Below, piece after piece: positions 1 through 44,160 of a DNA stretch of 44,160 nucleotides. The DNA comes from a bacterium (lineage in GTDB: Bacteria; Patescibacteriota; Minisyncoccia; Phycocordibacterales; Phycocordibacteraceae): assembly GCA_021789225.1 (NCBI GenBank), contig JAJYJQ010000004.1, forward strand, positions 1-44,160, read 5' to 3'. The notes under the pieces are model-generated. The model searched no databases, was not told where the DNA came from, and saw only the letters and a list, made by a program, of their open reading frames with translations. The first letter of the stretch is position 1. The number at the start of each line of letters is the position of its first letter. A program made the position numbers and the translations under genes.

Positions 1-351
1 GACTTGGCCGTCATGCGCGTGCGCTTCCGGCATCTGCGCACCCATCGGTATGAACAGGAAAAGCACGAGCCCCGACCAAAGCACGATCGAGATTGCAAGG
101 ATCCCCATACTCGTCGGCGAACTCCATGGATACGCATGATGCGCAACCAGCCACGCCACGAGCGGCGAAACGAGCAGAAAATCCGCCCACATCCCGCCGT
201 GCTGCATGAATGAGAAGCCACGCTCGACGCTATACACCCGCATCTGCGACTTCGTGAGAAATCCGTCAATCAAGGCGGCCGTGGCCTGCGCCCAGATAAG
301 GAGCCACCCGCCCGCCAACACGACCATGGAAACCGCTGTCCTTGGATTCAC
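1..351 (-). CDS. Partial membrane protein (C-terminus beyond window edge)
   Basis: Reverse strand open from GTG at 351 (VNPRTAVSMVVLAGGWLLIWAQATAALIDGF...), preceded by AAGGAGG; hydrophobic helices; not in the ORF track because it runs off the window. Confidence 0.6.
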   Translation of the reverse strand, partial: MNPRTAVSMVVLAGGWLLIWAQATAALIDGFLTKSQMRVYSVERGFSFMQHGGMWADFLLVSPLVAWLVAHHAYPWSSPTSMGILAISIVLWSGLVLFLFIPMGAQMPEAHAHDGQV

Positions 352-446
352 TCCGACACCTCCTTCTTCTCTATTTTTGTGAAAAGCCCTCGCGACCGAG
401 GGCGAACTATACCGCGTTCCATTATGCACTTTTCTTTTCAAAAGTC

Positions 447-473
447 AAAGCGGCAGGGTGACTGCCGCTTTTT
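447..473. terminator. Hairpin terminator downstream of GH1 gene
   Basis: AAAGCGGCAG-GGTGA-CTGCCGCTTT with flanking A/T tracts. Confidence 0.7.
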
Positions 474-492
474 GTGATGGTTGGGCCAGATG

Positions 493-1863
493 TTACTTCT
501 CGCTGGCCATTTTGAATTGTCGGAGCGCCCGCCGGTTTGCGTCGTCCAGAAGCTTGTCCCCCTCCGGCGAGGGATGCAGCATCGCTTGCGCTACTGCATG
601 GAAGGCGCTTTCGCTCCGTATCGACATCGGGTTATACTCACCTGCTCCCAATGGTTGCGTGAGCTCGGCCTCGGCGCGCAATCCGAAGTGCTCCTGCATC
701 CCACGATTCCATTCGAAATTGTGCGCAAGCGTCCAGAGGAGGACTCCCTCTACCGGCACGCCCTCTCTACTCGCCACATCAATATGTCTCATGGTTTCCA
801 GTATCCACCACGGGCGTCGCAGATCCCGCTCATCAGAGAAACCAAATTCGGTAACCCAAAGCGGCTTGCCCGGATAACGCTGGTGCATGCGCTCGAGCGT
901 CTTGCGGATGCCTTCGGGATACACGTCTCCCCAGTCGAGATATCTACCGTACGTATCCGGGCGTTTGCCGCGCCACAGATCATCCATCCAGCAGTAGTAC
1001 TGCAGCCCGACGAAGTCGGTGTGCGTTCCGTCGCGTTCGAATTTGTCCGCGACAAAATGCTCGATGCCTCGGAAAAACGAGCTCCCGAACCCTTGGTGAT
1101 ACTGCCAGTTGTGGCCGATGCCGACGTGCACACTCCACCCTTTACGGTACGCCATTCCTTTCAGTAGCTCGTACGCAATGTCGTGCGCCGCGACAAGCTT
1201 TTGCAAAACGATCAATGCAATGTCGACCCTCCCTTTCCGATGCGGCGGGAAGATGCCTATGACATTGCCGTGTCCGATGACTGCCATCGGCTCGTTGATG
1301 GTCATAAAGTGGCGCACAAGCCCGTTGGCGATCAGCCGGTCCTGCTCCTTCGCGTCGAGCTGCATGTCTTGCAGCACCGCACGAACCTTGTCGTCGTCCG
1401 CAAGAAATCGCGTGACGTTGTCGACAAGGAAATGGAAGTAACCCCTCGCGCCTCTAAGCTCCCATGCATTCTGCACGATCTCGCCATTCTTGCCGCTGAT
1501 ACCTGTGCTGTCGAACGGCATGGTGTAATGATTGAGCGTCAGAAACGGCTCGATGCCGTGCAGACGCAGTAAGGCCATCTGCTGCACGTACCGTTTCATC
1601 ACGCATTCATCGAACGTGCCTGGTCGCAGCACAAGATCAGGCTCCAGCGAGAACCGGAACATGTTCACGCCAAGCCTTTCCAGGAAAGCTACATAATCCG
1701 GAAAATGTTTCGACAATTGCGGCAAGGTTTCCTTCGCGAGCCTCCGTCTGGACACCCAATAGTTCCAGTCAGACGCGAGCTTGAAAGAACCCTTTTCATC
1801 TCTTGGCAGCGGATCCGATTGGAATGTTGACGTCCCTACTCCGACATACTGTATGCGTTTCAT
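493..1863 (-). CDS. Glycoside hydrolase family 1 (beta-glucosidase-like)
   Basis: GH1-like layout with acid/base motif TINEP and nucleophile-region motif VTEFGF; 456 aa. Confidence 0.85.
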   Translation of the reverse strand: MKRIQYVGVGTSTFQSDPLPRDEKGSFKLASDWNYWVSRRRLAKETLPQLSKHFPDYVAFLERLGVNMFRFSLEPDLVLRPGTFDECVMKRYVQQMALLRLHGIEPFLTLNHYTMPFDSTGISGKNGEIVQNAWELRGARGYFHFLVDNVTRFLADDDKVRAVLQDMQLDAKEQDRLIANGLVRHFMTINEPMAVIGHGNVIGIFPPHRKGRVDIALIVLQKLVAAHDIAYELLKGMAYRKGWSVHVGIGHNWQYHQGFGSSFFRGIEHFVADKFERDGTHTDFVGLQYYCWMDDLWRGKRPDTYGRYLDWGDVYPEGIRKTLERMHQRYPGKPLWVTEFGFSDERDLRRPWWILETMRHIDVASREGVPVEGVLLWTLAHNFEWNRGMQEHFGLRAEAELTQPLGAGEYNPMSIRSESAFHAVAQAMLHPSPEGDKLLDDANRRALRQFKMASEK

Positions 1864-2070
1864 CGGCGAACTCCTTTTTGAAGGTGCAATTCATAAGTCG
1901 CACTGGTTGCAGCCCTGGTTCAGTCCGGTGAGACAGTACCATTTCTGGGGTGAGATATCGAGGAAGTGCCCTGCGTGAGCAAGGCTACGCGAAACCGTGT
2001 ACTAAGGTGTTAGACACATCAGTACAAAGACCTCGGTATCTCTACCGAGGTCAGTTACTTTAAAATTCTC

Positions 2071-2238
2071 TTAGAGCCCGTTAAAAAACCCACCCTGCCT
2101 GCACCGCCGATTTTCGGGCTGCGGCGCACTCGTTTCGTCCTCTATGTGCCACAAGCACATATCGGACTCCAACTCGACGCCTCGCCTCGAAAATCGGCGG
2201 CTCGGCTGGGGTACCGCGGGTTGTTTAACGGGCTCTTA
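2071..2238. repeat. Intergenic palindromic element D (about 168 nt): outer arms TTAGAGCCCGTTAAAAAACCC / GGGTTGTTTAACGGGCTCTTA, inner arms CCGCCGATTTTCG / CGAAAATCGGCGG, apical hairpin TATGTGC/GCACATA
   Basis: Arms read directly; resembles elements at 18596-18698 and 27609-27707. Confidence 0.85.
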
Positions 2239-2248
2239 GATAGAGCCG

Positions 2249-2653
2249 CTAGGCGGCCTGTTGCCGATAGTGCTCCCGAAGGATATTTGCTTCCTTGATC
2301 TCCATCGACACGAGGCCTTTGACAAAGAAGCCAATACCCATGTCCCAGTATGCTCTGGAGAGCGGAGCGATCCACGTAAGGATGAACTCCGATTTCTGGT
2401 GATGCTGAATCAACCGCTCGAGGGCAGGCATGGCCCGACTGGACTCACCGCTCTCAATCGACGATTTGATTTCGCCCCACCAAAAAATCTTCGGCCTCAG
2501 CTGAGCAAGCCTCAATGAGGCCCACGTTTTCCTGAAACCAAAACCTCTTTGCTGCATCTCCTCATACTTGCTCGCTTTGTTCACGAGCTCTTGGAGCATA
2601 TACCCCACGCTCCAAAGAACATGCTGCCGGATCTTTTCGATATCTTCGGCCAT
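2249..2653 (-). CDS. Hypothetical protein, 134 aa
   Basis: ORF with GGAGGG RBS just upstream of ATG at 2653. Confidence 0.6.
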   Translation of the reverse strand: MAEDIEKIRQHVLWSVGYMLQELVNKASKYEEMQQRGFGFRKTWASLRLAQLRPKIFWWGEIKSSIESGESSRAMPALERLIQHHQKSEFILTWIAPLSRAYWDMGIGFFVKGLVSMEIKEANILREHYRQQAA

Positions 2654-2860
2654 ATTTCCCTCCGTTTTGGTTTTGAAGCAACGTGATTACTGGGCCACCC
2701 GGTTCGCCACAACAGAAAATGGCCGATGTGAGCCGCTTTCTGCTGTGGCGAACACCCTTCTCAAGGTGCTGTATTCTGGCTTAAAGCGTCTCAGATATTT
2801 GCCAAATTGTCAAGAGGAAGACGCGGAGCGGGTTTCGCGCGTGTTATCATCACAGCAACC

Positions 2861-5245
2861 ATGGAAAACACCGACGCCGTCTTGCAGCCGCTCTCGTTTG
2901 CGCAGCAGCTCGCGACCTACCGACGCATGGCGCTTGAAATCACCTACCTTATCGCGCGCAACGTCTTCATTCTCGTCAACATCATCATCTTCTCGGTCGT
3001 CGGCTTGCTCATCTATTTCGGCGACATGCGCGAGGGTCTCTCGCTCGCCGTGATCATCTCCATCAACATGGTGCTCGGCATCATCCAAGATGTGAACGCG
3101 TGGATCGTGCTCGAGCGCTTGCAAGTCCTCACCGCCATGCGCGTCACGCGCGTGCGCGCCGACGGCACGCGCGAAATCGTCTCACCGGAGGCGCTCGCCA
3201 AAGGCGACCGCATCGCACTCTCGCTCGGCGATACGGTGCCCTGCGACAGCACGCTCGCGGAGTCGCGCATGCTCGAGGTGAGCGAGTCAGTCATCACCGG
3301 CGAGTCTGCGTCCTTCCCCCGTGCGGTCGGCGAGCCGCTCCTGGCTGGCAGCGTCATCACGGCCGGCCACGGCATCGCCACCGCAGACACCACCTTCCGC
3401 GAAAGCCGCATCGCCAAGATGACCGCGCGCATCAAGCGCTACACCGTGAACGAAAGCCCTATCCAGCGCACGATCACCACCGTCGTCACCTACACGGGCT
3501 ATCTGCTCATCGCCGCCATCCTTTTCATCATCGCGCATGGTTCGCTCACGGGCGCACCGTGGGTGGACACGGTCAAGACCATCGGCGCGCTCTCGGCGGT
3601 GCTCGTGCCACAAGGGCTCGTGGTGGCAGCGACGCTCCTTTTCGCGTTCGGCGGCATCCACTTCTACCGCCGCCACGTGCTCCTGCGCGAAGCTAATGCC
3701 ACTGAAAAGCTCGCGCGCATCAAAAACCTCTGCGTGGACAAGACCGGCACGCTCACCGAAAACGCACTCACGGTCGAGACACTCATCGTGCCGGAAGGGG
3801 TAGAGCGCGCGCATGCCGAAACTCTCACTCGAGCCTACGTCGCCTCAAGCGATACCTCGGAACTCATGCGCTCCCTCGACGCATTCCTCGGCAAGAACGC
3901 AAACGAGCTTGAGATTCTCGGGGAGCTCCCCTTCTCGTCTTGGCGCCAGTATGGGGGCGCGCTGCTAGGCGACGCTGGTGCACCGGTCGCCGTGCTCGCC
4001 GGCACGCCCGAGGTCTTTACGCCGCACATGAGCGAGATACATCGCGCGTGGCTCATGGAAATCATCACGAAAGAAGCCGGTGCAGGCAAGAGGGTCTTCT
4101 GCCTCGTGCGCGACGAAGCTGCGAGTGCACTGCCGCAGACGCTTGAGGACACCGATGCGCGCCTTACGCCGCTCGCGGTCTTCGTGCTCACCAACCAGCT
4201 GCGAGAAGGCACGCGCGCGACTATCGATTTCTTCCAGGAGCGCGGGGTGCGTATCCGTGTGCTCTCGGGCGACAACACCGAAACCATCCAGGCCGTCACG
4301 CGCGCAGCGGGGATCAACCAACCGGACAAACTCATCACCGGCGCAGAAATGAGCGGCTGGACCCAAGCCGACTATGACGAACGCGCGAAAGACTACACCA
4401 TCTTCGCGCGTATCGTGCCCGAGCAGAAGGAGCACATCATCGACGCCCTAAAGAAAGACGGCTTCACCGCGATGGTCGGCGATGGCGCCAATGACGCGCT
4501 CGCCATCAAGAAAGCCGACGTGGGCGTGGCGATGTTCGATGGCACGCCGGCCACTCGGCAGATCGCCGCGGTCGTCCTCATGAGGAATAGCTTCGCCGAG
4601 CTCCCCGACGGCGTGCGTCTCGCCGACAGTATCATCGAAAATCTCTACCTCTTCGGCGCCGTGTTCATGAACCAGACCGCACTCGGCTTCTTCCTTTACG
4701 TCTTCCTCACTGCGCTCGCTCACCCCTTCCCCTTCTCGCCGCTCAATATCGCCTTCACCAGCTACTTCGCGATCGGCATCCCCAACATGCTCATCGGGTA
4801 CTGGGCGATACGTCCGGCAGGTGAGGTCGGCAAGGCAGGGGCGGAGTCTTTCGTGCGCAAAGTGTTCCCGTATGCGCTCACCTCGGGCGCTGTGGCGGCA
4901 CTGTTCCTCACCGGCATCTTGCTCATACCGACGAACGCTCTGGGTGCCGCGTCCGCAGCGACGCTCAGTGTGCTCGCGTTCGCGGTCTTGGGGTACCTGT
5001 TCTTCGTGATGGCGCCGCTGGCCTACAGCACGGCAAAGCGCCCGACGCGCGGCTGGGAGCTCCTAGGCGTGGGCGTCGGCGAGGTGGCGCTCGCTGCAGT
5101 CGTGCTCGCCATTCCATTCGCACGCACATTCTTTGACCTCACCCTCGTACCGCTCTACACCGTTATCTGGCTCGTGCCGGTCTTCTTCGGCTATGCCCTT
5201 ATCCAATATCTGCTCGCGCGTGGCTTCGCGCGCTATACGCGCTAA
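2861..5245 (+). CDS. Cation-translocating P-type ATPase
   Basis: TGES, DKTGTLT and GDGANDALAIKKADVGVAM motifs; likely start MENTDAVLQPLSFAQQ inside the 2807 ORF. Confidence 0.9.
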   Translation: MENTDAVLQPLSFAQQLATYRRMALEITYLIARNVFILVNIIIFSVVGLLIYFGDMREGLSLAVIISINMVLGIIQDVNAWIVLERLQVLTAMRVTRVRADGTREIVSPEALAKGDRIALSLGDTVPCDSTLAESRMLEVSESVITGESASFPRAVGEPLLAGSVITAGHGIATADTTFRESRIAKMTARIKRYTVNESPIQRTITTVVTYTGYLLIAAILFIIAHGSLTGAPWVDTVKTIGALSAVLVPQGLVVAATLLFAFGGIHFYRRHVLLREANATEKLARIKNLCVDKTGTLTENALTVETLIVPEGVERAHAETLTRAYVASSDTSELMRSLDAFLGKNANELEILGELPFSSWRQYGGALLGDAGAPVAVLAGTPEVFTPHMSEIHRAWLMEIITKEAGAGKRVFCLVRDEAASALPQTLEDTDARLTPLAVFVLTNQLREGTRATIDFFQERGVRIRVLSGDNTETIQAVTRAAGINQPDKLITGAEMSGWTQADYDERAKDYTIFARIVPEQKEHIIDALKKDGFTAMVGDGANDALAIKKADVGVAMFDGTPATRQIAAVVLMRNSFAELPDGVRLADSIIENLYLFGAVFMNQTALGFFLYVFLTALAHPFPFSPLNIAFTSYFAIGIPNMLIGYWAIRPAGEVGKAGAESFVRKVFPYALTSGAVAALFLTGILLIPTNALGAASAATLSVLAFAVLGYLFFVMAPLAYSTAKRPTRGWELLGVGVGEVALAAVVLAIPFARTFFDLTLVPLYTVIWLVPVFFGYALIQYLLARGFARYTR

Positions 5246-5256
5246 TATAGCCGCAT

Positions 5257-5982
5257 ATGAAACTTTCCCTCATCATCCCGACCCTCAACGAAGAGAAATA
5301 CATCGAGCGCACGCTCAAAAACCTCAAACAGATTCACTCCGTCGAGCATGAGATCATCGTTGCAGACACCAACAGCAAGGACCGCACGCGCGAAATTGCC
5401 GAGCGGTATGCCGATACGGTGGTGGTATACGACGGCGCAAAGAAACCAAACGCCTCCATCATCCGCAATCTCGGGGCGAGCGTTGCAAAGGGCGACGTGT
5501 TCCTCTTTCAGGACGCCGATGTACTCCTGACGAACCCAGATCACTTCGTCGCACACGTGTGCGAAGTGCTCGATCAAAATCCGAAGCTCGTCGGCCTCAC
5601 CGCCGCAACGCGTGTAGAGCCCGAGCTTGAGACCCGCGCCGACCGCGTGATGTATTGGATCGTCAACACGACGTTCATTTTTCTGAACAATATCTTCCAT
5701 GTGGGTGGCGGCTCCGGCGAATGCATCGTCGCGCGCCGTGAAGCTTTTGAAAAAATCGGTGGCTTCGATGAAGCGCTCCCCATCGCCGAAGACAACGACC
5801 TCTTCCAGAAGCTCGCACGTATCGGGCGCACCCGCATCCTCATGGAGCTCCTCACCCTTCAGCCGGGCCGGCGCCCACACGCCGTGGGCTGGCCGCGCCT
5901 TCTTTGGCAGTGGCAGGTCAACTGGTTTTCTATGACCTTCCGCCACAAATCCGTCGGTAGCACCTGGGAAGAGGTGCGCTAG
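5257..5982 (+). CDS. Glycosyltransferase family 2
   Basis: MKLSLIIPTLNEEKYIERTLKNL..., FQDADV (DxD-like), EDNDL. Confidence 0.9.
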   Translation: MKLSLIIPTLNEEKYIERTLKNLKQIHSVEHEIIVADTNSKDRTREIAERYADTVVVYDGAKKPNASIIRNLGASVAKGDVFLFQDADVLLTNPDHFVAHVCEVLDQNPKLVGLTAATRVEPELETRADRVMYWIVNTTFIFLNNIFHVGGGSGECIVARREAFEKIGGFDEALPIAEDNDLFQKLARIGRTRILMELLTLQPGRRPHAVGWPRLLWQWQVNWFSMTFRHKSVGSTWEEVR

Positions 5983-5984
5983 GA

Positions 5985-6590
5985 TCACTTCTTGCGTGCT
6001 TCTTTCTGCTCGCGCGAAAAGCCGAGACGTCGTTTCGCTCGCGCGCTAAAGCTGTACACGATAGCGAAGAGGATGACGATGGCCGCGAGCGTCTGCACGC
6101 CTATGAGCGACCTCGAGATGAGGGTGAACGCACTACTGAAATAGTAACCAAGCGTGATGAAAAGCGCGTACTGAAGAAGCGTAATGAGGAGCGCACACGG
6201 AAAATAGCGCCTCGGAGGCAGATTCACGAACCCGGCCGAGACGAGCATCGGCGGTGCGAACCCGTACGCGAGCTTGCTCACCGTCATCGTCGCGAGCGTG
6301 TGGTCGAACCAGAGCCGCCGGAGCCGCTCTATCGAATCCGCTGCCCCGTCATGTTCGGCGAGCATGCGTTTGACGAAGGCGAGATTTTTGCCATAGCGCC
6401 CCAGACCATACAGGATCGCGTCCGGAAAGATATCGCTCGCTACATATAAAAGGTATGCCGGGACCGCCTGGAGGAAACCGGAGGCGACGAGCGTCCCCAC
6501 GATAAAAGATGAAATCGGCCCCTCGATAAACCCGATCGGCACGAGAATCGCATAGCGATACGTGAGCATGAGGCCGGTCACGTGGTCCAT
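5985..6590 (-). CDS. DedA/VTT-like (SNARE-associated) membrane protein
   Basis: Hydrophobic 201 aa protein with DedA-like organisation (FIEGPISSFIVGTLVASG..., YGLGRYGK). Confidence 0.65.
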   Translation of the reverse strand: MDHVTGLMLTYRYAILVPIGFIEGPISSFIVGTLVASGFLQAVPAYLLYVASDIFPDAILYGLGRYGKNLAFVKRMLAEHDGAADSIERLRRLWFDHTLATMTVSKLAYGFAPPMLVSAGFVNLPPRRYFPCALLITLLQYALFITLGYYFSSAFTLISRSLIGVQTLAAIVILFAIVYSFSARAKRRLGFSREQKEARKK

Positions 6591-6725
6591 AGCTTCACGC
6601 TATCCTCCCGTGCGCATGTTTCTCATGAATACGCTTGCACATCACGCGCGGTATGGCACCATGCCTCTAGGCCTGAACCTTACGGATGAAACACTAAAGC
6701 GGCTGCAAGCCAGAAGGAGGGAAAG

Positions 6726-7310
6726 ATGCTGACACAAAGAGAGTTATGGTTGCAGGGTCTGCCCGAATCGACATCAGCAGCAGGAATCGGGGCGCTCAGA
6801 AGCAAGCACCCATGGATTAGCCGCTACGTGCCTGACACGCGGCCGATACTGTGGGCGTTTGAAGAGCGGGCGACTCCCGCCCTGCTCGACTACCGCTCCC
6901 GCGGGACCGGCGCAGATGCTCACCGGGGATTCGGCGAGACGATGTGGCTCGTCAACAAACACGGCAAGCTGGTGATCTTCGACGAGGAGGAGCGCATTCA
7001 GAAACCTCAGGAGGAATACCCGCGCCGGTTCCTCTGGTTTTTCCTGGTGTTCAGGATGCTTGTTCTCGGAACACGGAAGATTCGCGGCATCGTACAAACG
7101 GGAGAATACGTCGAGGCCGTCGTGCGCCGACTCGGCACGAAAGCGGATAGTGTCCGGTACGCGCTCTCGTACGACCCCGCCACCAAGGCAGCCATCGTGT
7201 ACACGGTGCCGAAACGCGTGTTGCGACAATGGCTCAAAGAGGAAACCTCGCGTACAGAGGACACTTTCCTTTCGCATCTCGCCGAGCAGAGGATCTTGGA
7301 AATCGACTGA
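6726..7310 (+). CDS. Hypothetical protein, paralogue of the 9250-9714 product
   Basis: AGAAGGAGGG RBS; shares PWI..YVPDTR and KADSVRYALSYDPATKAAIVYTVPKRVLRQWLKE with 9250-9714. Confidence 0.7.
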   Translation: MLTQRELWLQGLPESTSAAGIGALRSKHPWISRYVPDTRPILWAFEERATPALLDYRSRGTGADAHRGFGETMWLVNKHGKLVIFDEEERIQKPQEEYPRRFLWFFLVFRMLVLGTRKIRGIVQTGEYVEAVVRRLGTKADSVRYALSYDPATKAAIVYTVPKRVLRQWLKEETSRTEDTFLSHLAEQRILEID

Positions 7311-7325
7311 AGCCGATCGCCCCCG

Positions 7326-7352
7326 AAAGGCCCGCCTCCTGGCGGGCCTTTT
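7326..7352 (+). terminator. Rho-independent terminator
   Basis: AAAGGCCCGCC-TCCT-GGCGGGCCTTTT. Confidence 0.85.
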
Positions 7353-7414
7353 CATGCCCAACACTTCATCATCGCAATCTCGGCGCGAAAGCGACAAAAG
7401 ACGCGCGAGGAAAC

Positions 7415-7446
7415 AAAAAGGCTCGTAACATTGCTGCTACGAGCCT
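7415..7446 (-). terminator. Rho-independent terminator of the minus-strand secreted-protein operon
   Basis: On minus strand: AGGCTCGTA-GCAGCAATGT-TACGAGCCTTTTT. Confidence 0.8.
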
Positions 7447-7471
7447 CTGATAACAGCGGGTACGGCGCGGA

Positions 7472-8008
7472 CTACTGTCCTTGTACTCGCCTGTCGTCCC
7501 TTGACTGAACACTGATCACCATCGGCTTGGTGGTAAGGTCAAACGGTTTGTCGGAATAGAGATATTGGCCGCTCCACTGGACATACCGTCCATCGGGCGT
7601 GAAGCAGTAGATGTACTCGTCCGACTTGCCGTAGGTGCCGTCTTCGCTGGCTGCGTCCACAACGAACTCGTTGCTGTATTGTCCTTCCATAATTTCCTGG
7701 CCGCGCGTCAGCCGCTTGTTGCTGCTCGTGCATTTGCCGTCAACCGTAAGATATTGGACCGGTTGTCCCATATCATTCAGGAAGACGACATACCCGATGA
7801 TTCCTGGTTTACCGAACAGATGTCGGCGTTTTGCGATGTTATTGATTTCGTACGAGTTTGTCACGGCCCGTTCCGCTTCTGCTGCCGCTTTCTCGCGCAT
7901 CTTGGCAAGTGCGTCAGATGGCTTTGCCGGGGGCGGCGAGTTTTCGCAAGCCGCCAAACCGAGAGCACATACCGCCAGGATACTCAACACGATCCATGCC
8001 TTCTTCAT
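7472..8008 (-). CDS. Predicted lipoprotein, paralogue of next gene
   Basis: Signal peptide with lipobox-like LAAC; YLTVDGKCTSSNKR and GRYVQWSGQYLYSDKP shared with the 8012-8536 product. Confidence 0.75.
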   Translation of the reverse strand: MKKAWIVLSILAVCALGLAACENSPPPAKPSDALAKMREKAAAEAERAVTNSYEINNIAKRRHLFGKPGIIGYVVFLNDMGQPVQYLTVDGKCTSSNKRLTRGQEIMEGQYSNEFVVDAASEDGTYGKSDEYIYCFTPDGRYVQWSGQYLYSDKPFDLTTKPMVISVQSRDDRRVQGQ

Positions 8009-8011
8009 TTT

Positions 8012-8536
8012 TCATTTCCCCTTTCCGGCTTTGGTGATGACCACCGGCTTTGTAGTGAGCTCAATCGGCTTGTCCGAAAGAAAGTAATTGCCGCTCCACT
8101 GGATATACCGACCATCGGCCGTAAAGCAGTAGAGGTACGGCGCCGAGCTTCCGAACGTACCATCGTCGGACTGCCTCGCAATCGCGACCGATTTGTACTT
8201 CGGATTACCCTTACCGTCCTCGCCATAGGTGATGACTTTTTCTTCCTCGGGTTTTTCAATCCGCTTCTTACTGCTCGTACATTTGCCGTCGACCGTGAGA
8301 TACATGACGACCTGACCCGATCGAGATAGCAGAACTGCATAGCTTATGACGCCAGGTTTGCCGTAGAGTTCTCGGCGGTTCTTGATGTTGGCGATTTCCG
8401 ACGAAGCTGTCGCGCTACGCTGCGCTTCTGCTGCAGCCTGTTCGCGTAGCTTGTCGAGTTGCTGGCCTTGGGCATGGGATATGCCAAAGACCACAAGGAG
8501 CGCACTCGCCAGGACCGCTCCTAACGCCCTTTTCAT
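8012..8536 (-). CDS. Predicted secreted protein, paralogue of 7472-8008
   Basis: Signal peptide; YLTVDGKCTSSKKR and GRYIQWSGNYFLSDKP motifs. Confidence 0.75.
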   Translation of the reverse strand: MKRALGAVLASALLVVFGISHAQGQQLDKLREQAAAEAQRSATASSEIANIKNRRELYGKPGVISYAVLLSRSGQVVMYLTVDGKCTSSKKRIEKPEEEKVITYGEDGKGNPKYKSVAIARQSDDGTFGSSAPYLYCFTADGRYIQWSGNYFLSDKPIELTTKPVVITKAGKGK

Positions 8537-9030
8537 TCGCAGACCTTGTAGTCATACGAAGGCGGGAGCGGAATCGCAGCCTGACCGTCAACCAGTCCGG
8601 TGAAGAACTGGTTGGGGTCTTTGAACAGACGACTGTCGATGCGCTGCGAACGGGAGTTGTACTGCCCGACCAGATTGTTGCACACCTGCTTTGCGCCGGT
8701 GAGCTCGGTCATGCGGGCAGCCGCACGTTCGTCCGTATGCGCTTCGGCGTACGCCAAGTTCTCCTTCGCCATCTTGATGTTGGCGATCTGGGCTTGGATG
8801 CCGTTGTTGGCATCACGGAACCAGCGATAGTTCTCCAGCGCCGCATCCGGATCCATGACCTGGTTGACGACCCCGACGGCCGTATCAACCGGCCGGGTAA
8901 TGAGCCAGGAACCGAGACCGAGCAGCCACAGGACCAGCCCGATAACGAACATCGCTACAAGAAACGCGACTCCGTATCGGATGATGCTTCCCGACGCTTC
9001 GCGCGGGGACGGAAATCTACTTTCATTCAT
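8533..9030 (-). CDS. Membrane-anchored hypothetical protein
   Basis: Start MNESRFPSP at 9030 with GGAGG RBS; one TM segment; 4-bp overlap with 8012-8536. Confidence 0.7.
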   Translation of the reverse strand: MNESRFPSPREASGSIIRYGVAFLVAMFVIGLVLWLLGLGSWLITRPVDTAVGVVNQVMDPDAALENYRWFRDANNGIQAQIANIKMAKENLAYAEAHTDERAAARMTELTGAKQVCNNLVGQYNSRSQRIDSRLFKDPNQFFTGLVDGQAAIPLPPSYDYKVCE

Positions 9031-9110
9031 GCTCATTCCTCCGTAATTCAGTGTTTTTGTGAAGTTTGGCCTCTTTTTGCCAAACCAAGGTTTCAATGAA
9101 CTCCATGTAC

Positions 9111-9138
9111 ATATTACAGCGTATTTACACTTTGTCAA
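9111..9138 (-). promoter_or_regulatory. Sigma70-like promoter for the minus-strand three-gene operon
   Basis: Minus strand TTGACA-16 nt-TAATAT. Confidence 0.7.
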
Positions 9139-9249
9139 TCTTCAAAATTGACTATTTTCCAGAGTCTGGCACACTGTACGCAGATGCTGTTGTTTTCATG
9201 AACGAGCGGGCAAGGGGCCTGCTCGAGAAAAATTGAGGGAGGAGAAACT

Positions 9250-9714
9250 TTGAAGAAGAAACTGTATCTGTACCCCTGGTTGGCGGAATACCTGCCGGAA
9301 GACCGCGAGGTAACCCAGTATTCCATCCGCTCAGAATCAGAGCTGCGGAGCCTGCTGGACCACTATCCCACTGAAACGCAGGAGATCAGACTCCTGGATC
9401 AAGCCGGGCACATCATTACGCGCCAGAGAAAATGGAGTCGGTTGGAGAAAATCTTTCTCAGGCCGCCAACGGAGGAGAAACTGCTCGAGGGTATTGTCCC
9501 CGCTGGACGACCTGTCCGCCGGGTTGTCCACTGTCTTGAACACAAGGCAGACCACATCCGCTACGTGCTCGTGACCGACACGACAACGGCAAAGGTGTAT
9601 GTCGTGCCCAAGGGCATCTTGCTCCGAGTTTGGCTTCAGGAACCTGAACCGGTCACAGTACCCGTCCGGATGAATACCCTGATTCCCTCCCCGGCAACCA
9701 CTCAAGCAAAGTGA
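9250..9714 (+). CDS. Hypothetical protein, paralogue of the 6726-7310 product (TTG start)
   Basis: GGGAGGAG RBS before TTG; KADHIRYVLVTDTTTAKVYVVPKGILLRVWLQE motif. Confidence 0.7.
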   Translation: MKKKLYLYPWLAEYLPEDREVTQYSIRSESELRSLLDHYPTETQEIRLLDQAGHIITRQRKWSRLEKIFLRPPTEEKLLEGIVPAGRPVRRVVHCLEHKADHIRYVLVTDTTTAKVYVVPKGILLRVWLQEPEPVTVPVRMNTLIPSPATTQAK

Positions 9715-9732
9715 TTGCCCCAAGCCCATCGG

Positions 9733-9776
9733 AAAGCTCTCCTGCATGAACACGCGTGTTCATGCAGGAGAGCTTT
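9733..9776. terminator. 44-nt perfect palindrome, probable bidirectional terminator
   Basis: AAAGCTCTCCTGCATGAACACG/CGTGTTCATGCAGGAGAGCTTT, 22 bp perfect with no loop. Confidence 0.75.
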
Positions 9777-9800
9777 GTATTTTGTGCGGGCAGTGCAAAA

Positions 9801-9823
9801 CGCGCGCGGCGGAGCCGCGCGCG
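9801..9823. repeat. GC-rich perfect hairpin with 3-nt loop
   Basis: CGCGCGCGGC-GGA-GCCGCGCGCG. Confidence 0.7.
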
Positions 9824-9840
9824 TGCGCTACACTACACGC

Positions 9841-11679
9841 ATGTCCTTCCGTCCGCATTCAGAGCGCGCCCAGGAAGCCGCGCCGTTCGCTGCTGGCATC
9901 CGTGCTCTTGCCCACCCGGCGTTTCGCCTGCCGCTTCTCGTGCTCGCGTCCAGTGCGCTCGGCGCTTCGTTCCAGCTGCCGCTCCTCTACCTCGTCGCGA
10001 TAGCCGTCGGCATCGGCGTCATCCTCGTACACTCGTACCACGAAGTGCGCGATGACAATTTCTCGCTCGATTACATCGCCTTCCTCGCGCTTATCGTGAG
10101 CGCGGCGACCGGCGAATACCTCGCGGGCGCGGTCGTCGCGCTCATGTTTACCGGCGGCGAAGCGCTCGAAGCCTACGCGAGTGCACGCGCCTCGCAGTCG
10201 CTCGAAGCGCTCCTCGCGCGCATCCCGAAGCGTGCCCTCGTGAAGATGGAGCGCGGAGCGACCCGCGAGATACCGCTCGCGAGCGTCCCGGAGGGCGCCA
10301 CCATCATCGTGCGTCACGGCGAGCTTGTCCCGCTCGACGGGCAGCTCCTCTCTGCGTCTGCGATCCTGAACACCACCAATCTCACCGGCGAAGCGCTTCC
10401 CGAAACGATCCAGAAGGGCGCGTTCGTCAAAAGCGGCAGCGTAAACGAAGGCGAAGCGATCGAGCTCTCGGTCTCGGGCACGCTCAAGACCTCCACCTAC
10501 CACCGCATCGTCTCGCTCGTCGCCGACGCCAAGCGCGACCAGGCGCCCTTGGTACGCATCGCGGATCGCGCAAACATCCCCTTCACCATCATCACGCTCG
10601 TGCTCGCCACGGGGACGCTCCTCTTCACGCACGATATGTCGCGCGCGCTTGCGGTGCTCGTCATTGCGACGCCCTGCCCGCTCATCATCGCCGCACCGAT
10701 CGCCTTCATCGGCGGCCTTTCGCGCGCGGCACGCGCGAATATCATCGTGAAGCATCCGGCCGCGCTCGAGGCGCTCGCGCGGAGCTCGAAGCTTTTTTTC
10801 GATAAGACCGGCACGCTCACGCTCGGCACGCCACGGCTCGCACGTATCACGCTCTCCGCGCCCGACGCGACAGAAGCAGACGCACTCGCCTATGCCGCCG
10901 CGGTCGAATTCCACTCCATCCATCCGCTCGCGCGCGCTGTCGCCGCAGCTGCTGAAGAACGTCAGGTGCCCGTGCGCGTCGCCGTCAATGTGATCGAACA
11001 CATCGGCAAAGGCATCCACGGCACGGTCGACGGGGTCTCCGTATCGCTCGCGCAAGCTGTACAACCGCACACAGCTGATGACGGCATTGCGCTCGCGCTC
11101 ACGGTGGCGGGCACGCACTACGCCACGCTCTTTTTCGCGGACGAGCTCAAGACCGATGCGCGCGCCCTCCTCGGGATGCTCTCGACGCAAGGGTTCGAGA
11201 CCGCTGTCTTTACCGGCGATACTCGTGCGCGAGCCGAACATGTCTTCGGCAAGCTCCCGCTCACGATCTATGCCGACTGCACGCCAGAAGAAAAATATGC
11301 TCTGGTCGAGCGGGCGCGCCGCGACGGGACGAAAGTCGCGGTCGTGGGCGACGGCTTGAACGATGCGCCCGCGCTCGCGCGCGCTGATGTGGGTATCGTC
11401 TTCTCCGGCACGGAAAACAGCGCCGCGATCGAGGCGGCGAGCATCGTCGTACTCGGTAGCAACCTGCGGCATATCAGCACGCTCCTGCGCATCGCGCGCC
11501 GCTCGCTCGCACTCGCGAAGCAGAGCATCGTCGTGGGAATCGGTCTCTCGGTCTTCGGGATGGTGCTCGCCGCTGCAGGCTTCATCACGCCGATCGCGGG
11601 GGCAGTCATCCAGGAAGTCATCGATGTTGTCGTGATACTGAATGCGCTGCGAAGCGCGGGCAGCGCGCGCGACGCGTAG
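9841..11679 (+). CDS. Heavy-metal (P1B-type) translocating P-type ATPase
   Basis: CPC motif (ATPCPLIIAAP), DKTGTLT, HP motif region, GDGLNDAPALARADVGI; likely start MSFRPHSER. Confidence 0.9.
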   Translation: MSFRPHSERAQEAAPFAAGIRALAHPAFRLPLLVLASSALGASFQLPLLYLVAIAVGIGVILVHSYHEVRDDNFSLDYIAFLALIVSAATGEYLAGAVVALMFTGGEALEAYASARASQSLEALLARIPKRALVKMERGATREIPLASVPEGATIIVRHGELVPLDGQLLSASAILNTTNLTGEALPETIQKGAFVKSGSVNEGEAIELSVSGTLKTSTYHRIVSLVADAKRDQAPLVRIADRANIPFTIITLVLATGTLLFTHDMSRALAVLVIATPCPLIIAAPIAFIGGLSRAARANIIVKHPAALEALARSSKLFFDKTGTLTLGTPRLARITLSAPDATEADALAYAAAVEFHSIHPLARAVAAAAEERQVPVRVAVNVIEHIGKGIHGTVDGVSVSLAQAVQPHTADDGIALALTVAGTHYATLFFADELKTDARALLGMLSTQGFETAVFTGDTRARAEHVFGKLPLTIYADCTPEEKYALVERARRDGTKVAVVGDGLNDAPALARADVGIVFSGTENSAAIEAASIVVLGSNLRHISTLLRIARRSLALAKQSIVVGIGLSVFGMVLAAAGFITPIAGAVIQEVIDVVVILNALRSAGSARDA

Positions 11680-11703
11680 CGTCGCGCGCCTCATGTGTGG
11701 AAA

Positions 11704-11728
11704 AGCGCGGCCGCTTCGCGGCCGCGCT
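11704..11728. repeat. GC-rich perfect hairpin with TTC loop
   Basis: AGCGCGGCCGC-TTC-GCGGCCGCGCT; no T-tract. Confidence 0.7.
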
Positions 11729-11745
11729 GCTATTGTGTAGACATC

Positions 11746-12111
11746 ATGAACTCATCTCTCCTCGAGTTTCGCGACCACGAAGATCGCCCGTGGGGCTCGT
11801 TTGACCGATTCACGCGCGACGAGCTCTCGACAGTGAAAATCATCCGCGTTGCGCCGAGCAAGCGCCTCTCCCTCCAACGACACTCGCATCGCAACGAGTT
11901 CTGGCACATCATCTCCGGGAGCGGCACTGCCACCATAGACGAACACGAGACCGCCGTCGCCCCTGGGGACGAGTTTGAGGTGCCCGCACGCACGCTCCAC
12001 CGCCTCGCAGCCGGGCCGGAAGGCCTCTCCTTGCTCGAAATCGCCTTCGGCCATTTCGATGAAAACGATATCGAGCGCTTTGAAGACGACTTCGGCCGCA
12101 CCACCCCATGA
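11746..12111 (+). CDS. Cupin-domain protein, similar to the C-terminal domain of mannose-6-phosphate isomerase / mannose-1-P guanylyltransferase
   Basis: RPWGSFDRF, HSHRNEFWHIISGSGTATID, PGDEFEVPARTLHRL. Confidence 0.85.
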   Translation: MNSSLLEFRDHEDRPWGSFDRFTRDELSTVKIIRVAPSKRLSLQRHSHRNEFWHIISGSGTATIDEHETAVAPGDEFEVPARTLHRLAAGPEGLSLLEIAFGHFDENDIERFEDDFGRTTP

Positions 12112-13319
12112 TTCTCGTACTCCTCGCCAACGTCGTCGCGCTCTTCTTCTCTGCATTCGTCGCGGGCGTCCTTGTCGGCGTCCTCCTGATCCCGAGCGTA
12201 CGCCGCACGGTTGCAGATGTGCTCTCACACGTGGCGGAGCGCCTACGGAGACGACCGGCACTCCTCCTCGCGCGCCCGACCGGCAAACCGATTCTCACGC
12301 CGCGCGCAAATCTCTGGGAAGACCAGGCGGTGCTGAATCCTGCCGCGCTCGACCTGGGTGGGCGCGTGCACCTCATCTATCGTGCCATCGGACGCGACGG
12401 CGTCTCGCGCTTCGGCTACGCGAGCAGCGCTGACGGATTCACGTTCGACCAGATCCTTCCCTATCCTGTGTTCGCGGTGCGCAATCCAGGCGGCCCGGGC
12501 GCCATACGACGCTACTCGCCCGTGCTCTACCCCTCCGGCGGCTCCTGGGGCGGCGCCGAAGACCCGCGCATGGTCGCCATAAACGGCCGCGTGTACGTGA
12601 CCTTCAACCTGTTCGATAACTGGCAAATGCGTGTCGGTTACATTTCACTAAGCGAAGAAGATTTCCTCGCGCACCGCTTCGAGCGTTGGGAGGGACCGTT
12701 TTATATCTCAGGCGGCAATCAGAACAAAAGCAACTCGCCTCTCTCGAGCAAGAATCGCGATAAGAACTGGACGCTCTTCCCTGAGAAAATCAATGGTGAG
12801 TTCGCGGTCCTCCATACAGTCATCGACGAAGACCCCAACCGTGTCCGCATCGAATACACCGACGCTTTGGAAACACTGCCCGAGAGAGAGTTCGATACCA
12901 TCGATCCGCAGAAAGTCCCTGATCAGCCGATCGCCTGGCACATCCACGTGCGGAGCGCCGGCCCGCCGCCGCTCAAGACACCCTATGGCTGGCTCGTGTT
13001 CTATCACGCTTCCTCACAAGATGAACCGCACATCGGCTACAAGCTCGGCGCAATGTTGCTCGATCTCGAGGATCCCACGAAAATCCTCCACCGTGCACCG
13101 CACCCGATTCTCGAACCGGATATGCCGTATGAAAATACCCATAAAGCTGTCGTCTATGCGTGCGGCGCATTGGTACGGGATGACCTCTTGTTTGTCTATT
13201 ATGGCGGTGGCGACCATATCGTTAGTGTCGCTACCGCACCCCTTGAAGAGTTTCTCCAAGCGCTCATGCGCGACGAAGCCCCCTCGCTCGCGACCGAGCC
13301 GCTTACCCGAGCCGCATAG
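12108..13319 (+). CDS. GH130-family glycosidase/phosphorylase-like protein with N-terminal TM anchor
   Basis: GGAEDPRMVAINGRVYVTFN and related beta-propeller motifs; hydrophobic N-terminus. Confidence 0.8.
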   Translation: MILVLLANVVALFFSAFVAGVLVGVLLIPSVRRTVADVLSHVAERLRRRPALLLARPTGKPILTPRANLWEDQAVLNPAALDLGGRVHLIYRAIGRDGVSRFGYASSADGFTFDQILPYPVFAVRNPGGPGAIRRYSPVLYPSGGSWGGAEDPRMVAINGRVYVTFNLFDNWQMRVGYISLSEEDFLAHRFERWEGPFYISGGNQNKSNSPLSSKNRDKNWTLFPEKINGEFAVLHTVIDEDPNRVRIEYTDALETLPEREFDTIDPQKVPDQPIAWHIHVRSAGPPPLKTPYGWLVFYHASSQDEPHIGYKLGAMLLDLEDPTKILHRAPHPILEPDMPYENTHKAVVYACGALVRDDLLFVYYGGGDHIVSVATAPLEEFLQALMRDEAPSLATEPLTRAA

Positions 13320-13325
13320 CCTCGT

Positions 13326-15293
13326 ATGTTTACCGTCCGCCGCGAACCCGCCAACCCTATACTCTCCCCGCGCCGCGAGCACCCCTGGGAGGCAGTCGCC
13401 ACATTCAATCCTTCCGCCGTCCGTACGGAAGACGGCACGCGCATCTTTTATCGTGCCATGGGCAATCCGAACGCGCTCACGACGCCACACGCGAGCCTCT
13501 CGACCATCGGCACCGCGTTTGCCGAAGACAGCGTGCATTTCCATTCGCGCCGCCAGGTCATCATACCGACCGAGCCATGGGAGCAGTACGGCTGCGAAGA
13601 TCCGCGCGCGACCTTTTTCGAGGGCAAGTGGTACGTCTTCTACACCGCGCTCGGCGGCTATCCTTTCGGGCCGGACAATATAAAGGTGGCGGTCGCGGTC
13701 GGCGAGAACCCGGAGCATCTCGACGAGCACCATCTCGTCACCCCTTTCAATGCCAAAGCCGCGACGCTCTTCCCCGAGCGCATCGATGGCGACGTCGTCT
13801 TGATGCTCACCGCCCACACCGACTGGACGGCCGAATATCCGCGCCCTACTATCGGCATCGCACGAGCGAAGCGCATCGAGGAGTTCTGGGACAGTGCCTT
13901 TTGGGAACGCTGGCATGCCGAGCTTCCGCAGCACGCGCTCGCCGAGCTCAGGCGCGCTGACGACGACCACATGGAGGTCGGTGCGACCCCGCTCAAGACC
14001 GAGCAGGGCTGGCTCCTCATCTATTCCTACATCCAGCACTACTACGACGAACACCACCGCACGTTTGGCATCGAAGCAGCGCTCCTCGACCTGCAAAACC
14101 CGCAACGGCTCATCTCGCGCACGTACCCCTTCCTCGTCCCCGAAGAGGTGTATGAGCAGTACGGGCTTGTCCCCCACATCGTTTTTCCTTCCGGCGCGAC
14201 CGTCCACGACGACACGCTCGAGGTGTGGTACGGCGCTGCCGACACGGTTTGTGCTAAAAGTTCCATCCGCCTCCCCGATCTTCTGCGCGCGCTCGACCCA
14301 GCGCGCCCCGCACGCACCCTCACGCGCGCCGAAGAGAATCCGATCCTCGAGCCGCGCGGAAACGGCTTTGAGGAAGCGGCCGTTTTCAATCCTGCCGCGC
14401 TCGACCTCGACGGTTCCGTACACATTTTTTATCGCGCCATGGGCAGCGATAACACCTCGGTCATCGGCTACGCACGCTCCGAGGACGGCATTCATGTCAC
14501 CGAGCGCCTCACCGAGCCTGTGTATGTACCGCGCGCTGAGTTTGAGCAGAAGAAAGGCGACTCGCACGGCAACTCCGGCTGCGAAGACCCGCGCCTCGCG
14601 GTAATCGGCGATCGCCTCTACATGACCTACACCGCCTACGACGGCGTGCGTCCGCCGCGCGGTGCAGTCACCTCGATCTCGCTCGACGACTTCCGCGCGC
14701 GCAGCTTCGACCGCTGGGACCTGCCGGTGCTCATTACGCCAGACAACGTGGATGACAAGGACGTCGGCTTGCTTCCCGAGCGTATCGGCGAAAATTTCCT
14801 GCTCTACCACCGCATCGCAAACCGCATCTGCGCAGACCTCCTTCCCGACCTCGCACAAGGCAAACGCGTCTCGCGCTGCATCGAGATCATGGGGCCGCGC
14901 GAGGGCATGTGGGATTCTGCGAAGGTCGGCATCGCCGCACCACCACTCAAGGTCGAAGATGGTTGGCTTTTGATTTACCATGGTGTCTCACATCGCGGAC
15001 GTTATCGCCTGGGCGCGGCACTCCTCGACACAGACGGCATAACGCTCCTCGCGCGCACCGCCGACCCCATCTTCGAGCCAGTCGAACCCTACGAACAAAG
15101 CGGCACGATTAACAATGTCGTTTTTGCCTGCGGCGCCGTCGCACGCGGCGATACGCTCTTTGTGTACTATGGCGGCGGCGACCGTGTCGTCGGCGTCGCG
15201 ACTGGGAGCGTGAGCCACATCCTGCGCGCGCTGCGCGCAGATGAGCGTCGCCCATATGCCATCCCAACATACTCTCCCCATGTCACTACCTGA
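13326..15293 (+). CDS. Tandem two-domain GH130-like protein (655 aa)
   Basis: Two EDPR modules: YGCEDPRATFFEGKWYVFYTAL and SGCEDPRLAVIGDRLYMTYTAYDG. Confidence 0.8.
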   Translation: MFTVRREPANPILSPRREHPWEAVATFNPSAVRTEDGTRIFYRAMGNPNALTTPHASLSTIGTAFAEDSVHFHSRRQVIIPTEPWEQYGCEDPRATFFEGKWYVFYTALGGYPFGPDNIKVAVAVGENPEHLDEHHLVTPFNAKAATLFPERIDGDVVLMLTAHTDWTAEYPRPTIGIARAKRIEEFWDSAFWERWHAELPQHALAELRRADDDHMEVGATPLKTEQGWLLIYSYIQHYYDEHHRTFGIEAALLDLQNPQRLISRTYPFLVPEEVYEQYGLVPHIVFPSGATVHDDTLEVWYGAADTVCAKSSIRLPDLLRALDPARPARTLTRAEENPILEPRGNGFEEAAVFNPAALDLDGSVHIFYRAMGSDNTSVIGYARSEDGIHVTERLTEPVYVPRAEFEQKKGDSHGNSGCEDPRLAVIGDRLYMTYTAYDGVRPPRGAVTSISLDDFRARSFDRWDLPVLITPDNVDDKDVGLLPERIGENFLLYHRIANRICADLLPDLAQGKRVSRCIEIMGPREGMWDSAKVGIAAPPLKVEDGWLLIYHGVSHRGRYRLGAALLDTDGITLLARTADPIFEPVEPYEQSGTINNVVFACGAVARGDTLFVYYGGGDRVVGVATGSVSHILRALRADERRPYAIPTYSPHVTT

Positions 15294-18200
15294 CTGCATA
15301 GTCTTCGACCTCGACAGCACGCTTGCCAAAAGCAAGCAGCCGATCGAGCCTGCGATGGCGGCAGCGCTCACCCGACTCCTCGCACGCATCAAGATCGCCG
15401 TCATTTCGGGCGGGAAGCTTGAGCAGCTTACGAAGCAAGTCGCTGACCGGCTGCCTCCGCACGCCGCGCGCGGAAATCTTTTCCTGCTCCCCACCTCCGG
15501 TGCCGCGCTCTACGCATATCGCACCGGCACCTGGACGCGCATATACCAAGAGGCGCTCTCACCCGACGAAGCAGCGAGCATACGTGCCGCGCTTCTTTCC
15601 GCAAACGAAGAGACCCACACGGTCGATTTCGGCACACCCGCACACGGCGAGCGCATCGAGTTCCGCGGCTCGCAGGTTTCATTCTCTGCGCTCGGGCAAG
15701 AGGCACCGCTTGCAGAAAAGCTTGCATGGGACCCGACGCGCGCGAAGCGCGAAGCGCTTCGCGCGGCACTCGAAGCGCGCCTGCCCGGATTCGAGGTGCG
15801 CATCGGCGGCACCACGACCATCGACATCACCAAGAAAGGTATCGACAAGGCGTATGGCGTCCGCCGGCTCTCCGAGCACCTGCACGTGCCCATCGACCGC
15901 ATGGAATATGTGGGCGACCAGCTTTACGAGGGAGGCAACGATGCGGTCGTCACGGCGACCGGCATCCCTACGCACGCTGTCACCGACCCCACGGACACGC
16001 TTCAGTACCTCACGCCTCTCCTCGCGCGCGCACCAGTAGCGCCGTCGCAGGGCCAGACCGGCCTCACGACAGCCGAGGCGCGACTCATCCGCGAGAAGGT
16101 CGGCGCGAACGTGCTCGAAGAAGCGCGTCCGGGCGTGTTCGGGAAATTCGTCTCGTGGACACTCACGCCGATTTCGCTGATGCTCGTGGCCGCGGCAGCG
16201 CTTTCGTTTGCTGCCGGCAAGATTCCCGATGGCTGGTTGACTCTTTTCCTCTTCGCAGCGAATTTCGGCATCCGCCTCTGGCACGAAGGCAAAGCCGATC
16301 ACGCCATCGCGAAGCTCCAGGAGAACCTCGCCGTCTCCTGCCGCGTGGAGCGCGATGGAGATTGGCAGAAGCTCCCTGCGACCGAACTCGTCCCGGGCGA
16401 CCTCGTCATGCTGTCGGTCGGTGCCATCGTGCCGGCGGACGCGACCGTACTCACCCAGACCAATCTCTCACTCAATGAGTCGATGCTTACCGGGGAGTCG
16501 CTTCCGCGCGAGCGCAGTGTCGGCGAGACGCTCTACTCCGGCTCATTCGTCGCGACCGGCAACGCGCTCGCCCTCATAACTGCCACCGGTACGCGCACCT
16601 ACTTCGGCAAGACGCTCGCTTCCGTCGAGCACGCCAAGAAACGCAGCGCGCTCGAAACGGACATCCTCTCGATCTCGCGCTTCCTTTCCATCTTCTCGCT
16701 GGTCGCCATCGCTATCCTCTCTGTCGTTCTGTTGCAGAATGCGAGCACCAAACTCATCGAGATCGCGACCCTCGACCTTTCGCTCCTCATCGCCGGCATC
16801 CCGGTCACGCTCCCGACAGTCATGAGCCTCATCATCAGCGTCGGCGTCCTCGAACTCGCCAAGCAGCGAGCCGCTGTGCGTCGCCTCTCCTCGCTCGAAG
16901 ACCTCGCCAATGTCGACCTCCTCCTTACCGATAAGACCGGTACGCTCACGGAAAACCGCATCACGGTCGATCGCGTGCTCGTGCTCGAGGGACAAGACGA
17001 ACGAGACGTCCTCGAGCTCGCCGTTTCTGCCACCGACCCCGCCGAAGGAAACGCGCTTGAGGACGCCGTCATCACGAGCGCACGTGCCGCGCTCGCCGCT
17101 CGCTTGCCACAGTCCTCCTTCACGCCAGGCGATTCGGAGCGCAAGCGGAGCACAGCCATCGTGACGCGCGCGGGCGTGCCATGGGTCGTCACGCTCGGGG
17201 CCCCGAGCACCGTGCGCGCGCTGTGCGATTTCCGCTCCGTCGACCTGGCGAAACGCTTTGACGAAGCGGTAGCGGAAGCAGCGGCGCGCGGCGACCGCGC
17301 GCTCGCGGTCGCCGCGCGCGAGGGCGCGCACGAAGCAGGCCTCAGGCCGATCGGTCTTCTTTTCCTCGCAGACACGCTCCGTGCCGACGCGAAGGAAACT
17401 ATCGCCGCCATGCGCGACCAAGGCATCACCGTCAAGATGCTCACCGGGGACGATGCCGCGATCGCTCGCCAAGTCTCGCATACGCTCGGGCTCGAAGGCG
17501 ACATCGCATCACGCACCGTCTTCGACTCATCACAAGCCCTCGACGCAGCATTCGAACAGGCTGCCGGATTCGCCAACGTACTCCCGGAAGACAAATACCT
17601 TGCCGTCGAACAAGCGAAAAAATCGCATGTCGTCGCCGTGACAGGCGATGGCGTGAACGACGTCCCGCCCGTCAAAGCGGCCGATGTCGGCATCGCCGTG
17701 AAGAACGCGGTGGACGCGCTGCGCTCGACCGCCGATATCGTCCTCCTCACGAACGGCATCGCGGTCGTGCAAGACGCCATCATCGAGGCGCGGAAAGTCT
17801 TCTCGCGCGTCTATCACTACTCGGTCTACCGTATTTCCGAGAGCTCGCGCCTCATCCTCACGATCGGCATCATCGGCGTCGTGGCGGGTGACTATCCGCT
17901 CACGCCCATACAGATCATCCTCCTCGCGCTCTTGAACGACATCCCCATCGTCTCACTCGCCTTTGATCGCGTCCACGCGCCACGTGTACCCGCCACCATC
18001 GACGTGAAGCGCCGCTTCCTCCTGGGCACGGTCTACGGCTTCACCGGCGTCTTAAACAGCGTGCTCATGCTCTGGCTCGCGCTCTCCGTCCTTCACCTGC
18101 CGTGGCCACAGATCCAGACGCTCTTCTTCTTGAAGCTCGTCGTCTCCGGCCACCTGCTCATCTATATCGCACACACCGACCACCGCTGGTTCCGCTTCCT

Positions 18201-18435
18201 CCCGAGCTGGCAGGTCATCACCGCTGTCACCGCGACACAGCTCCTGGCGACCGCCTGGGCGCTCTCCGGCCTCTTTACTGCCGCCATCCCGTTCTGGGTC
18301 GCGGCGTTCGTGTGGGTATGGGCCTTCTTCTGGATGCAGACTGCCGAGCTCGGCAAGATGCTCGTTGCCCGCGCCGCCAAGCCGAAACAAGCCTCCATGG
18401 AGCTCGCAGTTGCCGCGCTCGCGCGCGAGGCGTAG
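15280..18435 (+). CDS. Fusion: N-terminal eukaryotic-type phosphomannomutase-like HAD-IIB domain plus P3A-like P-type ATPase
   Basis: N-term CIVFDLDSTLAKSKQPI, VISGGKLEQL, IEFRGSQVSFS, IGGTTTIDITKKGIDKAYGV, YVGDQLYEGGND; C-term LTGES, DKTGTLT, TGDGVNDVPPVKAADVGIAV. Start is 15280 or an upstream ATG. Confidence 0.85.
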   Translation: MSLPDCIVFDLDSTLAKSKQPIEPAMAAALTRLLARIKIAVISGGKLEQLTKQVADRLPPHAARGNLFLLPTSGAALYAYRTGTWTRIYQEALSPDEAASIRAALLSANEETHTVDFGTPAHGERIEFRGSQVSFSALGQEAPLAEKLAWDPTRAKREALRAALEARLPGFEVRIGGTTTIDITKKGIDKAYGVRRLSEHLHVPIDRMEYVGDQLYEGGNDAVVTATGIPTHAVTDPTDTLQYLTPLLARAPVAPSQGQTGLTTAEARLIREKVGANVLEEARPGVFGKFVSWTLTPISLMLVAAAALSFAAGKIPDGWLTLFLFAANFGIRLWHEGKADHAIAKLQENLAVSCRVERDGDWQKLPATELVPGDLVMLSVGAIVPADATVLTQTNLSLNESMLTGESLPRERSVGETLYSGSFVATGNALALITATGTRTYFGKTLASVEHAKKRSALETDILSISRFLSIFSLVAIAILSVVLLQNASTKLIEIATLDLSLLIAGIPVTLPTVMSLIISVGVLELAKQRAAVRRLSSLEDLANVDLLLTDKTGTLTENRITVDRVLVLEGQDERDVLELAVSATDPAEGNALEDAVITSARAALAARLPQSSFTPGDSERKRSTAIVTRAGVPWVVTLGAPSTVRALCDFRSVDLAKRFDEAVAEAAARGDRALAVAAREGAHEAGLRPIGLLFLADTLRADAKETIAAMRDQGITVKMLTGDDAAIARQVSHTLGLEGDIASRTVFDSSQALDAAFEQAAGFANVLPEDKYLAVEQAKKSHVVAVTGDGVNDVPPVKAADVGIAVKNAVDALRSTADIVLLTNGIAVVQDAIIEARKVFSRVYHYSVYRISESSRLILTIGIIGVVAGDYPLTPIQIILLALLNDIPIVSLAFDRVHAPRVPATIDVKRRFLLGTVYGFTGVLNSVLMLWLALSVLHLPWPQIQTLFFLKLVVSGHLLIYIAHTDHRWFRFLPSWQVITAVTATQLLATAWALSGLFTAAIPFWVAAFVWVWAFFWMQTAELGKMLVARAAKPKQASMELAVAALAREA

Positions 18436-18595
18436 TTATACACACCCGCAACATTGCATCCTTGTGCTGTTTATGTCATACTCACGATAACTCGCAGTGT
18501 CTCTTGAGCTTTGCGGCCCTCGTGCCCCAGAAGCGTTCGGTACCCGGCGAGGGTTATCAAGTTCACAGCCATTTTCAAGCAATGCTTTCACAATG

Positions 18596-18698
18596 GTGCG
18601 CTTCTGAATTTCGAGCGAGAAACGAGTCGGAACGCGAAGTGTATCCGAGATACATTGAGCGTGAGACGAGGTTTCGCAGCCGAAATTCAGAAGCGCAC
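18596..18698. repeat. Intergenic palindromic element E (103 nt) upstream of the RRM gene
   Basis: Perfect 18-bp arms GTGCGCTTCTGAATTTCG/CGAAATTCAGAAGCGCAC; apical GTATC/GATAC hairpin. Confidence 0.9.
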
Positions 18699-18736
18699 GT
18701 GGAATGATTGATTGAGAAGGGCGTTACTACGCATCC

Positions 18737-19072
18737 ATGCAAGAAAACAAGAAGAAGCTCTTTGTCGGCGGTATCCCGTGGGCCTCGACAGAAGAGGACG
18801 TCCGCAAGGCGTTCGAGGAGGCTGGCACCGTCGTTTCGGTGAGCCTTCCGATCGACCGCATGTACAACCGCCCGCGCGGTTTCGGTTTCGTCGAAATGGC
18901 GACCGAGGCAGAAGCGCAGGCAGCAGTCGAGCGCTGGGACGGAAAGGATTTCGGCGGTCGCACCCTTAAGGTGGACTTCGCTCGCCCGGAGAGCGAGCGC
19001 CCGCCTCGCGAGAATCGCGGTGGTGGTCGCGGCGGCTTCGGCGGCGATCGTGGCGGCTACGGCAGCTACTAA
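18737..19072 (+). CDS. RRM-type glycine-rich RNA-binding protein
   Basis: RNP2 KLFVGGIPW, RNP1 RGFGFVEM, Gly/Arg-rich tail. Confidence 0.95.
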   Translation: MQENKKKLFVGGIPWASTEEDVRKAFEEAGTVVSVSLPIDRMYNRPRGFGFVEMATEAEAQAAVERWDGKDFGGRTLKVDFARPESERPPRENRGGGRGGFGGDRGGYGSY

Positions 19073-19075
19073 TCT

Positions 19076-19121
19076 CCCCAAAAGAAAAAGACCCTCACCC
19101 GAGGGTCTTTTTCTTTTGGGG
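19076..19121. terminator. Long bidirectional terminator
   Basis: CCCCAAAAGAAAAAGACCCTC-ACCC-GAGGGTCTTTTTCTTTTGGGG, 21 bp perfect. Confidence 0.9.
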
Positions 19122-19125
19122 ATGG

Positions 19126-19584
19126 TTACGCAAGGTGCGGATGGTGAAGCGGCTGCTCCCTATCGTGTTCCGGCGTCTGCGCCTGTGCACCACCGAGGCG
19201 CTGCTCAAGACGCACGAGGAGCGAGCCGATTGACGCAAGCGCCAGGATGAGGATGACGAACCACGCATAGGATGTCGCGAAGTACGCGAGCACGATGACG
19301 AGCGCCGCCCAGAGAGTCGCTGTGCGTCGGCTCTGAGCCATCATGCCGAGCGTTGAGCGGAGCGAATACGGCTCGGCGTTCTGAGTCCATGCCCGCGCAC
19401 GAGCAGACACGCTGTCGCGCATGCACAGCCGCGCTAGCTGATGTGTCGCGAAGGCCATGAGCACGAAGTCACCGAGCGGCACCCACGTCGCGAGCGCGTG
19501 TGCATCAGCGAGAAGCGTGATGCCCGCGAGCAAGGCGGACACGTACAGAAGGCCGAAGAAAAATCCCCAAAAATGAAAACGCAT
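19126..19584 (-). CDS. Hypothetical multi-pass membrane protein
   Basis: Likely start MRFHFWGFFFG; hydrophobic segments. Confidence 0.55.
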   Translation of the reverse strand: MRFHFWGFFFGLLYVSALLAGITLLADAHALATWVPLGDFVLMAFATHQLARLCMRDSVSARARAWTQNAEPYSLRSTLGMMAQSRRTATLWAALVIVLAYFATSYAWFVILILALASIGSLLVRLEQRLGGAQAQTPEHDREQPLHHPHLA

Positions 19585-19629
19585 ATAGCGGTAGTGTACG
19601 GCGCCGCCGGGAAATGGCAAGATACGCGC

Positions 19630-20385
19630 ATGAATCTTCCCGAAGGAGTGTCCGCACAAGATGCAGCCTGGCTTTTGCGCGACAAATACGAGGGCGTGGA
19701 GAGCGAGGTGTATGAACAAGACCTGCAGCGGCTCGCCGCAGGCGAGCCGCTGCCCTACGTCATCGGCTGGGTTCCCTTCCTCGGCCTCGCCATCTCGCTC
19801 GCTTCGCACCCCCTCATCCCGCGTGCCGAAACCGAGTGGTGGGTGGAGCGACTAATCGAGGAGCTTCGCGCGCGCTATGGCGACAAGCCCTTCACCTTTC
19901 TCGACCTATGCGCCGGCTCAGGCGCCATCGGCTGTGCCATCCTCGCCGCACTCCCGAACGCCCGCGTCTCCTTCGGCGAACTCGACCCTGCGCACGCCCC
20001 CACCATCCGCGCCAATGTGGGACGTGCAACGTCCCACATTAAGCGGGCAGACATTCGCATTGGCGATCTGTTTGAGCCTTTTGCCGGCGAGCGATTCGAC
20101 TGCATCGCGGCGAACCCTCCCTACATTCCTGAAGCTCGCATGCTCCCGCGCGAAGTCGCTGCATATGAGCCGCGCGAAGCGCTGTACGCCGGCGCCGATG
20201 GCCTCGCCGTCATGCGCCGCATCGCCGAAGGACTACCCTCACATCTCGCGCGGGCCGGCTGCGCATGGATAGAGGTAGACGCGATCCACGCATCCGCAGC
20301 GCAGGAGCTTTTCGCGCGGGCCGGTTTCGCAGCCGACATACGCACCGACCAGTATGGACGGCCGCGCCTCATCGTGGCAAACTAG
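19630..20385 (+). CDS. prmC: Release factor glutamine methyltransferase-like (PrmC/HemK)
   Basis: DLCAGSGAIG SAM motif and NPPYIPE motif. Confidence 0.85.
   Translation: MNLPEGVSAQDAAWLLRDKYEGVESEVYEQDLQRLAAGEPLPYVIGWVPFLGLAISLASHPLIPRAETEWWVERLIEELRARYGDKPFTFLDLCAGSGAIGCAILAALPNARVSFGELDPAHAPTIRANVGRATSHIKRADIRIGDLFEPFAGERFDCIAANPPYIPEARMLPREVAAYEPREALYAGADGLAVMRRIAEGLPSHLARAGCAWIEVDAIHASAAQELFARAGFAADIRTDQYGRPRLIVAN
20014..20040 (+). repeat. 27-nt mini-palindrome inside prmC
   Basis: AATGTGGGACGT-GCA-ACGTCCCACATT; 12-bp perfect stem. Confidence 0.85.
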
Positions 20386-20389
20386 CGAC

Positions 20390-20647
20390 ATGCAAGGAAC
20401 GCCGATCGGAATCACCCCCTCGCTCGCCCCCATCGCCGGCTCCCTCTCGGGCATCCACCTCGGCAGCATCGTGAGCTGGTTTTTCTTCGGCCTCGTGTTT
20501 CTCATCTGGGCACTTTCTACCCTTGCGGCCATCTATCACTGGCTGCGGTATAGCTATCGCTCATTCATGACCCTTCCCATGCTCATTTTGCACGCCTTCG
20601 TATCGTACTCGCTGCTGATGTACACGTGGAGCAGCATGGCAGGATAA
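20390..20647 (+). CDS. Small membrane protein
   Basis: MQGTPIGITPSLAPIAG..., two TM segments; start shortly after prmC stop. Confidence 0.55.
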   Translation: MQGTPIGITPSLAPIAGSLSGIHLGSIVSWFFFGLVFLIWALSTLAAIYHWLRYSYRSFMTLPMLILHAFVSYSLLMYTWSSMAG

Positions 20648-20651
20648 CCCT

Positions 20652-21209
20652 ATGGAAGAATTTTCACTTGAGTCAGGAGAACGTGTGGTGCGAATCGTGC
20701 GCCGGCACTGGATTGCGCTTCTTAGCTCTCTCATCCCGGTCGCCATACTCGCGATCGCGCCGCTCCTCGTCATGCCACTCCTCCAGGCCGCATCTTCCCT
20801 GAGCCCGGCGCTCGCGCCGCTCGCTACGAACAGCGCGATGCTCTCGTTCTTTTCGTGGTCGCACTTCACGCTCGGCCTGTGGTGGCTTTTTCTCTGGATC
20901 GGCGCGTTCAACGCGATCACGCGCTACTTCCTCAACGTCTGGATTCTCACGACCAAGCGCATTGTCGAGATACGCCAGCCGCGCTATTTCAACCGCAAAG
21001 TATCCAGCTTCTTCCTGAACCGCATCCAGGATGTTACTTCGAACGTGAGCGGCATATTCGGCACCGTATTCGGTTTCGGTTCCATCCACGTCGAGACCGC
21101 CGGCGAAACCGAGGCGTTCGAGATGCATAACATTTACGACCCGACCGGATTCCGCGACATCATCCTGCACGAGATGACCGTGACGACTGCGCCGCGCGAA
21201 GCCCAGTAG
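20652..21209 (+). CDS. Bacterial PH-domain (bPH2/YdbS-like) membrane protein
   Basis: TTKRIVEIRQPRYFNRKVSSFFLNRIQDVT after two TM segments. Confidence 0.75.
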   Translation: MEEFSLESGERVVRIVRRHWIALLSSLIPVAILAIAPLLVMPLLQAASSLSPALAPLATNSAMLSFFSWSHFTLGLWWLFLWIGAFNAITRYFLNVWILTTKRIVEIRQPRYFNRKVSSFFLNRIQDVTSNVSGIFGTVFGFGSIHVETAGETEAFEMHNIYDPTGFRDIILHEMTVTTAPREAQ

Positions 21210-21212
21210 GCG

Positions 21213-21250
21213 CAGAAAAGCGCGGCGGCCTTCGGCCGCCGCGCTTTTTC
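21213..21250. terminator. Bidirectional terminator
   Basis: AAAAGCGCGGCGGCC-TTC-GGCCGCCGCGCTTTTT. Confidence 0.85.
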
Positions 21251-21265
21251 TGTTATAGTTGCCTT

Positions 21266-22534
21266 ATGAACGATTCAGAAAAGCTTTCGACCGAGCCCTA
21301 TAAGGGCACGCGCGATTTCTACCCTGCCGACTGGGCAAAGCTCCAGGCGATGTTCGACCGCATCCGGCAGACGCTCGCCTCCTGGGGCTACGAAGAATAC
21401 AACGCCTCGCCGCTCGAACGCGCCGAGCTCTACGAAAGCAAGACCTCGGAAGAGATTGTCAACGAACAGACCTACACCTTTACCGACCGTGGCGACCGCC
21501 GCGTCACCCTGCGCCCTGAGATGACGCCGACCCTAGCACGCATGGTCGCTGCCAAGCGACGCGAGCTCCCCTTCCCGGTGCGCTGGTTTTCCATCGGCAA
21601 CCGCTTCCGCTACGAGCGGCCGCAGCGTGGGCGCCTGCGCGAGTTTTATCAGACCGATGTCGACCTCCTCGGCGCCGCAGGCCCAGAAGCAGATATCGAG
21701 ATCATCACGCTCGTCGCGACGATACTGAGCGCATTCGACGCAAAAGAAAGCGACTTCACCATCCGCGTCAATTCGCGCACACTCCTCAACGCCGCCTGCG
21801 CTGCCGCCGGACTTTCCGGCGAGCAAGTACGCGCCTACACACACCTCCTCGACCGCAAAGCAAAGATGCCCGCTGAGGAATTTGCCGCGGCAGTGCGCGA
21901 AATCACCGAGCGCGACCCGCTCGCGCTCATCGAGCAAGGCGGCGATCCGGGAGTCGAGCACGAGAAGCGCGCTCTCTTCGACACCATCGAGGCGCTCAAC
22001 ACGCGCGGCGTGACAAACGCCCGCTTCGACCCCACCATCACGCGCGGATTCGATTACTACACTGGCATCGTCTTCGAAGTGTACGACACGAACCCGGCAA
22101 ATACGCGCGCGCTTTTTGGCGGTGGTCGCTACGACCAGCTCGTCGCACTCTTTGGCGGCGACCCCATCCCTGCGGTGGGCTTTGGCATGGGCGATGTCAC
22201 ACTTGCTGACTTCCTCGAGACACATCAGCTCACCCTCCCCACCAATACAAAACCGCAGCTCTACATCGGCACGCCTGCTGCAAGCGACATTCCCGGCGCA
22301 CAAGCGTTTGCCCAGTGGCTCCGCGCCCAGGGCGCGCGCGTGTTTGTAAACCTCACCGAGAAATCGCTTGGCGACCAGGTGAAAGATGCCGTGCGCCGTG
22401 GCATCCCGCTTTTCATCGCCTATGGCCAAAACGAAGTGCGCCAGGACCTCGTGCGCCTGAAAGTGCTCGCCACCGGCGAGGAAATCGGCATGGCCGCGAG
22501 CGATGTGCCGCCATACATTCGCGCAGAGAGGTAG
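21266..22534 (+). CDS. hisS: Histidyl-tRNA synthetase
   Basis: GTRDFYP, TLRPEMTPTLARM, FRYERPQRGRLREFYQ, GFDYYTGIVFEVY. Confidence 0.95.
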   Translation: MNDSEKLSTEPYKGTRDFYPADWAKLQAMFDRIRQTLASWGYEEYNASPLERAELYESKTSEEIVNEQTYTFTDRGDRRVTLRPEMTPTLARMVAAKRRELPFPVRWFSIGNRFRYERPQRGRLREFYQTDVDLLGAAGPEADIEIITLVATILSAFDAKESDFTIRVNSRTLLNAACAAAGLSGEQVRAYTHLLDRKAKMPAEEFAAAVREITERDPLALIEQGGDPGVEHEKRALFDTIEALNTRGVTNARFDPTITRGFDYYTGIVFEVYDTNPANTRALFGGGRYDQLVALFGGDPIPAVGFGMGDVTLADFLETHQLTLPTNTKPQLYIGTPAASDIPGAQAFAQWLRAQGARVFVNLTEKSLGDQVKDAVRRGIPLFIAYGQNEVRQDLVRLKVLATGEEIGMAASDVPPYIRAER

Positions 22535-22535
22535 T

Positions 22536-23117
22536 ATGCGGGCCATCACCTTCGATATCGAGACGAAAAACACGTCCGCGGTGCGCGGCCGTGTGGACCC
22601 CGCCGAGATGGAGCTCACCGTCGTCGCCATCCACGACTCCGAGACCGACGAGTATTCTTCCTATTTTAAAGAAGAGCTCCCGAGGCTCTGGCCCATCATC
22701 GAGCGGGCTGATGTGCTCATCGGCTTCAACTCCGACACCTTCGACATCCCCATCCTGAACCGCTACTACCCTGGCGACCTCTCGAAGATCCGCTCGCTCG
22801 ATCTCCTGGTCGAAGTGCAGAAAGCGCTCGGGCGACGCATCCGCCTCCAGCTCCTCGCCGAAGCGACACTCGGCCGCGGCAAGGCCGGCAGTGGCCTCAA
22901 GGCCGTCGACTGGTGGGCTGAGGGCAAGTACGAAGAGGTGCGCAAGTACTGCATCGAAGACGTGCGCATCACGCGCGACCTCTACGACTACGCGCTCAAA
23001 AACGGCAAGCTCAAATACAAAGACCTCAAAGACATCCGCGACATCAAGCTCGACACGAGTAACTGGAATGTAAAAATCGGCGAGGCGCCGGCCATGACGC
23101 ACACGCTGGGGCTGTAA
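22536..23117 (+). CDS. RNase H-like 3'-5' exonuclease (YprB-like)
   Basis: TFDIETK, GFNSDTFDIPIL, YCIEDVRITRDLY. Confidence 0.8.
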   Translation: MRAITFDIETKNTSAVRGRVDPAEMELTVVAIHDSETDEYSSYFKEELPRLWPIIERADVLIGFNSDTFDIPILNRYYPGDLSKIRSLDLLVEVQKALGRRIRLQLLAEATLGRGKAGSGLKAVDWWAEGKYEEVRKYCIEDVRITRDLYDYALKNGKLKYKDLKDIRDIKLDTSNWNVKIGEAPAMTHTLGL

Positions 23118-23127
23118 CTCCGAGAGC

Positions 23128-23212
23128 CGTCGCCGGCATGTCGAGAAAAAGTGAGTAAGACTCGGCCTAGCGGCCCGGAGCGCTCACTTTTTTCGACATG
23201 CCGGTGCGGCGA
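23128..23212 (+). repeat. Palindromic element C1 with A/T-flanked stem and 27-nt core TAAGACTCGGCCTAGCGGCCCGGAGCG
   Basis: GTCGCCGGCATGTCGAGAAAAAGTGAG / CTCACTTTTTTCGACATGCCGGTGCGGCGAC; same core found at 36986-37012 in reverse orientation. Confidence 0.9.
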
Positions 23213-23252
23213 CTAAACAGACCGGACGCGGTCCACGTGCTATCATCCTCCT

Positions 23253-23936
23253 ATGAAGACGAGCACGGTCATCCCCATCGCGATCCTGATCGGCGGCGCC
23301 ATCGTCGCGGCTGCCGTCTACTTTACAACCTCAGCGCGCCTCTCACCCGGAAAATACGGCAAAGATAATCCCGCCGCCATGCGCCCAGTCAGCTCGGAAG
23401 ACCACATCCTCGGCAACCCTGGCGCGCCAGTGAAGGTGGTCGAGTATTCCGACTTCGATTGCGAGTATTGCAGCGAGTTCCAGCAGACGATGCATCGCGC
23501 GCTCGACTCGTACGGCCCCGCTGGAAACGTGGCGTGGATCTTCCGCGAGTTCCCGCTCACCGAGCTGCACCCCGACGCGTTTAAGACAGCCGTCGCTGCC
23601 GAGTGCGTCGCGAAGACCGCCGGCGAGGATGCGTTCTGGAAATTCACCGACCTGCTCTACGCGCACCAGCCGGTCGCGCCCTCCTCATTCGGCGAATACG
23701 CGCGCCAGGCAGGCGCCGACCCGAGCGCTGTCGCCTCCTGCATCGTCGACGGCTCCATGGACGCACGCGTCACTGCCGACCGAGAGAACGCGCTCGAGAT
23801 GAACGCACCCGGCACGCCCTACGCCATCATCGTCGCCGACGGCGCCGCGCCAGTCGTCATAAGCAGCTCCTACCCCTACAACTACATCAAACAGCAAATC
23901 GACACCGCCCTCTCCATCGCCGGCAAGCGCCCTTGA
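23253..23936 (+). CDS. DsbA-like thioredoxin-fold protein
   Basis: N-terminal TM; SDFDCEYCSEFQQT active-site CxxC; GTPYAIIV. Confidence 0.9.
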   Translation: MKTSTVIPIAILIGGAIVAAAVYFTTSARLSPGKYGKDNPAAMRPVSSEDHILGNPGAPVKVVEYSDFDCEYCSEFQQTMHRALDSYGPAGNVAWIFREFPLTELHPDAFKTAVAAECVAKTAGEDAFWKFTDLLYAHQPVAPSSFGEYARQAGADPSAVASCIVDGSMDARVTADRENALEMNAPGTPYAIIVADGAAPVVISSSYPYNYIKQQIDTALSIAGKRP

Positions 23937-23960
23937 CAAATTATGTGCATCATGTAAATA
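23933..23960 (+). promoter_or_regulatory. Sigma70-like promoter of the 24054 gene
   Basis: TTGACA-16 nt-TAAATA; the -35 overlaps the dsbA-like stop codon. Confidence 0.7.
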
Positions 23961-24053
23961 TAAGAACAGCTAAAAAGTTCTTTGACTACCTACTTGTTGG
24001 TGGCCAAGGATTTCCCTTGTAATCAAGCCTGAAAGGGCGAAAAGGAGGATTCC

Positions 24054-24464
24054 ATGAAGAAACTGTACGTCGAGGTAATCGGATCCCGATACGCTTTCGG
24101 CCTGACTGAGATGCAGAAAAGCATTTCTCAACACATGGAGGAGAAAGGATATCGATTGGTTGCTACTCTTGAGGAAACGGACCTTGGCCTGTTCGTGCTA
24201 CCCATGCGGTCCCAATCGCATTCTTTTGAATGGCTTCGGCACATTGAAGGCGAGAAGTGCTTGATCGGAATCTACGGCAGCCCCCTCGAGATTGAAGACA
24301 CGTTTGGATACGATTCATACAAAAAAGGTAGGCGGGCAGCAGCCTGTTTTGGCGGTCCCCAGGTGTTGGTAGAGGACATTATAATCTACACGGGCGACTG
24401 GTTTGAGAGAGCTGTCGCAAAATGTGCTCACCAAATCTTCAAGAACTTGAATCCACACGTGTAG
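24054..24464 (+). CDS. Hypothetical protein, 136 aa
   Basis: AAGGAGG RBS; own promoter and leader. Confidence 0.7.
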   Translation: MKKLYVEVIGSRYAFGLTEMQKSISQHMEEKGYRLVATLEETDLGLFVLPMRSQSHSFEWLRHIEGEKCLIGIYGSPLEIEDTFGYDSYKKGRRAAACFGGPQVLVEDIIIYTGDWFERAVAKCAHQIFKNLNPHV

Positions 24465-24480
24465 GCAGTCCGGTTTAACC

Positions 24481-24520
24481 CAATCCCCCGCGTCTGGATG
24501 GCGTGGGGTTGTTTGTTTTT
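24481..24520 (+). terminator. Probable terminator
   Basis: CAATCCCCCGC...GCGTGGGGTTG followed by TTTGTTTTT. Confidence 0.65.
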
Positions 24521-24534
24521 GCGCGTCGGCATCT

Positions 24535-24592
24535 TCGGCTTCGCCGAGCGCTGCGCCTTGCTCCGCCTCCCCCACCGGCACAAGCACCTTCG
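24535..24592 (-). pseudogene. Fragment resembling the 3' end of the downstream helicase gene
   Basis: Minus strand encodes VLVPVGEAEQGAALGEAE, matching VLVPVGEAEQEAALADVD of the 25750-28758 product; a nearly identical stretch of about 30 nt. Confidence 0.55.
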
Positions 24593-24779
24593 GAAATATG
24601 TCTGATCATCTCGGCGACATGAAATCCGCGTGAAAAGGTTTTTGTACGAAAATGGCGTTTATGCTACAGTGTATTTATCCACAGTCACGGAGAATGTGTT
24701 CTTTGTCATCGTTATAATAGAGGGAGGTTGCGAATTCTTGTGGGGCTGAAAAGCAGAAATTCGGCTCTACTGCAGGTCG

Positions 24780-25283
24780 CTAGTAGACTGGCTTGCCAGC
24801 ATCCAATGCGACACGATGGGAGGTGGTGCCGTCTCCCCAGCTCCACAAGAGCACGCAACCTTTCCCACTCGCGAGATACCGTTCGCGCTTCTCAAAGACA
24901 GTGACGATTTCCACCTCCTTCTCGGAAACGATTTCAACGATGCAAATATACTCCTGCTCCTTGAGTGGACCGACCAAACAAAATCCGCCGCGCTTGCTTC
25001 CCGGCTTGTTGCGATACACCTGCGCCGGTCTTTTTACGAGGGCATGAAGCGTATCCAAAATGAGCTGGTACTCCGCAGCAGTTCTCTGCTCGTATACGTG
25101 CTTGAGTGCACGCGTGGTGATATACGCCGACCCAGCTCCAGATAGACCCAACACTTTCGAGACAGCGCGCGTGAGCGTACATACCTTGTCCCGACCGGTA
25201 CCGACAATTTCTCCTTTGTAGGTCCCCTGAATATACGCTTCGTGCATTTCGTGAAGCACTCTTCGTTGCGGCATGATTCTCAT
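24780..25283 (-). CDS. Hypothetical protein; possible barnase/EndoU/ColicinE5/RelE-like (PBECR) nuclease fold
   Basis: ITTRALKHVYEQR...ILDTLHALVKRPAQVYR...ICIVEIVSEKEVEIVTVF layout; fold assignment is tentative. Confidence 0.5.
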   Translation of the reverse strand: MRIMPQRRVLHEMHEAYIQGTYKGEIVGTGRDKVCTLTRAVSKVLGLSGAGSAYITTRALKHVYEQRTAAEYQLILDTLHALVKRPAQVYRNKPGSKRGGFCLVGPLKEQEYICIVEIVSEKEVEIVTVFEKRERYLASGKGCVLLWSWGDGTTSHRVALDAGKPVY

Positions 25284-25317
25284 TATACCGCTATGCTCAT
25301 GGCGGGTTTCACCTTAA

Positions 25318-25352
25318 AAGTCGCGTGCGGCGCTTCGCGCCGCACGCGACTT
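25318..25352. repeat. GC-rich perfect hairpin, 16-bp stem, TTC loop
   Basis: AAGTCGCGTGCGGCGC-TTC-GCGCCGCACGCGACTT. Confidence 0.8.
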
Positions 25353-25369
25353 CCTACCCCGCCTAATGC

Positions 25370-25397
25370 TTGACAAATATCAGACCTCATGTATCAT
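25370..25397 (+). promoter_or_regulatory. Sigma70-like promoter of the 25553 small ORF
   Basis: TTGACA-16 nt-TATCAT. Confidence 0.7.
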
Positions 25398-25441
25398 ATT
25401 GGGCAGGATAGAAGTTCTTTGAGACTACCTACCTGCGAACT

Positions 25442-25503
25442 GTGGTCATAGCCAAAAGCGGCTTATTTCTAGGCCTTTCTTGGCTATGACCACGGGGAGT
25501 CGT
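25442..25503 (+). promoter_or_regulatory. 5' leader hairpin
   Basis: GTGGTCATAGCCAA ... TTGGCTATGACCAC, 14-bp perfect arms in the 5' UTR. Confidence 0.7.
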
Positions 25504-25552
25504 GGCTTCATCTAGGAAATCAAAAGCCCGTTACGGGTGAAGGAGGTGTCTC

Positions 25553-25678
25553 ATGGACGGGTCTTCGCTTGCTATTGTGTCAGGAGTGCTCGGTGGCATC
25601 TTCGGGTCTGCGTGCCTGAGACTACTCCGGGCGATTGGCCGTCGCCCCAACAAGCAAACACCCAAGAGCACGAAGTAG
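25553..25678 (+). CDS. 41-aa small hydrophobic protein
   Basis: ATG after AAGGAGG; MDGSSLAIVSGVLGGIFGSACLRLLRAIGRRPNKQTPKSTK*; own promoter and terminator; too short for the ORF track. Confidence 0.65.
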   Translation: MDGSSLAIVSGVLGGIFGSACLRLLRAIGRRPNKQTPKSTK

Positions 25679-25707
25679 CGGTTTTTTCCTTCGAGGAAGG
25701 AAAAACG

Positions 25708-25734
25708 AGGTCTCGCATCGCTGCGAGACCTTTT
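25708..25734 (+). terminator. Rho-independent terminator
   Basis: GGTCTCGCA-TCGC-TGCGAGACCTTTT. Confidence 0.85.
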
Positions 25735-25749
25735 CATTTATGCAGGAGA

Positions 25750-28700
25750 CTATTGCTCCAGCAACGCGAGGAGGGCGTCGTAGGCAGAGGGGGCGCCGCG
25801 GCGCCAGGTGAGGGAGCGCAGCTCGCGGACGACCGTGTCTACATCGGCGAGCGCGGCCTCCTGCTCCGCCTCCCCCACCGGCACGAGCACTTGTTTTATA
25901 CCTGCATCCGAAATGCCCAGCAGCTCGGCACCGGCGACGGGCTCTTTGTTTGCCGCAAGCATCGCGGCGTAGAGCGCGAGCTGGCGTGCGTAGCCTTCGT
26001 TTTTTGCCGAGACGCTGCTGCCTGTTTTGAAATCTGCCACCACGAGCGCACCGCCGTTTTTAAACACCACGTCGATCTTGCCGCCAAACGTCACCGGCGC
26101 GCCCTCCACCACGCGCGTCAGCGAGAATGCTTTTTCAATGTGCTCAGGCGCGCCCAACGCTGAGAGCTCTGGCAGCGCTGCGGCAAACGCTGCGCGCGCA
26201 TCGCGCTTGAGTTTCTCGAAGGTCGCGTCGCGCGGGAGGAGTGAGCGGTCAAAGGAGCGCGCGAGCGTAGCGAGCGCGTCTTCTTCGCTTGCGCCCGAGA
26301 GCGCTGCGGCGAGTGCGGCGTGCAGCGCGTTGCCGTAGACCAAGGGCGCCGTGGGCGGCTCCTGGATCCTGAGCACGCGCCGCGCGAAAAATGTCGCTGG
26401 CGACTCCAAGTATTCGTTTACGGCCGAAGGCGAAAGCCCTTCCGTTTCGAGATAGCGCTCGATGAGCGCGCGAACTTTCTCCGGCGCGGAAACGGTCGTA
26501 TGCAAAAGCGGCAGCGCCTCGCTCTCGACCGGCGTTTCGGGCAAGCCAGCTGGCAGCAGGCTCGTCGGCAGCCGGTCGCGCCCCTCGGCGCTCGCGCGAG
26601 CATAGGAAAGATACGCATGATCCTTAGCACGCGTGAGCGCCACATAGAAAAGCCGGCGCGCATCATCAAGCGACTGTTTGTTTTCAAACGGCGAAGGCAG
26701 CAGCGCGGCGCGACCGCCCTTCTCCCACGCGTTTTCCGTGCAGTCAGGAATGAGCACGTACCGAAACTCCATGCCTTTGGCTTTGTGCGCCGTGATGACC
26801 GTCACAAACCCTTCCCGCTCTGTGACAGACACTTTCACCGGCGAGAGGCCGTGTTCACGCGCTCGCGAGAGCGCCGCAAACGCTTCGGCAAATGTCGCCC
26901 CCTCGGTGAGACGCGCCGCAGATTCCAAATGCTCCATGAGCTTGCGCACGAGTGCGATATCGTCCACGTGCTCGGCATGCGAGAGGAAGTAGTCGCGTGC
27001 GCCACTCTCGGCAAAGACATAGGAGAAAGTCGCGATGGGTGTTTCGCTACGCGCTTTCTGCACGCACGTCGTGATGACGCGCGCGGTCTCGGGGTATGCG
27101 CGTGCGAGTGCACTCGTGAGGTCGCGGTCGCTCGTGGTGCGCAAAAATACCAAGAGCTCCGCAATGTTGGACACCGGATGTCCAACATGCCACCAGGGGG
27201 CGAGGAGAGCTTCGCGGAGGCTGCCGAGCGCGGTCGGGTCAGCCACGTACTGCATGAGCGCCATAAGAGCACGCATGAGTGGCCGGCCTGTGAGCGAGAG
27301 GTCGCCCGCACGCAAGACAGGCAGACCGCGCGCAATGAGCACGTCGGCAAAAAGATCGGCTGTGTCGTTCGTGCGCGCGATGACCGCGATCTCGTGCGGC
27401 GCGGCACCCTCCGCGATGAGCTGCTCGATGAGCACCGCTGCTTTCGCGCGCTCGTCGAGCGGGTCGAGTGCCTCGATACGCGAGACTCGCTCGCGCACGC
27501 CGTCTTCCCCATTTCCGCGATGTGCCGCAAGCGGCGCGTGGTCGCCCGTCAAGGGGCCTCTCCCAAAAATAACCCCCAAATCGCCCTCACCCAAAGCGTG
27601 GCGGCTGCGAGGCGCTGTTTCCGGCTGCGAGTCCGAACGGCTCGCACTCGACGTATCTCGATACGCCTCATGCTGCGCCGCGGGCTCTCGCTCGGAAACA
27701 GCGCCTCTCGCTTCGCCATTATTTTTGGGAGAGACCCCCGCCACCACTTCATGTGCTGCGTCGAGAATGTGCTGGTACGAACGGAACGAGGACGTGAGTG
27801 CAATCACGGTCGCGCGCGGGAAAAGCTCCGTGAACGCTTTGAATGCCCCGAGGTCAGCGCCTTGGAAGCGGTAGATCGCCTGCTTTTCATCACCCACCAC
27901 AAAAAGATTCGGATGGTCGTCATATGCGAAAAGTTCAAGCAGACGGTGCTGGAGCGCGTTTGCGTCTTGATGCTCATCCGCGAGGATGTACTGATAGCGC
28001 TCCTGCAGGTCGCTCCTCAGCCCCTCATCCGCCGCGATGCGTGCGATAACACTCGCGAGCATGTCGGAAAAATCCGAGAGGTGGCGCTCATCTTTGAGTG
28101 CCTCGTAGCGCTCGAATACGCGCACTGCCTCCTCCACCTTATCGAAACGCGCGAGCTTCTCCTGCCCCGCTTTTGTGAGCTCGCCCGCGTGTTCGCCGCG
28201 CTTGTAGCGGAGTGATTCGTCAGCCCCGAGCGCTTCGGCGGCTTCTTTCCCCCACGCGCGATACGCATCTAGTGACATCGCCTCGCGTGTGAGCGTGTCG
28301 TACAGGGAGCGCAAGTCGCGCAGATAGGTGTAGGGTGCTTTGGCGGGTCGGAGCGTATCGAGCTCGGCAGTGTCTATTGCTTCGCGCAGGAGGAGCGTCT
28401 GCTCCACATCGCCCATGAGCCGCCGGTCGGCTTCAGCAGCAAACGCATCCGGATACTCCGCGCGCACGAGCTCTGCAAAGCCGTGAAAAGTGGTAATGGT
28501 CACCTTGCGCGCCGTCTCCTCGCCGATGAGCAGCGCAAGCCGCCGCCGCATCGTGCGCGCAGCCGAGTCGGTGAATGTGAGCGCGAGGACCGCGTCGGGC
28601 TTCGCCTGGGTAACGCGCAAGATGTTTGCGATGCGAAGCGTCAGGATGTGGGTCTTCCCCGTGCCCGGGCCCGCGAGCACCATCACCGGCCCCTCCACCG

Positions 28701-28758
28701 TATCCACCGCCTGCCGCTGCTCCTTCGTGAGCCGCGCGTATGCCGAATCAAAATCCAT
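25750..28758 (-). CDS. UvrD/PcrA-like superfamily 1 helicase with C-terminal RecB-like PD-(D/E)XK nuclease domain
   Basis: Walker A AGPGTGKT; DEHQDAN; GDEKQAIYRFQGA; TAHKAKGMEF; VALTRAKDHAYLSYA; C-terminal GGKIDVVFKNGGALVVADFKTG. Confidence 0.92.
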   Translation of the reverse strand: MDFDSAYARLTKEQRQAVDTVEGPVMVLAGPGTGKTHILTLRIANILRVTQAKPDAVLALTFTDSAARTMRRRLALLIGEETARKVTITTFHGFAELVRAEYPDAFAAEADRRLMGDVEQTLLLREAIDTAELDTLRPAKAPYTYLRDLRSLYDTLTREAMSLDAYRAWGKEAAEALGADESLRYKRGEHAGELTKAGQEKLARFDKVEEAVRVFERYEALKDERHLSDFSDMLASVIARIAADEGLRSDLQERYQYILADEHQDANALQHRLLELFAYDDHPNLFVVGDEKQAIYRFQGADLGAFKAFTELFPRATVIALTSSFRSYQHILDAAHEVVAGVSPKNNGEARGAVSEREPAAQHEAYRDTSSASRSDSQPETAPRSRHALGEGDLGVIFGRGPLTGDHAPLAAHRGNGEDGVRERVSRIEALDPLDERAKAAVLIEQLIAEGAAPHEIAVIARTNDTADLFADVLIARGLPVLRAGDLSLTGRPLMRALMALMQYVADPTALGSLREALLAPWWHVGHPVSNIAELLVFLRTTSDRDLTSALARAYPETARVITTCVQKARSETPIATFSYVFAESGARDYFLSHAEHVDDIALVRKLMEHLESAARLTEGATFAEAFAALSRAREHGLSPVKVSVTEREGFVTVITAHKAKGMEFRYVLIPDCTENAWEKGGRAALLPSPFENKQSLDDARRLFYVALTRAKDHAYLSYARASAEGRDRLPTSLLPAGLPETPVESEALPLLHTTVSAPEKVRALIERYLETEGLSPSAVNEYLESPATFFARRVLRIQEPPTAPLVYGNALHAALAAALSGASEEDALATLARSFDRSLLPRDATFEKLKRDARAAFAAALPELSALGAPEHIEKAFSLTRVVEGAPVTFGGKIDVVFKNGGALVVADFKTGSSVSAKNEGYARQLALYAAMLAANKEPVAGAELLGISDAGIKQVLVPVGEAEQEAALADVDTVVRELRSLTWRRGAPSAYDALLALLEQ
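27163..27189 (-). repeat. 27-nt mini-palindrome inside the helicase gene
   Basis: Minus strand CATGTTGGACATCCGGTGTCCAACATT; 10-bp perfect arms; aligned to the prmC copy. Confidence 0.85.
27553..27738. repeat. 186-nt palindromic element B inserted in frame in the helicase CDS
   Basis: Outer arms GGGGCCTCTCCCAAAAATAA / TTATTTTTGGGAGAGACCCC; inner arms GAGGCGCTGTTTCCG / CGGAAACAGCGCCTC; length is exactly 62 codons. Confidence 0.9.
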
Positions 28759-28799
28759 ACCGACATTATACGCGATGCCTGTAATCCACCGAAAAATCC

Positions 28800-28828
28800 T
28801 TGATTTACCTACTCGTACGGCGTATCAT
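28800..28828 (+). promoter_or_regulatory. Sigma70-like promoter of the 28883 gene
   Basis: TTGATT-17 nt-TATCAT. Confidence 0.65.
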
Positions 28829-28882
28829 GCAGGGAGTTTAGGGAATAGGTTCACCATCAATCAAACCTGGGGAGGAGAAAAG

Positions 28883-29596
28883 GTGGAAGAAGAATTTCCG
28901 TTGTTCTTTTGCGTTACCGGTTTACGCGGCACACGCCGCACGAGTGTCTTCAACGAACTCAAATCTCAGCTGCCGGGATTATATCCGGGGTTGAAATATG
29001 CGTTCTTTGAAGACCCCTTTGAGAAATTGGTTCACCCATTGCTCTGGCAGCGAGACAAAGACCCTGTCTCGCGGCTTTTCTCTGCGTGGGCGCTCATGAA
29101 TGAGCGCACCTGCGAGATCACTCGCGCCATAAACGCAGCAACGCCGCCCGACGTCATCGTCATTGATGGATTCGGCGCGAATGCCGTGCTTTACGCGACC
29201 GCGCGCGTTCCGAGCCGCTGCAAGTTCAAAGATGCCGAGCTCGACCGTCTGGATGACCAGGCGCTGACGATGCATCACAGTATCGTGGAAGCGCGCGTGC
29301 GCGGACAAGGCGTCAAACCGCCCGAGTACATCATCACCTGCGCCGATGAGCCCGTGGTCACGGCGTATCTGAAAGAAACGCTGCCTGATCTGGCCTCACA
29401 GCTGTCCGATCCCGAGTGGAATGCATTCATCCAGCACGAAAAACATATGCTGGATCGGTATTTTGCGCCGGGAAGTGGCCAGACATGCATCGGCAAGCTT
29501 GATGCGGCGATGTCGCTTCAGGCGATGGTTGATGAAGCAATGCTACTCATTCACACGCGTATCGCCGTGACGTTCGGCGAAGAAATCGCCGCTTAG
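28883..29596 (+). CDS. P-loop kinase-like (thymidylate-kinase-like) protein with atypical Walker A
   Basis: GTG start after GGGGAGGAG; CVTGLRGTRRTSVFNELKSQL at the P-loop position; VIVIDGFGANAVLYA. Confidence 0.6.
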   Translation: MEEEFPLFFCVTGLRGTRRTSVFNELKSQLPGLYPGLKYAFFEDPFEKLVHPLLWQRDKDPVSRLFSAWALMNERTCEITRAINAATPPDVIVIDGFGANAVLYATARVPSRCKFKDAELDRLDDQALTMHHSIVEARVRGQGVKPPEYIITCADEPVVTAYLKETLPDLASQLSDPEWNAFIQHEKHMLDRYFAPGSGQTCIGKLDAAMSLQAMVDEAMLLIHTRIAVTFGEEIAA

Positions 29597-29615
29597 CGGC
29601 ATCAATCCGAACCGG

Positions 29616-29645
29616 AAAGGCCGACTGCTTTTGCAGTCGGCCTTT
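29616..29645. terminator. Bidirectional terminator
   Basis: AAAGGCCGACTGC-TTTT-GCAGTCGGCCTTT. Confidence 0.85.
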
Positions 29646-29664
29646 ATTCTTTTCTTGTCTTGAG

Positions 29665-31137
29665 CTACAAATCCGTTCCCGAGTAGGAGAGATTGAGGCT
29701 TTTGTTGCAGAGCGGGAAATCGGGGACGATGTTGCCGGGGCCGAGCTCGCCGAAGAGCGGCCAGTTCGTGAAGGACGGGTCGGTAATGACGAGACGATCG
29801 ATGCGGCCGTTCGCGTCGAGCGCGAGCCAGTCGAGGACCATGCCGCGCCACGATTCATTCCACCCATACGCGCTTCCCTTCCCACTGCCGAGCACGGCGA
29901 GGGTGTCGCCTTCGGGCAGCGTGTCGAGCACGGCGCGGATGAGGCGGATAGACTCTGCGCTCTCGCGGGCACGCACGCGGAAGCGTGCGGCGACATCGCC
30001 TGCCTTTTCCGTGACGAGCTCTGGCGCGTGCTCTGCGTACCCTGCGTACGGGAGGTCGAGACGTGCGTCGGCCGCGATGTTGGAGGCGCGGGCCGCGAGG
30101 CCGCGCGCGCCGTAGGCACGCGCGGCTGCTTCAGAGAGCACGCCTGTGGTCTCGAAGCGCTCCATGAGACCGTCATTGGTGAACGCGATGTCGAGGATCG
30201 TCTGCAGCTCACGCTCGATGCGCGCGAGCACCGTGCGGATCGTATCGCTGGCCTCGTCGCCGATGTCGTGCGCGCCGCCCAGCACGACCGCGCCGCGCAA
30301 GAAACGGTGCCCGACGAGCGACTCGTGCATGCGCCGCAGCTCTTCCACGAGCCGGAAGCCCTGCGCCGCCATGAAGGAGAAGCCGGTGCCGTTGCCGGCG
30401 ATGTTCCCCATATCGAAAATATGCGCCGTGAGCCGCTCGAGCTCGTTCCAAAGAACGCGCAGCGCCTTCGTGCGCGCACTCACGGCCGTGCCGGTCGCGC
30501 GCTCGACCGCTTCCGCAAACGCGAGCGTGTGCCCCACCACCATGTCGCCCGAGATACGCTCGACAAACGGGAACGCATCTTTCGGCGTCTTTCCCTCGAC
30601 GAGCTTCTCGACGCCTTTATGTTTGAAGAACAGCTTCCCTTCGAGCGAGAGGATGCGCTCGCCGCGCACATTGAAGCGGAAGTGCCCCGGCTCGATGATG
30701 CCAGCGTGGATCGGCCCGACCGGAATCTCGTAGATGCCCTTCCCTTCGACGGCGTGCATCGGATACGGTTCGTTCGCCACCGGGAGCTTCGTGTTCCAAG
30801 TGAAATCTTTGCGGAGCGGATGCGTATCAGCCGGAATATTCTCATGGTGCACGAGGCGGCGCAGGTCCGGGTGCCCGACCGGCTCGATGCCGAACTGGTC
30901 ACGGATAAGCCGCTCAAACCAGTGCGCAGCCATGACAAGCCGCGTCACCGAAGGATACGACGGATCGTTCTCGGGAAGCTCGGACTCCAGCGTGAGGAAG
31001 CCGTCCGCCGCCTGCAAGGCCGCGCGCACGACGAAGCCGCGCTTCGCGGTGCGTTCATCCGTCGCATAGAGCAGAGCGAGCGGCGCGTCGTCTTTCACGA
31101 GTGTCTGTACCTGCTTGGCAAATGCCTCACGCGGCAC
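29665..31137 (-). CDS. HyfG/NuoCD-like hydrogenase-related large subunit lacking Ni ligands
   Basis: FERLIRDQFGIEPVGHPDLRRL (NuoC-like), GPIHAGIIEPGHFRF, ERISGDMVVGHTLAFAEAVE, C-terminal PDFPLCNKSLNLSYSGTDL. Start codon uncertain. Confidence 0.85.
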   Translation of the reverse strand: MPREAFAKQVQTLVKDDAPLALLYATDERTAKRGFVVRAALQAADGFLTLESELPENDPSYPSVTRLVMAAHWFERLIRDQFGIEPVGHPDLRRLVHHENIPADTHPLRKDFTWNTKLPVANEPYPMHAVEGKGIYEIPVGPIHAGIIEPGHFRFNVRGERILSLEGKLFFKHKGVEKLVEGKTPKDAFPFVERISGDMVVGHTLAFAEAVERATGTAVSARTKALRVLWNELERLTAHIFDMGNIAGNGTGFSFMAAQGFRLVEELRRMHESLVGHRFLRGAVVLGGAHDIGDEASDTIRTVLARIERELQTILDIAFTNDGLMERFETTGVLSEAAARAYGARGLAARASNIAADARLDLPYAGYAEHAPELVTEKAGDVAARFRVRARESAESIRLIRAVLDTLPEGDTLAVLGSGKGSAYGWNESWRGMVLDWLALDANGRIDRLVITDPSFTNWPLFGELGPGNIVPDFPLCNKSLNLSYSGTDL

Positions 31138-31211
31138 GGAGGCGCCATCGACTCGGAGAGTGCGAGGCCGTGATCACGACTGAGTTGAGCGATAGTCTTC
31201 GACATAGCAGG

Positions 31212-32690
31212 TTATGAGAATAGCGCAGCCACACGTTCCACCAGCGGCAGTGCGGCACCGGAAATAATAAGCCCGAAGAAGCCGACGAGGAGCACCAGAT
31301 GCAAGACCATAGCCGCGTGCGAGATATTCCACGCCTCCCCACGCACGACCGGGTGTTCGGGCTGCTCGGCGCTCTCTGACCCGAAGAGGAACGGAACGAT
31401 GAGGCGGATGAAGCCGGCGAGAATCACGACGAACGCGAGCAGCGCGACGGCGATGACGAACGGGTGCGTACCGATACCCGCCGCGATGGTGAGGTACTCG
31501 CTCACGAAAAGCGGCGAGGGCGGCACCGCAAGCAGCATCAGAATGCCCGCGAAGAAGAGCGCGCCGGTAAACGGCAAGACGCGGCGGACATCGGCGACGC
31601 GCGCGAACTTGGTGCTATGGAAGCGCACAAGGATATTCCCTGCGCCCAGGAAGAGCATCGACTTGGCGAGCGCGTGGCCGATGAGCTCGACGACCGCCGC
31701 GACTGCACCCACAGGGCCGAGACCGAACGCGAGCACCATGAAGCCCATATGCTCCATGCTCGAGTACGCAAGGAGGCGCTTGTAGTCGGTCTGCGTGAGG
31801 ATGAACGCAGCCGCAACCACGAGCGTCAGCGTGCCAAACGCGAGAAGGAGCCCGTCGGTAAACCCGCTGCTGCCAAGCGCCGCGTCCGTGAGCACCTTGT
31901 AGCGCAAGACGGCGAAGAGCGCGGCGTTCAAGAGCACGCCCGAGAGCAGTGCGGAAATCGGAGCCGGAGCGCTCGAGTGCGCATCCGGCAGCCATGTGTG
32001 CATCGGCGCGAGGCCGACCTTGGTGCCGAAGCCCACGAGCGCGAACACGAACGCGAACCGCATCATAGACGGCGAGAAAGCGGCAGCCCCGAGCGAGAGC
32101 GTGCTCCAGCGCAAACCGGTGAGCGCGGAGATGACCCCCGACTGCGATGCAGCCGCTGACGCGAGCAGGAGCCCGATGAAGCCGAGTGCGATGCCGGTCG
32201 AACAGAGGATCAGGTATTTCCAGGCCGCTTCGAGCGAGGAAGAGCGCGCGTAGAACGCGACGAGGAAGGTTGTCGCGAGCGTCGTCGCTTCGAGGGCGAC
32301 CCACATGAGGCCGAGGTTGTCCGAGACGACCGTCACCAGCATCGCGAGCACGAAGAGCGCGAGCAAGACGTAGTAGCGGCGCACGAGCGGCTTCGCGACC
32401 ACGCCTGCGCGCACTTCTTCCAGAAGAAACGGGCGACTCGCCAAGGTCGCCGTCCACTGCACCGTGCCGATGAGTACCACCAGGAGCGCCGCAAACGAGT
32501 CCACGTACCAAACACTACCCCACGCGACCGGTCCAGCACCGAGGAGCACGGGCACGCCCACGAGAAGACTGAGCGCGAATACGACTGTGCTTGCGATCGA
32601 CGCGGCACGCGTGGTGTGCTCAGGGCGCGTGAATGAAAACGGCACGAGCGCCGCAAGGAAGCTGACGAAAATAAGAGCGTTAATCATCAT
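31212..32690 (-). CDS. HyfF/NuoN-like proton-translocating membrane subunit
   Basis: GFGTKVGLAPMHTWLPDAHSSAPAPISALLSG. Confidence 0.85.
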   Translation of the reverse strand: MMINALIFVSFLAALVPFSFTRPEHTTRAASIASTVVFALSLLVGVPVLLGAGPVAWGSVWYVDSFAALLVVLIGTVQWTATLASRPFLLEEVRAGVVAKPLVRRYYVLLALFVLAMLVTVVSDNLGLMWVALEATTLATTFLVAFYARSSSLEAAWKYLILCSTGIALGFIGLLLASAAASQSGVISALTGLRWSTLSLGAAAFSPSMMRFAFVFALVGFGTKVGLAPMHTWLPDAHSSAPAPISALLSGVLLNAALFAVLRYKVLTDAALGSSGFTDGLLLAFGTLTLVVAAAFILTQTDYKRLLAYSSMEHMGFMVLAFGLGPVGAVAAVVELIGHALAKSMLFLGAGNILVRFHSTKFARVADVRRVLPFTGALFFAGILMLLAVPPSPLFVSEYLTIAAGIGTHPFVIAVALLAFVVILAGFIRLIVPFLFGSESAEQPEHPVVRGEAWNISHAAMVLHLVLLVGFFGLIISGAALPLVERVAALFS

Positions 32691-33331
32691 AAATCGTTAA
32701 GGGCTTGCAGATAATCAGTTGTCGCAGACGCATGCGTCTCCTGCACACGTCGAATGAGCGCCGTCGCGAGCACGAGGAGCGCGAGCAGGTCGAAGAGCAC
32801 GCCAATTTCGACGAAGAGCGGCATCTGCTCGGCCACCGTGAGCCCCAGGAAGAAGACCCCGTTCTCGAGCATCAGGAAGCCGACGCTCTGGCCGAAGAGA
32901 CTCTTATGAGAGACGAGGAGCTCGAAGCCGATGAGCACGAGCGAGAACGAGACCGCCACCGGGAAAAGCTGATGATCGACCACGAGAACGCGCGCGAGCG
33001 CGACGGCCGCACCGATCGCCGCCATAGCAATGAACGTGAGCGTCGCCGGGCGGACATAGAGCGCAAGCCGCTCCGCTGCCCCGCTCTTCTTCGCTATGGA
33101 AAGAAGCATGGAGGGCATCACGGCGACTTTCAGCACGCACACGAGCGCGGCGATGAGCACCAGGTGTGCCTCGCCGAACTGCCACGCCGACCACAGCAGG
33201 TATGCGACGAGCGCGCACGCCTGAACGCGGAAAAGCTGCACGAGCGTGCGCAGCCGGGTGCGGCTCGGAAGCAGGAACGCCGACGCAAGAATGAGCGCCG
33301 CGATGAGTGAAAGTGGTCCGATCGTAGTCAT
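32687..33331 (-). CDS. HyfE-like membrane subunit
   Basis: Hydrophobic protein between the HyfF- and HyfC-like genes; GQSVGFLMLENGVFFLGL. Confidence 0.75.
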   Translation of the reverse strand: MTTIGPLSLIAALILASAFLLPSRTRLRTLVQLFRVQACALVAYLLWSAWQFGEAHLVLIAALVCVLKVAVMPSMLLSIAKKSGAAERLALYVRPATLTFIAMAAIGAAVALARVLVVDHQLFPVAVSFSLVLIGFELLVSHKSLFGQSVGFLMLENGVFFLGLTVAEQMPLFVEIGVLFDLLALLVLATALIRRVQETHASATTDYLQALNDL

Positions 33332-33335
33332 AGGA

Positions 33336-34289
33336 TTAAAGGATATGCGCAAGCACGATCACCGCGCCGGCAAACGCGATAAAGAACGTGAGGGTGAAGT
33401 ACTCCTGCATGCGGTAGAAGCGCATCTTCACGACCAGCGATTCGATGAGGCCGACGAGGAGCGCGAAGAGCGCGAGCTTCACGGCAAGCAAGACGAGGCC
33501 GACGAGGAGCGCGAGCGCGCCAGCCGCCGGTGTAGCCAAACCAAACGGCAAGAGCAAATTCATGAAGAGCGCGCCGAAGAGCGCGAGGCGCAGCGCGCTC
33601 GCGTATTCGAGCATCGCCAGATACGGCCCGGAGTACTCGAGAATCATCGCCTCGTGCACCATCGTGAGCTCGAGGTGCGTCGCCGGGTTGTCGACCGGGT
33701 AGCGCGCGTTTTCCGCGAGCGTGACGAGGAGGAGCGCCAGCAAGGTCGGCGCGACCACAAGCGTCCCGGCATGCCAGGGCGTGCGTGCGAAGAACGCGAG
33801 GATGCCGTCGAGGCTCGCACTTCCCGCAAAGAACGCGAGCGTCGCAAGCACCAGGAAAAACGCCGGCTCAGCGAGCGCTGCGAGCGTCATTTCCCTATTC
33901 GAACCCATGTTGCCGAACGTGCTGCCGGTGTCCATGCCGCCGAATACGAGGAAAACGGAGCCGAGCGCCGCGATTGCGACAAAGAGGAAGATGTTTGAGA
34001 TGCTCGGGCCCCACGCGCCAAAACCGATGCTCGGCGTGACGAGCGCGAGCGCGAGCGTCGTCCCCAGCACCGCAAACGGCACGAAGCGGTACACCCAGGA
34101 GCTGTGCTCGGGAATCGTCATCTCTTTGCGCATGAGTGTCGCGAACGTCCAGTACGGCTGACAGACGGGCGCGCCACGGCGGTTTTGCAGGAGCGCCTTC
34201 ACCCGCCGGATCATGCCCGTGACAAGCGGTGCAAGCGCGAGGAGGGCGAGACCCTGGAAGAACACGAAGAGGAGTGAAGCGATGCTCAT
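33336..34289 (-). CDS. HyfC/NuoH-like membrane subunit
   Basis: RRGAPVCQPYWTFATLMRKE, ARYPVDNPATHLELTMVHEAMILEYSG. Confidence 0.88.
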   Translation of the reverse strand: MSIASLLFVFFQGLALLALAPLVTGMIRRVKALLQNRRGAPVCQPYWTFATLMRKEMTIPEHSSWVYRFVPFAVLGTTLALALVTPSIGFGAWGPSISNIFLFVAIAALGSVFLVFGGMDTGSTFGNMGSNREMTLAALAEPAFFLVLATLAFFAGSASLDGILAFFARTPWHAGTLVVAPTLLALLLVTLAENARYPVDNPATHLELTMVHEAMILEYSGPYLAMLEYASALRLALFGALFMNLLLPFGLATPAAGALALLVGLVLLAVKLALFALLVGLIESLVVKMRFYRMQEYFTLTFFIAFAGAVIVLAHIL

Positions 34290-36238
34290 ACAGCGGCGAT
34301 GACGAGGACAATGATAAGCGCGATGAACATGAAAAGAAGGTATGCCTGCACGACGCCGTTTTGCATGCGGCGCATCGCGCGCGCCGTGCGCAAGACGAGC
34401 GCCGCAATCGGACGGTACGCGTAGCGTTCCCAGAAGGAATCCACGCTCCAGAGGATCCGGCGCTTCGCGATCCACGGATTCGTGGCGACGACCGGCTCAG
34501 CGGTCACCTCCTTTTCGGCAAGAACGATCGCGCGGAAGAAGAAGCGGACCGGCGCAGCGAAACCGGTAGCGGTCTGCTCCATGCGCGGCGTAAGCGGCGT
34601 ACCGCAGTCCCAGGTGCCGGTCACGCGCGCGCCGCGCTCTGACGCGAAGGCGCGCGCGGCGAGAAAGGCCAAGAGCAGCGCGCCGCCGAGGAGAACGAGG
34701 ACGAGCCATGCGTTCATCGCCGCACCCGAGGCGAGCACAGTGCTCGCGAAGAGCGCGTGCGCCGAAAGCGGAGCCTGGGCCGAAAGGAGCGGCAAGACGA
34801 AAAGCCCGGTGCCCAGGAGTGCGAGCGCCCCGAGCGCCGGCGGCACAACGAGCAGGAGCGAGGGTCGCTCCCCTGCCACCGCATGCGCCGCGTGCTCCGA
34901 GCGGGCGCGCCCGAGGAACACCGTGCTGAAGAGCTTCACGAAGGCAAAGGCCGCAAGCCCGCCGACGAGCCCGATGATGCCAAGCACGAGCGCCGCTGCG
35001 ATCGAGGCCGGCAAGGGCGCCGAAAGGCCGAGCACAAGCGCCTGCAGGTACGCCCACTCACCGAAGAACGTGCCGAAAGGCGGCAGCGCTGCGGCTGCGA
35101 GCGAGAGTGCGAGCACCACGCCCGAGAAGACCGGCCACGCAGCCGCGAGCCCGCCGAGCGCGTCGAGGTCGCGGGTGTGCGTCTTCGCGACGATCGTCCC
35201 GGCCGAGAGGAACAAAGAAAGCTTCATCAGTGCGTGATTCAGCGTATGCAAAATGACGAACGTCACCATGCCGGCCGCCATCGCGGATACGAGCGGCGAC
35301 TGCGGCAGCGCGCCAAGCATCACCACTGCACCGACGCCCGAGAAGATAAGACCGAGGTTCTCGATACTGCTCCAAGCCAGAAGGCGCTTCAGATCGTCCT
35401 CGACCGCCGCATGGAGCGCGCCGAAGAACGCCGACAGGAGCCCGAGCGCGATGACGAGCGCCGAAAGCGCGAGCGGAATTCCCGGAAAAAGCGAGACCGA
35501 GAGTATGAAGCCGAAGAGCGCGACCTTGAGCATCACGCCCGAGAGGAGCGCCGAGGCATGGCTGGGCGCCTGCGAGTGCGCTTTCGGGAGCCACTGATGC
35601 AGCGGCACGAGACCCGCTTTCGAACCGAAGCCCGCCAAGAGGAGCACGAACGCGACACCGCGCGCCACACCCGAGAGCTGCGCTGCTGAAGCGGCAACCT
35701 CCTGCCAAGTGGCGAACGGTGCGCCGCCCGCAAGCAAGAGCATGCCGCTGGCGATTGCTGCGAAGCCGAGCTGCGTCATGACGAGGTATTCGACACCTGC
35801 GCGGAAGGCATCCGGCGTGCGCTCCGAAATCACGAGGAAGTACCCCGAGATCGACATAAGCTCCCAGGCGATGAGAAACGCAAGTACGGAAGGAGAAAGC
35901 ACCACCGCCTCCATGCCGATAAGGAATAGCGCGAACGCACTCGCGTGCCAGGCCGAGGCGTACGACTCGCGATAGAGCGGGATGTAGGCGATGGCGTAGA
36001 GCGACGCGAGGAAGGTGCCTATCCCGATGATGCCGAAGAAGAACGCCTGGATCGGTGCGAGCGCGCCTGCAAACGGCCCGACGAAAGAGCCGATGGCCGC
36101 CGCAAGCGCCGAAAGGCCGCCGAGCGCGTAGGCGCCATACGTGATGCGGATACTCTCATCGCTCGATGCGGATACAAACGACGACAGCGCTCCAGCGAGC
36201 GGCAATGCGAACGACACGATGACGAGTCCGGTGAGCAT
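34286..36238 (-). CDS. HyfB/NuoL-like proton-translocating membrane subunit
   Basis: [50 protein letters not shown]. Confidence 0.88.
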   Translation of the reverse strand: [650 protein letters not shown]

Positions 36239-36253
36239 AAGAGGTATGAGAGC

Positions 36254-36778
36254 TTACGAATGTCTGGCGGCGAGAATGGCCGAGCGCAGGCCCACGAGAA
36301 TATCGCGCGGCGAGGGCGGATCGCCCGGGATGACAAAGTCCACAGGAATGACCGCATCTACCGGGCCGACGACCGCGTACGAATCTTTCCAGATACCGCC
36401 GGTCGCAGCGCCGTCGCCAACCGCAACGACGATCTTAGGCGCCGGGGTTTGGTCGTAGGCAGTCTTGAGCGCGTGCGCCATGTTGCGCGTGACCGGGCCA
36501 GAGACCGTCAGGATGTCTGCGTGCCGCGGGGACGCCACGAAGGAGATGCCGAAGCGGTCCGCATCATAAAAGGCGTTCCCGAGCGCGGTGAGCTCGTACT
36601 CTTCCCCGTTGGTTGAGCCGGCATCAACGTGGCGAATGTGGAGCGCGCGTCCGCCGTAGAGCTCTTTGATCGCAGCGCGAAGCGACTCACCGACGTGCTC
36701 GGTCTCCTCTTCCGGGGAAAGTAAAATCGGATCGGGGTGCGATCCGGTCGAGATCATCTTTGCAAACGCAGCTAGCAT
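36254..36778 (-). CDS. HyfI/NuoB-like small subunit lacking 4Fe-4S ligands
   Basis: DAGSTNGEEYELTALGNAFYDADRFGISFVASPRHADILTVSGPVTRNM...VVAVGDGAATGG...VIPGDPPSP. Confidence 0.85.
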   Translation of the reverse strand: MLAAFAKMISTGSHPDPILLSPEEETEHVGESLRAAIKELYGGRALHIRHVDAGSTNGEEYELTALGNAFYDADRFGISFVASPRHADILTVSGPVTRNMAHALKTAYDQTPAPKIVVAVGDGAATGGIWKDSYAVVGPVDAVIPVDFVIPGDPPSPRDILVGLRSAILAARHS

Positions 36779-36861
36779 AACAGAAATGTGACATTCGCTA
36801 TACTACGCCTCCCCCGAAAAAAATCCAGGGTGTGCATAACCCACGAGCCAGACAGCCGAGA

Positions 36862-37159
36862 GGCAGCGGGAGGGCATGCTTAGCGAACCAGTTGCGCAGG
36901 CGTCCTTGCATGGTGGTTTGGCATTTCTGGGCTTGCGAGCCGAAGCACGCCGCGTCCGCTCCGCCGGCACATCGAAAAAAGTGACCGCTTCGGGCCGCTA
37001 GACCGAGTCTTAGTCACTTTTTATCGATGGTGCCGGCTCTGCGCCCGCTACGGTAGAGACACGATTGGGCTCGCGATGCCAAACCAAGGACGCTGAAGCA
37101 GAGGGAGCGAGCGGCTGGGCGAGCGAGCGCTGGTTCGCGAAGCATGCCCTCCCGCTGCC
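36862..37159 (-). repeat. Large palindromic element C2 (about 300 nt) with nested arms and the same core as C1
   Basis: Outer arms GGCAGCGGGAGGGCATGCTTAGCGAACCAG / CTGGTTCGCGAAGCATGCCCTCCCGCTGCC (29 of 30 paired), middle arms GCGTCCTTG..GGTTTGGCAT / ATGCCAAACCAAGGACGC, inner arms GCCGGCACATCGAAAAAAGTGAC / GTCACTTTTTATCGATGGTGCCGGC. Confidence 0.9.
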
Positions 37160-37167
37160 GGCGCCAC

Positions 37168-38448
37168 TTAATACGACTTGAGGTGGCGGGATTTTTCGTG
37201 GAGGCGGATCTTTTCGAGCGCTTTGGCTTCGATCTGGCGGATACGCTCGCGCGTGACGCCGAACTCCTTCCCCACTTCTTCGAGCGTGTGGTAAATGCCG
37301 TCGGCAAGGCCGTGGCGCAGCTCGAGAATTTTACGCTCCTTGGGCGAGAGGTCGCCGAGAATGTCGCGCACCTGCATCGCGAGGATGCGCTCCGAAGACT
37401 CCTGCACCGGCGAAGGCACTTTGTCATCGGCAATGAAATCGCCGAGCGTCGAGCGCTCGTCGTCGCCGTCGCCCACCGGGTTTTCGAGCGAGAGCGTGTC
37501 CTGGTTGATCTTCTCGATCTGGTAGATCTTTTCTGGCTCGACACCCATCTCCACGGCCACTTCTTCGGGCTGCGGGTCGCGACCGAGCATCTGCGCGAGG
37601 CGGCGCGAGACCTGCTTGTATTTAGCGATGGTCTCTACCATGTGCACCGGGATACGGATCGTGCGCGACTGGTCGGCGAGCGCGCGCGTGATCGCCTGGC
37701 GAATCCACCAGGTCGCATAGGTCGAAAACTTGTAGCCCTTCTTCCAGTCGAACTTGTCGACCGCCTTGAAGAGACCGAGGTTGCCTTCCTGGATGAGGTC
37801 GAGAAGCGTGAGGTCGGGCGAACGACCGACGTATTTCTTTGCAATGGAGACGACGAGGCGCAGGTTTGAGCGCGCGAGGATGTTGCGTGCTTCTTCATCA
37901 CCCGCCTCGATGCGCTTGGCGAGCTCGCGCTCTTCGGATGCGGTCAGGAGCGGATACTGGCCGATCTCGCGGAGGTAGATCTGGATGGAGTCGTACGAGC
38001 CTGAGTCCCGGCCTTTGATGTTGCGCGTCGCGAGATACTGGTCGGCGCTATCTTCGAGCATGCCGCCTTCGAGGATATCGATGCCCGCCGTCGCGAGGCG
38101 CTCGTACAGGTCTTCGAGAAATGCGACGTCGTTCTCCACGTGCGGGAACTCTTTCAGGATCTCGCTATAGGTGATGTAGCCGCGCTCGCGCCCCTTCGTG
38201 ATGAGCGTTTCGGCTTTCGCATTGCGTGCACCCTGCGCGCGCGGCGGTCGTGCCGTCACCTTCTTTGCAACCGCCTTCTTCACCGGCTTGGCCGATGTTT
38301 TCTTCACCGGCTTCTTCGGCGCGACTTTCTTCGCGACAACCTTTTTCACCGCTTTCTTGGGCGCACGGCTTGAAACCGGCTTCTTCACGCTCGCGCGCTT
38401 CGCCTTCGTGGTGACCACCTTCTTCTTGCTGGGTTTCGATGTCGCCAT
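37168..38448 (-). CDS. rpoD: RNA polymerase primary sigma factor (sigma70)
   Basis: Region 2 [62 protein letters not shown]; region 4 [25 protein letters not shown]. Confidence 0.97.
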
Positions 38449-38479
38449 AGGGTAAGAAAAATTTAATAAATGGACTCGC

Positions 38480-40171
38480 TTACGCGCATGCCGCGATACG
38501 CTTCACGAGCGCCGCGCAACGCTCTTGAGCGCTCGTCTCGGCCACCTCATCGCGTGCTGCCTGCGCGAGACGCAAGGCCCCGAGTGCTGCCGCGTATTGC
38601 TCGTCGAGCCACGCGCGCTCGAAGGCACGGATAAGATCATCTGCAGCCTGCTCCTTCGGCGTTTCTCCGAACTCGATGCCCGCCTCAAATACGGCCTGTT
38701 CAGAGGGTTCGGGCAGCGGTGCCTCACCTACTATCCGAGCGTACTCGCTTTGGATACGCTCTGCAAGCGTGCTCTCGGGATAACTCGCGACAGCCGCCGC
38801 GAGCGCTTCGGCCCGTACTGCTGAAACCGGACGCGCCGGGGCGGCTTCCGCTGCGCGCGACGAGGTGCTCGGTGCGGGCTCATACGCGCGCGGCGGCGCA
38901 GCCGCCGCGCGCGTAAGCGATTCGCGCACCGCCTCCGGAGTCGTCGCGATCGAGCGCGCCACGACGCCCACGAAGTGCTCACGCTCGAGCGGGCTTTTCA
39001 CGGCGGCAATGAGCGGGAGCACCGTCGCCTCGACTGCCTGCACGAGCCGATGCATGTCCGACTCCTTCGCTGCAAGGACTGCAAGGAAGAACTCGACGAC
39101 CGTGGCGGCCTGGGCGACCCGGTTCGCGAACTCCTTCGCGTCGGTCGAGATGAGGTCGGCTGGGTCCTGCCCCTCCGGGAGCGCGACCGCCTTCACACGC
39201 ATCCCCGCGCCAAGCGCAAGGATTGCCGAGCGCGCAGTCGCTGTAAGGCCAGCACGGTCGCCATCCAAGACGAGCATGAGGTTGTCCGTGTAGCGCTTTA
39301 TGAGCGCGAGGTGCTGCTCCGTGAGCGCGGTGCCCGAGAGCGCGATCGCGTTCGTGAAGCCGGCTTGGTGGCAGTGGAGCACGTCCATCTGCCCTTCCAC
39401 CAGGAGCGCGAATCCGCGCGTGCGGATCGCCTCCTTCGCCCGATCCATCCCGAAGATGATCTGCGACTTCCTGAAGAGCTCGGTCTCGGGCGAGTTCAGG
39501 TACTTAGCCTGCTCATCGGCCGAGAGCGCCCGCCCGGTGAAGGCGACCGTACGCCCGGCTGCATCGCGGATCGGGAACATGAGCCGGTTGCGGAAGCGGT
39601 CGTAGAACGTGCCCGGCTTCCCGTCTGCCTCTTTGATGAGGCCGGCCGCGACGAGCTCCTCGGTCGAGAATCCCGCTGCCGTGAGCACCTCGAGAAGTCC
39701 GCGCCAGCCTTCCGGCGCATATCCGAGCCCCCACGCACGGATGGTTTCGTCGGAGAGGCCGCGTTTCTTCGCATAGGCGTAGGCGCTTCCCTCCGGAGAT
39801 AGTGTTGTGGCAAAGAACTGCTCCGCGCGCGCGAGCGCCTCTCGGAGGCGATCGGCGCGCGAATGGTCAGCGCGCGCGCCGACCTCGTAGCGCAACTCGA
39901 CACCTGCCTTCTCCGCGAGGATCTTGAGAGCACCCTTGAAGTCCACGCCCTCCATCTTTTCAACGAACGTGAACAAGTCGCCACCCTGGCCGGATGAGAA
40001 GCAGTGATAGGTGCCGCGCTCCGGCGAGACGAAAAAGGACGGCGTCTTCTCCTTGGTGAAGGGAGACAGTCCTTTCCAGTGCTTGCCGGCGCGGGTCAAC
40101 TTCACATACGGCTGCACCACGTCAAGGATCGAGAGTTTTTCTTTGATCTCCTGAACCGTGTCGCGGCTCAT
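38480..40171 (-). CDS. dnaG: DNA primase
   Basis: [88 protein letters not shown]. Confidence 0.93.
38883..38915. repeat. GC-rich perfect palindrome inside dnaG, 15-bp stem, 3-nt loop
   Basis: TACGCGCGCGGCGGC-GCA-GCCGCCGCGCGCGTA. Confidence 0.8.
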
Positions 40172-40182
40172 CGTGAAGACGG

Positions 40183-43884
<3,702 letters not shown>

Positions 43885-43895
43885 AGTCTAAGGGA

Positions 43896-44160
<265 letters not shown>

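Follow-up and report, generated by a model that had tools for sequence, protein, structure and literature searches.

A palindrome within a Patescibacteria helicase gene is one copy of a dispersed IS5-type MITE family with a conserved folded interior

How a long palindrome can lie within the coding sequence of a conserved helicase without closing the reading frame, and where such a palindrome comes from, are the questions raised by the stretch of DNA analysed here, a window of 44,160 nt. The host gene (25750-28758, minus strand) encodes a RecB/AddA-like UvrD-family helicase of 1002 aa with a C-terminal PDDEXK nuclease domain, as identified by Pfam matches (UvrD-helicase, 5.6e-57; UvrD_C, 2.2e-23; PDDEXK_1, 3.8e-24) and by orthologues free of the insert. 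The element interrupts this gene in frame at positions 27553-27738, and the strand of the conserved fold is the gene strand (minus). An earlier note on this DNA, made from the sequence alone, had placed the outer arms at 27553-27572 and 27719-27738 and the inner arms at 27609-27623 and 27693-27707; both pairs were found at these positions, the outer pair being complementary at 19 of 20 nucleotides. The 186 nt were also read as described there, as 62 stop-free codons of the gene strand (residues 341-402) with the same translation. The outer arms form a degenerate terminal inverted repeat with the shared inner part TTATTTTT/AAAAATAA. On the gene strand, the folding energy of the element was -114.5 kcal/mol, compared with -71.4 +/- 7.8 kcal/mol (minimum -86.6) for 123 other segments of 186 nt from the same gene.

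An empty site was observed in related genes. All 13 aligned orthologues, which were 49-83% identical to the window protein, lacked the 62 codons at the same point. In the alignment of 14 proteins, exactly 62 columns remained unmatched relative to the closest orthologues and were filled by the window protein only, which is the clean gap of about 62 aa that the earlier note had proposed to look for. In sister genomes, the counterparts of query residues 340/341 directly adjoin that of residue 404, and at the DNA level the window reads GTGGCG, the 186 nt, TTG and ACG, against GTGGCG-GAG-ACG in a sister gene. The named relatives of the helicase belonged mostly to Kaiserbacteria and other Paceibacterota, which assigns the window to this lineage. 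In the AlphaFold2 model, most of the helicase and nuclease sequence was predicted with good confidence, while residues 342-421, located between a helicase helix and a strand, had pLDDT values of about 25-35; the prediction thus places the insert in the helicase as a disordered loop. Together with the empty site in sister genes, this bears out the earlier description of the element as an in-frame palindromic insertion tolerated by the protein.

An open reading frame throughout the insert could also be expected if the 62 residues were a lineage-specific helicase domain unrelated to mobile elements. This reading can be regarded as refuted, as an intergenic site elsewhere in this genome (contig C34) holds DNA 85% identical to the core of the element, and the fold occurs outside the helicase gene in dozens of genomes. 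In the C34 copy, AAAAATAA is kept and the outer part is different, yet still complementary.

Two further copies were located in the window, in agreement with the family relationship suggested earlier. The second copy (2071-2239, minus strand) is a full-length element of about 169 nt with inverted repeats TTAGAGCCCGTTAAA and a TTA duplication, which is TAA on the element strand; its core spans 2103-2201 (minus, R2 score 95.3 bits). The third copy (18568-18722, plus strand) retains its arms and a core at 18599-18695 (R2 score 90.0 bits), with the outer inverted repeats decayed. Both cores were matched with covariance-model E values of 1e-18 to 1e-19, although the model was built from these two copies as well, so that independent support comes from the copies found elsewhere. 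The first covariance model was based on four copies from the genome of origin, and a second model was then used for the wider survey. Searches of this genome and its sister genomes, of the kind proposed in the earlier note, returned more copies: seven were found in the genome of origin (E<=1e-4), and others were detected by the first model in four sister genomes, the match in one being weak. Of the 397 genomes of the order, 100 (in 48 of 179 genera) gave matches with the second model, at most ten in any one genome; in a phylum-wide sample, 22 of 380 genomes did so. Near-identical copies at different sites within single genomes (G394, G443, G140, G170 and G733) indicate recent mobility; several of them were at contig ends, as expected since repeats break assemblies. 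The 186-nt insert is therefore one copy of a dispersed, Patescibacteria-wide family of miniature inverted-repeat transposable elements (MITEs).

This structured family, with its strongly conserved fold, is apparently undescribed. In the open-licence literature no description of it was found, nor any paper joining "Patescibacteria" with "miniature inverted-repeat transposable". Against Rfam 15, the window had no match at the gathering score, and two copies searched at E<=1 had none either. The element was absent from phage and plasmid records searched by blastn, and two of its end patterns were absent from viral contigs.

With respect to gene context, simple ORF calling placed 99 of the 106 copies between genes. 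The seven flagged copies comprised the helicase copy, loci L089 and L046, and four copies without a Pfam family match. L089 was rejected as an in-frame copy, the long ORF beginning upstream of the RecG start, and L046 was rejected as well, the element sitting between an HhH-GPD gene and an HAD gene. Likewise, L043 in the release factor 1 region of genome G005 proved to lie upstream of the true start. The helicase copy is consequently the only one of the 106 verified in frame inside a conserved protein. These counts decide how far the resemblance to Rickettsia palindromic elements, drawn in the earlier note, can be taken. For the helicase copy the resemblance holds, given its clean 62-codon insertion in a conserved gene and the predicted disordered loop. 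It does not extend to the family, which is largely intergenic and yielded no second true in-frame case, and a family specialised for carriage inside proteins is most improbable.

The orientation of the copies relative to their neighbours was also evaluated. Upstream genes were in the same orientation in 48 cases and in the opposite one in 47, and for downstream genes the values were 38 and 54; a cis-regulatory role was unsupported by these counts, and the random orientation disfavours a role for neighbouring genes. At L042, L046 and L049, the end of the element supplies an in-frame TAG stop to the upstream reading frame, and the element may insert at stop codons or trim genes.

The ends of the elements disclosed their origin, which the earlier note had left unnamed. 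Full-length copies measured 167-187 nt, ran from TAGARC to its complement and contained no transposase gene. The end pattern TAGARCNNGTCTNAAAA occurred 37 times in 10 of 93 genomes of the genus, versus a single match for the reversed control pattern. Among 55 copies with readable ends, target duplications were recognised in 38 (21 TA, 9 TTA and 8 TAA), and copies with another end type, TACCATC, had TTA or TAA duplications in 10 of 15 cases. Such duplication lengths are in keeping with the IS5 family. An autonomous relative of 845 bp was found in a sister genome (G079:C39:1602-2446); it carries the inverted repeat TAGAACCAGTCTCAAAAATACCT and an IS5 transposase in two frames (DUF4096 and DDE_Tnp_1 / NF033580), and its inverted repeat of 22-23 bp matches element ends in genome G004. 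Genomes with an IS5 transposase carried the element more often than those without (17 of 32 versus 83 of 362, p = 5e-4, an optimistic value given that species are not independent). As a point against this link, two transposases in genome G037, which contains several copies, have different ends. A derivation of the outer arms from the target was considered and dropped, as fresh copies carry identical ends. The element is thus a MITE of the IS5 type, and its folded interior is conserved.

In the genome of origin, no IS5 transposase (DUF4096 / NF033580) was found by search, and the element is for this reason probably immobile there now. A DUF4096 match was obtained in only 3 of 92 genomes of the genus, so the helper transposase would seem, from these searches, to be absent today from most carriers. 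At 27553/27738, where the ends have decayed, the helicase copy no longer displays a clean TAGARC end or a readable TA duplication, and the mechanics of its insertion were accordingly deduced from relatives.

A strand-specific imperfect hairpin might alternatively be a palindrome of the REP type that a Y1 (IS200/RAYT) transposase mobilises in single-stranded form. Y1_Tnp was indeed more frequent among carriers (32 of 40) than among non-carriers (22 of 40; p = 0.03), and two copies were situated less than 1 kb from a Y1 gene (G000:C28 and G271:C116), although about one such close pair is expected by chance according to a rough estimate. The association was not consistent, the copy-rich genomes G443 and G170 being devoid of a Y1 gene, and the copies possess two terminal inverted repeats and TA/TNA duplications, features that REPs lack. 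Mobilisation by Y1 is therefore very unlikely, and IS5-type ends remain the preferred explanation of how the element moved.

The conserved folded core comprises 99 nt (27609-27707, minus strand) and scored 100.4 and 95.8 bits with covariance models R1 and R2, respectively. Across 106 copies with 99 distinct sequences, all 35 pairs were compensated, and the covariation score was 0.837, compared with 0.226 after shuffling and no more than 0.164 when the partner was shifted, in an alignment that was made with the structure model and leans towards the structure. In a structure-free alignment of four sequences, 22 of 38 pairs were compensated, the structure having been drawn by hand from the same four. 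Three internal loops were nearly fixed (5'GA/5'GCA, 5'GGA/5'GA and 5'GA/5'GA), with bases kept in about 60-69 of the 71 non-redundant copies. All three were mapped on the minus strand. The first consists of GA at 27688-27689 on the 5' side, where both bases are kept in 69 of 71 copies, and GCA at 27626-27628 on the 3' side. In the second, the 5' side (27674-27676) is mostly GGA, and GCA here, and the 3' side is GA at 27642-27643. The third has GA at 27668-27669 (5' side, kept in 66-67 of 71) and GA at 27648-27649 (3' side). Judged by their composition, the three loops probably form tandem G-A pairs of the sheared type, the first and the second loop each having a single bulge.

G-U pairs outnumbered A-C pairs by 103 to 42 on the strand of the fold; 41 of the 71 non-redundant copies leaned towards G-U and 7 towards A-C. 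The p-value is optimistic owing to kinship among copies, and G-U is mildly preferred by the covariance model. A G-U pair on one strand corresponds to A-C on the other, and the constraint on the fold therefore appears to act on one strand, as it would for RNA or for single-stranded DNA. A folded single DNA strand could produce the G-U excess as an alternative to RNA.

The co-changes in the arms might also have arisen without selection on the fold, if the interior were kept as a double-stranded DNA palindrome (cruciform) and mismatches were corrected during replication with the hairpin as template. The outer arms do co-change even where they are transposon ends, and in a second palindrome family of the window (family C, 36862-37159) the outer arms of 30 nt are widely divergent between copies and still complementary. 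Such correction, however, would erase mismatched loops, in conflict with the retention of the tandem G-A loops, and a process at the level of the duplex predicts equal numbers of G-U and A-C pairs, unlike the ratio recorded. This explanation is hence considered unlikely. Selection on one strand is the preferred, if less certain, account of the interior fold, most simply through a transcribed RNA hairpin that would aid the persistence of the element. As a first guess, the core would act as an RNA favouring the element; as a second, the hairpin would have a role in transposition.

Other palindromes were recorded nearby and in relatives. In family C, an inner palindrome of roughly 130 nt is present near the apex at 36862-37159 and in the copy on contig C5. 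It is missing from three other copies in the genome (C13, C3 and C14), which makes these the natural empty sites of a nested insertion. A third family, with the conserved apex CGCTCCGGGCCGCTAGGCCGAGTCTTA, was found at 23133-23204 and 36957-37027; its stems co-change (e.g., GTGAGC / CTCAC and GTGTAC / TACAC), and further copies were present on contigs C33, C28, C22 and C51 of G000 and in sister genomes. Three loci of G015 (L057, L074 and L080) bear short palindromes, about 65-95 bp long, that share the TAGAGC...GTCTCAAAA ends, and a further palindrome seems to be inserted in the loop of L080. More distant hairpins, resembling the family in their G-A loops and differing in their outer arms (e.g., TTAGGACTTACGC), were observed in other classes of the phylum at L292, L299, L290 and L293; the last two, from two genomes of a single genus, appear to occupy one and the same site.

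Taken as a whole, the insert is very probably a copy of a Patescibacteria-wide, non-autonomous, IS5-ended MITE family; it would have been mobilised in trans, landed in frame and undergone decay of its ends, and, less certainly, it would have retained its fold under selection. An IS5-family transposase acting in trans would have moved the element to a TA in the connector that follows the "SSFRSYQHILDAAHEVV" helix of the helicase. An element of 184 nt, the length of the C34 sister copy, plus a duplication of 2 nt would give 186 nt, a multiple of three with one frame open. Owing to this divisibility and to the open frame, the gene would have survived with a disordered loop of 62 residues. The ends would have decayed afterwards, with matching changes in both arms, and the interior hairpin would be transcribed, helping the element to persist rather than serving neighbouring genes. 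A more far-reaching proposal is that a functional RNA is transcribed from the folded interior, whose three tandem G-A motifs would probably be a protein-binding scaffold, and that changing IS5-type ends have carried this interior across Patescibacteria; on present sequence data this is tentative and rather doubtful.

Mobile elements of Patescibacteria are little described, and the family reported here is widespread, and a simple covariance model suffices to detect it. A deeply conserved fold is unexpected in MITEs, which are ordinarily deletion derivatives with a short lifetime, and this leads to a testable question: why does a transposon fragment keep an RNA-like structure for so long? The helicase copy offers a natural case in which to test how protein arises from a mobile hairpin. 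If the RNA reading were true, the family would represent a selfish or domesticated noncoding RNA with transposon ends as its vehicle, occasionally joining a host protein as in the helicase.

Among known systems, IS5-family MITEs share with the present elements a short length, the lack of a transposase, terminal inverted repeats in common with IS5, TA/TNA duplications and a mostly intergenic location. In contrast to them, the present interior is a covarying hairpin with fixed loops, conserved throughout the order and traceable across the phylum, and the inverted repeats vary by subfamily. Stable hairpin transcripts are expected of MITEs (reviewed in PMC10969869). Rickettsia palindromic elements comprise three families inserted in frame in many genes (PMC10969869); common to both groups are palindromes of about 150-190 nt and the occurrence, at least once, of an insertion in frame with a conserved protein, whereas the present family, set apart by the description of those elements, has a single verified in-frame case. 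With nearly all copies outside genes, no conserved encoded peptide is expected in it. REP/RAYT palindromes are likewise imperfect and have a strand-specific fold, but the present elements are much longer and carry terminal inverted repeats and target duplications. The bcr1 element of the Bacillus cereus group is a mobile repeat as well, about 150-170 bp long, whose stem-loop structure is conserved (PMC2267715); compared by description, it is limited to one species group, while the present family spans many genera of Patescibacteria. As a structured MITE, the family has its closest precedents in bcr1 (PMC2267715) and in hairpin-forming MITEs (PMC10969869). Distinct from Rickettsia palindromic elements by habit, from REP/RAYT palindromes and from the families in Rfam, the family is, by its tested features, a MITE family of the IS5 type.
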